From the NCBI GenBank assembly GCA_001574975.1, contig KQ965776.1, positions 124,001-188,000 on the forward strand: a DNA stretch of 64,000 nt, read 5' to 3'. Of the stretch, positions 1 to 64,000 are shown piece by piece (positions within the stretch are counted from its first letter, which is position 1; every line of letters begins with the position of its first letter). The translations under genes were made by a program, and so were the position numbers. This DNA is from Gonapodya prolifera JEL478. Taxonomy: Eukaryota; Monoblepharomycota; Monoblepharidomycetes; Monoblepharidales; Gonapodyaceae. Under the pieces are notes generated by a model. That model ran no database searches and was not told the DNA's origin. It saw only the letters and a list, made by a program, of their open reading frames with translations.

Positions 1-78
1 TGTGTCAAGTGTGACTGTCGAATGTGCACGTCATGAAAATACCGGGAACCTGTGTAATGAGTGTCGGCACCCCTGAGA
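1..78 (+). pseudogene. C-terminal tail of a Cys-rich family gene, cut by window edge, one frameshift
   Basis: Frame 1 reads CVKCDCRMCTS then stops. Moving by one base after position 35, frame 2 reads ENTGNLCNECRHP and stops near 78. The intact Cys-rich protein at 23787-24509 ends with KCAKCDCLMCPRC and GNVCNRCR, so the two pieces match its tail in the same order. One base appears to be missing in the second Cys codon of the CTSC equivalent. I infer that this is the end of a paralogue whose body lies left of the window. It is either decayed or carries a one-base sequence error. Confidence 0.6.
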
Positions 79-456
79 TGATGGACGAACACGGTAGGTT
101 TTGCTATTTTTTAGTTGCATTGGATGCATAACCCTCAACGCGAGGCTATCTGAATACAGAAAACTGACGAATCGAAAGCTACTTCATTTCACATGTCCCG
201 GATAATAGCAGTAGGTAGAGTATATGTGTACATGTTCGATGTCTCCATGAGCGTGTGCTGTTGAACCATCATTGCTAGCGCCTTGAGGAGTGGAGTGCTG
301 AGTACGGGGCACCCAAAGAGAATATCAAACTTATTTCAGTCATATGTGTCAGTTCCGTTTATGCTTCCGTGAGGGCGTCGCTTCGGATGAAGCGATCAAC
401 ATTATAAATTGCAGTCAAAAAGACTGCAATTTACCATCCAACCCTCCAACAGAAAA
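79..456 (+). other. intergenic, upstream of amidase
   Basis: No open frame with recognisable protein content. It should hold the amidase promoter. I could not pick a TATA box or operator with confidence. Confidence 0.4.
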
Positions 457-3088
457 ATGCTGTCTTGGGAATCGATCCGGGATCAGAAGCAAGCCCAGCG
501 TGCTTCGAAAATCCTCCCCGAGTGGCGGATTCCTCAGGAGAAGCTCGCATCCTTTGGCGACCTCGGCGCGATCGAATTCGTCGAGAAGTCGGGGATTCTG
601 ACCGATCGGGAGCTGGAAATCACGTCGTGGACAGCTGTCGAGGTGCTCAAGGTGAGCGAGCGTGGCCAGGTCTCTCGGATGGTGCCGATAATGAGCATGT
701 GGCCGAATTCGCCGTCGTAGAGGGTCCATGCTGGAGAAATCACCGCATACGAGGTGACGAAGGCAATCTGCCATCGAGCTGCAATTGGTACGTGTTTGTA
801 GCTCGCAACCGGCGTTCGGTGTCTTTGAACTTTGCTTCCGATGTCATAACGTCCAGCCCAACAGATTTCCAATTGTTTAACTGAGGTATGGTACTTCAAA
901 CGTTCTGATATCTCACACAAATATTTGATGTGTATGTCGCCGACCAAAGATATTCTTCGATGAGGCGCTGGAAAGGTGTGTTTTGTGTTTTCAAGAGTCG
1001 CTGTCACGGTTTTGAGAGATTCGTCCTCCAAGGGCGAAGGAACTGGACTCTCAGTTTTCCAGTAATGGTGGAAAGCCCGTCGGTCCCCTTCATGGACTTC
1101 CTATCAGTGTAAGTTTCGTTGTCAGTCCAGACGACAGTCACGTCAAAACCGACCCATGTTCTCTACTTCAGATAAAAGATCTTTTTAACGTACCCGGGTA
1201 CGACTCTACGATCGGATTGATTGCATGGGCGAACCAACCGGCCAAGGAGTGGGCGGTTCCTTGCAAGGTGCGTTCAAGAGGTTGACTTTGAATCTAAACA
1301 TCGAACAATATGTTTTAAATTGCGAAGATTCTTCTCGATGCCGGAGCGATACTGTATTGCAAAACCAATATCCCTCAAAGTAAGTACTGTCGCAGGGAGA
1401 TAAAACCTCACGGGGATCTAAACACTGATACCATTTGTCAGTAATGATGACGTTCGAAGGATGGAACCCCGTGTGGGATCGGTCCAAGGTAATTTTTTCT
1501 ACCCTGAAACGCGCCATCTTCCACAAGCTATTGTAACCTCTTCACAGAACCCATACAACCTTACACTTACCTCGGGTGGCTCTTCGGGTGGTGAATCCGC
1601 CCTAGTTGCCTTACGTGGATCATTTTTGGGCGTTGGTACGGACCTTGGCGGAAGTGTGCGCATTCCTGCTGGGTTTTGTGGACTCTGGTCACTACGGGTG
1701 AGTGAAATGATGGATCAATGCCCCTTGTGTAATCTAACATTTACGATAAAGCCGTCCGTTGGCCGAATTTCCCGAAAAGGTGGGCGAGCATTGACCCTAG
1801 GATGCCCAGGGGGGATCTACGGTGTGCAAGGGCCAATGGCGAACAGTTTGGAGGACTTGGAGATGTACACTCGCGTACGTTTCGAGATCTGTGATTAGGT
1901 CTACGCGATGCTGAGACTTGTGTTGTCCACTCAGGTGATGGTCAATTCGAATCAATCATTGGACGATCGTGAGTTTCTGCGTCAAGTCACATCATGTCAG
2001 ATTTAAGCATTTGTGAAACGACTGGCCTTTGCCGCGCAGCCGACGTCATTCCAATCCCTTACCGAAGCATCCAACTTCCCAAGAAGTTGAAATTCGGCTA
2101 CTACACATCCAATGGATTGGCGAGGGTACGCTCATTCCACATATCCGGTCCCGTCGACGTTAGTGCTTATGTATTATTCTATGTCGTTTAGCCCGTCCCG
2201 CCCATTGAGCGCTCTGTCCTCGAGACAGTTTCTGCAGTTAAAGCCGCCGGTCATGAAGGTATTGTGTTTGGACCTTGAGTGCCGGCACTGTTTGACGTAT
2301 CCCCATCAGTTGTCGAGTTCAACTGTTTCGAGATCAGCAAACTCTTGGGGCTCGTGTATGCTCTTTGGACAGCTGACGGTCAAATTGCCCTCCGTGACAT
2401 CATGAAAATCAGCGGTGAACCAGCGGACGAGTATATATCGAATCCATTCTTGCGGTTTGGATCCGATGAACCAGTGTTTCAAGAGCCTTATCCAGACGAG
2501 GCCGTGGCTGAGGTGGCAAAATGGGAGAAAGGCCATCTGACGGTTTCACAGCTGTGGGAATTGACTCGTAGGTTATTCGTTGGTGCAAGGCATGGTAATA
2601 TTTTGGGTGACAAGCTTTTCACACACAGTCGAACGCGACAACTTCAAGAGCCGATACCTTGAGTACTTGAACTCTCTCGGAATCGATGCCATCATTTGCC
2701 CAATCATGGCAGTTCCAGCAGTACCGCACGATACGGGAAGGGACCTGATGGCCACGCTCACGTACACCATGCTGTACAGCTTGCTCGGTGACTACAACGC
2801 CAATTCTGTGTACGAACCTTGTCTCCCAATTTAAATGTTGATGACGCTTTTCTAGACTACTCGGCGACGACCATTCCCGTATCAAAGGTCAAACCAAGCG
2901 ACGCCCCGCTTCCTTCAGACTATGCCTTCGCAAACCAGTTCGAACGTAAAATCCACGAAATCTATACACCGGAACGTTTCGCGAACGCTCCGTTGAGTGT
3001 GCAGATTGTTTGCCGACGTTTAGAAGAAGAAAAGGTTATCGAAATTACAAAGGTAGTGCGGTCGTGCCTGGAAGCCGGTAAAGCGTAG
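457..3088 (+). CDS. amidase-signature hydrolase (acetamidase/FAAH-like)
   Basis: Serine amidohydrolase of the amidase-signature family, which hydrolyses carboxamides with a Ser-cisSer-Lys triad. At least ten short introns separate the exons. The ATG at 457 begins MLSWESIRDQKQAQRASKIL, the usual start of fungal general amidases. The first exon ends at 651 before gtgagc. An exon ending GPLHGLPIS near 1108 joins one starting IKDLFNVPGYDS at 1172, which places the catalytic Lys at 1175-1177. GGSSGGESA (about 1575-1600) carries the cis-Ser and GTDLGGSVRIPAGFCG (about 1634-1680) the nucleophile Ser. The C-terminal exon has NAPLSVQIVCRRLEEEKV before the stop at 3088. The triad is complete, so the enzyme should be active. 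The substrate cannot be told from sequence (small amides or fatty acid amides). No signal peptide is seen, so it is probably cytosolic. Confidence 0.9.
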
Positions 3089-3814
3089 ATTGGAACGGTG
3101 TCTTGTAATTTAAATTTGCATTTGAGATATGCGTATCGAAATCTCAAGATCACACATGTCTAAATCTCATTGGGAAGAATTAGAAGAGAGGGAGTGCCAA
3201 CGAGCATTGCCCCAGTTGCAGGTGATGAGAAAAGCTCATTTCTGCCAAAAGTAACTACTAAAGCCAACAAAGTCGCTGGATTTTAACCTTTCTATGGGTG
3301 CTACCTACATATCACAATCGACTTAATCGTCGAATTTTATTTCCTGTTTTGGTGCAATTGGTGATGAGGCATGATGAGAATGGTGGGAGACTCTGTTTAA
3401 ATCTTCCCAAACCCAAAGATATCTTTCAACGCCGCAATGTGATGGAAGGGGCCATTATGGATGGGGCGATGTCTAAGTCCACCTCAACCACACAAACTCC
3501 GGTATCGCAGGCACGGTTCCGCACAAAAAGAGCAGCCGATCTCGTTGGTCAAAAACCGCGCGGGGCTTGCGGTATGCTGCCAGCATGCCAACAGGGGTTG
3601 AGGGAACTTACAAATTTGGAGTGGAAGTCACACGCCGAAGTTCCAGTTCCATATTGCTCCAAGACCCGAGCAGAGCGCAAAAGTCAACAGGCAATGGCAC
3701 TGGTGTCACTGATGATGTCACATTGGCTGTGAAGAGGGGAGGGGAGCAGTAAATGTTGGAATATCAGTTGCTGTGGTCCCATCGTTCACCTTGCTTCACC
3801 CCACCAACGTTGAC
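3089..3814 (+). other. intergenic between amidase and CstF-64 gene
   Basis: Short open frames exist here (for example 3298-3732) but none shows family motifs or intron-like structure. I see nothing beyond the presumed 3' UTR of the amidase and the promoter of the next gene. Confidence 0.4.
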
Positions 3815-5918
3815 AATGTCGCTGCCCAACACGCGAGGCACGCGCATTGTGTTTGTTGGCGTGAGTGGCTGCTGCATTTGACGTCCGCACACTCCGACTC
3901 ACTCCCGCGCAGAACATCCCGTACGACTACTCGGAGGAGCAGCTCACGGACATCTTCAGAGCGGTCGGACCAGTGACCTCATTCAGACTCGTTTTCGACA
4001 GGGAGACTGGAAAACCAAAGGGATTCGGTGGGTGAAGTCTGCTCGACACCATTTACCTTTCATTCCCTGCTCAACACTCGCAACACCCAGGCTTCTGCGA
4101 ATTTGCCGACCCAGAAACTGCATCCTCCGCCGTCAGAAACCTCAACAACTACGAACTCTCAGGCAGACAGCTGCGTGTCGACTTCGCAGAATCGGAGCGC
4201 TCAAAGGCCGACGAGGAGGCGTTGGCGAACAGCATGGCAAAGGGGCCAAACGTTGGTGGGGGGGGCCCTGGTGGTCAGTTTGGCGCGCCGGGCCCGTTCG
4301 GACCGGGAGGAGCAGGAGGGCCTATAAAGATGATGGTGGAGCGCGAGCGTATGGAGAGGGAGCGCGCAGACCGGGAACGAGAAAGGGACTTGCGGGAGCG
4401 CGACCGCGAACGGGATAGAGACAGAGACAGGGACAGGGATCGAGACAGAGACTACCGCGACAGAGACCGGGATCGGAGAGACGATAGGGACAGAGACCGT
4501 GACCGACGGGACGACAGGGACAGAGATCGAAGAGACGATAGGGACAGAGATAGAGACAGGGACAGGGATAGCCAGCCGCCAGCGACGGGTGGCGAGCAGG
4601 TTGTCCAGCAGGTCGTCGCGGGGATGCAGGCTGACAAGATGTTCGAGCTGCTGTCGACTGTCAAGGTGCGTTCCGTTTTCGTCTGGGGACGAGCTATGGT
4701 GTGGTTAGGATTGGTGGGAAAGCAAGCGATGCCACGGATTGCTGGATTGCGGGTTCGGTGGAGAATCGTCTCTGGAGGGCGTATGGCTCTGAGACATGGT
4801 AGGGCACGATACAGGGCAAGAAGCGGGATATGCGATAAGTCCAGGGACGTAAAGATGACATCCCCGCGCCAAATATCCTGGGCGAGTCATTTTGTGGCAC
4901 ATCGCTCGCTTGTTCTTGGTCTCACACCCTCACCCCGTCCCCCATCTCTCCCCATACCCGCATCCTTTGCAGCTCCTCGCCACCAACCAGCCCGACCAGG
5001 CCCGCGCGCTGCTCGTGTCGAATCCGGGGCTTTCGTGAGTTGTTGCATGGGGGGGGGGGGGGGGGTGATGTACTGCAGGAGCGGCCAGTCTGGCCTGGAA
5101 AGGCGCATCTATTTGTCCCGGCTCCAAAGCTAACCACTCTACTCCCCAACCCCATTCCCACCAACCCCTACCGCAGCTACGCCCTCTTCCAAATCATGCT
5201 CCAATCCAACCTCCTCGACGCCCAATCCGTGCAGCGCCAACTCTCCGCACCCGCTCAACCCGCACAGGCCCTGTCCCTCCTCTCGCAGCCGCTCGGGGGG
5301 CAACTCATGGGCGGCGTCGGCGGCGTCGGCGTGGGAGGGGGAATGTTTGGGCAGCAGCAGCAGCAGGGGTTCGGAATGGGACTCGGCGGACTGGGCGGCT
5401 TGGGCGTTGGCGGTGTCGGTGGAGTCGGCGTCGGCGGAATGGGCGGCTTAGGTGGGATGCAAGGGTTCCCACAGCAGCAGCAGCCCGCTTTCCAGCAGCA
5501 ACAGCAACAACCGGGTCAGGGCTTCGGGTTCGGCCAGCAGGCCCTCCAGATGGGCGGGCAGCCGCAGGTTGGCCAGCAGCAGGTCGGACAGGCGCAGCAA
5601 CCCGCGCTCACGGAGCAGACGAAGCAGGTGCGGTGCGGGGTGCGGTGGCGGTGTTCATGGGGGATGACTGACTTTTGGACTTGGGTGCCACTTTTCCCCA
5701 TAACTTGGTGGATCCGAACCACTGCTGTTACCCCAACATTAGCTCATCATGGGCCTTATGTCGTTGACACCGCAACAGGTCGAGGCCCTCCCGCCTGCAG
5801 AACGGCAGCAGCTCATGGCGCTGGTAAGTTCATTCCCTAAACGGTTGTATTTGATTCCGTCGAGTTGTTGACCCATATCTTTTCCATACTTCAGCGACAA
5901 TCATTCAATTTAGGTTAA
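3815..5918 (+). CDS. CSTF2: cleavage stimulation factor subunit 2 (CstF-64/Rna15-like)
   Basis: RNA-binding subunit of the pre-mRNA 3'-end cleavage complex, nuclear. The start [15 protein letters not shown] holds RNP2. After an intron, [20 protein letters not shown] and then [20 protein letters not shown] complete one N-terminal RRM ending in [11 protein letters not shown]. Next comes a long Arg/Asp/Glu run (about 4340-4570), then a hinge ([43 protein letters not shown]) that in CstF-64 binds CstF-77. A Gly/Gln-rich stretch follows. The last domain, [20 protein letters not shown] near 5750-5810, matches the three-helix C-terminal domain that binds Pcf11, and it ends RQSFNLG. The RD/RE run is not typical of CstF-64 and recalls SR-type proteins. 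Introns lie at about 3830-3913, 4028-4090, 4664-4972, 5034-5176 and 5628-5743. Confidence 0.88.
5049..5065 (+). repeat. G17 homopolymer in a CstF-64 intron
   Basis: An unbroken run of about 17 G lies just after the gtgagt donor that follows the SNPGLS exon. It is intronic and prone to length error. Confidence 0.85.
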
Positions 5919-6147
5919 CTGCTCGGGAACGTGGGAAGCACGCCGGCGGGAGTTGGCTTGTACAGATGTATTGGTATCGAAAGTCGCCACAAGTGTGGCG
6001 AATACATGCAAGCATGACAACGAGCGTGTTGCTCGTGCTCGACATATGAAAATATAAAAAGTTACAGCCCCAACAACCTCCGACCCTTGTCTTCCATAGC
6101 CTCCCTACTTCCCTCCCCTTGTCCGAACTCTTCCCTCTGCACCTCTA

Positions 6148-9100
6148 TCACCGAGTGCCCACTGCTTGCAGTCTCGGGTCCATCCTGAGTTTCTTCTCGA
6201 GCGCGACGTACCTCTCCGGTGCCGTCTCCTTGTGCTTCGCCATTCTTTTCTCTAGAATCCTGATCTTGAACAACGCGCCCTCGCTGAACTTGACCCATTC
6301 CTCCGTCTCCTCCACACCGAGCGTATCCGCCGTCTTGGTGTACGCTTCTTGCCGCCGCTTGTACTCTCCCGACAACTCGTCAAGACGGGACTGGATGATG
6401 GTGGCTTTCTCGAGGAGCCGTTCCTTGAGAGATTTCAGACATGCGTCTTTGACGGACGCCGCTTCGGCTGGTGTCAGGTTTGCCGGGTCGGCCTGTTGGG
6501 CGTGGTGGGTGAAATTGAGATGTTATCAAAGGCGATGTGGTATTTCGCACACCGCTTATACTCACGACATTGATGAGGAACGGACTGAGGTAATCCAGCT
6601 CCTGCTTCTTCCTCTCTTCTTCCTCCTTGGCTCGCTCCTCCTTTTGCTCCTCCTCCTCCTTGGCCGCCTTGCCCTCGCCCCGGATGGTATCGTACACGCT
6701 CACAGACAGTTGTATGTTCTTTTCCTCCGCACGCCGCGCGGACAAAATGTCCCGCACTTCTTTTTCCGCACCTCGTACGGCGCTCAGACAAGCCGACTGG
6801 CTGCGCATGAGTCCGGACAAGACCGCAAACAGCTGCTGTGTCTTGGGAGGCTTGGCGTACGGGTTGGCCGCAAAACTATTGAGAAGCTCCAAGCTGATGT
6901 TCTTGCTGTCGCTTGGGGGTCTCTTGAACTCAAGGAACGATGGCACAATGCGGTCAGGCTCTCGGTGGTAGATGATGCGAACTTTTTCTTCCTTGAGGAA
7001 ATAAGTTTTCTTTGCGGCGTCCTGATGGGCGGGGAGTGACGGGTCGCGCGCAAATTTCTCCGTCATTTTGATCACACGGCCCCGGTCAGGAAGCGTCTCC
7101 TCGTCATCGCGCTGGTATGAAACACGATGGGCCTTCAGCTGTAAATAAACAGCGCACCGCTCGCTTTTACACTCACCGAGTCTGTTGGATCAAAAACGAC
7201 GCTCCGATAATACAGATTGTCGTCCCGCTCCTCGTACAACTCTACGACCTTGTTTCCCTCGTCCACTCGCCTCAGCAACCCGTCGTGACGTGCAGCGGCG
7301 TAGAAGTTCATTTCTTTCGTTTGGTACGAGATCATGACGTGATCTTTGAGAGCATGGGGACGTCCCTTGTCGAAAAACTCATGAATGAGCCGAAGGGTCG
7401 GGATGCGCGCACGCTCAACGAGCTTGTCCCTGGGAAATCAAAGTGAATACGGGACTTCCGGGGATTGCGAAACGCAGCAAGACTTTACCAACTTTCGGTT
7501 CGCGAAAAACTCTCTTATCTCGCCCGAGAATCCCTTGGATACGTCTTTGAAGTATGTGATCCTTGTGATCATTCCGTCGGGCCTGTGATAATCTGCAAAA
7601 GTCTCAACTCTCGCATTTCGATACGTGACACTCTTGCTTCCTGTCGGGCACTTTCGTTCATACTGCTCCTGCGTAAGGGACAACGCCTCCACCCAGCTTG
7701 GGGGGAGGTCAACACGGCCTTCTTCATTTGTGACGTCGCCTTCTTCGTCCTCGTCATCACCCTTGCCAATATTGGAGGCAGCCTGCCCGCTTTGGCCGGA
7801 GCTTCCCGCTCCATTCGTTCCAGAAGCGAGTTCTCCCATACCCGAGGCGTCCCCACCACCTGCTCCCGACTTTCCGTTACTTCCGGCACTTCCAGTAGGT
7901 CTCATCCGACCATCACCTGCGCCAACCCCGCTCAATCCAGGCACAGTGTTGTCGGGAAATACGAACTCCCATTTGTTGTTATCTGCCAGGTCGAACGAGA
8001 TGCCCTTGAGACCTTCGTAACAGTACTGCATATTCACCCAGTAATTCAAATTGGAGAAAACAGATTCCACTCCAAGGTACATGCTGTAGTCGATGGGGTA
8101 CGTCCGACTCGTGGAGGGCTCTGACAACAAAAGAAATTGGAAACATTGATGCAGTGAGGTCACAAGCGACAGCTCACCAATAAAGAAGGGTTCCGCAATC
8201 TCTCGTCGCCCTGGAAGAACCAACACCCAGGCGTGCACTCTCAATCCTCTTAATACATCGCTGTCTTCCATATCATCAGTCATCCCGCTCGCTTGCGCAT
8301 CACCGCTCTCTTCGTTCTCGGCCTTGGCTGCTGCCTCTGCCCTCGCTTTGGCCTCTTGTTTTAGTGCAAAATGCGATAGGAGGACTTTGGGTGGCTTGAC
8401 TTGGTACTTTGGACCCGACGATTCCGAAACATCCGCTTGGGACGCAGCAGCGTCGCCGCCCACAAGCAGCGCATGCATTTTTTGCTTGCGCTTCTCCCTC
8501 GCCTCCTCCAAAACTCTGCGCGCTTTTTGCCGTTCTCTATCCTTCAGTGCCCCACCTGCCATTCCATTCCATGCGCGCGCACTCCCGGTGTATGGAGGAG
8601 GGTATCCACCCTGGGCCATGTCTCCCCGAGTTTCGTCCACCAAGGTTACCTCTCGTGTGGCGTAGCCGGACACGACAAACGCTTCATATCCAGCTCCGCG
8701 AAGTAGGGAGACGAGGAGGACTGAGATATCGAAGCAGGTTCCCAGTTGCAGGTGGAGTGTGAACGATGGGGAGAAAACAGCTTGTGGCTGATGATGTTGG
8801 GTGTACCAAAGAAACGTTTGTTGGAATGAGTGGAACAGAGCAACGGAGTTAAACACACCAGCTCGTGAGGAGGTTGGAGAGGAACATAGGTGATGTAGTC
8901 CGCGACAAATCTCGCGCACGTGTCGTAGTTATATAGTTGACGAAACGGGAGTTGTGTTGGGCGGATGGTGGTGCAAATAAATTTCTAGGGAGCCGGCATT
9001 CTTATCAGTTGCTCAAGCACATAAAACAGATTTGCATCCCGCTTAGCATTGCCACAATCTGGTGGTCGATTCCGAGTAGAATACCCTTCTTCTCTCCGAA

Positions 9101-9672
9101 TGCCTTTCAAACACGCACCTTGACACCGAATTCGTTTCCTGGACATAGCAGCAAATCTTTTCGCCCCGGATACACTTGAGCGTATTGTCGACGGAAATTC
9201 TCGACGTACTCCAAAATAAGCTCCTCTTTAGCGGAGTTCTCAATGTATGAGCGAGGGAGGGAGGGCAGGAGGGCTCGGGCAGTTGCTGCGATGTGCTCGC
9301 TGGTTTACCGAAGCGTCAAGCGCAGGCTTTAGACAGCAGCAACGCGCCCGTGATCACCCACTTTCGTTGCCGAACAACGTCGTTGTCCTGGACTCCCAGA
9401 ACAGCCCTCAGTTGGGCATTCAGCTCGTCATCCGTCACTTCCGTGTCCGGAGCGTTCCCTGATTCCGCTTTGCTGGGTTCATTCTGAGGCGGATTGGAAG
9501 GTTGCGCGTCTTCGCCTTCGGCGGGTGCGTTTCCGGAATCGGAGGTTGGATTGAGAGCAAGTGTAGGAAGTGATTTCAGTGATTTGGAAGGGTTCACGCC
9601 GTCCGCGTTTGGACCATCCGACGGAAGCGGCGGAAGACTCGCGGACTCCATGGGCGCCTCGCTCGTGATCAT
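6148..9672 (-). CDS. DRC7: dynein regulatory complex subunit 7 (DRC7/CCDC135/FAP50)
   Basis: Subunit of the nexin-dynein regulatory complex of motile axonemes. The ATG at 9672 begins MITSEAPMESAS. The N-terminal part continues SYIENSAKEELILEYVENF, then LLLCPGNEFGVK and KFICTTIRPTQLPFRQLYNY. A transglutaminase-like core follows: LHLQLGTCFDISVLLVSLL, GYEAFVVSGYATREVTLVDE, GLRVHAWVLVLPG, YLGVESVFSNLNYWVNMQ. Later come WVEALSLTQEQYERKCP and VETFADYHRPDGMITRITYF. The C-terminal third is coiled coil (EEEEQKEERAKEEEERKKQE; RLLEKATIIQSRLDELSGEY) ending LQAVGTR at 6148. Known DRC7 proteins show this same order. Introns are short and phases join cleanly, including HEL|PQAVF and RQR|NEHIAA. It is divergent from the PPR gene across 146 bases, probably sharing a promoter region. 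Length, about 930-1000 residues, fits the family. Confidence 0.92.
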
Positions 9673-9818
9673 TTCAGCATCCGCAGTTGAGAACAGGGGA
9701 AGTGTGGAGCCCAGCACAGGCTAGCCGGGGGTTTAGCCGGTGAGGTGACTGCGGCCACGTAGCACCACACTGGACGAAAGAGAAATCCGCGGTTCTTTGC
9801 GCCCGCCGAGACGTCTCC
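9673..9818. promoter_or_regulatory. bidirectional promoter between DRC7 and PPR genes
   Basis: The two start codons face away from each other across 146 bases, so both promoters must lie here or overlap the coding ends. No specific operator was recognised. Confidence 0.5.
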
Positions 9819-12507
9819 ATGGCGCATTCTCTGAATCGCATCCGTGCATCCTGTCGGCTGGCGGGAGGTCTGCATCTGCTGCGGGATCCTGGTGCCTTCA
9901 TCGCCCGCCCTTCCATTTTCAACGTCGCGCCTTCCCTTTCCCTACGAGCACGCTTTTCTTCCACAGAAGATGACGCCTTGTCTATCTTGCACTCTTCTTC
10001 CACGACACAACAGGATGGCCACGACAGCCGCCACCGTGGAAGAAAGGCTCGAATCGAATCACCTCAACCTAACCACCGCGCACGTAGGATGGAACGTCGG
10101 TCGTCCATTTCTTCCCCCAGCCTCCCCACTGGTTACGACGTTGACCTCACTCCCCCCAAAAAGTACACCTTCAAAAACTCAAAAGAAGCGCTTCGAGCGT
10201 TTCTCGCGGGTGTCGAAAGTCGCATTTCGTACACCAAAACCAGAGTTCAAGATCCGACATCTCTTGACGACCTCTGGTCAATGTACCTTTACATTCGATC
10301 AAACCATCCTGACCTTCTCGCTGAACTTCCTGATGCAGCGTGGCCCCCGATATTCATAGCATTCAGTCCGGGGACAAAATCTGGAAAGGCCATGACCGGT
10401 AGCCGATGGTTCAGAGCCAATCACGCATACGTGAAGCATCTTAAGCGCGTTGAGAGAATCGCGGACGATATGGAAGAGCTGGCCCACCATTCACCGACCG
10501 TACAAGATTTCCAAGCACTTGTGTCTGCGTACAAACCTTTGTTTACCAGTTGGGACGAAGTCGAGCGATTATTCCTTAATCGCATGAAGCGTTCCAGTGT
10601 CCCTGCGGACTCGGTTATCGCGTCACAGATTTTGAGTGGTCTTGCTGGATCCCGCGACCTTGCCAGCCTGGAGAAGGGATGGAAGGTGCTCTACGGCTCT
10701 GGAGACCTGAAACCCAACTTGTTTTCTTATCAAGCGTTGGTGAGCGTTTGGTTGCGATACACATTGTATCATCCTTATTCTCATTCTAGTTCTCACTTTA
10801 AATCTGTAGATGCAAGCATACTTCAACTCGCCAGCTCAAATGATACAATCGCCTGGTATCATAGCAGATGCTCCCATGCCAGGTCAATATGTACGCTTAA
10901 CTACTGAGCATCCCGGGTACCAGTCGGGTATGAAAATCTACGAGACGACCAGGGAACTCTTCCAGGGGATGAAGTTGCAGGAATCGACAAATTTGTCTTT
11001 CATCAATACTGCAATTTTTGCTGCAGCAAGAGCGAATGATGGAAAGATGGTCGATCAGATTTTGGATGACCTGAAAAATGTTTGGAATGGCGAACCCGAC
11101 ATTTACACCTACACCGCGTAAGTGCAAAGGAGGAAGACAACGGTGGAAATTTTTAAAAACTGAACACTTGTTTCAAGGTTGGCGGAGCACCGAGCAAACA
11201 GTGGCTCCCTCGCTGCTGTCTTGTCTCTTCTCGAGGAGGTCAAACTCAAGGCACTCCGACCCGTCTCTGAGCGAAGAAAGCCAAACGTCGTATTCTACAC
11301 GAGAATCATCAAAGCTTGCTTCGATGTGAGTCTTTGGAGCGCATATATTTGACGCAAAAAGTTAATGTTGGTATATTAAGCTTGGCGAACCTGGACAAGC
11401 TATGGAGATCCTGAAGGAAATGACACGCGAAGGGGTCTACCCAAACGTCGTGACATATAACGCCATCAGTGGGTTCATGTTCTTTGATAACTCCTCATTT
11501 GGATGGACAAATTCACACACTGCCTTTGGGAAGTCGACTACTATGCCTCGATAGGTAATGTGGAAGGTCTTCAAACGCTGACCGCGGAGATGGATAGCAG
11601 AGGAATTGCACCTGATGTTATTACATACACTTCCATGGTACGTTTGCCGGTGAACCTTGCACTTTTGGAAACCTACTCTGTGACACCGTTCTACCAGCTT
11701 TCCACCTTCAAGAACATCCCATCTCTTCCGCAATCATTTGCAACTCTAAAGAAAATGCGGGAGAAGAACATCGAGCCAAACAAAGTATCGTTTGTCAACG
11801 TGATGGACTGCTGTCGTAATGCTCGGTCACTCCAGGGCGTTGTGGATGTTCTGAGGTGGTGGGGAGACGTCAGTTCCCTTGAACAGCACCAAGAGTGTCA
11901 TGCAGTGTTGTTGACTGTGCTGGGCCATGCCCATAAATGGGGTCTTGTGCTAGACTTTTGGAACGCAAAAGTTCGCGCTTACGACACCCAAACAGTCCAA
12001 ACAGTCTTTCTCCCATACCGGGGAGTCATGCCATGGAAAATACGACCGTCGATAATATCTCAACTATCAGCGCTCGCTGTGATCGATAATGCCGGCTATC
12101 AGGGTACCCTTGATGATGTGAAGAGGATATGGTCGGAATCGTTGAGATGTGGGGTCAAACTTACGGGTAACTTTGCCTCGAGTCTCGTGGAGGCACTTGG
12201 CCGACGCGGCGATCTTGAATCGGCAGAGCGTGTGGTTTTGGTGGACATTAAGGAGAGTGGGCTCCTTTTGGATCCCAAAACCGTCAGTGTGCTTCTCAAC
12301 TTCGCTGTAAAAAAGAATGACTCTGTCAAGGATGGATATGAGGGACTCGTAAAGCGGATTGAGGCTGTTTGGCCCGGTGTGGTCGAGGAGGCTGCCAAGG
12401 TTATGGAAGCCTATGAAGAAGATAAGGCGAGATCTGAACAGGAATGGAAGGAATGGAAGGCAAGGGTGGATTTGAACTTCGAGAATAGGGTGGATACAAC
12501 CTCATAG
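9819..12507 (+). CDS. mitochondrial pentatricopeptide repeat (PPR) protein
   Basis: Organellar RNA-binding helical-repeat protein. The N-terminus MAHSLNRIRASCRLAGGLHL through SLRARFSS is Arg-rich and lacks acidic residues, like a mitochondrial presequence with an R-x-(F/Y)-S-S type end. PPR motifs are visible as GKMVDQILDDLKNVWNGEPD then IYTYTA; PGQAMEILKEMTREGVYPNV then VTYNA; VEGLQTLTAEMDSRGIAPDV then ITYTSM; and FATLKKMREKNIEPNKVSFV. The C-terminal half has weaker helical repeats and ends KEWKARVDLNFENRVDTTS. Several short introns split it (about 10740-10810, 10882-10912, 11120-11180, 11324-11380, 11474-11500, 11640-11720). The target transcript is unknown. Its stop at 12507 faces the CCDC47 stop only 34 bases away. 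Confidence 0.85.
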
Positions 12508-12541
12508 AATCTCGTTTGAACCATTCTATGTTATTGTGCAA

Positions 12542-14661
12542 TTACATGACAACTCGTGAGACACCCTTCTTCCTTTGCTTCTTGAGCTCCCGCTCTCTCT
12601 CCTTTTCCGCCAACTTGCGTTCGGCTTTACGTCTTTCAGGAAAGAGTAACGTCAAATCGGCCCGCTGTGCTGTGGTATCGACAACCCTCGGAACTCACCG
12701 TTCCTCAAGAGGGAGTTGCGCGAGGCGCTCCTCCTCGGCCTTTTTCAGATCTGCCTTGGATTTGTATTGCTCCTTCCAGAAGCAGGCGCGATTGAATCAA
12801 CGGCACGTAATTAGGCAGGCTGGCGAGACGCTCACCTCTTTACGCTTCTCCTCGGTCTTTTTCGCTATGTCCTGGAAGGCAGCGTCGCGGGCCTTCTTGA
12901 CTTTGCTTTTCGTCTGAAGATTGAGTGCGCCATTTCGTTCATCAAAAACATCGAATGCGAAAACGGTACCTGGCTCTACTCACATCATTCAGCAGGAGCG
13001 GTCCTCTGCCCTCATTGCTCCATTTGTCCACGCAGTCCAGAACGAACTCGATCTGCTTGATGCACATCCGACGGTCGGACTCGCCGTCTTCTGTCTTCGC
13101 CGGTCCAGAAGCCAGCGACGGCGGGAGGCGGAAAACGGCAGTCAGGGTCGGTTTGAACGAATCAAAGGCTTCGGTACTGCCACAAACACCAACATCAACA
13201 CCAACAGCAGAAAGTTCAGATTTCACCTCCACCACGCCTGCCACACGCGTTCACTCACTCGACAGGTCTAATCTTGGGCACGTCCGACAGAGTGAGTTCT
13301 TCCAGCCACAAACCCCCGGGCCCGTCCTTTGTATCCATGAGCTTGAAAAACTCCTTGACGGACTCGTCCTTCAGGATAAGGTCGGAATACTCGGAAGACT
13401 CTGTTTGCAGTGTGTGCGTGGCGGGGTTGATCGTGGGGTGGGTCCGCGTCCGGGGGAACGTCTGCACTCGAGCAAAACGGTGAAAAGAGGCCACAGCGCG
13501 CAAAGGTGGAGGGAAAGACGCACCATGTCGAACCTCTCGTTCGCCTTCGCGGCAAGTTTGTTGGACATGATGGAGAAAACGAAGTCATCGCCGGTGTCTT
13601 TGGGAAGCTCCACAGTAAGTTCCTACGGATCCCCGAAAAGTGGGTCACATTTTTTCGTTGGACCTGCACGAAGGCGCCACGTACCAGAGTATCGTAGGCG
13701 GGGAACAACCAGTTGTAAATGAACCCGAGCACGACGTCATGGCGCGGGAGAAGCTGGTGAGTTTGTGGGATATGGAGGCCCATTTGAGTAATGATCTCAT
13801 ACCACGAACCAACACCTCCCTGTGCCGCTCTCACACCCCCACCAGGCACGCCAAACGCACTTTGAGCCTTCCCAACACGCTGACGACGCTCTTCCTTCCA
13901 CTTGCCCAGAAGAGGAACTCCCTGTCCGACTCGACCATGAGCGTGTGGGCTTTGCCGTCACCGATTTCGGCAAAGTTGAGGGACCAGACTGAGTGCGTTG
14001 TGCGAAGCCTGGTCGGGAAAGCGTGGTGGGNNNNNNNNNNNNNNNNNNNNNNNNNNNNNNNNNNNNCCCCCCCCCCCCATCGCGCCAAACCAAGTCACCC
14101 CACGTAACTTCACCCACTCACCACTCGGTCGCGAACGTCGAATTCTTTCCCCTTCCCAGCCACCACACGACGCCATACACGATCAGCACTGACACCGCAA
14201 CAGCATCAAACCGCCAATCCTGTGCCACGGCCGTCGCGAACATTCCTATTCTCCCCGATTGGCCCGAGCCGGGTGTGCCGGGACTAGCGCCGCCTGCTGC
14301 GGGTGGCGGGAAAAAGGAAGAAAAGAGGGACCCCAAGCCGGAGCTGGGCGCGGGTGGGGGGGTGTAGTAATCATCTGTGCGAGGTGGGGGTAGGTTGAGC
14401 GACAGAGAAAGGCAGCCACTAGGCCCATCAGCGCTCATGAAAACGCGCGATTGGGAATCCATGGCAGAGCGGGCATCTGCATCTTCCGCGTCCATCTTCC
14501 GTCTTTCCCCTCCATCGGGCCGGCCCCGCGATTGCCAACATCACCGCACCATCTTCGTCCTCGTCGTCGAATTCGGCCGCGTACGCAACTCGACACAACA
14601 CGGTGGCGATGATCGCCAGTGCGAGCGCGATTGCCAGCCAGGAGCGTTGGGAGCGGCGCAT
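12542..14661 (-). CDS. CCDC47: CCDC47-like ER membrane protein (PAT complex, DUF1682)
   Basis: CCDC47 is part of the ER PAT chaperone complex for multipass membrane proteins. The start MRRSQRSWLAIALALAIIAT with VAYA-AEFDDEDED gives a signal peptide followed by an acidic lumenal stretch. An in-frame ATG at 14703 would add 14 residues and is less signal-like. A transmembrane helix VAVSVLIVYGVVWWLG follows near 14190. Then come SDREFLFWASGRKSVVSVLG, DVVLGFIYNWLFPAYD, VELPKDTGDDFVFSIMSNKL, and CIKQIEFVLDCVDKWSN, matching DUF1682 order. The end is the typical basic coiled tail (KKARDAAFQDIAKKTEEKRK; AERKLAEKERERELKKQRKK) closing KGVSRVVM. An assembly gap (14031-14066) interrupts an intron or exon edge, so one junction is unresolved. 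Confidence 0.82.
14031..14066. other. assembly gap (36 N) next to a C run
   Basis: Thirty-six N are followed by about twelve C. It lies within the CCDC47 gene, between the exon with the transmembrane helix and the next downstream exon. A poly-C tract probably stalled sequencing. Confidence 0.95.
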
Positions 14662-14840
14662 TGGATTTGACACGAGTAGGGTTGCGCCACAGTCTATCTT
14701 CATGAGGCCGGAGTTCTTTTACTCTCGTCTCATCCGCGCCCTCAATTTATCTTTCAGTAAGAGCGACAACGCTGCACATGAGCTTTTCCTTGTAAGCTTT
14801 AATTCAAAGAGATTTTACAATATGAGTCACATTTTTTTGA

Positions 14841-17240
14841 TCACTCCATTGATTGACGTTTAGTGGATTCCCCTGGCTTCGTGGTGGTGATGGAATTTCT
14901 GCCAGACACAGTGGCTTTGTTGAGGTTCTTGTTCTCTGCATACGAGTAGAAAATCATCGACGAAGTTCAGTGTGAATTTTCAGAAGAGGACGCCACAACT
15001 CACGTTTGATCGCCTCCGCAAAGACAGTGACCATTTTCAAAAAGTCGTTCTGAAGGGTGTGAACTTCTTTGACGATTGACATGCGGGTGTTGACCTTTCC
15101 CCCACGAAGACCGGAAAAGTCAAACTTGGTGGCTTTCTTTATGGTGTCGAGGATTTCATTCAGTGGTCGGGTTATAAATATCCAAGCAAAGAGGACGGCC
15201 ATCGTGGACAGAGAGAGGACAACTACAACAGCTGGATTGGGCGAGTGGAGTGTGTCGTCATTACGACATACTTTTCGTGTTGCACTGTGGGAGTCACAGA
15301 CCTGAAACAATTACGACGATCATTGAGCGCACGCCGCTTGCTCTCAAGTTGTCGGCCAAGTTGATAGTATCGCCCAAATAATCTTCGAGTGGTCTGAACA
15401 ATGGGAAAGCAAACTCGTCAATCGAAGTCACAGCATGTCTGTCTGTAAAGGGTAACATACTCACACCGCCGTAACAAGAATGTATCGGTAGTCGGACAAT
15501 ACCTTTGTTGACACGCTGAAGATGTTTTTGCCTATGACCCATGTGCGATCGTCAAAGGTTGACGCGAGGTTCCCTCCAGCGTACTGCAAGATGGCAGACG
15601 AAGATAGGTTCAGCAACGGGTAGTTGATGATATCGAAATCAAAAATGGTGTTTAAGGCGTAGGCGCCATATGCTGGGTTGATGACCTTTTTCAAAGTCTG
15701 GGCATAGAATTAGAACAGATGATTGATGGTGGTGATGCGAAATGCGATCTTGCGATCCACACCTTTGCTTGCACAGTGCTGTTCTCCAGGCCGCTCATAG
15801 CGATGACTTCACCCTTGGAACTGAGCACGTAGATGAGAGTGTTGGGCGTCGCCGTATGCTTGATGGATCCAAAACACCGCAGAACTTCTGGACGGAGAAT
15901 CCAATCTGACTTGTCCCGATTTGAACACCGGCCGGGTTGAATATCGGCATGTACATGAACTGCAGGATCTCATCAGGGAACACGTTTGGGTCACCGACGA
16001 CCGACGTGTCCCTTGCCATGGCTGCGAACATCTTGGGGTCGACGTTGGGTGGAATACTGAGGATGAGCGGTCGAAGGGTGAGCGACGGCATGTCGAGCCC
16101 GTAAAAGTTGATCATTCCGTTGGTCGTGTTGACGGGACAGAACCGCGCGCAGGTGAAGTTGCTTGAGCTTAGGATGAGCCCCACGGAGTATCCTGCGCCG
16201 GTGATGATGCCGTTCCGACCAAGGATGATCGTAGTGCGGGAGTCGAATATGTTTGTGCCGAAAGATGTCACGTCACCTTTTTTGTTTTGTTTTAGTCGGA
16301 TTTCGCGGATCAGAGAATGCTTGAGAACACTTACTTGTCAGCCCAAACTTCCACAGCGTAACGTTTATGAATGGTATTAGGTTGCTAAGCAGAAAAGGAA
16401 GAGCACCAATCTCCTTTGACGCCTCTCACGCGGACAGCCTTGATCAAGCACAGCACTTACGCTTGATCACTCAGCGCAAGCGCATTCGTCTCGATAACCG
16501 CTGCAAGAGCCTGACTCGCGAGTCGCATCTTGGTTGACGCACAGCAAAATTATTTTGCGGAACGGTTGAATGAAGTCCAAGACGACATTGTGACGGACCT
16601 GGTACTCGTACGCGTCGATGGCATTCGCAATCATTTTGGTCGCGTCCTTTTGTCGAGAGTTAGCGAGCGCAAAGACGCTTTTGACGGCTTGAACGGGACA
16701 GATTATGGGGTACGTTGATTCCACCAACAATATGGTTCGCGGATGTGTCAATCATATGTACGGTGTAGCGTAAAGCTGTCCCAGCCATACCTTGATCCGA
16801 CGAGCTCGAAATACTCGTATTGTTCGTAATGACACCCACGGAGATAGTGATCGCCGCCACAAGACCGGTGCTATCAACGTAGTCATCAGATGTGTGTCAG
16901 ACCCGCCCCCTTTCCAAGTCCTCCAAGTCCTCCAAGCCCTCCAAGCCCTCCAAGTCCTCCAAGTCCTCCAAGTCCTCCAAGCCCTCCAAGCCCTCCAAGT
17001 CCTCCAAGCCCTCCAAGCCCTCCAAGCCCTCCAAGCCATCCAAGCCCTCCCGCACGCCAATCACTGTCAATCAAGATTCACCCACCAAAAGAGCACCAAG
17101 AGAATTATGATGGACCGAAGCTGCAATCCCAACGTGCGCGCCTCCGGCGCAGACTTGGGCTTGGGCGCCGTCTGTGACACAGAGGATTGCGCATCAGGGG
17201 ACGATGGGTCGTCCCTGCGGGATGCCCAGCCGTTTGACAT
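14841..17240 (-). CDS. two-pass membrane sensor with Cache-like ectodomain and HAMP-like segment, no output domain
   Basis: Putative plasma-membrane chemoreceptor-like protein. From the ATG at 17240 a polar tail of about 45 residues leads to a first helix (LRSIIILLVLFW; then GLVAAITISVGVITN). The ectodomain of roughly 380 residues includes ALANSRQKDATKMIANAIDA, MRLASQALAAVIETNALALS, NIFDSRTTIILGRNGIITGA, LQFMYMPIFNPAGVQIGTSQ and FDDRTWVIGKNIFSVSTKV, in the style of double-Cache sensors. The second helix AVVVVLSLSTMAVLFAWIFI is followed by TRPLNEILDTIKKATKFDFS and SIVKEVHTLQNDFLKMVTVF, a HAMP-like signalling helix. The protein then ends after about 40 polar residues (stop at 14841), with no cyclase, kinase or phosphatase. 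The junction between the two halves of the first helix could not be phased and spans a minisatellite. Confidence 0.6.
16912..17050. repeat. 9-bp minisatellite, about 15 copies
   Basis: Tandem copies of tccaagccc and tccaagtcc, in perfect 9-base register. It sits between exons of the sensor gene on the minus strand, most likely inside an intron, because the upstream frame stops soon after the helix exon. Confidence 0.9.
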
Positions 17241-17851
17241 TGAGTAAGACAAGATGATTGCGCTATTGCTGAGCTCTTCGCCACCTTCCGGGGGGGACGG
17301 GGCTGCCTGAGTCCGGGGATGGTGAGGCGATCATGGATCACGACAACGACTCCGCCTTTCTTGAAAAGTGCAGCGTCTAACGGCTCGTGATGGCGTGTAA
17401 AACGGATTGTCGAGGATGCCATCTTGTACAAGGAGTGTACTCGGCGGGACGGAAACGCGGTTGGCACAAGTGGGTTGATCTCGGTGCACACCATCGCCGC
17501 TTATGAACATCCAGGCACCGATGCACGGTTCTGAAAGGACTTGCGTGTATGAATAACAATCAATCATTAGAATGATAATACGGTACGACGGCGCAGGCAG
17601 CCACCTGTGTTCACATGGATCCGACGGAAGATTCCATCCCACCCCCTGCTCAGCATGAGGACGCAGAGTCGTAGACGGAGCAAAAGGTGGCTACCGTTCT
17701 CGTAACGAAAGTGGACAGGGAGCTTGCAGCCCGCCATTTCCTTGAAGGGTTTGGTGGGTTTCTAGCGTCTATTGCAAAGTGCCAGAAGAGGTGCAAATAA
17801 AGCGTCATCTACCCATCTCCTACATCTCCCACCAAACCACCATCTACCCAT
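17241..17851 (-). other. gap between sensor and HAD genes with unassigned minus-strand frames
   Basis: Two overlapping minus-strand frames look protein-like: VSVPPSTLLVQDGILDNPFY (17331-17642) and RHHEPLDAALFKKGGVVVVI within 17105-17494. They could be joined by one frameshift, as in a decayed gene, or be chance. No family is recognised and no upstream exon was found. Confidence 0.3.
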
Positions 17852-19240
17852 CTACCCATCTACCCATCCATCTTGTCCTTCTCCTTCTCCTTCCCGAAAC
17901 ACCCTCTCCAGCGCCCACCCCACCCCACCCTCGACATTCCTCCTGGTCCCAAACGCCGCCACCTCGCTCGCCGCCCTGGTCGCATTTGCCATCGCCACAC
18001 CATACCGCGCGCGGCTGAGCATGGACACGTCGTTCTCGGCGTCTCCGAACGCCATGACGTGGTCCCAGGAGAGTGAGAGGCGGGAGAGGAGGACCTCGAG
18101 CGCGGCGCCCTTTGAGACGGAGGGGGGGATCAGCTCGAGCGCGAATCCAAGGGCTTGGGTTACGGTGTAGGTGGAGTTGGCGTGTGTGAGGAGGTAGGTG
18201 CGGAGTGCTGGGTGTGCGTGTTTGGGCAGTGGGTGGAGGGAGTTGGGGGAGTTGGGTGGGGGTGTGGCAGAACAGCAATGTCGATGTCGATGTCGGGAGA
18301 ACGTGCGATAAGAATAATGTCAAAGTGATGGGAAACGCGGCAAAGAGCGCTCCTTATGAGTGATACTATTTGCGGGGCACTCCCCATGAGTGTTATTATC
18401 CACAAGGACTATTCCGCTTTGCGGGGCACTCGCCTAACTTAGGTCTCGGGGTCCTCTCTCCGCTCGCTCTGCACGCTCCGGTCAGAACGGTGATCACCTA
18501 CCATCGGCGTCTTCTTCCGGCACGCATACGACAATCTTGTTGACCGTGACGAGTCCCCTCCTGACCAACGCAAGCAAGTCCCATCTCCCATCCGACTCGG
18601 GCTTCCCGCCGTACTCTCCTGCGTACTGTGTGTCTGCGACGACGTCCTCGCCGTACCCTTTCAGCTCGAGCTGGAAGTCTCTCCGAGGACGGCCGTCGTG
18701 GTCGTGGTGGTCGTCGTTGGCGCGAGGTGCGGGAGGGACGGAGACGACCCTGTAGACGCGGTTTCGGACGTAGAGCATGACGCTCGCGGCGACGACTTTG
18801 CCGGGACTGACTTCAACCCCCGTGGAGAGGTCTGTAGCGAGGTTATGGACGACCTCCCCGTCCAGCCCTTTGTCCCAGACAAGGTCCCCGTCGACATAGA
18901 CATTGCACCCATTCAGATGAACCGCAGGCATATCGTGCAAATCGAGCTCGTCTCTGATCCACGCGCACGAGGCGTGCGGTTTGCCCGTGCATATGACAAA
19001 GGGTACGTGCGGGTGCGAGCGTCTCAGACGTGCGACTGCGGCGCGTGTCAGCGGGTGTAAGGAGTGGTCTGGTGCGAGGAGCGTGCCGTCGACGTCTGAG
19101 GCGACGAGGGCGACTGCGCGTGCGGGGATGGAGTCGAGGGAGGGCGGGGCGGGGTGCGAGGGGTGCGAGGGGTGTGAGTTCGAGTCCGCGAGTGCGGGTG
19201 TTTCTGCAAGTGCGCCCGTGTGCGGCGTGTCTGGCGGCAT
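17852..19240 (-). CDS. HAD-superfamily phosphatase, Cof type
   Basis: Cytosolic haloacid-dehalogenase-like sugar or nucleotide phosphatase. Motif I is ALVASDVDGTLL (about 19090-19130), with the nucleophile Asp and the second Asp present. Motif II is PFVICTGKPH. The cap (type C2B, as in Cof/YbiV) follows: MPAVHLNGCNVYVDGDLVWD, KGYGEDVVADTQYAGEY. The C-terminal exon has SVSKGAALEVLLSRL, where the Lys is motif III, and MAFGDAENDVSMLSRA, motif IV with both acidic residues. It ends with EGQDGWVDG. The first exon ends at gat|ggtaggt near 18500. The start of the second exon, between 18240 and 18360, is not resolved. All catalytic residues are present. The substrate is unknown. Confidence 0.85.
18347..18434. 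repeat. imperfect duplicated element in the HAD intron region
   Basis: The 17-mer beginning tttgcggggcactc occurs at 18369 and again at 18418. Each copy is preceded by an atgagtg motif. The second unit carries about 18 extra bases. It lies between the two recognised exons of the HAD gene. Confidence 0.6.
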
Positions 19241-19520
19241 CTGCAGCTCGGCCGCGCAGAGTGCGTGCGCTTGGCTTGCGATGGCTCGGGATATGTCCCC
19301 GCGAGTCGCACCTGATGTGGATGCTGCGGTCGGCTGGCCGCAGGAACCCCCCCGCAGCAGACACGTCGTTCAGCCGGCCACCCACCCACTCCGAGTTCAG
19401 CCGCACACCAGTCTGTGCCGCGGTCCACGCTCACTCTCCGACGCCGCTTGCGACCTCCACGGCGGTCAGGACTGACTGACTGTCTCCGCCGAAGAAACAA
19501 TAAACAACACCCTCACACTC
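19241..19520. other. upstream region of HAD gene
   Basis: GC-rich and open in several frames, but without recognisable motifs. It presumably holds the HAD promoter. Confidence 0.35.
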
Positions 19521-19660
19521 TCTCACATTGCACTCGAAGCTCTGGCGCCGTCGTCTCCTTCGAGCCAGTTCGTGCCATCACCACACTCCCCTCCACCTCA
19601 CGCTCTTTTCGCCGCTTCGTGACGTCGCCGTCCGGCTGGGAACGCTTGGACTTTTCAGGG
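19521..19660 (+). pseudogene. F-box relic of the Cys-cluster F-box family
   Basis: SHIALEALA (19521-19547) and then, one frame over, EPVRAITTLPSTSRSFRRFV and GWERLDFSG (to 19660). The gene at 55357-56346 reads IADIPLETLE, LPVRALLRFSSTSRSC and GWERLDLSD in the same order. The match covers the F-box plus the start of the following repeat, then ends abruptly. There is a frame change between the two blocks and no downstream LRR or Cys cluster. I infer a truncated, frameshifted copy. Confidence 0.6.
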
Positions 19661-19699
19661 CGACAACCAAGTCGCTCCACATGTACCCATCATCCCCTG

Positions 19700-20363
19700 A
19701 TTAGGCATGAGATTTGGTAGTGCGGGACGAGAATGGACGCAAGTCCACCAACGAGGAGCGTAAAGAATTCCTGCGCTCTCTCCTTGGTGGGGGACGTGGT
19801 GCGGACGGAGCTGGTGATGGTGATGACGATGAGGCTAATGAGGGTGCAGATGCCGAGGAGGAGACTACGAGTGGCGAATACCTCCTTGACATCATTGCCC
19901 GGAACGATGAAGAGAAAGGAGCTATTCCGGGCCATGGATCGGGAGATGGAGGAACGCGACGCACTCGAGTGGAATGCACGAGGACAGCGCTCGAAGGGAC
20001 GTTTCATTCAGCCTGATCAAGTCCCCGAAATCGTTTTGAAGGATCAGCGCAAGGTTGTCAAAGTCGATAACCCGCACACCTTTGGACGTGGTAGCCGCAA
20101 GCGTGAAGGCGCGACGCTCAACGAGAAAGATCTCGCGAAGAAGCAGTGGGAAGACTCGGAGGATGGGAGCGATGAGGGAGAGGCCAGCGACGGAACGGAA
20201 GACACACACCCTGTCAGGCGACAAGGGGAAGCGCAAGGATGATGGAGACAACGCTAATCGCAAGCGCCGATTCCAGGAACTGGCAGAGAAGTTGCTGCAG
20301 GTGGTGGTGGGCTTAAGATTGAGGGTTGAAGCGCGCACGACATATCCAAAAATTAATCTTTGA
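19700..20363 (+). pseudogene. SNF2-type chromatin remodeller fragment (SnAC region), frameshifted
   Basis: Reads NGRKSTNEERKEFLRSLLG, GEYLLDIIARNDEEK, then in a second frame KELFRAMDREMEERDALEWN and GRFIQPDQVPEIVLKD. This is the order of the SnAC (Snf2 ATP-coupling) segment that follows the helicase in Snf2/Sth1/Brahma. The frame change falls at the AAA run in gaagagaaagg (about 19914-19920). A third frame continues GDKGKRKDDGDNANRKRRFQ to 20363. No helicase motifs (DEGH box, QxxGRxxR) occur upstream, and a different relic lies there. I infer a partial duplicate, not a working remodeller. It could be a small expressed gene only if the frameshift is an error. Confidence 0.7.
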
Positions 20364-20696
20364 AATGTAAATCATCTTTCTGTCATAATTGTGCGAACGC
20401 CGATGCTTCCACGCTCCGTCCCGTCCTTCCTGCGCACATGAGTGGTAGCAAAGCTTGCTTGTCTCTCTCTTTCTTTGTAGTGAACTTTTTTTTCGTGCAA
20501 TCCTGGCAGAAGGCTCTGTTTGACATGGATGCTGGCCAGATGCAAGAACAGGTCGACGGAGAAGACAGCTTGATCGCGCAACCCTCAGCCTGTTCATGTC
20601 TTTTGGGAGTTGCATCAAAATCGATGGTTGAATGGCGTTTTGTATTGTTCCGATCAATGGTGGTGGTGGCCACAGCTCTTCTTCACCTGGCTGACA
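20364..20696. other. gap between SNF2 relic and TMEM70-like gene
   Basis: Contains short open frames with no recognisable features. Probably the promoter of the TMEM70-like gene. Confidence 0.35.
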
Positions 20697-22223
20697 ATGT
20701 CACACAGTCGACTCTTGATCAGACCAGGGACCCTGCGCGCGTGTCCCGCTCTACACCGACATGCGCACCTCCCTGCGTTCCCTTTGATCGCCCTGCGTCG
20801 CCCGTCTCCTCACCACGCTCCACACTCCCACTCGCTCCCAACTCTCCGCCCGTTCGCTCGCTCGCTCTCGCAATCCACGCAAAGTGACTCCGCCCCTGCG
20901 GAATCGCCATACCTCACATACGTCGGTGCTACATCATCTCCAATAAAGACTCTCAAGCGTGTCTCCGTCGTCTCTGTACGTCTTCCCTGCACCCAACACC
21001 TTCACCCGCTCCTCTTCACTCTTCCCCTCCCCCTCCTCACTCAGCTCTCAGTCGCAATCAGCGTCACCCCCTTCCTCAGCATCCTCGACTTCTCCCGCAT
21101 CAGCAAGGCAGCTGCAGTCGCGGTTGGTCTCACAAGTACGTGTCCCACTTTTCTCGTCTCGCCCGAGTTGTTTTATGTCGCGCTACCAACCACATGCCCG
21201 CACTTCCAGCCGTAGCCACCTCGGGCGCATCCACTGCGCTCATCCACTGGTTCGCATCTCGATGTGAGTTGGGCCAAGGGAATGGCGAGCACGGAAACGC
21301 AATGCGCGGAGGACGAGGAGGCAGAGTAATCTACGCGAAGCGTATGGACGGAGTTCGACGAGGAGGCAGAGTATTTACGCGAAGCGCATGGACTGAGTCT
21401 TCCAGAGGCGATATTATCTCCGTGGAGCGTATGGGACAAAATCCGCCAGAGCCAAATGACGGGTGGGAGGAATGTGAAAGACCCGACTGAAGAGAGAGAC
21501 GAAACTTGTCTCTTTCCGCGCGGCACCTCGAAGAACCGTGGTGGTGGGTCCGAGTTGTGGCGGAGGACCCGTCTGGTAGGATTCGAAGCTTGGCTTCTGC
21601 CGCGTCATGTACAGAGCAGCTGTAGTGGCGAGACGGGGCTGTGAACCACAAGGGAGAGCCGAAGCTTGTCTTCCTGGAGGGTTGGAGGGAGAGTCGAAGC
21701 GTGTTTTCAACCAAATTGGGCATCGATGGGCGCTGTGCCTTGCCGTCGTATTAAAGTCCCGCTCTAAGGAGACTCAGTTCACTTCCATTTTCACTTCTTG
21801 CTCACTTCCTTTTGCGCACCGCATTCCTGGCACACAGACGTAACCCGCGCCCACCTGCACTCCACTCCACCCACCCACGACACGTTCGTCACCCTCACCA
21901 CGTTCTCCTTCTTCGCATTCCCCCGCTACACCACATGCCGCTTGCGCGACCTCACGCCCTCCTCGGCGCCCTTCACGACATTCACCCTGCCTGACTCGGT
22001 GTCGGGTGCGGATCCAGCATACATTGCTGCACATCGTAGTTTTCTGGTGTCGGGGGGAGCGGGAGCGTCGGAGAAGGAGAAGGCGAGCACTACTGGGAAG
22101 GCGAACTCCATCGCCGCGCGCCGGTTCTTTGCGATGGAAGAGGGCGCGCCAGAGGGTGTGTCCGAGACCGCGCAGCAGTCGTGGTCGAGGATCGTACTTA
22201 GTCTGAAAAACTCCAAGAATTGA
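20697..22223 (+). CDS. TMEM70-like mitochondrial inner-membrane protein
   Basis: TMEM70 proteins assist assembly of the ATP synthase c-ring and complex I. The ATG at 20697 starts MSHSRLLIRPGTLRACPALH, an Arg-rich presequence without acidic residues that runs to ARSLSQSTQ. YVGATSSPIKTLKRVSVVS matches the family's lead into helix 1. After an intron comes LSVAISVTPFLSILDFSRIS. A second helix exon reads VATSGASTALIHWFASR. The last exon reads YVTRAHLHSTPPTHDTFVTL and TTFSFFAFPRYTTCRLRDLT, the conserved matrix part, and ends RIVLSLKNSKN. Intron phases join cleanly (cga t|ac gta). The third intron, 21264-21837, is unusually long (574 bases) and carries a tandem repeat. The family call rests on motif order, not on a search. 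Confidence 0.7.
21312..21445. repeat. 45-bp tandem repeat, about three copies, inside the long TMEM70-like intron
   Basis: Two close copies of a 45-base unit starting gacgaggaggcagagta (21312 and 21357) are followed by a degenerate third (about 21402-21445, sharing tggagcgtatgg). It explains part of the intron's extra length. Confidence 0.75.
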
Positions 22224-23621
22224 TTATAGAATTTATCGTGCGAGAGACCAAGTGAGGGGTTGACGTTGGAGAACAAAAATGCATCCCTTGCTCGCTGCTT
22301 TTGTCAATCAACTACCGCTCCACTCAACCGACACGACGGAATAATATTATCACAGTCTGTTGATACTTTACAAGAAATAGGCCCATGACGACGTAACCTT
22401 TTCACTACGCAGATTATTCTAAACATTACTTTTGCAATGGGCGAGCCCGTCGATGCACGTGGATAATGACCATCGCCACACTACCATCGTGCCAATCCTC
22501 TCAACTCCCTGAAGCACGTTTCGTCCCTAATATTAGAAACAAACCACTGATCACGGAGAAGTCTGCCACCCTGAAGGCTCGAATCGCGATCCCACATCCG
22601 TCCAAGATTGCATCTACTGCGTAATCGTTTTCAGACGTGATAGAAGCAACCAAACCACATCTTGGACACTTGCCACGACGGCTTAGGCAATTTGCGTCTA
22701 ATGAATGCAACCCATATGTGCGATTGGACGGTTTCAGTAAACTGCTTGAATGAAGGTCGGCTAGAATTCGAAAAATGTCATAATTACATAAAACTCACAT
22801 CGATGTAAATCTCCAGAAATCTCCCCCGTTCCCGCTGTTCCCCTCCTCCCAATAACGAGGGGCTCGTGGAAGTGTTGGTTCCACCCGAAAGAAAGATGAA
22901 GAGCGGAGATGTGTGTTGGTAAATCATCAAAAGCGCAGCAGAGAGATGACCAAGATCACGTCACATCCAGTCTCGTGGTCTTGACGTTGAGCAGTGCACT
23001 ACCCAATCCCAGATCGAGAGCCTGCACCTCGACACCGGGTAGCGCTCCTCAGAAATACGTCCGCTCCTAGCGCTTCGCATCCCTTCAGTTGCCTGCACCT
23101 CTCGGGATTCTGGCGAGCCATCCTCCCGCGGGGCCGTCAAGAACCCATCGAGACCTTTCCAGTCCAGCCACCAACGTCCAACAGTTCTGCAGTACCCAGC
23201 CTTTCGCTGATTCGGGACCACAGGCGTCCCTCCTCAACACTCGCTGTGTCTCCAATTTTGGCCGGTATTCGGCGCGCCGCAACTTTGGAGTACTGCGCCT
23301 TTGGTAAACACGAAGGAGCCTCCGGGCCATTGGAGATCGATTGGGGCTTTTCCCGTCCTTCGCAAGATGATTGCTGTTGGTCGCGTGTGCTCTTGCCATA
23401 GCCATACGGCTTATTCGCCGTGATAGTGGCTCTATTCTCCAGATGTCCAATGCGCTTCGTCTCAGCAGACGAGCCTTCACGTCGTACGTACCTTCTATAA
23501 AGAGCATTCCAAAATCGCTCGCGGGCGAGTGGCGGCGACATCGCGCGATGGGGAGATGAGAAATAAGTGAATCGGGTAAATGAAGGATAAACTGCGGACA
23601 TCACGGGAAACACTGAAACCA
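22224..23621 (-). other. gene-poor stretch with one unassigned minus-strand frame
   Basis: A single-exon minus-strand frame from ATG 23622 down to about 23137 gives 161 residues, including ERFWNALYRRYVRRE and TITANKPYGYGKS. No family, signal or membrane segment is recognised. A shorter minus-strand frame at 22501-22710 holds KCPRCG. Neither can be supported as a gene with confidence. The rest shows nothing distinctive. Confidence 0.25.
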
Positions 23622-23786
23622 TCTCCCATTGCCCACTCGTCTTTCAGTTGAAGGTTTGAATATTAAGCCAAAAAGAATTGAATTAAATGAACTTCTGATT
23701 CATTTTTGTATTTAGAAAGATACGTCAAGTATACTACTCAGTTTTCGAATTGATCCGTGGTCCAGAAAACCAAAAGAATAGTAAAG

Positions 23787-24509
23787 CTACAACATTGAAC
23801 CATCAACAGAGGAAAGCCGACACCGATTGCACACATTTCCGTTGTTGCCATTACATCGTGGGCACATTAGACAGTCGCACTTGGCACACTTCTGCGTATT
23901 CACCAAACAATCGGTGCAATGGATAGACCTGCACCTGGCCGGAGACTCTCGAGTGCCGCATAAGGTTTTGAAATGCAAAGAACAGAGTGGTCCAATGTCG
24001 CATTTCTGGCATCTGATAGGGTTCGACGCCCAATTCGCAATCGTCGAAAATCTCCTGCATACAGCATCGACGTCGCATCCAGGAAATGCACACGTGTCCC
24101 AGCTCAATTCGCACTCTCTGCAGTAGTACCCGGATCCATCGCATCCACGACATTTGCAAATGTGATCTTGATAGCGGATGGAACTGAACGGAGGAATAGG
24201 CAGAGAAGTTCAACTGCTGCGGTTGTATGCATCGTCATCATGGTCATCGAATCAAACTACTTTTCAGAAGGAAGACTAGCTCGAGAGACGAGATGATGAT
24301 TATCACAACACATTTCAGCAACACACAATCCCCACTCACCTCCGAGTGCCATACTGCAGCGGTGACACCTGAATCGACTCGTTTAAATATCATATTTTTT
24401 CTCCCAAACCCAATCACTGATATAGCTACGTTGCTCCACTCACCTCAATCCTCGCATATGATGTTTGGTCTTTGCAACCGTTACGTCCCGTCATTTTCAT
24501 GTGTGACAT
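23787..24509 (-). CDS. small cysteine-rich protein of the F-box-associated Cys-cluster family
   Basis: Unknown function. A three-exon model keeps frame: MSHMKMTGRNGCKDQTSYAR|IE, then VSPLQYGTR, then SSIRYQDHICKCRGCDGSGY. The product is about 165 residues with some 27 cysteines, mostly in CxxC pairs (CKCRGC, CREC, CQKC, CTDC, CAKC, CPRC, CNRC). It looks like serial treble-clef or RING-like zinc sites. It ends RLSSVDGSML. Related clusters occur at the left edge and at 55357-56346, where an F-box and LRR precede the cluster. Here no F-box is found before the start. It could be a standalone zinc-binding partner or a reduced copy. The start codon is 87 bases from the divergent ETF-beta start. Confidence 0.6.
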
Positions 24510-24596
24510 TTGCGACCGCAGTTGCCGAAAAGTGCGCTTCACGTCCTCTTCGCTCACGCACACCCAACCCGCCATCGCCCACCCGCCACGCACACA
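24510..24596. promoter_or_regulatory. bidirectional promoter between Cys-rich and ETF-beta genes
   Basis: Only 87 bases separate the two divergent start codons. No TATA box is evident. Confidence 0.5.
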
Positions 24597-26219
24597 ATGT
24601 CCTCGCTGAAAGTCCTCGTGCCCATCAAGGTGCGTACGCGGCGGACGATGGGGGGACGGGGACATGACCGTGCCGATGTGACGCGCACCGTACCCGATGC
24701 TGTTTCCCATCGCGGGCTGTTCCTCACCGCAACGCCCGTTTCCCGCGCGCTGCTCTGTTCCACTGCCGTCCACGTCACGCCGTTCCTCCCCCGGTGCCTG
24801 CTCCTGCTCGCGCAACACGACGATTCCGACACACACACGGACCCGCAACTGGACCACACCAACCCACGCACCCACGCACCCACGCAACGAATGGAACGAT
24901 AGAGGGTCATTGACTATACGGTCAAGATCCGCGTGCTGCCGGGCGGAAAGGGCGTCGACACCAACGTGAGTTCCTGCTCGTGATCCTTTTCCCCCGTCAC
25001 CAACCCCCTTCACCTCAGGTTAAACACGCCATGAACCCTTTCGACGAGATTGCGATCGAGGCTGCCGTGCAGCTCAAGGAGGCCAAGAAGGCGTCCGAGG
25101 TCATCGCGGTGTCTGTTGGTGGGGCAAAGTCCGTCGAGACCCTCAGGACGGCGCTGGCTATGGGCGCGGATAAGGCCGTGCATGTCGAGACTGACGCGGA
25201 TGTGCAGCCGTTGGAGGTGCGTTGTGGGTGGTCGGGGGACGGGGCGGGAGGGGGGTTGGCCAGAGCCGATCGGATTTATGGGCAGGAGGGAGGGTGGGGT
25301 GACGAGGAGGGTTGAATGATGTTGTGGGTTGGACGAGAGTAGATGGACGTGCGGGGAACGTGGGATGGGCGAAGCGTGGAGGCGACGAGGGTGGATGAGA
25401 CACGGCATCTGTGGAAGGGCGAAGACATTCGTTCAGGCAGACACGTGCGTTTTCGACGCGTATGAGACCGGCTTTCTGGGAGGAGTGGATTCACCTGGAC
25501 AAATCGCGGACGTTCCGAACCAGGGACCCAACGCCGCTACCCACCCAAACTCACGCACCTTCCCGCCCTTCAGGTCGCCAAACTCCTCCGGGCGGTTGCG
25601 GACAAGGAACAGCCCCAAGTTGTCATCCTCGGCAAACAAGCCATCGACGACGACAGTGCGCAGACGGGCCAGATGCTCGCGGGCCTGCTCGGGTGGTCCC
25701 AGGCCACCTTCGCGTCCAAGATCGAGGTCGAGGGCGACTCCCTCAAAGTCACCAGGGAGATCGATGGAGGGCTGGAGACCGTCAGGGCCAAGGTGCCGGC
25801 TGTGTTGACCACCGATTTGAGGTGAGGAAAGGAGCATCCTCGAAAGGACGGCGTGTTGGCTGTTGGTTTGGTTTCGGTGCGAGCTGTTTACTGACTATGA
25901 CTGCAACCCGTACCACATGGCAGATTGAACACCCCCCGCTTCGCAACCCTGCCCAACATCATGAAGGCCAAGAAGAAGCCCCTGGCCAAGCTGACGCCCA
26001 AGGACCTGGGCGTCGACATCACACCGCGACTGGAGATTCTCGAGGTTGCCGAGCCCCCCAAGCGGAGTGGCGGGCGGAAAGTCGAGAGCGTCGATGATGT
26101 GAGTGGTGTTGTCGTTGTTGGTCTGAAAGCCAACTGTGGGATTTAATTGGGTTTCTGGTGCTTGCTTTTGCGATGTATAGCTGATCGACAAGCTAAAGAA
26201 CGAGGCCAAGGTTATCTAA
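24597..26219 (+). CDS. ETFB: electron transfer flavoprotein subunit beta
   Basis: Mitochondrial ETF passes electrons from acyl-CoA and other dehydrogenases to ETF-ubiquinone oxidoreductase. Exons read [51 protein letters not shown] through [38 protein letters not shown] with [37 protein letters not shown] through [20 protein letters not shown]; and [12 protein letters not shown]. The ETF-beta signature region and the C-terminal helix are intact. Length of about 255 residues is normal. There is no long presequence, as in other ETFB proteins. The third intron (about 25219-25573) is long. The stop TAA overlaps an AATAAA signal. Confidence 0.95.
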
Positions 26220-26223
26220 TAAA
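26218..26223 (+). terminator. AATAAA poly(A) signal overlapping the ETFB stop
   Basis: The hexamer starts within the TAA stop codon (26217-26219). It is the closest canonical signal, and it would leave a very short 3' UTR before PIN4 at 26301. Confidence 0.55.
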
Positions 26224-26300
26224 AGAGGGATTCCTTGTAGTATATTTAGTCATAGAACGAGCGCACTTCACCGACCCACACGTTCCCATTTCGCTCAATC

Positions 26301-27082
26301 ATGCCACCGAAACAGACCCAGAAAGGTGGCGCAAAGGGAAAAGCCAAAGCGGCCCCCGCCGACGGTACGCCCGATCCATCGCTCGATGCGGATCGTTCTA
26401 AACGTCTCAACCCTTGCAATGGTTTCGGTGGCCGACAGAGGACGCGTCCGGGTCCAAGGAGAAGCTTAAACCAGCCAATAGCGTCAAGGTAAGCCGTGGC
26501 GCGATCGCGGGTGCCCGATTGCACTGACGATCGTGCGGATGGGTGCCAGGTCCGGCACATTGTAGGTGATGCATTAGTTTCCGGTTTCGGCGGGGCTTGC
26601 AAGGGTTCGTGCCGCGTTTGACAGCTCTGCGAGAAGCATTCCAAAGTCATGGAGGCCATGGAGCAGCTCAAGGCCGGCGTGTCGTTCGATAAGGTGAAGA
26701 ACGGAGGTTCTCCTCCACGGCGATGGTGGTGTGGGTCAACTGCCTCCGACTCTCGGTCCTGTAGGTCGCCGAGAGTTTCAGCGAGGATAAGGCCAAAGCC
26801 GGCGGCGCGTTGGGGTTCATGAACAGGGGGTCCATGGTGGGGCCGTTTCAAGAGTGGGTCGTCTCGTGCGGTTGGAATTGGATTTGAATTTGAGGAGCGC
26901 TTCTTGTCCCAGTGCGGCATTCCAGCTGAAGCCCTCTACGGTGTCCAAGCCGATTTACACAGATCCGCCCGTGAAGACCGTACAGTGAGTGGTGAATCCG
27001 CCGTACTCGCTTGATGTTTCTGCGACAGCCCCTAATACTTTTCAGTGGCTATCACATTATTATGGTGGAGGATCGAAAATGA
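26301..27082 (+). CDS. PIN4: parvulin-type peptidyl-prolyl isomerase PIN4 (Par14)
   Basis: Rotamase of the small Par14 class, nuclear and linked to ribosome biogenesis in animals. Exons join as [20 protein letters not shown], then [17 protein letters not shown], then VRHI, then [18 protein letters not shown], then [20 protein letters not shown] with [15 protein letters not shown], then [11 protein letters not shown]. The family landmarks [29 protein letters not shown] and the terminal GYHIIMVE are all present. The basic, low-complexity N-terminus is typical. Five short introns occur in about 780 bases. The length of about 130 residues matches Par14. Confidence 0.95.
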
Positions 27083-27271
27083 AGAGGAATGTGCTCTCAA
27101 ACGCTTGGATGAGACCAACGGAACGGGGACACGGACGGGGAAACGGGGAAAAAACAGAGTAGATGGTCGTATTGAAAAAGCGCATTTTGTATTAATGTTT
27201 CCAAACTTTTCCGCACATATCTTTCAACTTCTTTCAAGCTTTGCATTGCAACAATCCCTGACGATCTCACA

Positions 27272-28693
27272 TCACAGCTCGACCTTGTCCGCAGTGCCCA
27301 TCACCTTCTCCTTGATCTTCTCGTAGATCCCAGTTCCACCCTCCGAAGCCGCCTTTCCGGCGTGTTTTGCTACCAAAGAAATGGTGTGAATGAACCGCTA
27401 GGAGCGGTACGCAAACACACGTTGTTGCTCACCGGCAGCAGTTGCGTCGGCTCCTGCCGTGCCAGCGAGACTCGTGGCAGTCTTTGCGTGCTCCGTGGCG
27501 GCCCGGCCGTACTCGGTAGCCTGGGCGGAAGCGTCACTGGCAGCAGATCTCGCTAAAAATGGCGGTGTTAACTCGAGCTTTGCAATATGAAAATGGTCGA
27601 CACACACCATACTCGGCTGCATTCTTTGCGCTGTCTTTCACTACGTATGGAAGGGGTTACGTGACAGAGAGTGAGAGCGATTCGGGTTGCAAGTTGTGAG
27701 TGTAGAATATCGATGACAGTTTAACTTCAATACCCGCTCTCACCAGAGCCAGCGGCCTGGGTGGCGGCACCCTTGACGGTATTGGTTGCATGCTCGAAGG
27801 CAGAACCGGCGCCGGACACTGTAGATTTTACGCTCTCCGTCGCCTCCGCTATGAAGAATAAATGTTTGAAGGGGAACGACACAATCCTTTAAAGCAAACC
27901 TTTTACCTCCTGCCCCCATCGCTCTTCCCGCTGCACCACGAATTCCTTCAACAGTGTCTTCCACACCTCGCTTGCCAAATTCCAAAACGTTCTCCACTCC
28001 ACCCATGGCCCTTTGATACATGTCCTCCGCTCCTTCTTGCACTGTTTCGACAGCCCCCGTTGCAGCACCAATGGCACGCTCAATAATGGGGATGTTTCGA
28101 ACAGACGGAGCGTGCGCCCTCTTGGCGGAGATGACGAGTACACCATTAAGCAACGACGCTTGAATCGACCCGGGGTCGGCGTCAACGGGAAGAGTGACTT
28201 CGGCGGCAACTTCTCGCTCCATACAAGGAACTTTCTGGGAGGTCAGGACATCAAACCATCCAGTGCGACCTTCCAACTTTTCTGCACCGGACTCGGATTT
28301 GCTGACACATTTGTGTTCTCCATAGACCGAGACAGAGCGGCCGTCTACTGTGACATTGAGCTCTCCACGGTTGAAACCGGGGACATCAAGATAAGCTGTG
28401 TATCCGCCGTCCGACTTTTGGAGTTGGAAGTCTGAAAGGGCATCCCTCCGAACAGTGTCGATCGAGGACAGATAGTGGCTTAAAAACGCGCTGGATGGCC
28501 CAAATAGTTGAAAAATGCCGCGGCGCTGGAGAAACGGACCCACTCACATCGCATCGTCCGAACTGCGAGAGACGTCACGCCCCCTCGGGTTCAGAGACCA
28601 CGGAGACAGTCTGTCAGGCCAGAGCGCGCACAGCGCAGGAGACGTTGCGACAAGCAGGGCGAGCAGCGTGGCGAGGAGACGCGTTGCGATCAT
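27272..28693 (-). CDS. small heat-shock protein (HSP20) with signal peptide, LEA-like tail and C-terminal KVEL
   Basis: Chaperone of the alpha-crystallin family. The ATG at 28693 gives MIATRLLATLLALLVATSPA then LCALWPDRL, a clear signal peptide; an in-frame ATG at 28726 would add 11 residues. The donor joins GAT GCG AT to C GCG TTT, then IAFLSHYLSSID. The crystallin domain spans FQLQKSDGGYTAYLDVPGFN, GRSVSVYGEHKC, EREVAAEVTLPVDADPGSIQ and ASLLNGVLVISAKRAH, with the hallmark A-x-x-x-N-G-V-L and a downstream IPI motif. About 150 residues of Ala/Glu/Lys amphipathic helix follow (AGAVETVQEGAEDMYQRAM; AKTATSLAGTAGADATAAG). The end is GTADKVEL. KVEL resembles K/HDEL-type ER retrieval signals, so an ER-lumen chaperone is inferred. 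Confidence 0.8.
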
Positions 28694-28829
28694 TTCGATG
28701 GCGGAGAAATGTGCTGATGGTGACACCGCGGCAAATTTAAGGAGAACAACCGGTTACGTCACCGTTAGCCAATTCACTTCCCCCACCCCTTCGCGGAGAC
28801 ATAATATGCATATCACAATGAATACAAAT

Positions 28830-28835
28830 TTTATT
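28830..28835 (-). terminator. AATAAA poly(A) signal of the kinesin gene
   Basis: TTTATT on the plus strand, read AATAAA on the minus strand, about 100 bases past the kinesin stop at 28936. Confidence 0.5.
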
Positions 28836-28935
28836 TACAATGAATAAAATCAGACGAAGTCCTTTGTTCAAAACGGAAACCCTTTCTGTAAGCAAGGCGG
28901 AGCATCATATCGTAAAACGCTCTCCATCTGCAAAT

Positions 28936-31900
28936 CTATACCGATGGGAGGAGGTTTGACCCATCGGGTGGACCTTCAGAGGAGGGAGTCTGGTTGTCGA
29001 TATCCGTTGTTGTATTGTCCGGTATCGTTTTGGGGTCGGTGTCATCGGCAATAGATTGGTATGCTGGTGTTTCAAGTGTCCGGGAAACGTCTGTAGGACC
29101 GTCACCGGGCACAGGAGGGGGTGATAAATCACCTTGGACGACGTCTGTTTCTGTGACACCGTGATCTCGCTCTCCCAGTCCAGAAACAGGAGAGAAATGG
29201 AGCCCGGAATCTACGGGCTCAGGCTTCTCAGATGAGTCCTGATGTTCCTTTACCACATCTGGTGACGGTTGTTGACCAAACTCCTGGTTACCAGACTCCG
29301 GGCGAGCATCCGAATGAGCGATTCCTGTTGTTGGGGAGGTATGTTGTGCTGATTCCAAACGTTCGGATTCCAGGTGAGAATCGGCAGGGGAGACCCCTAC
29401 CGTCGAGGACTGTTGTGCTGATTCCAGACCTTCAGTCAACAGCTGAAACTCTGTCTGCGAAATCCCCGAGGTAGCCGAAGTCTGTTGCGCTGATGGACGT
29501 CTGGAATGACCCTCCCCGGGTGGGTGATCTCCCGCAGTCGGGGGTCGTATTTTGAGGGAAGTTGCGACTGTGTTCGTTTTTGTGAGACGTTCCCACCACT
29601 GGGAATCGTTTCCACTATTCTGTCTTTGTACTCTCTTCGGTCCACCAGCGGATGATTGTGGTCTCGATGTGGCACCTCCAGATGCACCGCCGTCTGGTAC
29701 CAATTCTACAAACAGCAAAGAGTCTCAAAGAGTGGGCAGGTGGAAGGGCAACCCCGAAAAGTACGTACCAGTTTGGGGCGGCGGCTGAGAGACTTCCGAT
29801 TCCTGCTGCTTGGCTGCTCGCTGAGTGCGCAAATGTTCGTGATCATAGTGATGATGTCTCCGACATTTGCGACAATACGTGTCTGCGGACAAAGATGGGA
29901 TGTAGTTTGGAACAGCCGTATGCTCCGAAAGTGCTGAGGCAGGGCGTGATCGCGGCACTCCATCCGCGACGCTCGAGTCGGTAGGTTGAGGTTTATTGCG
30001 GGATTGCACGGACGAATTAAAGGTTGAAGATGGTTTTGAGGGAGATGTCGAGCGAGAGGGTGGTTTCAGGGTCTCAGATTCTCCAAGTGGTGACTTGCTG
30101 CGATTTCGCGAGTCTTTCACTCGTGTAGGAATTCGGCCGGTACCCAATTTGGCTGCAACGTCGTCTCCACGCTTCAGTACGATCTCCGATCCACTCCGGA
30201 CGAGGTTTGCTTTTCCATGTTGTTTATCTTTAGACCTTTTGGGCGTTGGTCGAGTTGGAGAGCTGTCGCCATCCTCGTGATCTCCATCAATACCAGCGTC
30301 GAAGTCAAGCTCCTCATCCGAATGAGTGCTCGCAAATGCAGCCAAGTCTGTGGGACTCGGGTCACCATCAGATTTCACCTGCGACAAGTTGGGCGTTGAG
30401 GAAGATGCAGCGTGATTCCATTTGGAGGCAGTGAGCGTAGATTTCAAGTCGTGCTGCTCGAATTTTGGCGGCTGAAGCTTTTCAAAGGGTAAAGGAGGCG
30501 GCTTTGATAATGGCGGTGATTTATCAGTTCGAACAGCATTGGGCGTTGGCTCCTGAACCCTCAGCTCAGGAATGCGCAGTGAATCGTCAACGGAGGGTGC
30601 GTTTGTATGCTCTAGGGTTATTGAAGCCGTCCGAGGTGTTGCATCATTCTCGGTTGCCTCATCTCCTGTGATCTCCTGAAAGAAAAGTTGATATTGCGAA
30701 CTCCGTTGAGGTGAATCATCAAGTTGATTGGAGTATTCAACCCCATTCAATCGAGTGACACTAGCATTCGCTTGTGTTCGAAGGTTGTGTTCAGCTTCAA
30801 TGGGTGCCGTCGTTAGCATCAATGCCGCCTTGTCATCGCTGTGTGCTGGAGGGGAAGATTGTTGATTTGCTGAGTCTTTATCGAACTGCAATCCATTGGC
30901 AGAAACAGAAGCCGACAAAATCGATGCCGCATCGTCACCTTCCAAGTGCATACCCGTTCGCTCAAACGCGCCTTCAACTACAGCACTTGCAAGAGCATAG
31001 TTGTCTGCCGATTCCAAATCGCTACGATCCAGACTCTGGCCACGGAGGCCTTGCTTAAACAAATGATGAAAGACTTGACGACTGGTTAGAGCTACGGATT
31101 GTTGGCTATCCTGGCTTGGAGCCCGCGAAGACCGGGCAGGTGCCGTCCGAGGTCGACCGCGAACGTGGTGAACTCCATCTGTTTCATCGGCTTCGGAAAA
31201 TTCCGGCTCACTTTGCTCGTAACCAAAGAGAGACTGTGCCTGCACCGAAATTGCATCGTCATCAGGCGCTTTCTGGTGACCTTCTTCGAGAAGTCCGGGT
31301 AATCCGACGTGGGGTAAACCGCGTTTCGCAGCCCTGCGTTCAAGGTTCAATCCCAATCGTTCTCGGAGATCAGCCAATCTCTTTTCAAAGTATCCCTCCA
31401 TCGCAATTCCCGCATTTTTCATATTTTGCATCGCTTTGAGCATCTCCTTACGCCGGCTCTCTAGATCTTGGCATTTGAGCGCTTCCATTCGAAGTCTTAG
31501 CCTGGAACCCACGAGATCCTCCAACAGTAACTCCGCCATCCTTGATATCTCCTGGGTATCAAGTGCATGTAAAAGATTCAGTGCGTTCTCGTAACCCTTG
31601 TCATCAGCCGCGCTGGGAGTAGAGTTGGCCCGACTTTCTAGGTTGGCGATTCGTGAATCAATAATGTTGATCTCCTCATCCGCAAGTTCCAATTCGTCTG
31701 CATAGTGCAAAGCGTCATTTGACTGCCAACCTATTGCGTCCAGCTCGTGTTCCAATTGAGTCCGGTCCACAACTAGCTGCTCTTTACGTCTACGCAATTC
31801 CGCCAACAGTTCGAAGTGTTCTTTCGCAGAAACCCACGCGGTGAGCTCTCCGTCGACAATCTCCTTCTTGAAAGTCGCCCTGACTGTGGCAGCGTTCGTT

Positions 31901-34900
31901 GAAGCGAAATCGTTCTCGTCACGAGCAATATTTGTCATAGACTTCAACGACGCACTCTCAATGTTCTCCGGACCGAGACCAAGTGCACTACCTAAAGGAC
32001 CCCCGGGAAGCCCTTCCGAGCCAAGACGGCCTCTACTGCCATTAAACATCTTTGAAATGGACTTCGGAGTGGTGATGCGCTTGAGAATAGTGATCGGATT
32101 GTACTTGTTCTTGTCCACATCTTTCTTTTGTTCATTTTGGCGCAGTCGAAGCTGGTTGTCAATCAAGGCGCGACGGTTCATGAAATCGTAAGTAGCGCCC
32201 CCACCCCGCCAAAACAAAACAAAATGCGTGCTCACCCTCAGCTCGTACTCCCTTTGTATCTTCGCTTTCTCTTCCTCCAGTTTCTTGGCTTTCCGAGCTT
32301 CACGTTGCTTGTCCATCTCAATCATGCGACGTTTTTCTGCTTCCTCCTTTAATTGCTTAAGCATATGAACCTTTTCCGCTGATGGGGAGCGAGTTACAAC
32401 GACTTTCTTTGCGCCGAACGAACTCAAAGCACATACTTTTGAGAGACTCGATGTTTTGTTTCAGAGCTTTCATAAGAGTCTCTTCTTGTCGCTTTTTGCT
32501 CACGACCGCACGGTTTGCCTCGAGATACTTCCGCCTCGTGTCTTCAACCTCTGCTGTGAGGCGTTTGATGTGGTTCTCGTACTTCACTCTGAGGGCCGCT
32601 GTGCCAGGCTGGAAACAAGAAGGGTGAGCTTCTTTGGCCCCCCAGTACACCATCGAGATTTCTCACTTTCTCCTTCACACCAGGAGGCATTATTGATCCA
32701 GTGTTTGCCTGCTGTTCTTCCATCCTCCGAAGTGCCTCGTCTCGCTCTCGCGTGACCTTTTCGAGTCCCTCCATTAGACCGCCGAGTTTTTCGCCATACT
32801 TGAGCTCCATGTGCGTCATTTCTGCTCTAGAGCGCTGAAGTTGGTCAACCAGCTGTTCTTGTGTGGAGATGTCAGCTTGAAGACGAGAGATGAGAGAGTA
32901 CAAATGGGTTGCTTCGGCTGAGACAGGGGTTTCAGGTGTGGGTGGAGCTCCGGGATCGTTCGTCGAAGATTCGTTTCCGGAAACAACAGAAAATGCAAGT
33001 CCTGACGGGCTTTCGGGAATGGACGCCTGGATTGAGATTGTAACGTGCACTAAAGTTAGCATAAAAAGACAGATCAACCTTCTGGCACTTACCAGTGCAC
33101 GGGAGGTTGGACTTTCGGGAACACCATGGGAAGCGTCACTGGTCGGGCTGGCCATTTCATCAAAACTTTTTCTGACGTCCGGGTCCGTTTTTATAGCAGT
33201 CAACACTTTCCGTTCCTGGTGTTCGTCCGTGGCTGCACTTTCGATCTAGGCGATCATATAAGATCGGTGATGCAAACAGGGAAGCGAACACATTCCCACC
33301 TCCAAGTCCCTCATTCTGGATTGGCGTGGTCTGAACAATCCCGTGTTCGGAACAGAGGCGAAACCAGATGCGGCGCGCGCCACTGCATCCAAAGCTTGCC
33401 GCTTTTCGCGAATTTCCTCCAATGCTTTGACTTCCAATTCAGTGGGGCGCGTATCAAACCCACTGACATAGCTCGGTTTTCGACTGAGACTGATACCAAC
33501 ACCCAGTTGTGAGTTGGCCGAGATTTGTTGTTGCAAACTGGCACAACGCTTCTCAAAGTATTCGGCACGGTCCTCAGCATCTTGTGCGCGAGTGCTCGCT
33601 TGGCGAAGTTCTTCCAGGTGACGTAGTATGAATGGGTGGATGGCAAGCTCTTCCATTGCAGTTCCTTGCGACGGAGATGCTGGCGAGTCCTTGCATGGCG
33701 AAGTTCTAGCATTACTGCCATCAGTGTTGGGTTCGTCAGATGTCACGCATCCCTTTGTTTCGATTTCCCGTTTCCGTTTGACACCTTTCTCCACCACCCA
33801 CGTCTCATATTCTGTCCTCCACTCCGAAACCATTCGATCTTGCTCCTCTCGCCTTTCTTTCATTCTGTTTACCGAGAACTGGAGCATCTGCACATCTTGG
33901 AGCGCTTTATCACGAGCTGCGCGGACTAAGTGCAGCTCTTTTTCAAGTAGGGCAGTGTTCGCGTTTGAACTACCAGCGGTTGTCGATTGTTGGGTAGCAG
34001 GCAGCGCAACTGCATTTCCAAGACGAGACAAATTCGGTACCGATGATGCTGCGTGGAGTGTTGGAGGGCCTACTCCTGCGCCGCATCGAGCACAAACAAT
34101 GGTTCCTGATTCCCGCCCATCATTTCCTTCGGGCCTGATGCCTCGGGCAATGTCGAGCTCCCTCCTAAGCGTCTCGAGCTCTTTCCGTAGGCGCGTCACT
34201 TCCTCTGGTGCTGCACCACCCGCAAAGTCCCTGTTGATGACCGCCCGGTTCTTGATTCGCCTAGCTCGTTCAGCATACCGGAGTGTCCCCAAAGTTTCCG
34301 CAATGTCGCTGTCTCCAGCGGCTACACAAGCAAGCATCAGCGTCTGCGAGTTCCCCCCGAGAGAATCTTGAAGGAGTCGAGTGAGCTTAGAGTCTCGGTA
34401 GGGAACGTGACGTGCTGAGCCAGGGCGAGATCCTGCGCCACCAGCCTCTTCCGTGAGAGCGGAAATAACATTGCCAAGAGCTAGAAGACCCTGGTTTATA
34501 GAAATGCCTTCTTTAGCTCGGTCACCTTCTGCGCGAGTGCGCTTGAGGCGCTCTGAGCCTGCCAAGTCCACAAAATGGAACTTCGATGTTATGTGGTGCC
34601 ACTCTCCGTCAGAATCGGACGCGACTCCCTCCTCGGTGGTGGATGGGGGAGGCTCCGTCGCAGTTGGAGCAGCGTCACCCACAGTAGCGGTGGCTTCGGG
34701 GTCGGGAGAGTTTGTGGAAGGCTCCGGTTGAGCAGCAGTATTGACTGCTGGGAGGAGGTGGTGTTTCATAATTTCGTCTCCAAATTTGCCTCAGCAGGGT
34801 CCGACATACCTTTCCGCTGTTCCCACTTCTGTTGTCGTAGTGTTACAGAAAAAATGGCGTGGCTCCGACTGCTCTGTACGTTCATTTCCGTTGCCCCAGT

Positions 34901-35716
34901 AGTACGACACAAGCTCCCTCTTTGGAGAACCGCCAGCACCTCTTCAACGCGTTTGCACTCTTCCTCTCGCACTCCTGTCCATGTAACTCCACCTTGACCG
35001 TCCTCTCTTATCTGCAGTTTAGATGCCATTCTCGGGTTGAGTAAGTCAATGAGCTCCTCGTTATAAAGCTCCAAGAACGAGGCCGCAACCCGATATCGAA
35101 ACCTGGCCGGGTCTTTCTTATCCAGGTGGGCAAAGAGCGCCGAAATCGCCCGTGGAACAATGCCTGAGCCGATGCGGAAGATAAACGGAAGGGTGCGACA
35201 GTTTCACGTCTACCACCAGAACATACCTTGTTGCTCCGTGTTCAAGTTCCCATCCAGCCCAGTTCCCATACTGTGCGTCTTCCCTGAGCCCGTCTGTCAA
35301 AAGTTTAATGGAAATTCTGAGTCCGACGGGCAACTACCACGTAGAAATCGCACTCCGCTTGTTTCCTCATTTAAAGCTCCCAGCCAAGCCTCATATCGCA
35401 ACAAGTTTTCCTACGCAAGTTAACGTACCTGTCCGTATGCAAGAATCGTGGCATTGAAGCCGTCCAAAAACTTCTCCATGAGAGGTTTGGCGCAAACTTC
35501 ATAGACGTAGCTTTGCGGCACGGAAGGAGAGAACGCGTGATCGTAATTGAATAATCGCAGAGCATCGGAGCTTTGCGATGTCATGGATGTCGTCCCCGCA
35601 TTGAGAATGACTGTCTGTCCATCGGGCTCGAATCGTAGTACATCACGCGCGCTCGCCAGTCGCTCCTTCGCAGAGAGCGGTCGCGCACGCACAGCTACCC
35701 GCACTGAGGTGGCCAT
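28936..35716 (-). CDS. kinesin-4 family motor protein
   Basis: Plus-end microtubule motor. The N-terminal motor begins [30 protein letters not shown] joins across introns to [12 protein letters not shown], the P-loop. Switch I is [13 protein letters not shown] and switch [15 protein letters not shown]. The motor continues [39 protein letters not shown] and [20 protein letters not shown], all as in KIF4/KIF21. A long coiled-coil stalk follows (for example [40 protein letters not shown]). The C-terminal 700 residues are mostly disordered, Ser/Pro/Gln-rich, with a [15 protein letters not shown] cluster that might bind metal. About 1,900-2,000 residues in total. It ends [13 protein letters not shown]. 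The KIF4 versus KIF21/27 subclass was not settled. It lies 210 bases downstream of the RhoGEF gene on the same strand. Confidence 0.88.
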
Positions 35717-35926
35717 CGCGGCCTACGGGCGAAAAGGAGCTCCAGCGAAGAAGGTGTAAGAGCCGCCGTTTGTTGGGGTGGGAGGGACCCTGCACAGAAT
35801 TACCCCGTGACCGAAGCAAGAAGACTGTTCCCTTGGCAAACCAGGCGCAGCGAGCTTCGAAGAAAAGCGAAAAAGATATGTACTTCCTATTACCACATTT
35901 CTCTGAATACAGGTACTATAAGGAAT

Positions 35927-38900
35927 CTACGGAGAATTGTTCAGTTCCTCCATCCATTGCACCAATTCGGTGTCCGCTCCCTTGATCGGGGCAAGATAAA
36001 CTACAACCTCACCCCCAGGATCGCTTACGCGGAGCAATTTATCTCCTGCAGAATAAGATCCAGATCCATTCGACCCGACAGACGCTGATGGCGAAGCCAT
36101 GGCAGCCACCGAGGGAGGATCATCCCACCTCATCCCTGGTACAGACGTTGGCATGTCTCGACTGTCGACAACTCTTGCGATTCCGCGCTCCTTATCACCG
36201 GCACGGTCAAGGTCGAACGCTCGAATCAATGTATACGACCCTTTCTGACCTGGCCCTGCAACACCGGCGTCCATGCCAACCTTGCACCACACCAACGCAT
36301 CTGTAAAGAGCAGGAACATGTCCTCCCTGCCTACTTCGCCGTCCGAAGAGATCACGGTCACGATGCTCTCCTTTAGCCTGCCACCGACTCTCTTGATGGA
36401 CGCTGCTGGTCTTCCCATACGAGGACCCGACCTCCCTGACGGGTCATAAGCATCTAAAAAGTACGCGATAACGCTATCGGGGCATTCTGCCTTCACGACA
36501 ACCCGCACAACGCGCCATTTGGCAGACCGCAGCAATCTTCGCCGGCTAGTCGTGAGCTTCAGTAGGTCGGATCCAGAGGTGATAAAAGCTGAACTGCTGA
36601 TGGTCATAGTAACGCTCTCGTTGTCAGCACTCGACCTCGAGCCTGGCGCAGGCCACGCTGCCGTTGCCGGTGATTTCGTACGCTTTGTGTCAAAGGAGTA
36701 CACGCTGACGTTGTCGGGGACCATTGGCTCTTCGTCCGCAACTGCATATCCGTTGTCGGCTTCCCGGACCCGAATTCCACGCAAAACACCCGAAACAACT
36801 GATTGGACTCCTTCCCACTCTCGTTTGCGGTCGTTTGCCTCGGAGACCCTACAATATCACAAAAAAATTAGCTACTGATTAGAAAGGATTGGGAAAAGAC
36901 CCCACCGCGCTCTCACCTTTTCTCAACTTCCGTCAGAGCTTTCTCCAACTCGAACTCGTCAGGATGTCCATCAACAGTGACTTCCAACAGATTCTTCAGG
37001 AGAAGCGGATATCTCATCAGACGCTGGAGGGGCAATAACATCCACGCTTGAAGATTGAGCTGGGTATGTCGGGTATCCCTTCGTGCCCGGGCTACGACTT
37101 CCTTGTAGCGACGAACCGAGGCTCGGTTGAGCTTTGCACCGTTGCCGTCAACCTTGTCAGATTCATAACGTTCAATGAGCTTCGCAGAAGCCTCAAAGGA
37201 AGTGGCATAGATTCCATAGAGTTTGAGGAAGGGTGCAAATTGGAGGAATGCTCGACCAATGCGACCTTTCAATCCATGTTCCTCTGGCGCAGTTTCGATA
37301 CATGCTTCCTCAAGAGCCGGCAAAAGATGATCTTTGTGCAATTGGAAGATAGCGCCGACATTAGTGAAAATGCGACGATGTTCTTCGGGACTAAGGACGC
37401 GCTCCTTGTTGCCATCCGCTCCGCGACCTTCGAGGGGCTTCACATACAATTCCATCAAGTGCCCTAGCTGGGTGACGTACGTCTTCTCGGTCGCCAAAAT
37501 CTCCTTGATGATGTTGTGACGATGTGAAGGAGGTTTGCGCTTCTTCGCCACCACCGGTCGTGACGGACTGGGATCTCTCAGTAACATGGATGGGTGGGAC
37601 ATGTACGAGTCCAGAGAAGCCATAGAGAGCGGCCGCCCCGCCCGACCACGAATCATTCCAGCTTCTTCATCCATAAGGGCCTGCGTCCTCTCTCCTTGAG
37701 CTCGAATTAGCATTCGAAGACGGGCTTCGCGTTCTGCTTCTTCCGTTCTTCGAATCTCCAAATCCAAATCGTACACATCACGCAAATGCATCGCGAGACG
37801 ACGCACGACCCTGTGTCGCCTGGTGACAACGGCGGGCGAGATGGCCGATGTTGGTCCACCAAGAGAGGTGTCAAAGCCCAAAGAAACATCGTCCATGCTC
37901 CTTGGTTCCGGAAGGGAAGGTACTGAAGGAATTGAACTGCTGATCGGCACTGGAGGTCCGGGTCGCTTGTTGAAGATTGGCAATTTATCTGTGAGTGTCC
38001 GTCCGATGATTCGAAGCGGTGAGTCGGAAACAGCGGCTCGGTTGCTACGGTGAGAGGGGGGCGCCATGATGTTCCCCGAAGTTGGTTCCTGTATGTAGAA
38101 CATGGAATTGCGATTGGGGCTTGGAGGAAACAATGAGCGCGCCAACACCGAGGGCGCACGAGCGCTTGACGAGCTGGTTGAACTCCTTTCCGGCGAGCGA
38201 GAGGAAGAGGAGTACCCCGCGTTGGAGGTCTCCGGAAGAATCATGGAGGCACGACTTGGCGTTTGTGGTAGGTTGTATGACGCAAAATTAAAGTTCGAAG
38301 CTGTTCACATTGCACCGAGAAGAGTAGTCAGATTTGATTTTGCGGACTTTATTCTACGCAATAACTCACGTGTTTCAACATAGGTCGACCTCGGACTGGA
38401 TCCGCCACTTTCTGTTGTGCTGATAGGTCGCCCGTTGTCCCAGACACCAGATTCACGAACGGGACCACTCCAAGATCTACCCGCAGTTGGACCATCCACC
38501 ACTTCTACAATCGATGCTCCATCCAAGATACCCGACGAAGACGCCAGGGTGTAGCTCGAGTGGGACAATCGACGATTGGCCAGCGAAGGTTCCGAAATCG
38601 TGGAGCCCGCAGAGGATGGTATCATACTTGCAGTCGTGCGCCAGTTCCGCCTCGCAACCCCAGCAGTTATGTCTCTACTAGGTAATGCTCCGGCTGCTGG
38701 AGCAATCTGGTGTCTCCCCCTGTTGGGCCCAAAAGATGGAATGCCCCCAGCTTTCGCAACCTTGAGCGCCGCTTCAGCCTCCATTGCGGGCATGATGAGA
38801 GGGACGATATCTGTGTCCCATGGGTTTCCCTCCAGTCCGAGGTAGTGAATGTGGCTGAGTAGACCGAGCGAGGAAGGAAGCAAGGAGAGGGCATTGTCGG

Positions 38901-41900
38901 AAAGATCAAGGTAAAGAATCGAAAGAGTTTGACGGAAGAAGTAATTCGCTGAACATAAGATTGGGTTGTCATTACAGCTTGATCATATGTTCAAAAAGCA
39001 CAATTTCACTTACGGAACCACTCAATCTTGTTCTCTGTCAAACGGGCAGAGACAAATCCAGGTGCCATTGATCGATCAGTATCCATGCATCACATATTGA
39101 ATATTATTGAACTCACGGCTCATATCAACCACTTCCAACGAAGTCCATGTGCCCACTTCATCTGGAATGGTCCTGAACGCATTCCCCCGGCACCTCAGTA
39201 CCGACACTTTCATTCCCTCGGGCGCTTCCTGCCAGGTCTCAGTCCCACAACCCTCCCACACAAACTGCTCGAGTGTGTCGTACAGGGCCTCGAGCAGAGC
39301 ACCCGGCAACGTTAAAATGGGCACATCAACGATGGTCAGTGACGTGAGCATTGGCGGCAAGGAGAGTGCAGGCGTTGGGCTGAGGAAGGTCGCCACAAAG
39401 TCGTCCATAGGAGGTTCGTCGCTTTCCGTGTCCACTTGGGGAGGAGAAGCGACGCGCTCCACCTTCGCAGCTTTGCCACCGCTCTCAACCGTCACTTTGA
39501 AGACGCCAAAAATCCTCTCCCCGTCACCATCGACATCCTTCCCACTTCCCGATGCATCATCCTCATCTGCCAACCATGAAAACCTTTTTCTCCCCTTCTT
39601 CGGTCCATTTCCTGTTCCGCTTTCACCTCCTACCAACGCCCCGGACGGTGGCTTGTCGACTGTGCCATCTTCTCCCTTGGTTGCGAACCCTTCATCCCCC
39701 GGTCCTGGCCGCCATGACAAACTCGAGGTCCTCTTGGGTGGAGACAGTTCTGGCCCTAATGGTGCGTGCTGGAAAGACGCCACCCCTCCGCTCTTACTTC
39801 CGACGCTCGAAGTCGAAGACGCTAAAGACGATGACGTCCCAACCTGCGCCACAGTACTCATAACGTTTCCCCCACCCCGCCTCGAGAGCGCCGGGTGGTG
39901 CACCAAAACCTCGCTGTTCGGCCGGCTTCCGTCCTGTTCGATGAGTGTCGTCGCCGAAGCGTCCGAAGTCCGTCGGTCGTGTTGTGCAACAGCTTGAGCA
40001 CGCGTTTGCTTTAGCTGCGCAGGCGGAGGCGTCGCGCTGGGATCAGTTCCAGGAGGAGGCAAATCCGATGCCGCCCTGCGTGGAAACCGTGCGGGTGGCT
40101 GAGACAAGGCTGGTGCGGTGGATGACGCGCCAGGTGCGGGTTGCTCCGCGGGCTTTGCGTCGCTCTGTTTAGGCTGCAGGGGGGTCGCCGGGATCGCCTG
40201 CGGAAGCGGAGGCGCCCCGGCGGGCTGGACAATCTTGATGCGAGACTGGACACCCCCGGTGCTGCTACCACCTTCGTGCCTCACGTTGGAGAACATCGGC
40301 ACCATGGGGCTCGCAGGTGGGGCGGTCGCTAAAACTGTTGCTGTCCCCGTTGGGATTGAGCCGGACGCAGACGTCAGCTGCGCCGAAGGTAACGGCGCTG
40401 GTGTCGACGGACTCGTTGTGGACGGCGTCACCACCTGATCCCCCGCCGTGGGAGACTCCAATAAAGTGTACGGGTTTCCATTCGGTGCGCCCGCTATCGG
40501 CGCTCCCGTTTGCGCCGCCGGAGTAGCTGGCGGAACTGGGGCTGGTGTGGTCACAGTGGTAACGGTGGGCCGTACTGGTGTACGAGGAGGTGCCTGCTGT
40601 TGTTGCTGGACCGCAACCACCTGCTGCTGCTGCTGAGCAGCCTGCCCCTGTGTACCGACGGACCCTTCCTTGCCATTCTGCGGTTGCTGGTTCAGACCCT
40701 CGGATGTCTTTGCCGCCACCTGCCCTTGCCCAACTTCGACCATCTGAAACTCCCTAGACACAATCGCCGGTGCCATGGACCTCGACCTCGCGGGGCTCTC
40801 CGAGTCAATCACAGACGCCAGGGAATCTGACCCCATGGATAACCTGTTATCCACCCCTGCTCCGTCGTTCTCCTCATCCTTCACTTCCGCCGATCCGCCG
40901 CGCCTCAGTATACCCCCGAGACTGAACCTCCATCCACTCGCCTTCGCTGCCGGCTGGGCCTGTTGCACGCCGGATTCTTCGCCTCTCCGTCGACCCCTTC
41001 CCCTTTCCTCATCGGTTCCGGCAGGGGTCTTGGGCGATCCTTCCTCGCCCACATCGTGGAGACTTGTTGCCGAAACGCTGCGCAGCATGGGCAGGGGAAA
41101 CCGTCCTTGACTCACGGGGGTCCCGACCTCGTCGTCGAGCGGATCTTCATCGTCAAGTATGGTTGGGGCCACCACTGGGATTGTTGGACCTCCCTTTCCA
41201 GGGCCAAGTGGCGGCGCACCGGCATACGTCTCCCCAGCGCGATCCAGCATACCCAGGGCCATCTCTAGCTCGGGTGGCATGGTCATTTTCGGCGGTACAC
41301 CGTTCGGGATCCCTTCACCCTGTCCTCCTTGCGCAGCCAGTAGTGCATGATCCGCCCTGAATCGTTTAACAGACTTGGACCTTGACCTCGACTTCGCCTT
41401 GATCCTCCGGCTACCCTCCCTCGCCGGAATCCTCTCATCTCCATCCGCGTTCTCGAGCATCCTCCTTCTATCCCTGTCCCGCGGCTTGGGCGGCAACGGA
41501 GGCGCCGAGCTCGATCCCGCCGCGGTCCTTCCAGGAGAGACTGGCTGGGCCGCCGCCGCTCCCCTCGGAGCTTGCCTCGGCGGGGTCCTGGGTGGGGGCT
41601 CCGGGGCGGCAAGTTCTTGCGCCCGGGGGGGAGTTCCACCTGGACCCTGCTGGCCGGAAGGAGATGGCGTCTTCTGATTCGCCGTGGCAGGTTGCGCTCT
41701 GGGTGGAGTTCCCGGAGGTGACCTTCCACCCTGTCCCGATTGGATGTCCTGTGCGGCGACTGCGGCCACGGCTGGGACTTGCTGGGGCTTGTTGGACCTC
41801 GCTTCGTCAGAGACGCGGTTAGGCGGAGGAGTTGCCGTGGCTGAGGCAAACGAGACCGGGGAGGATAATTCGGAGGTTGGTGGAGAGACACCTTCCGCTG

Positions 41901-43369
41901 TGGCGGAGGAGGTGCGGGCGGGAGCCTGTGCGAGATGGTAGGTGGGTGTAAGCGCGCGTCGTTCAGAGAAGCACAACAACTTCCCAGGCGATCGCGCGTA
42001 GAACAATACCCAAATCCTTGAGCCACCCCAACAACACACTCACCACAACTGCAGCCATGTCACCTTGCTGTTGCCTCCTCGGTAATTGCAAACCCCTCCC
42101 CGCAGCCGGATCCCCTCCCTGCCATCCTCCAATCGGCTCGTGCGCCCACCCCAAGGGCTGCTGCTGCTGTCCTCCCGCCACACCCGGTTGGACATCCCAC
42201 TCCGCCGCCGATCCACCCCCGCCCGACCCACCACCTCTCCTCACGGTCCTTCTCGAGCTCTGCCTCCTCACAATATGCTCGCGTATCCTCTGTTCGTCGC
42301 GCTTCAGCTGGTCGTACACCTGCGTCAGGCTGCGGACCGTCGACGACGGGTCCCCGTCAGGCACGGGTGAGCCCGACGACCCGCGCACCGGGCCTGCTGC
42401 GGGCGCGGCTGTCGGCGAAAGGGCGTCCCCTTGGGGACCGGCTGGCTCCGCGGCAGGCGCAGGTTGGTACCCGGCCATGGGATCGACAGGGCGGAGCGCC
42501 GCCCCGGCGAGACTCCGCGGCGGAAGGGGAAATGAGTTACCCCCTCCAGCACTTCCCGCCTGTCCCTGTCCCACTTGGCCCTGGTGCTGGGGTTGGAACT
42601 GGAGCGGCTGGTGGGTTTGTTGTGCGAAAGGCTGATCCGCCATGGTCTGGGGTCTTCCCGAGACGGACGCAACGAACGCCGCTGCTGCTGCCGCGACGGG
42701 ACGTGGGGGCGTGAAGGGTTTCCGGGAGGACCGGTTAAAGAAGAGGTTCAGGAGAGATGACGGCGGGGAGGACGAGAGCGGGGGTTCCGATGGCGGGTTC
42801 GGGGGTGACGACATGTAGGCTGGATTTGGTGCAGGTGATTGGTGGAGCGGGTAGAACCCCGGCTGTTGGTGTAAGGGCGGGGACGATGGCATGTGAGAGG
42901 GTGGGTACATTTGCTGCTGCTGGGCCGAGTAGGATAGGTGGCTGGGGTGAGATCGGGATTGCGGGTAGTGGGCAAAAGGAGGTTGGAATTCTCCAGGTGA
43001 GGACGGGCTCAGTGGGCTGCGATGATCGTACTCCGCAGGTGGGTCAGGACCATCGCGTGTGCCATGGTCCAGGGAATTAGCCCGTCTGTTCTGAGGGGAA
43101 GTGGGGCGGGGATTGATAGGTGTAGGTTGTTTCGCCGGAGCGCCGACAGCAGTGAGAGACGGGGAGGTTGCTGGGGTCGGAAGGGGATCTCTGATATAGG
43201 AGCGAGCAGAAGGGAGACTTTGTTGCGTTTGGTTGGATGGGCTGTTGCCAAAAAACGAGTTTGATTGCGACTGGTCGCTGAAGGGGTTGAGCAATCGGTC
43301 GAGTCTGTCTTTTGGTCTATCTTTCGGCGGAGGCTGCGTTCGCGAGCGAGCTCTATTCGCAGTCGCCAT
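35927..43369 (-). CDS. giant LRR-DH-PH Rho guanine nucleotide exchange factor
   Basis: Activator of Rho-type GTPases. The ATG at 43369 begins MATANRARSRTQPPPKDRPK. About 1,300 disordered residues rich in Pro, Ser and Gln follow. Leucine-rich repeats come next: MLTSLTIVDVPILTLPGAL, MKVSVLRCRGNAFRTIPDEV, LEVVDMSQNKIEWFP, LSILYLDLSDNALSLLPSSL and IHYLGLEGNPW. The DH domain starts HNIIKEILATEKTYVTQLGH and includes LNLQAWMLLPLQRLMRYPLL, the conserved DH helix. A PH-like region follows (SIVTVISSDGEVGREDMFLL; GEVVVYLAPIKGADTELVQW) to the stop NNSP at 35927. Intron joins keep frame, for example VDMS|QNKIEW and IEWF|PNYFF. About 2,300 residues. Partner GTPase unknown. Confidence 0.82.
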
Positions 43370-44813
43370 GATTAAAGGGTGAGAGAAACTAAGAGACCAG
43401 AGACAAAAAAGACAGTGAGCGAGCGCAAGAGCGACGGGCGAGAAAATCAGAGATACCATCGGGAGACACTCCAAACACAATGTCTGCCTCTTGGAGCAAA
43501 CATATCCTCGCTGTCTGCCACTCCACTCCCATGTTTCCGTTACATTGCTTCCACTGCTGCGTTATCGTTCCAATCGCTGCCCACCACACCCTTGCCACTC
43601 TCCACACTCCGCACATCCGTACAATCCCATGCCTCTTTTCTCACATTTGGACCCTCTTCCTTGCTTCAATCAATCGCCAATCTCTCTCCTGTCTCTTCTC
43701 TCCACCGCCCATCCGTTCGATCCCCTCTCAAAGCCACCTACGCCTGCACCTCTCCACTTACCTCTCACGCACTCCCACACTCCCTCCTCGCACTCCTCCT
43801 TTCCTCTACGCCAATCGAAATCGTCTCGACGTCTGTTCCTGTCGATCTCCCCGCTTGCGTGTGCGGTGTGCTCTTTCGCGCCAGCCTTTTGAGTCGTTTT
43901 CGGTTGCCTCAAATTGAACCCGCCGGCCAACGAACAAGCAATCGGACCAACACCTGGCGTTTCTCTGTTTCTTGGGTAATTTTTACTGACTATTAGCTCT
44001 TCCAGAACAGTTTCTTTTGCTGTGTTACATTAACCATTCTGTCATTTTTCATTCCCATGTCCCATTTCTATTTTCCAAATCCAGAAAAGATTTAAATTAT
44101 CACCCCCATGATCCTGCCCATGCAACCACCTATGTAGGTAACCCAAGAGCGTCTCTCCCCCTTATCGAGCCACATGCCCACCTTCCAGCTGCCTACCCCG
44201 AAAACCTCCCGTTACCTGACTGTCCAACAGCACCGCTGCCACACAAGACCCGGCCACGTCGCTGCTCCAGTCTGCGAGTCTCTGCGCCATCTCGCAATTC
44301 CGTCGGTCCATCTGCCTTACCTGCCACTCCTTCGTCCCCTTCGTACGCCACTCGCCGCACACCGAACGCCCTTCTGCGGCCATGATTCACTCCTCATCTC
44401 CGCCGAGTGTGAATTCGATTTATTACCATGTCTTTTTATTTCAGATTTGACCAGCAGAACGTGATGAGCTGTATGTTCCTGTCTGTCGCTTGACCGGAAC
44501 TGTGATCCCCCCACATGGAGCCCAAAAAGGTTTCGTCCCTTTCGACTCTGGCGGAAGGCTGCGGAGTTTGTCGATGACCATTGCGTATAAGCACTCTCAT
44601 GCAACTCCCGTACCAACAGCTTTCTGATCTCCTGATAAACAGTTGAAACCCTGTTACATGTGTGTTTTGTGACGTGGAGCTTGTTCCAGCCAGGAAGGCA
44701 ATAACGCTACTGGTTTTGCCAGAGTTGGTACGAGCCAGCTTTCCTGGAGGAGTAGTAACGCTTTCACAACTTACTTCAAATCACTGAACTGGGCGCTTTC
44801 TATCACACAGAGT
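43370..44813. other. pyrimidine-rich gap between RhoGEF and the next genes
   Basis: Strongly C/T-rich on the plus strand. Long plus-strand frames (43379-43996; 44017-44385) lack Met-anchored motifs or known domains. Probably the long 5' leader or promoter of the RhoGEF gene. Confidence 0.35.
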
Positions 44814-45565
44814 TTATTTGAACCAATGTAATGTACGCCAGATAGAGATGACAGTTCTCTTTCCCATCTCCACATTTCGGTTTCCATGCTCGCGATGGCG
44901 AGGAGCCGAGGCAGATGGTGAAAGCGCCGTGTCTTTGTTCCGATCAAGAGAATTAAGTCGCTCCGAGAGGGCATCCAGAGAGCCCCCAGTGGAGGAGATG
45001 GCATCGCGCTCCTCGGAAGGGACGGCCTCATACCACGTCTGGAGTTCAACGAACGTGTTACCAAAAACAAGACACAACTCAGCGTTCCATCATTCAACTC
45101 ATGTACGTAACGTTCCGCGCGGGGGAAAGCAAAGGGAACAAACAATAAGTATCGTGACATAACAGGACTGTCATGTCATCCCCATTCTTCAGCACCGGCG
45201 TACCACCTTCAAAGAGTCGTGCTTCCCCACCGCAAGGTTGTTCTTTCCAATAAACCCACCCGTGACTCTACAATGGATCTTCACCAACCCACTTTCCTGG
45301 GACGGCGGGCGGGTCCTTCCCCGTCCTTGATACACCTAATTTTTTTATGTTATGTTGGTTTGCATAAGGGGATGCTGGTGGTGCGAATGTCCCAATGTGG
45401 CTTTCTCGCATTCTTTACCATATCGCAAATGCGACCATATTCTCCATTCCGAGCTCGAAGGTGAGACAAACCAACGAACTTGCTTTTCAAATGCACAGTC
45501 ATGAGGAAAAAGGAACCTGACCAAGCTCACTTTCATTACGGCGAGCCAGTCCAACTTCTAGTTTT
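44814..45565 (-). CDS. unidentified multi-exon gene
   Basis: Minus-strand blocks look like coding exons but I do not recognise the protein. They are GWVYWKEQPCGGEARLFEGG with TPVLKNGDDMTVLLC (about 45150-45270), then LCLVFGNTFVELQTWYEAVP with SEERDAISSTGGSLDALSER (about 44900-45075). The latter ends RTVISIWRTLHWFK at 44814. An acceptor at gctgag|TTG fits the last exon. Earlier exons, around 45400-45560, are uncertain. The first block vaguely recalls the end of an FHA fold (L-K-N-G-D-D-M), but no Ser/Arg signature is seen. The gene would be divergent from the chromodomain gene. Confidence 0.35.
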
Positions 45566-45774
45566 GTTTCGCTCGCTTACGACGCGCTTTGCGGGTACAC
45601 CAAATTGACATTTAGGTTTTCGTTCATTTTAAAGAGCTAAACAAAGGGGAGGGCATAATTGGCTTTCCTTTTAGTTCTTGCTAAAACTTCCCTTTTGTTA
45701 AGTTGTTGCAAACACCTTTGGCCAACCAACCATCCCTCCGATTGCAGCTCCATCGGGGCATCAGGAACTTCCCG

Positions 45775-47342
45775 ATGGAAGATGACACAGATCAGGCGTC
45801 CGAGCAAACTTGGTGAGTGTTGGAGAAGCAGACGAGACAAGCATTATCCTAAACTTTATATAACACCCCCCCCCCCAATCATGACCTCAAAGGTCATTCG
45901 AATACATCAAAGCTTTCGGCTATCCAGGTCCTGGCGAAGAAACTCGACTTTACAAGATCAAATGGAGCGGTATCGATGGTGAAACTGGCAAACCTTGGGA
46001 GGACACTTGGGAGCCAGGCGAAAACATCGATCCCGAATCGCGGGCGGCTTTCGATAAGCAATGGGAGAAACGTGTGGTACGCAAAGTGAAGGCCCGAAGG
46101 GATGGCAAATGGTACCTGGTCAGTTGGATGCCTCGGGATGGATATATCTTCGATAATGTGAGCGATGCGGTTCGAACTCTTCAGATTGCTGCTCCAAGTT
46201 CATCAATCTGCTGCTTATTCTGCCAATCGATAGACATGGGAGTTGGAGGTGGGTGGGCAAGAGTTGTTAGTACTTGTGCTTGTGGACCTCGCTTACAATT
46301 GTTTCTGACATCGCAGAACTTCATCGAACCGAAGGCTATTTCCGAGTTCGAGGCTCGACTGCTGGAGAAAAAGCTAAAGGAGAAAGACGGTTTAAAGCTC
46401 GATCCCAGCGACAGCAAAGTTGTGGAACTGCCGCCCAAATCAAAACCGCGGACTGGAAATGTCGGTACACAGCCCAATACACCAATAGCATCACCGAAGT
46501 TTCCATCAATACCAAAGCGGTCTGCTATTTCGGAAGTCCAGGGTTCGAAGAAACCCAAGAAGAAATCCCGACCACCAACACCAGTGCGGAGCGCTCCCGA
46601 GCAACCTGCTTCTCGAAGGAACAGTGCTGAAAAATCGAAATCCGGAATGCAAAAGATCAAAGAGGAGTCACCGGAACCAGAGCTACCACCTAGTACCACG
46701 GAAGCGAGGACTCAACGCGCCCCACCTGAGGTTTCCGCTGTAGGACTGGAAAGCCCCATTCGACCGGGAAAGAGAAAACGACTGCTGCTTGACCTATCTG
46801 ATGAAGAATCTGACAAAGGCGCGGTGCTAAGGAGCAAAAGTTCCAGTGTTGAACCCGCCCCTGGCGCAGAAGTGAGCAGCAAAAGTTCGAATGTAGAGCG
46901 GGCGACGGAAGGGACTGTTAGCAGTAAAACTGCCGATGAGGACCGCCGGAAAGGAGCCAAGCCTAACGGCTCGAACGGCAAGAACGTGGGTGAACAACGA
47001 GAAGTAGAAGCGGAGGGCAACAATAACAGTGAAAACAGAATCGTGGACTCCACTTCTGTCACAACGCCATCTCAACCTACGGACAATGATATAGGTGCAA
47101 CTACTTCACATTTGACACCTGAAGGTGACCTGAGTGTTCCTATGGACATTGACATGTTTCCGGAGCCCGCTCCTCAGTATGAGGAATCGAGCGAATCAGA
47201 GTGGGAGGATGATCCTGTCCCAGTAATACGGAAGTTGTCTGCGCGGGAAATCCGTGCGGAATTGAGCCCTTCTGGGCTACTCAGGAAGTGGACTGGTGTG
47301 GAGTTCGTCTGGTCTCGAACAATGGAATGGGAGTCGTATTGA
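45775..47342 (+). CDS. tandem chromodomain-like nuclear protein
   Basis: Putative histone-binding protein. The ATG at 45775 gives MEDDTDQASEQTW, spliced to SFEYIKAFGYPGPGEETRLY then KIKWSGIDGETGKPWEDTWE with PGENID, a chromodomain with aromatic cage candidates (W, W). A second, chromo-like block follows: RKVKARRDGKWYLVSWMPRD, then an intron, then NFIEPKAISEFEARLLEKKL. The C-terminal two thirds is disordered, with basic patches suitable for nuclear import (SKKPKKKSRPPTPVR; PGKRKRLLLD) and a repeated SKSSSVEPAPGAEV/SKSSNVERATEGTV unit. It ends TGVEFVWSRTMEWESY. Only two introns were found. HP1 proteins have a chromoshadow domain, which is not seen here. Confidence 0.7.
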
Positions 47343-47486
47343 TTTCGGGTATACCATTATATAAATTTGATTTATTTGAATTCCTGTATTTCTTGTGTAG
47401 GAGGGACAATAGGAGTGGGAACGTCTATCTCATAGCAACTATTTACAAAATCCAAAAGAGCACAAATATACCTAATGCACAAGTAT

Positions 47487-47492
47487 AATAAA
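47487..47492 (+). terminator. AATAAA poly(A) signal of the chromodomain gene
   Basis: Canonical hexamer 145 bases past the stop at 47342, between convergent genes. Confidence 0.5.
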
Positions 47493-47526
47493 ACTCACTA
47501 CCTGAGTCCAGTGTCTCAAAGTATTT

Positions 47527-50500
47527 TCATTTAATCATCCATCCCATCGATTCCGAGACCACCCTAATCCCACAACCCTTGACCTCCATTCCCCTGGGCC
47601 CAGTATTCCAGCGCCCCCCCCCGGCACTTTCAGCAGTCGCATTCTGTTCCTGACCTTGGGCGTACGTCTGCGCCGCCACTTGTTGCCCCAACATCCCCAC
47701 AAAATAGCTCAAAGCGGCGGAAAACATATTGAGTGTCCACCCGCCATCGAACGTGCCACTGGACGCATCAAAATGGAAGCGCCGGGTCACGTAGTCCTCA
47801 AAGGTGGCGGCAAGCTCTGCGTCCTGTAACGGGTCCACCTGGGTTCGCAGACCAGCTACAAACGTGGCCAGCAGCTCATTCTGCCGTTCTGGAGCTAAAC
47901 GCGTTGGAGAATTGCGCACACACTCGCAAAAGTCAGAAAGCTTGGACATGAGCTCCAGGATTGATACGGTGCGGATTCGCCACGATTTGAGAACCTCCAC
48001 GGCCTCCAAAGTTTTCTCGACCGTAAAAGCTTCAATGGAGACTCCACGCTTTTCCAGACGCTGGAGTTTGTCTTTAAGATCACGCATCTCAACAGCAAAA
48101 GGGCGACGGAAGATTTCTTGGACTTCGACTGCAGTCGGGATGACAGAAGCGGCCTTCAAAACAATTAAATTGAACGGGAATCGGTCAGTGCATTGAATCG
48201 TAAGTGGTACCTAAGAACACATACTCGGCGCAGTGATTTCGCAAATCGATTTTCGCTGCTCGAACTGGACCCCATCAGTCGACAGAAGTTTGTCCACTTT
48301 ACATGGTCCCCGAAGACGATTCTGTACTTGATCCATTGCCGCTATCAAGAAGAGAAGATATTTGAAGATAACCAAGAAGACAAAATGAAAAGAGAGGGAA
48401 ATGAGTTCCTGGAGCGTGCCATTCACAAATAATGCAGAGATGTACTCACGCGGAGATACTCCACCAGCAATAACCCATCCGCCACGGAGTTCACCTGATC
48501 GACTTTCGGTACCGACATCTCCAGCATGAGTGGTGTAGCAGCGAGCCCGCTCGCCGCGTCCTGAACACCCTGCCCCGGGTCGACAGAGACAAAACCAAAC
48601 ACATCCTGGGACAGCTCGGTGACGTCCACCGAGCGTGGGGGATCGCTGGATTCAGAGATGTCGAAGTAAAGCGAGCTCACCTGCGAGAAATAACATTCGC
48701 GTTGGCGAAAGAGAACGCCTCGGGTCAACCTGTGGACTCACATTTGCGATTTCCCAGTTGATGCAAGCTCGGAAACTTCCATCAAGCCCATTGCGCGACA
48801 AAACCGCATAGTGATACGCCAGCTGGCCTTGAACCTTTAGTCAAAATTGTTAAACAATTACATACACCTGTGCAACTTCAGCGACCAGGCACCACAGCCG
48901 ACTCACCATATTGTCGATCTTTTTGGCCTCCAAGCCCGCGTTATTGGCCTTGAGCTCGGTGAGGAAAAGGTACAAGCTCATGAGCGTCCGTCGCAGTAGT
49001 GTGTACGGAACTGGGAGAAGCTGGGCCACCAAACTGCAGACACGGTTCGAAAGGGTAGCAGCTGACTCGGTGGAGGTGAGAAGGCCACTCCGATTCACAA
49101 CGTCCTAAAGAATGAACAAGCAAAAAAAAAAAAAAAAAAAAAATGAACATCACTCGTCAAATCCTCGCCCCCCGCGATGAGCACTTACGATGTACCACCC
49201 TGCCCCCAGCCCTAATTCTCTCTCCGCGGTTCCCAGTCCCTCCTGGACCGCCCTCCTCCAATCGTTCTCTCTGTGCGCCGCCTTACCGCTCCTCCGTTCC
49301 CTGTCGTCCTTGGCATCTTTCTCCTCCTTCGCTGCCCCCTTCCTGACAAGCGCCACCAAACCCCACAGAGACTCTTGTACTTCGCGGGGAACTACTGTGC
49401 GCAAATCGATGGGCTGGAGCTGAACCATCTGTGCTTGTTGCATCTGCACCTGGTCCGCCGTGCCTGAGACTGAACCAGATCCCGAACTGGCACCGTTCTG
49501 CTTTACTTCTCCACGGAGTCCCTGGGGCGGCGCCGATCCACCCTCACTCTCACTTTTGATCACCATGGGCGAGTCCTCGTCCTGCGAGTCCGATCCGGCA
49601 CGGTACGCCTGGTCGTGCGTGTGACTCGGTGTCCCTCTCGTAGACGACGCCCCGAAAGGTGTTGCACTGGATCCCGCACCGGACGCGGACGGAGGCACAG
49701 ATGCCATAGCCGTGACGGATCCGGAGGTGGTGGACGCGACGGCATCCTGCACACGTGCTTGAGACTCGAGCGAGCCGATCATGGAGTCCCACCAGGCGAG
49801 GAACGCATCTGTGGCAAGGTCACCGTGGAAACCAACCTGTGGTGGGGGTGGGAAACAAGCATCAGTACTGCGGAGGCAGGTGCCACGAAGACAAGGGGGT
49901 TCTTTGTCCTTCTCACACATCGTCCCCCGTAAGTCTCTATCACCCACCTGACTCAACACCGGCTCCAACATGCCCTCATCCCCCCAAATTTTGAGTCTTG
50001 CCGCCAACCTCTCCAACCCCTTCGTGACATGTTGGTTCTGCCGCGCGGGAAGGACCAACAGAAGTGCTCCCCCAGGGGCGCTCATGACGGAGCGGCACTC
50101 GTCCAGAAACAGACGAAGGTACCGCAACGACTCGGATGACAGCGTTGTCACGAGCCCGGGCGCTGGCCCACCAAAAGATCCAAGGGAGAGTGGGGATAAG
50201 GGACCCGCTGTGGGAGTGTCAAGAACTTCGCGGTACACTTCACCCGGGCTAATAGTTCCCGGTGGGGGCGGAGCGGGGTGTGTCTGCGGTGACGCCCCTC
50301 CCACCCACCGCCCACCGCCAGGGGCCTGGCGGGATGTCATCTGGGCTTGGGACCCAGGACTCCCCATGTCGCGGGGGACGGACCCACCCCGCGTGGCTGA
50401 GGTCGGGTACGGGTGAAAACCTTGGGCGGATTGCTGGTGTGCGGCCCGGATCGACACGACGGGTCCTCCTGATGAGAGTTGGCGACCGGGGCGGGGCCTT

Positions 50501-52878
50501 TGTGTTAGCCCCGTGGAGGAGTTTTGGTGGTGTTGCGGTTGCTGTTGCTGTCCTTGGTCATGCATCTGCCCACCATCCTGCCCCATCCCCTCGCCCATAG
50601 CACTCCAAACACCCTGAACCTCCAACGCTCTTCGTGCTACCTCCACTCTCTCGGCGATCTGTTCCGGTGTCGCTCCCCCATAGTACCCCGCGTACGCCAA
50701 CAATTGGTCCAAATACTCGCCGTCCTCCCGTGCCGCCTGGGCACCAGCGGCAAGCATCTGCAGCTCCCTCACGAGCGGGGCAAGATTGGCGTGGGTCGCC
50801 GCGTGCGGGAGCGCGCTGGCGAGGCGGGAAAACAGGTGGGCCGCGAGGGGGGTGGGTGGCGGCGCGAACGATTGCCCCGGAGTGGAGCCCCCGGGGGAAG
50901 GAAGCCCCACGTTCACGGAAGGCGAGGAAACCGCGCTGGTGTAAGCTTTGGAGCCCACGCTGGATGGTGTGGGCGCCGACGAGGGGAAGGGGATAGTGGG
51001 TTGAGGTCCCCCACTGTGGTGTGGGGGGTGTGCTGCGTGGGTCCAACTCGGTTGAGGCGCGGATCGGGCGGGGGGCCCGGAGGCGGGGTTCGAGGTAACG
51101 GGGGAGTAAATTTGATCGGATGTATCGGCCATCCCGCCCTGCCCGTTGGACTGGCCCGGTTGGAATCCTCCAAACCCGCCGACACCAAAAGATCCGGGCG
51201 AGTCCACGTGCTGCTGCATGTGAACTAGTAAGTTCATCTGCATCTGCTGCTGTTGCTGGGCTTGCGCAGCCTGAGCATGTGCAGCCACGTGGGCTTGCAC
51301 TTGCGCCTGCGCCTGCGCCTGTGCTTGCGCCTGTACTTGCGCTGCGACCTGGACCTGGACCTGCCGCTGTCTCACAGCTGCAGCATGCTGTGCCGCCGCA
51401 GCGGCGGCGCTGGCCCCTTTGGCGGCCTCGTATGCGGCGGTCCAGTCATGCAGCGGCGCGTGCATGAGGGAGTCGGGTTTTGCATGGCCCGGCGATGAGC
51501 CAGATGTGGGGTCGGTCATGGACACGATGCCCCCCGTGGGCGTGGACATCCCGCCGCCGCCGGGTGTGCCCATTCCACCCATTCCACCGGGGGAGCCCAT
51601 GCCACCAATGCCGCCCATTCCACCCATTCCGCCCATCCCTCCAATTCCCATTCCCCCACCTTGCGAGCCCTGCCCTTGCCCCTGCCCCTGCCCGCCACCG
51701 GGATCGTCAAACGTGATCGTCGTCGTGGTCGTCGATCCGCCCATCCCCATCCCAGTCGAATCGTCAATCACGGTCGTGATGGTAGTCGTATGCCGCGCCG
51801 GGTGCATGTGCGGGTATTGCAGGGAGGGTTTGTGCACCTGGCTAGGGAAAGCAGGCGGTTTGTGGGAGAAGTGGAACGGGTACTCCGTGCCCGGGACCTC
51901 CCCCGGTGAGGACCCCGCTGTGGGTGAGCTCCCCGGGGGGCGCCAGGTTGAGGGCGAGGGGATTTGGATTTTGGAGGTGCCAGTGGTGGTGGGGTCGGCG
52001 GCAGAGGAGGAGGAGGGCATGATGGGAGAGGAGGAGGGGGCTGGTGGTGATGGTTGTGGTGGAGGTGCCAGGCCAGGGGGCATAGGCAGAGTGGCTGGGA
52101 CGGGAAGCGTGTATGGCGGGTTGGAGATCCCGGCGGCCGAGACTTGGTGTCTGTGCTGCTGTGTGAACTGCGCCTGGGCCGTGGCGGTGGGCTGGTACTG
52201 GTGCTGCTCTCCTCCTCCTCCCGGCATGCCTGCGATCTGGGACAAGTTGACCCCGGTGGGCAGCCCGACGTGCGACTGCATCTGCATCTGGTGCGACTGC
52301 GGCCCCGCTGCAGAGGCGGCGAGTGGCTGCGAGAAGTGCTGATGCGTGGACTGCATGCGCTGCGTGAGTTGGGTGAGTTGGGTGGAAGGCGTGCCGGCGC
52401 CGGAGGAGGAGGCGCTGGTGGAGTTGGAGTCTTGTTGGGTGGGGAGGTCGTAGAGTGGGGAGTATGGCGAGGCGGCGGGGTGGGGTTGGATTTGGAGGGA
52501 TTGGAGGGAGTGAGCGTGGGAGTGAGCAGACGCCGAGGTGGAGGAGTCGGCGAATGCGGAGGTTTGGCGGCGGTGGATCAAGGGTATGTCGGAGGAATCG
52601 GACCGCTCGGACCCGTCTGGCGGGTTTGCGTACGATTCGTCGACAAATGAGATCTCGTCATCGAGGTTTCTGGCGGCGGCTGCGCCCGAGGAGTCGGAGT
52701 CGTCCGACATGTGCGATGATGGGCGGGAGAGAGGGATATCCTGTCCCTGCCCGTTTTGAGGATGTGGAGAGAGAGAGGGCAGGGCAAAGAGTTGGTGCTG
52801 AAACAGTTTGTCGAGGGGGTCGGTGTTTGCGTATGCGTAGTTCCAAGTGTTGGTTTGGGGAGGGAAAGAGTTGTTCAT
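47527..52878 (-). CDS. large Gln/Gly/Pro-rich protein with conserved-looking C-terminal half, unknown function
   Basis: The ATG at 52878 opens MNNSFPPQTNTWNYAYANTD. The first 900 residues are low complexity: a GGMGGMGGMGGIGG run, an AQAQAQAQAQVQ run, and His/Gln-rich parts. This resembles transcription co-regulators or condensate proteins. A more ordered part begins LSSESLRYLRLFLDECRSVM and continues LERLAARLKIWGDEGMLEPV, DLATDAFLAWWDSMIGSLES and VPREVQESLWGLVALVRKGA. GWYI joins across an intron with a T22 tract to DVVNRSGLLTSTESAATLSN. Later exons give LLPVPYTLLRRTLMSLYLFL, VQGQLAYHYAVLSRNGLDGS, ACINWEIANV, IFRRPFAVEMRDLKDKLQRL and AATFEDYVTRRFHFDASSGT. The stop is at 47527. I recognise no family. 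Roughly 1,700 residues, nuclear location only a guess. Confidence 0.65.
49122..49143. repeat. A22 homopolymer (T22 on the coding strand) in an intron
   Basis: It sits upstream of the 3' splice acceptor of the exon starting DVVNRSG, so it doubles as an extreme polypyrimidine tract on the minus strand. Confidence 0.85.
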
Positions 52879-55356
52879 TTCCTAGCAAAGGCGGTGGAGT
52901 CAGCGCAGGCACAGTCGGGAATGTGCGATGACAGCCCCGTGACACGCGCATCGCATCCGCGCCCGAGCGTCGCGTGGTGCAGGCGAGTCCACGTGTGAGT
53001 CAGCGTGTTGTTGCGCGCTGCTGTCGTGTCTGTCTCCCTCGCGCCAACCCGATCCGTTCGCTTTCCTTCTCCACCCGTCCAATGCGAGTCTGCTCAGCTC
53101 CCACTACCATCTTGCCCAGCTCTTTCATTCCCCCGCCTTCCCCTTCGGCTTCCTGTTCCCCCTTGCCCCTGGCCCACACCCGGCCGGCTCACCTCGCACC
53201 CAAGCACACCGTCCAGCGTCTCGCTCCCGTTGGTAATCCCGTGCTAGTACTGCTCCTCCTTTTGTCACGGTATCTCTTCTCTTCCACTCCTTAATCCTGG
53301 CTACGGGTCCCACCTTGTTTTTGGAAGGGAAAGAGTGACCGATCCGAGTGTGCACTACCCTGAAACCACTGCGCAACGACCACGACCTGCACGTTCACAT
53401 CGCAACGTCAAACTCTTTCTCTCCAGGCAGACATTCATTGCAGGTGTCATTCTATTATAATTTATTCTATAATTTTCTTCCCGCGTCTGAGCAATTGGGC
53501 ACCCTTCGCTCGCCCGCGACAGCAAGGCCAACCGTGGTCTCGGTCGGAAAACGTATCCAAAATCTCCCACCGTCTCGGGTACACACTTATTTTTCTGCCT
53601 GCCACACCATTTTCGGAGCAGTCATCACGTCAAATGACGAGTGACCGGATCCTCGTCTGCATCCCTGGACCCCTGCGCTCCCCTTCATGAACCTCCACAT
53701 CTCTAAACTCCACCCCTCGCTCTTCTATCCCCTTTTTTACAGCTCCCCCCTTCCTCTCCCCTTCCTTCTTCCCTCGTGGAATCCCCGTCCCGTGTCTGGG
53801 TGGCAAGTGCTCGCCGGCTCTCTATCAATTGTGTTGTGCCTTTTGTCCGTAGAAAGTGGACCAGTCTCCTTTTGCCCCGTTTCTTTTGCCCCATGAGACC
53901 CGCGCCGTACGCACGTCCCTGCTCGCCCCCTCTCTCACCCCGTTTGATGGCCCCTCTGTTGCCCTCCGTCGCTCTCCTGTTCTCGCACCACCACTCTCCC
54001 ACCACCCGTCACCCATCTCCATCTCCCACCAACTTACGCCTTCCACCCACTTCCACACCCTGACAAATTAATACAAAATCCCACCCTCTTGCGCATCCGG
54101 CTGATCCAGCCTCCGTACTCCGCCATATTCCGCCACCGTACGGCCCCATCTCCCACCAGTGTCCACGTTCAGGGTGTGAGCGTAATCTCGCGTACGTTTT
54201 CTTGGCGGGGGCAGGAGCGTAGTAGGCCAAGCTGCACCCCTTGGACGTAAACGGGGCTGTGCGCGCGCCACGCTGTGGGCTCCTGACACTTTGGACTCGA
54301 ACGAAAGATCCATATTTGTCTGCCTTACACATCGCTAGGGTAAATGCAATTCGCGCCGCCGCCCCCTCCGCGGAAAAGGGCATCTCGGGTCGGCTCGGGA
54401 ATATTCGACGAAAGTCTTTGATCTTGTACTTGGGATAGGAACGAGCCAAAGGACGGGAAAGGACACTCCTGGAGTGATCTGGGGACTCGCGCTCCGTCCT
54501 GTTCCATCGGTGTGAAACCCCCCGCGGAGATTCGGAGTCGCTTCCTGTGCCATACCCTCCTCCTCCTCCACTCCTGCTATCGATATCACGCGTCTCCGGC
54601 TTCGTCCCCTCATTTGCATTCTGTTCGTACCGAGTCGCGGACCAACTCTGACATGGGCCAAGTGGGTGAGAACCCTCGAAGCGGTGTGGACGCCCCTGAC
54701 GGAGTACTAGGGCGTGGGTGGTTAGGGGGTTTGGGGACGGATGAGAGGGGTGAGGCGAGAGCCATGATGCCACGGGAGTGCGTGGGGGTGGCGGTGTTGG
54801 GGTTTGGCGAGAGTCATGTATTCAGCAGTTCACCAGTACCCCGTATTTGACCTGCCCTCACACGCAGATCCTAAGCCCCCTCGTTTGGACCACTGCTTGT
54901 AAACGATGCCGGAGGGGGGGTTGGGCATTTCAACACAGTGCGCACGCGCAGAGCACAAACGCGGACAGGCACTTCGGCGGGTGGTGTCGCCCAGCACCGA
55001 ACGAGCCTTCGCACCTGTAGCGTCACGTTTCCTGTTCAGCTTCGAAAGATAAACTTCAAAATCACAGTTCGGTATGTCAACAGATTATTGTGGAAATTGA
55101 ACATCAATCACATCTATGTGGGCAATATAAATCCACTGCGATGACAAAAAGATATTGTCTTCCGTCGCGTCTAAACCAAGAGACAGAACCCTCCAAAAAT
55201 AGTTGAGCTTCAATCCACCGCCGAGTAATCTTTCTCTCATTCCTGTCCTTCCAAAAAATGTTCACCGAAAGTATCACAGAGATCGCAAACGTTCGTACCA
55301 GGGAATCTCACATATCCCGTTTGGAACTCGCACACAAACCAACCACAACCGCGGCA
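52879..55356. other. gene-poor 2.5-kb region
   Basis: Upstream of the Gln-rich gene the plus strand is C/T-rich (53000-54060). Long minus-strand frames (54009-54773) begin without ATG and show no motif. I see no gene, RNA or mobile element here. It may be the 5' leader plus intergenic DNA. Confidence 0.35.
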
Positions 55357-56346
55357 TTAAATGATGCTACTATCGCCATTGAGCGCACAGTCGCGGCAGA
55401 CGAACGCCGGACATGATGGCTCCGAGCACAACTGTTTCGAGGTTGAGTCACCGCAATGTGTTTTGCATACTCGAAAAAACTTCCTACAGCCAGAACACAT
55501 AAGCTTTGTGACATGAGCAGTTGTCGTCCCTTCGCAATCAGGCGTGTCCCCAGCAAAATCGCAAATGTTGCATATCCAAGATTCCAGGCAGGACCAGCAC
55601 CGTCGATTGAGAGTGTAATGGCGACGGCATGGCTCAGGTCTCTTCTCAAATCCCGTTGCGGACTGTCTGCTGCAACAAAATTGCAATCGCAGCTCTTGCA
55701 CGTGGCTGGTCTAATAGTAGCGTTTGGGTACATCCATTGAAGCCGGAGCAAGATTCTGGCCACGCCATCAAATGACACTTGTCCTTCAATGTCAGTGCAG
55801 TTCGACAAATCGAAACTCCGCAGTGAGGAATCTAAATTCCAATGTCGAAAGCTGTTGTAAAGCGTCAATTCAAGATTTTCAAGATCGACCTCTCTGCACT
55901 CCCGGAATGAAAGTCTCTCAACATTTGGCAGCTGCAGAGCTTCCAGCACCATATAGCTGGTACTCCACGTCCCATCGAACGTCATTCCCTTCGCCACCAT
56001 CTCCGCCGTCTCCACACCACAATTCAGCGAAGGGCGATCCACCTCGCATTTTGAGCCAAGCACTCAATAAACTGCGCATCTGTTAAACTGGGGCACAGGT
56101 CTGAAAGGTCCAAGCGCTCCCAGCCAGCAGGTATTGTGACGATTCGGGGCAGGAGCGTGATGTGGAGGAAAACCGGAGGAGGGCGCGGACAGGGAGAAGG
56201 AGGATAATTTTTTCGAGTGTTTCAAGGGGAATGTCGGCGATCGAGGTGCTTCCAATTGCGCAATTTGGTGGAAGAATCGGGAACGAGTGTTTCGAATTGA
56301 TGTCAACCGTCACCAGTCGCGAATGAAAATGGAATGTCACTGCCAT
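55357..56346 (-). pseudogene. F-box / LRR / Cys-cluster protein gene, apparently frameshifted three times
   Basis: Would encode a substrate receptor of an SCF-type ubiquitin ligase. From ATG 56346 (MAVTFHFHSRLVTVDINSKH), the F-box is IADIPLETLEKIILLLPVRA with LLRFSSTSRSC. In a second frame, IVTIPAGWERLDLSDLCPSL with TDAQFIECLAQNARW starts LRR-like repeats. In a third frame, SLNCGVETAEM, LEALQLPNVERLSFRECREV and LRSFDLSNCTDIEGQVSFDG continue them. The C-terminal Cys cluster begins CKSCDC. After another frame change near the A4 run at 55677-55680 it continues CRRHYTLNRRCWSCL, CNICDFAGDTPDC, MCSGCRKFFRVCKTHC and CPAFVCRDCALNGD. No GT-AG intron fits the first two changes. Decay is most likely, but indel errors in short homopolymers are possible. 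Confidence 0.6.
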
Positions 56347-56399
56347 ATACAAAAACTAACACACTAGTAGCTCAATCGGATATGCGGGACGGCGAATCT

Positions 56400-56747
56400 T
56401 CCATTCAACCAACTTGTCCGAAAACAGTGAAAACTTAGACTTGGACGAACTGCCGCTCAGCTAAACCAAGCCCACCCCCCGTTCAGCTCAAAAAACAGCG
56501 CCAAAGGTCAATGTACCGTCTATCGTCTAATGAACCGCGCGTGCTCTGCTCTGCTCATGTCTCATGCCTCACGCTCATACCAACCTCCATTCGACCAACT
56601 CGTCAGAAAATCGCAGTGAACACATATGTTGGACAAACAGCCAGCCTAAACACTACCCCACAGCTAGGAAAACACCTAAACAACGTCTATAGTCTATATA
56701 TCGTCTATCGTCTAAAGAAGTGCGTGTCCTATGCTCCTGCCTCGTCT
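56400..56747. repeat. imperfect 186-bp direct repeat, two units
   Basis: Unit 1 (56400-56585) and unit 2 (56586-56747) start tccattcRaccaact. They share in order cagtgaa, a ttggac block, ctaaac, cgtctatcgtctaa and a TGCTCTGCTC-like end. It lies upstream of the F-box gene. No coding potential. It could be a solo fragment of a dispersed element. Confidence 0.7.
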
Positions 56748-56762
56748 CCTCCCCCCCTTCCC

Positions 56763-56763
56763 N
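56763..56763. other. single ambiguous base (N) in a C-rich run
   Basis: One N inside cccccttccnccacccc. Confidence 0.95.
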
Positions 56764-56792
56764 CCACCCCACCACCCCACCATCACCGTCCA

Positions 56793-57500
56793 TCATCGCA
56801 CCTCAACCCCACTTTCCACTTTCGCCACCTTCTCGTCCAACTGGCGCAGCTCGGCGGCTGTGAGCGGAACGCCCGAGTTTGCAGAGCGCGCGAGTTCTTC
56901 CCTCTCGCGCTCTTGACGCTCGCGGAGGAGTTGGGCGCGGGTGCGGTGGTCGCGGAGGGACTGCGAGGCGGTTGGGGTGAGGAGCGCGGGTGTGCGAGGG
57001 GGGAGTGTGGGTGGGGATGGGAAGAAGGCAGATGAGGGGATGCGTGGGGTTGGGAGAGGACCGGTGGGACGAGAGAGGCGAGAGAATGAAAAGGCGCGAA
57101 GGTTGTTCCGGAAGGAAAAGGAGCGGGGGAAGAGCACGCGCGGGAGACGGAGCGAGGGCGAGACGGAATGTTAAATCGGCAGAGGAAAGAAGACAATCGC
57201 ATCAACGAGAAGGATCTTTCATCAACGTCTCCAGCCGCGAATCTCTCCCACCCCATTCCAGTGTCTCGAACTGGCAGAGGAGCGAAGACAATCCTTACTC
57301 ACCAATGCTCCCAACCCGACCACCACCAGCAACAATGCCCCCAGCACCGGCTCCCCCGCCCCTACGACCAGCGCCGCCCCCGCCGCCGCGTCCGCCACGC
57401 CCCGTTGAGCACGCAGGGTGCGCGCGGGCAATGGAGCGGGCACTGCGGTGCGTCGGAGTGCAAGGGCGGAAACCGAAGCCGAAGCCAATCGGGGAATCAT
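56793..57500 (-). CDS. small putative mitochondrial membrane protein
   Basis: ATG 57500 starts MIPRLASASVSALALRRTAV and continues ARTLRAQRGVADAAAG, a strong presequence (Arg/Ala/Ser-rich, no acids). A hydrophobic helix AALVVGAGEPVLGALLLVVV ends at a gtgagt donor near 57303. The only acceptor that keeps frame is cctcgcag, giving SLRDHRTRAQLLRERQERER with EELARSANSGVPLTAAELRQ and LDEKVAKVESGVEVR, a charged coiled coil. The intron would then be about 330 bases, long for this genome, so one exon may be missed. About 125 residues. Topology suggests one membrane pass with a soluble coiled tail. The family is unknown. Confidence 0.5.
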
Positions 57501-57961
57501 TTGTGATGAACTGTGCGATAGAGAGTGGCGGTGGGGAAGAGCGACGAATCGAGTGCTGCGATCGCGAATGAGAATGATTTGCTGTTGAGTTGGTGGGGAG
57601 AAGAAGAAGACGAGCGAAAGCACGGCAGTCCGGTTGATTTCTGATGACGGCGGCTGATTTGGCAAAACACGTGGTTGTGGGCCACCCGCCCGACAGGATG
57701 ATACCGTTCACCCCGCCCGTGCCACCGAAGAATCCTGTGCCGGAACGGCGAGATTATTGCGAGTGGCGCAGTGTTTTTTACATGAAGTTCAGTTGGTAAT
57801 TTTCGGTGAATATTTCACCGTCTGTCCGATCGGCATCAGCAGCCTTCAAGACGCGAGAAATCTTCTGAGAGCTTTATCTCGGCGACTTTAAATTAAGACT
57901 GCGGTGTGGAGATCAAAGCGAAAGAAATGGTATCATTATTGGAAACGGTCTGAATATTGTG
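57501..57961. other. gap between small mitochondrial gene and GPx
   Basis: Holds the divergent leader of the small mitochondrial gene and the 3' end of GPx. No motif identified. Confidence 0.35.
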
Positions 57962-58910
57962 TTTACAAAAGAGACGCAATGATGGAATCGAGCTCAGCGG
58001 GTGTTTTGCGGCTGTTGTAGCGGTCGACGACTTTGCCGTCCTTTCCGACCAGGAATTTCTGTGGGAATGCGGGGAGAGAGGGGGGGATAGGGGACGTATC
58101 AATTTATGTCACTTTCAGAAGCGTCCTCCACCAAAGCAAACCAGAAGAGACTTACCTCTGTAAGAATAATAGTCACAGCACATGAAAAGTACCATGTTTA
58201 AGAATGATGCGGGGTGAATGATTTGGTGTGCGGTCCGACCAATTCAGTACCCACCAAAGTTCCACTTGATGTCACCGCCACCCTTGGCCGCCTTCAAGAA
58301 CGCATACAGCGGGTCCGTGTTGGCGCCGTTCACCCTGCGAGACGAGAGGCGCCGCACAAGGTCAGAGGTCTCGTGTCGGATGGGGCAGGAGGAAGGTAGT
58401 CCAAACTCACTCAATTTTTTTCATTATGGGAAACGTCACGCTGTACTTCGTCGAGCAGAATGTGAGGATTTCTTCCTACAAGCGTCGCGAACGGGAGAGT
58501 GTCACGGCGGGGTCGCGTTTACGTGTTTGTTGAGACAGAGTCCGAACCTCTGTTCCTTGCTCCTGCTTCCCGAACTGGTTGCACGGGAATCTAAAAGTAT
58601 CCATATCGTGTCATTCAACTTCCTCTATCCCCTCACCCTTCCAAACCACCCCCACTCACCCAACGATCTCCAACCCCCGCGCCTGGTACTTGTCATACAA
58701 CGCCTGCAACCCGGTATACTGGGGCGTGAACCCGCACGCGCTGGCCACGTTCACGACAAGGACGACTTTTCCGGCGAGGTTCTTGAGCGGGAAGGGCTGG
58801 CGTTTGGCGTCGGTTGGGGTGAAGTCGTACAGAGACATGGAGGAGGCGGTTGTGAGGTTTGCAGCGACGACGGGTTTGAGATGGGTGGAGATGGAGCTGA
58901 TGCGGTTCAT
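57962..58910 (-). CDS. glutathione peroxidase (Cys type, thioredoxin-dependent class)
   Basis: Reduces hydroperoxides. The ATG at 58910 gives MNRISSISTHLKPVVAANLT, a possible short mitochondrial leader. A second ATG at 58838 (MSLYDFTPTDAKRQ) would make the cytosolic form, so dual targeting is possible. The catalytic block NVASACGFTPQYTGLQALYD carries peroxidatic Cys rather than Sec. FPCNQFG follows with the family's resolving Cys region and the active Gln. Then EEILTFCSTKYSVTFPIMKK, VNGANTDPLYAFLKAAKGGG, DIKWNF (active Trp and Asn) and KFLVGKDGKVVDRYNSRKTP, ending ELDSIIASLL. The tetrad C-Q-W-N is complete. Five or six short introns. Length is normal at about 185 residues from the first Met. 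Confidence 0.92.
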
Positions 58911-60379
58911 ATAGTTGGGGAGAGCGGTGCCCTCGATGCGATTTCAAGGAATGGTGATCTCGAAAACAGGGCAATCGGCTTTCGGCATGTGGATTACCCT
59001 ACCCTCCCATTGATAACTGATACCATCTTCTCTCCTTTTCTTCTCTCCCTAGATTCTCTGTGGAGGCCGCTCGTATGTTTCGCACCCAAGTTTGAAGTGC
59101 AACGTAGTCAAGTACTGGTTCATCCAGCTTTACTCTCTGAACTGGCGAAATATCGTTGACGGAACGGAAGAGCTGAATTGTTCCCCGGCTTGACCCACGG
59201 AGGAAAGACATTCGACTCTGCACAACATCCATACCACTGCACACCACCGAATTAAATTACTAGATGACGTTGAATTACTTTCCATGTCCCTCTCAGTGTT
59301 TTCCAAAAGCTAGCATTGACGGAAGTGTGACCCAGCGCACATAGCAGTGCAGGGTGTGCTGAAAGTGTCGATTGTAGTCACTCAATGGACACAACAAATG
59401 TTGACACTGGCGGCATGTGGAAGTAATTTCCAACATCACATGAATGCCGTTTTCCGGCTTCCACTTGCAATTGGGTGATTCTGTGACTTTTTGTGCTGTC
59501 ATCCCGCGATTCGGCGATTTGACCACGCGTGGTTCGTGGCGGTGGCCACAGAAATCTGACCCATTAATAACCCCCACCCAGATTCCCGGACCACGCAACA
59601 CGCTGACATCTGCACACAGAAGGAGGACAATACCGGCAAGCGGTGAGCATGAGCATGCCCACGGGCACGCGTAGAGCTCGAGGTTTCATCGCAGGAGCAG
59701 GAGATGGAGGACTGTTGCTGTCACCATTTTCAACCCCTCCTCTAACGGACGCTCGCTAACGTCGCCTCGCACTCTTCAAAAGCTCATTACCATTGACCAT
59801 CGACTTTCTCATGCAATCAAGCGCGCTCGCCGTATCTTACGCTGCTCTGATTTCCTCTCCGCCTTCTATGGACTGGTTGTGCTCCCTCCGCATGTTCAAG
59901 GTTCAGACACGCCGGACACGCCTTGAGAGGTAATCGTGAGTTCCATCCGAGTCGAAAACACTTCTAGCGATGGGGTCTTCCTGTGTTTAGTCTCGAATAA
60001 CGGTCTCCTCTCTTTCTCGAATGCACAAACACGTCTTGGGAGAGACATCCTCAGCGACAGTACTGATTTTCAGGTCAACTCCGACAGCTAGGTGAGCCGA
60101 AATTATCTGTGGTGACACATTCCCTTCCTTTTCGAATTAAGACATCTTGAACGCATCGTCGGTACATGCACAATGGTCGGCCACCCATCTTCATCCTACA
60201 TCCACACGAAGGAAACGACGAAATCGCTCTTCAATTCAAGAACAAGGATCTGCTTTGGTGAGTATTGATGCGAGTGGTGGGCTCGAAGAGCAATTGCATG
60301 AACACTTCTGACACGAAACTCGACCTTTCCCCTCAATAAGTCTCGTTTCCTCATTCACCACCTCCATCCTCACTCTTCA
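58911..60379. other. gene-poor region upstream of GPx
   Basis: Short frames only. One plus-strand block around 59775-59935 (KLITIDHRLSHAIKRARRIL, FLSAFYGLVVLPPHVQG) and one around 60165-60258 (HNGRPPIFILHPHEGNDEIA ending at a gtgagt) look protein-like. They could be exons of a gene I do not recognise. Confidence 0.3.
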
Positions 60380-60850
60380 CTCCTCATCCGCGCTGTACGT
60401 CGAGTACAAGCGCGAGCAACGAGCCCATACCAATGACCCCTTCCCAAGGCTCCACGGTGTCGTCGTCTTGAATGCTGTGTGGGGATGGCTGCGTCGCCTG
60501 AGTTTGAGTAGGGGCTTGCGCCTTCCGAGAGACCGCACAGCGGACGGGGTTGCGCGGCTTTGGAGCTGAGGATGGGTCGTCGTGGCGTGACGTTAGGGCG
60601 AGGGAGGGGACTTCGCCAGCAGGGACGAAGGTAAGCGTGAGAGTGCTCCCAAATTTTGCTGATCATTCATCTTTTCTTCCTGCGCACCGCGCTCGTCTAG
60701 CCAACCGGCCCCCAATCTCTTCTGCACGTCGCGAGTTTCTTGTTGATCCGGCTGCGTCGCTGGAGACCGAGTTGGGGCTTGCCCCATCCGAGATCGCAGG
60801 TATCCGAGCAGACGCGCCTCGGAGATCATGTCGAAAGGTAAGCAATAGCG
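60380..60850 (-). CDS. hypothetical small gene with an internally repeated peptide
   Basis: Two minus-strand blocks resemble each other: RMGQAPTRSPATQPDQQETR (about 60720-60800) and KAQAPTQTQATQPSPHSIQD (about 60455-60530). The second continues DTVEPWEGVIGMGSLLALVL with DVQRG and stop near 60380, a possible single membrane helix. Exon joins are not established. Not recognised. Confidence 0.3.
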
Positions 60851-60953
60851 AGATGTGAGCTCTTGGTATGGCTGACGTGACGTGAACACTTTTACTGACT
60901 CACTTTCTCATCGTGTGTAGTCTTTAAACCGTGACGCGAGGGAATGTCACTTT

Positions 60954-61240
60954 GGTTTTGGCCGCACAACCACGACCTTAAATATGCGGTGTTCTGGATT
61001 CCACTGCGGTTGGAGCGCGGTGGGTCTCTGGGGACGCTACTTTGCTGAAGAGACTCCGCATTCGCGCACTTTGCGTCACAGCAAGGGACACGAGTGTCCA
61101 GTGCTACCAGGGGGACTCTCACAGTTTTCTCGCCCCCTGGTGTATCATGGCAAGAGAAGGTTTTGCCGCACAACCACGGTCTTAAACACGCTGTGTTCTG
61201 GTTTCCACTGCTGGCCAAAATGCGGTGGGTGCTCTTGGGA
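60954..61240. repeat. two copies of an 80-bp repeat with about 205-bp spacing
   Basis: Unit 1 (60954-61034) and unit 2 (61159-61239) both read ttttg-ccgcacaaccacg, cttaaa-a, tgttctgg-ttccactg and gcggtgggt-ctc-gggg. Read on the minus strand they fall in one open frame (60892-61218), where the peptide SGxQNTAxLRxWLCG occurs twice. Whether that frame is translated is unknown. Confidence 0.7.
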
Positions 61241-61509
61241 TGTCCATAGACCGCGGAAGAGCGCCCGTGACTTCAAAACCACTTTTGAATACGTCAATTC
61301 AAAACGATTCCAGTTCCACCGTTTGACGTGGAGCGGAGTCCTTTTCAATTGTCATATTTTGAGAAGCTTCTGGAAATTCGAAACTCTTCTATCCAGGGTT
61401 GCGCTCGTTATTGAGAGTATCACTCGTGGAATAATATTGCAGTCCAAGTTCACACGTTTTGCGTAAGAAGCAATACAACAACTATCCGTGTCCTTACTCC
61501 GCCGTCAAT

Positions 61510-62700
61510 CCAACTTTGACTGATCTGTGCCCTACAATAGAAAAGGCTCCTCCACGTCAGTGATCAAACCGCATTACGTGCGGTACACCATAACTCACCG
61601 TGACAAACGCAGCATCATTCGAGGCGAGGAACGCGATCGCGTTGGCGATCTAAAGGCAGGTTGACAACACAAACATGAGACGACGCAAATTATAAAATAT
61701 TGGTTGCCAAAACGCAGCATTCAAAAGACGACGCTAACGCACATCTCCGGACTTGTGGCCACAGCGAGCAAGTTGGCGTTGGAAGCTTCGAAGTTGATCG
61801 GGATGCCCTCCTTCATGATGTTCTGCACCACTTTTTCGCCCAGAGGTGTGTAGACGCCACAGGAGGTTTCAGGAGGTACGCAAGGTGCAAAGATGCGTCC
61901 ACATGCATCGGTCAAGACTTATGACGAACAAAAACACTTCCTCTTCACGCAGGGACTCACCCTGGATGAACGGTGTTGATGCGGATTTGCCGCCGGCGAA
62001 CTGCACTTGGGCGCGATATAGTAGTGTCGCGCTCTAGTTGAGACCAAGTGTGATGATGAGCACATGTTTATCAACCAATCCACCATTCGGTCACTACCCC
62101 AACGCTCAGACACAACACACGAACCTTTGATAAATACCGAACACCGGCTTTGGATGCGCCGTAGTGCGCTTGGAAGGGGTGAACGACCAGTCCTTGCTGG
62201 TAATGGTGGGATGACGTCGGCATGCGTCAACGATGCGTGAATCACTTTCACCATTGTGCCGTTGTGACGGAATCAAACTTACCACAGAAGAAACGTTCGC
62301 GATCGCTTTGGTGTCCTGGTGAAGAAGAAAGCACGAATCTCATGTGGGCGAGCAACAGAGTGTGGATGATCCCACAAAACGTGACACACGGGAGATTCGT
62401 TCTTCTTTATCGATTAAATCCCGTGCTTGAAACATCTGCGAGTAGAGGTCGTTATCTTCAGTTGGAGGAATGTCGATTCGAGAAAGAATGTTCATCAAGC
62501 CAAATGCGCAGGAAAACTCCGTCGAGGTTGATGTTGATCATGCGCATGTAGACGTCGAAATCCAGCTCTTCCAGGCTCTTGTAGAACTTTGAGATTCCAG
62601 CGCTCTGGACCATGACGTCGAGGTCCTTCTGGCCAGGGAGGTCGGTTATAGCGATAGCTGTTACTGTGATTAGTGAAAACACTTTCCACTGCATTTTCGC
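61510..62700 (-). pseudogene. short-chain dehydrogenase/reductase relic, 5'-truncated
   Basis: NAD(P)-dependent SDR pieces in family order on the minus strand: LPGQKDLDVMVQSAGISKFY with ELDFDVYMRMININLDGVFL (NNAG-equivalent NSAG-like motif is QSAG), TKAIANVSSV (catalytic Ser), HYGASKAGVRYLSK (Tyr-x3-Lys), IRINTVHPG, VYTPLGEKVVQNIMKEGIPI and IANAIAFLASNDAAFVT. The Rossmann start with TGxxxGIG is absent: only about 130 bases separate the first recognised exon from the ATG2 stop, and it is not there. The join between TSPE and IANAIAF does not keep phase, and the expected terminal VDGG is out of frame (stop within KLD). I infer a decayed copy. Confidence 0.65.
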
Positions 62701-62826
62701 AAAGTTAGAACAACGTCGAATCTGTCAGGCTTTGTGATATGAACAGTCATTATATGGAAGTAAAATAACTCTTTCATGCAAAATCAACTAGATAAAGTGG
62801 ATGGGGATATCAAGCAACTGTTTGTA

Positions 62827-64000
62827 CTACTTGCGTTTGTATTTCTGGAGACGTGAACAGAGCCTCGTCATTAAGAAACACAACATCTGTCACAGCAGCA
62901 AAAAAGACCTACATCTTCAGATTTCAATCGGCTGTCAGGGTCCAGGGTGTTTCTCAACCCTAGCAGCGTCTTTCCCAGTGCATCGGCAGCCCCAATCATA
63001 GGTCTCGAAACAAGAGCATCAGGGGGTCGTGAAAAGAAGTATCTCACAAACATGCAACAAACCTTAACACTGCTACGGGCACCGCTCGAATAACTGCGCG
63101 AGCGGGTCCCTGAGATCCGTCGGACTCGTAAACCTCGGTGGGAACAGCCAAGACGGTTTTTGCCGCCGCCGACAAGTGCTTCTGCAAGCTCTTGGCTGCC
63201 AGGCTTACGCCTTCCTGGAGATCCTTGGGTTGCTCTGAATACCGGCTGATGGCCGCACCACTGGCATGATCGTCGTCCTCCATGATATCCTCGAACTCTG
63301 CCTTGTCTCCAGAGAGTGCGAGGAGAGTATCTGCTTGTTCCAAGACCACCTGCGCACCCATGGCGAGCTTCGTGCCAAGGTTAAGGGCTTCCATCGCAGT
63401 ATTTCGGGCAAAAGACTGCGCTCCCTTCTGCAAACCTAATGGAACGTTTGAAGGAATTTGTTTCTTTCTCCGAACGTCGAAAAATCTTAACCCGCTATCG
63501 CCAACCACGCACCTCGCATGATCGTACCGTCCTGCTTATAGGATTGGACAGGTAGAAGTACCAAGTCTGCCACACCTTGACCAAGATTAACAATCGACTT
63601 GACCGGGGTCACACCGCCAACAATGCCAGGTATTTGGCTGTTCAAAATGTGAGGCGCCCATATGTCGGCGATCGCCTTCATCAGGCGGCTCCATCCTTTC
63701 ACACCGGTAACTTTGACGTGCCGCAAATCCAGCGCGGCATCTTCTAAGGAAAAAGGCAGCAGGTTGACGATCTCCACCAGCGCTCCACCTCGGAGCCGTG
63801 TGAGACTAGCGGTTCGCTTTGGTTTGAAGTCGCACCGAATACTGATGGGCTCTATTTCGCAGAGCTGTATGAACACGCCATCTTCCGAAGATCCTGTGTC
63901 CGGAGGAGATGTTGTTGTTGTGGAAGAAGCATCTTTCTTGGAGCTGGAGTTTAAAAATCTCTGAAAACGAAGAAACACATCCAATGCGTCACCATCCACG
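62827..64000 (-). CDS. ATG2: autophagy-related protein 2, C-terminal part (cut by window edge)
   Basis: Bridge-like lipid-transfer protein between ER and phagophore. Only the C-terminal approximately 340 residues are in the window; the 5' part lies beyond 64000. Exons read VFLRFQRFLNSSSKKDASST, LPFSLEDAALDLRHVKVTGV, HILNSQIPGIVGGVTPVKSI with VNLGQGVADLVLLPVQSYKQ, DGTIMRG, LQKGAQSFARNTAMEALNLG with TKLAMGAQVVLEQADTLLAL, RAVPVAVL, then RPMIGAADALGKTLLGLRNT. These match the ATG2 C-terminal domain order. The last join SED|KYKRK gives the usual basic end and a stop at 62827-62829. Frame is kept throughout. This region in yeast and animals carries the amphipathic helix and the Atg18/WIPI-binding vicinity. 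Confidence 0.9.

Follow-up and report, generated by a model that had tools for sequence, protein, structure and literature searches.

The minus-strand locus at 56346-55240 of the window (the whole stretch of 64,000 nucleotides that was analysed, positions 124,001 to 188,000 of contig KQ965776.1 of Gonapodya prolifera JEL478) raises two questions: to which kind of protein does it belong, and is it a working gene or the remains of one? It is called locus A here, and three other places in the window, loci B, C and D, carry pieces with which it can be compared.

Layout of locus A

The order of the parts along the minus strand is F-box, LRR-like stretch and cysteine cluster, with the F-box beginning from an ATG at 56346. 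The features are:

56149..56238, minus strand: F-box, first ~30 domain residues (PF00646)
56087..56146, minus strand: F-box end and first LRR-like unit RIVTIPAGWERLDLSDLCPS, in the second frame (match to locus B)
55635..56027, minus strand: LRR-like stretch in the third frame, ending in CKSCDC (two LxxLxLxxC units)
55360..55623, minus strand: cysteine cluster, first part (13 Cys in 82 residues)
55357..55359, minus strand: in-frame TAA within the cysteine cluster (from the sequence)
55240..55356, minus strand: cysteine cluster, last part (CRGC...CDLC), in the same frame beyond the TAA

Three parts had been assigned to this locus in a preliminary description. The F-box was found by the Pfam model PF00646 above its cutoff (21.9 bits against 20.5), and the 13-Cys cluster is present; the LRR part is recognised by its pattern and has no profile match. 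The PF00646 match covers only profile positions 2-31 of 43 and thus ends at the first frame change of the locus. The F-box continues in the second frame as RIVTIPAGWERLDLSDL. The stretch at 56087-56146 shares 65% identity with locus B over 20 residues (tblastx); in B it is in the same frame as the F-box. The F-box and LRR-like part of locus A is spread over three reading frames in turn, and another switch leads into the cysteine cluster. With these three frame changes and the in-frame TAA, the locus as assembled has no single intact reading frame.

The LRR-like stretch has two strict LxxLxLxxC units. Two such units turn up in 1.7% of 20,000 shuffles and, among 258 ORFs of at least 100 aa, in this one alone, but 21% of shuffles satisfy a looser pattern; both patterns were picked after inspection of the sequence. 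None of the Pfam LRR models matched locus A, so that the LRR call is one of pattern. A single-sequence structure model of the stretch has alternating strands and helices, at a pLDDT of 37.8, too low to bear on the fold.

The cysteine cluster had been given a left boundary at 55357, which is too short because the cluster runs on past the TAA to 55240. It reads NGDSSII, then TAA, and then contains five more Cys in the unchanged frame. This stop had gone unmentioned, as had a frame change within the F-box of locus B. The TAA could be spliced out by any of several GT-AG pairs whose length is a multiple of three; a consensus donor is present in none of them, and most would delete Cys residues. The cluster had no match in Pfam or NCBIfam. 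Even at an E value of 1, clusters A and C had no Pfam match, and hence no IBR/ZBR profile, to which they may nevertheless be distantly akin. Zinc binding and a treble-clef fold are suggested solely by the CxxC spacing and are unproven. The single-sequence model of cluster C has a mean pLDDT of 34.6 and is uninformative on the fold. Searches of the PDB by sequence gave no matches for the LRR piece, the F-box and cluster C, and no related solved structure. The sole PDB match of cluster A, thrombospondin-1 at E 0.36, is at chance level and was rejected.

Just upstream of locus A, at 56400-56736, there is a diverged direct repeat of ~150 nt with 70% identity and a spacing of ~185. The strongest self-match of the window is another direct repeat (60954-61034 and 61159-61240), with 81% identity over 83 nt.

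Related loci in the window

The three other loci are:

19550..19672, plus strand: locus B, second F-box half and first LRR-like unit (tblastx to A)
23790..24161, minus strand: locus C, uninterrupted cysteine cluster (one open frame of 124 aa, 22 Cys)
1..85, plus strand: locus D, end of a C-like cysteine cluster, truncated at the window edge and containing a frame change

Pieces of the domain order do recur at four loci, as had been proposed. The full order of F-box, LRR and Cys cluster is found at one locus of the four, A alone; B has the F-box and the first LRR, and C and D have only the cluster.

Loci A and B have in common the unit GWERLD(F/L)S, which in B is in one frame with the second half of the F-box. 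The start of the F-box of B (HIALEALA, near 19517) is in another frame, so that the frame changes inside the domain. With the F-box-like model PF12937 locus B scores 15.1 bits, below the cutoff of 24.3, over profile positions 15-46 of 47. It matches locus A at 75% over 69 nt in blastn (E 1.6e-4) and at E 1.2e-5 in tblastx. Over two ungapped blocks (117 nt) that were chosen by the match, the two loci differ at 15, 8 and 21 of 39 positions each at codon positions 1, 2 and 3, a third-position bias that is expected if both formerly evolved as protein, under past selection. As judged from these matches, A and B surely represent one family.

Directly behind locus B, at 19711-20239 on the plus strand, lies an orphan piece of the tail of an SNF2-type remodeller. 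Its SnAC domain (PF14619) scores 23.6 bits, short of the cutoff of 27, and it has a frame change with no bridging intron nearby. The families listed for the scanned frames included no SNF2 helicase. Locus B and this tail may be parts of one gene-fragment graveyard.

Locus D matches the end of C at 71% over 89 nt in blastn (E 1.6e-4) and at E 2.7e-4 in tblastx. The latter value is weak by itself because the same run, with the filter off, gave plainly spurious wrong-frame matches at 1.7e-4 as well. The kinship is carried by the blastn match and by the in-frame correspondence of CVKCDCRMC and CAKCDCLMC. Differences between C and D fall on 3, 7 and 8 of 25 positions each for the three codon positions over two blocks, without a clear bias. 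By sequence, C and D are likely to be one family.

The link between the two pairs is less firm. The alignment of clusters A and C scores 69. Of 2000 shuffles under each scheme, 26 attained this score with full shuffling, 151 with the Cys positions kept and 218 with the loops permuted; the apparent similarity is marginal. Since the A-C link is weak compared to the A-B and C-D matches, kinship is graded from A-B through C-D to that across the pairs, and a common family of A/B and C/D is only suggestive.

Could the cluster be a chance reading rich in Cys, and the gene a plain FBXL fragment? The failure of the cluster to match any profile or structure would agree with this. The window was scanned for places with at least 9 Cys and at least 3 CxxC in 70 residues, and six passed. 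Four were low-complexity Pro/Ala/Gly/Cys frames; the remaining two, which have regular Cys pairs, were clusters A and C. This result, together with the motif kept between C and D, makes a chance reading very improbable.

A second alternative is that a decayed F-box-LRR gene happens to be followed by an independent gene or module, the cluster, with C and D representing the normal state of the latter. Clusters C and D are without F-box or LRR, and a search of the window's frames upstream of C found neither; moreover, the cluster in A is in a different frame from the LRRs, and the A-C similarity is weak. However, in A the frame that holds the LRRs reaches CKSCDC and continues without a stop next to the cluster. 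C lacks an evident start, and the window boundary falls within D, so that both may be truncations. A separate module is rather improbable.

Intact members of the family were found neither within the window nor in the non-eukaryotic collections. Viral contigs were searched with the F-box, the LRR piece and clusters A and C, and contigs of prokaryote genomes with the LRR piece and the A/C alignment; no relative was confirmed in either. Tblastn searches found no match to cluster C in plasmids or to cluster A in phages. As all these collections are of non-eukaryotic sequences, the absence of relatives from them says little. Titles in one open-access library on F-box proteins in chytrids and early-diverging fungi revealed nothing on such a family.

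Frame changes, introns and assembly

The three frameshifts that had been ascribed to locus A could be introns or assembly errors. No GT-YAG intron of 45-300 nt bridges junctions 1, 2 or 3 of A, or the junction of B, at up to 15 codons of slack per side. At the break in the F-box of A the two frames meet within ~5 nt of the sequence shared with B, which leaves no room for an intron. With 20 codons of slack, junction 1 has one poor intron (donor 3/6) that would delete the shared sequence. Junction 3 can be bridged when wide anchors are used, by a 71-nt candidate whose donor score, 4/6, equals that of DRC7 junction 1. A laxer test (introns of 35-400 nt, any AG) gave 1, 0 and 28 candidates at junctions 1, 2 and 3, respectively. 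Thus, no frame change of the locus is bridged by a nearby intron, although the third is bridgeable with wider anchors.

The window has matches to the conserved genes DRC7, kinesin, ATG2, ETF, HSP20 and RhoGEF, a set that points to a flagellated eukaryote (Rfam families and tRNA genes both number zero). Eight frame changes in four of these genes (DRC7 3, kinesin 2, ATG2 2, ETF 1) served as a control. At six of the eight, a GT-YAG intron with a donor of at least 4/6 joins the frames at no more than 5 codons of slack: 63, 65 and 73 nt in DRC7, 62 nt at kinesin junction 2, 92 nt at ATG2 junction 1 and 300 nt in ETF. Of 1000 random places, 86 have such a donor by chance at 110 nt, and 199 of 1000 have one at 224 nt. 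Under the same limits as for the six, kinesin junction 1 and ATG2 junction 2 have no bridging intron. These frame changes, at 35431-35167 and 63064-63011 on the minus strand, lack a single good GT-AG intron and could be either two introns or assembly errors.

Because two of the eight control junctions are unbridged, assembly error is possible in locus A. Locus A could then be a living gene into which the assembly has introduced the frame changes and the stop, except perhaps at the LRR-Cys junction, where a real intron may lie. In addition to the two unbridged controls, the runs of N in the assembly (14031-14066 and 56763), the lean of the A-B differences to third codon positions and the bridgeable junction 3 all speak for a living gene. 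Against it, three frame changes and a nonsense codon fall within ~1.1 kb, whereas most changes in the conserved genes can be explained as introns, and B and D, which are independent places, are also broken. A living gene is therefore unlikely, and the conserved-gene control favours real decay in A. The codon usage of locus A scores low against host genes, which fits decay, but would also fit a fast-evolving or Cys-rich gene.

The proposed ancestor and known F-box proteins

That locus A belongs to an F-box family with a Cys-rich tail, and is a broken member of it, has good support. Decay is supported by the in-frame TAA and by the PF00646 match in A, which breaks off at the frame change; the remaining half of the domain is the one present in B. 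Locus A is probably a pseudogene, the degenerate copy of an F-box-LRR gene whose C-terminal block is Cys-rich. Further decayed or truncated pieces would be B, which surely belongs to the same family, and C and D, which probably do. The intact ancestor was most likely a substrate receptor of an SCF ubiquitin ligase: its F-box would have bound Skp1, and its LRRs and Cys block, the latter probably stabilised by zinc, would have selected the substrate. At present locus A most likely has no function. What the window shows is duplication and decay in the past; a family that is still expanding, as had been proposed, is hypothetical.

It is tempting to go further and to see here a lineage-restricted family of F-box-LRR receptors with a new zinc cluster, an undescribed substrate module, which multiplied under birth-and-death turnover in this flagellated eukaryote. 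This is conceivable but doubtful. The architecture of locus A is unusual, seen once and broken; the evolutionary pattern is ordinary. Should there be intact members, the F-box receptors would gain an unusual arrangement, the Cys block behind the LRRs, and a fast-evolving receptor set in a group for which literature searches in one open-access library gave nothing on the subject.

Emi1 is FBXO5, an F-box protein that is not known to have LRRs. Its zinc-binding region is described as being of the IBR type (PMC4944252). Locus A resembles it as an F-box protein with a zinc-binding region, putative in A, and has no match to an IBR profile.

In FBXL10/KDM2B and in FBXL19, an F-box and LRRs occur together with zinc modules. 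FBXL proteins in general, as outlined in PMC7729025, bind Skp1 by the F-box and take the substrate by the LRRs. Locus A is similar to these SCF receptors in having an F-box and then LRR-like units, but its units are few, weak and without a profile match, a Cys block stands behind them, and the frame is broken. In FBXL10/KDM2B, JmjC, CXXC and PHD domains are placed ahead of the F-box and LRRs in the account of PMC5746411. The likeness to locus A, in which both the LRRs and zinc are putative, lies in the presence of all three kinds of module; the difference is that the Cys block of A is behind the LRRs and not ahead of the F-box. The CXXC and PHD Pfam models matched none of the pieces of locus A. 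The fusion of a zinc module to an F-box receptor, which the preliminary description had considered unusual, thus has a precedent, whereas the order of the parts differs from it.

The F-box superfamilies of plants are described as rich in pseudogenes, the numbers of which track family size (PMC3030570). They are comparable to the present loci in being confined to a lineage and in the abundance of dead copies, although the organism and, in locus A, the C-terminal domains are different. Locus A as it stands is a decayed copy of the sort that F-box families commonly leave.
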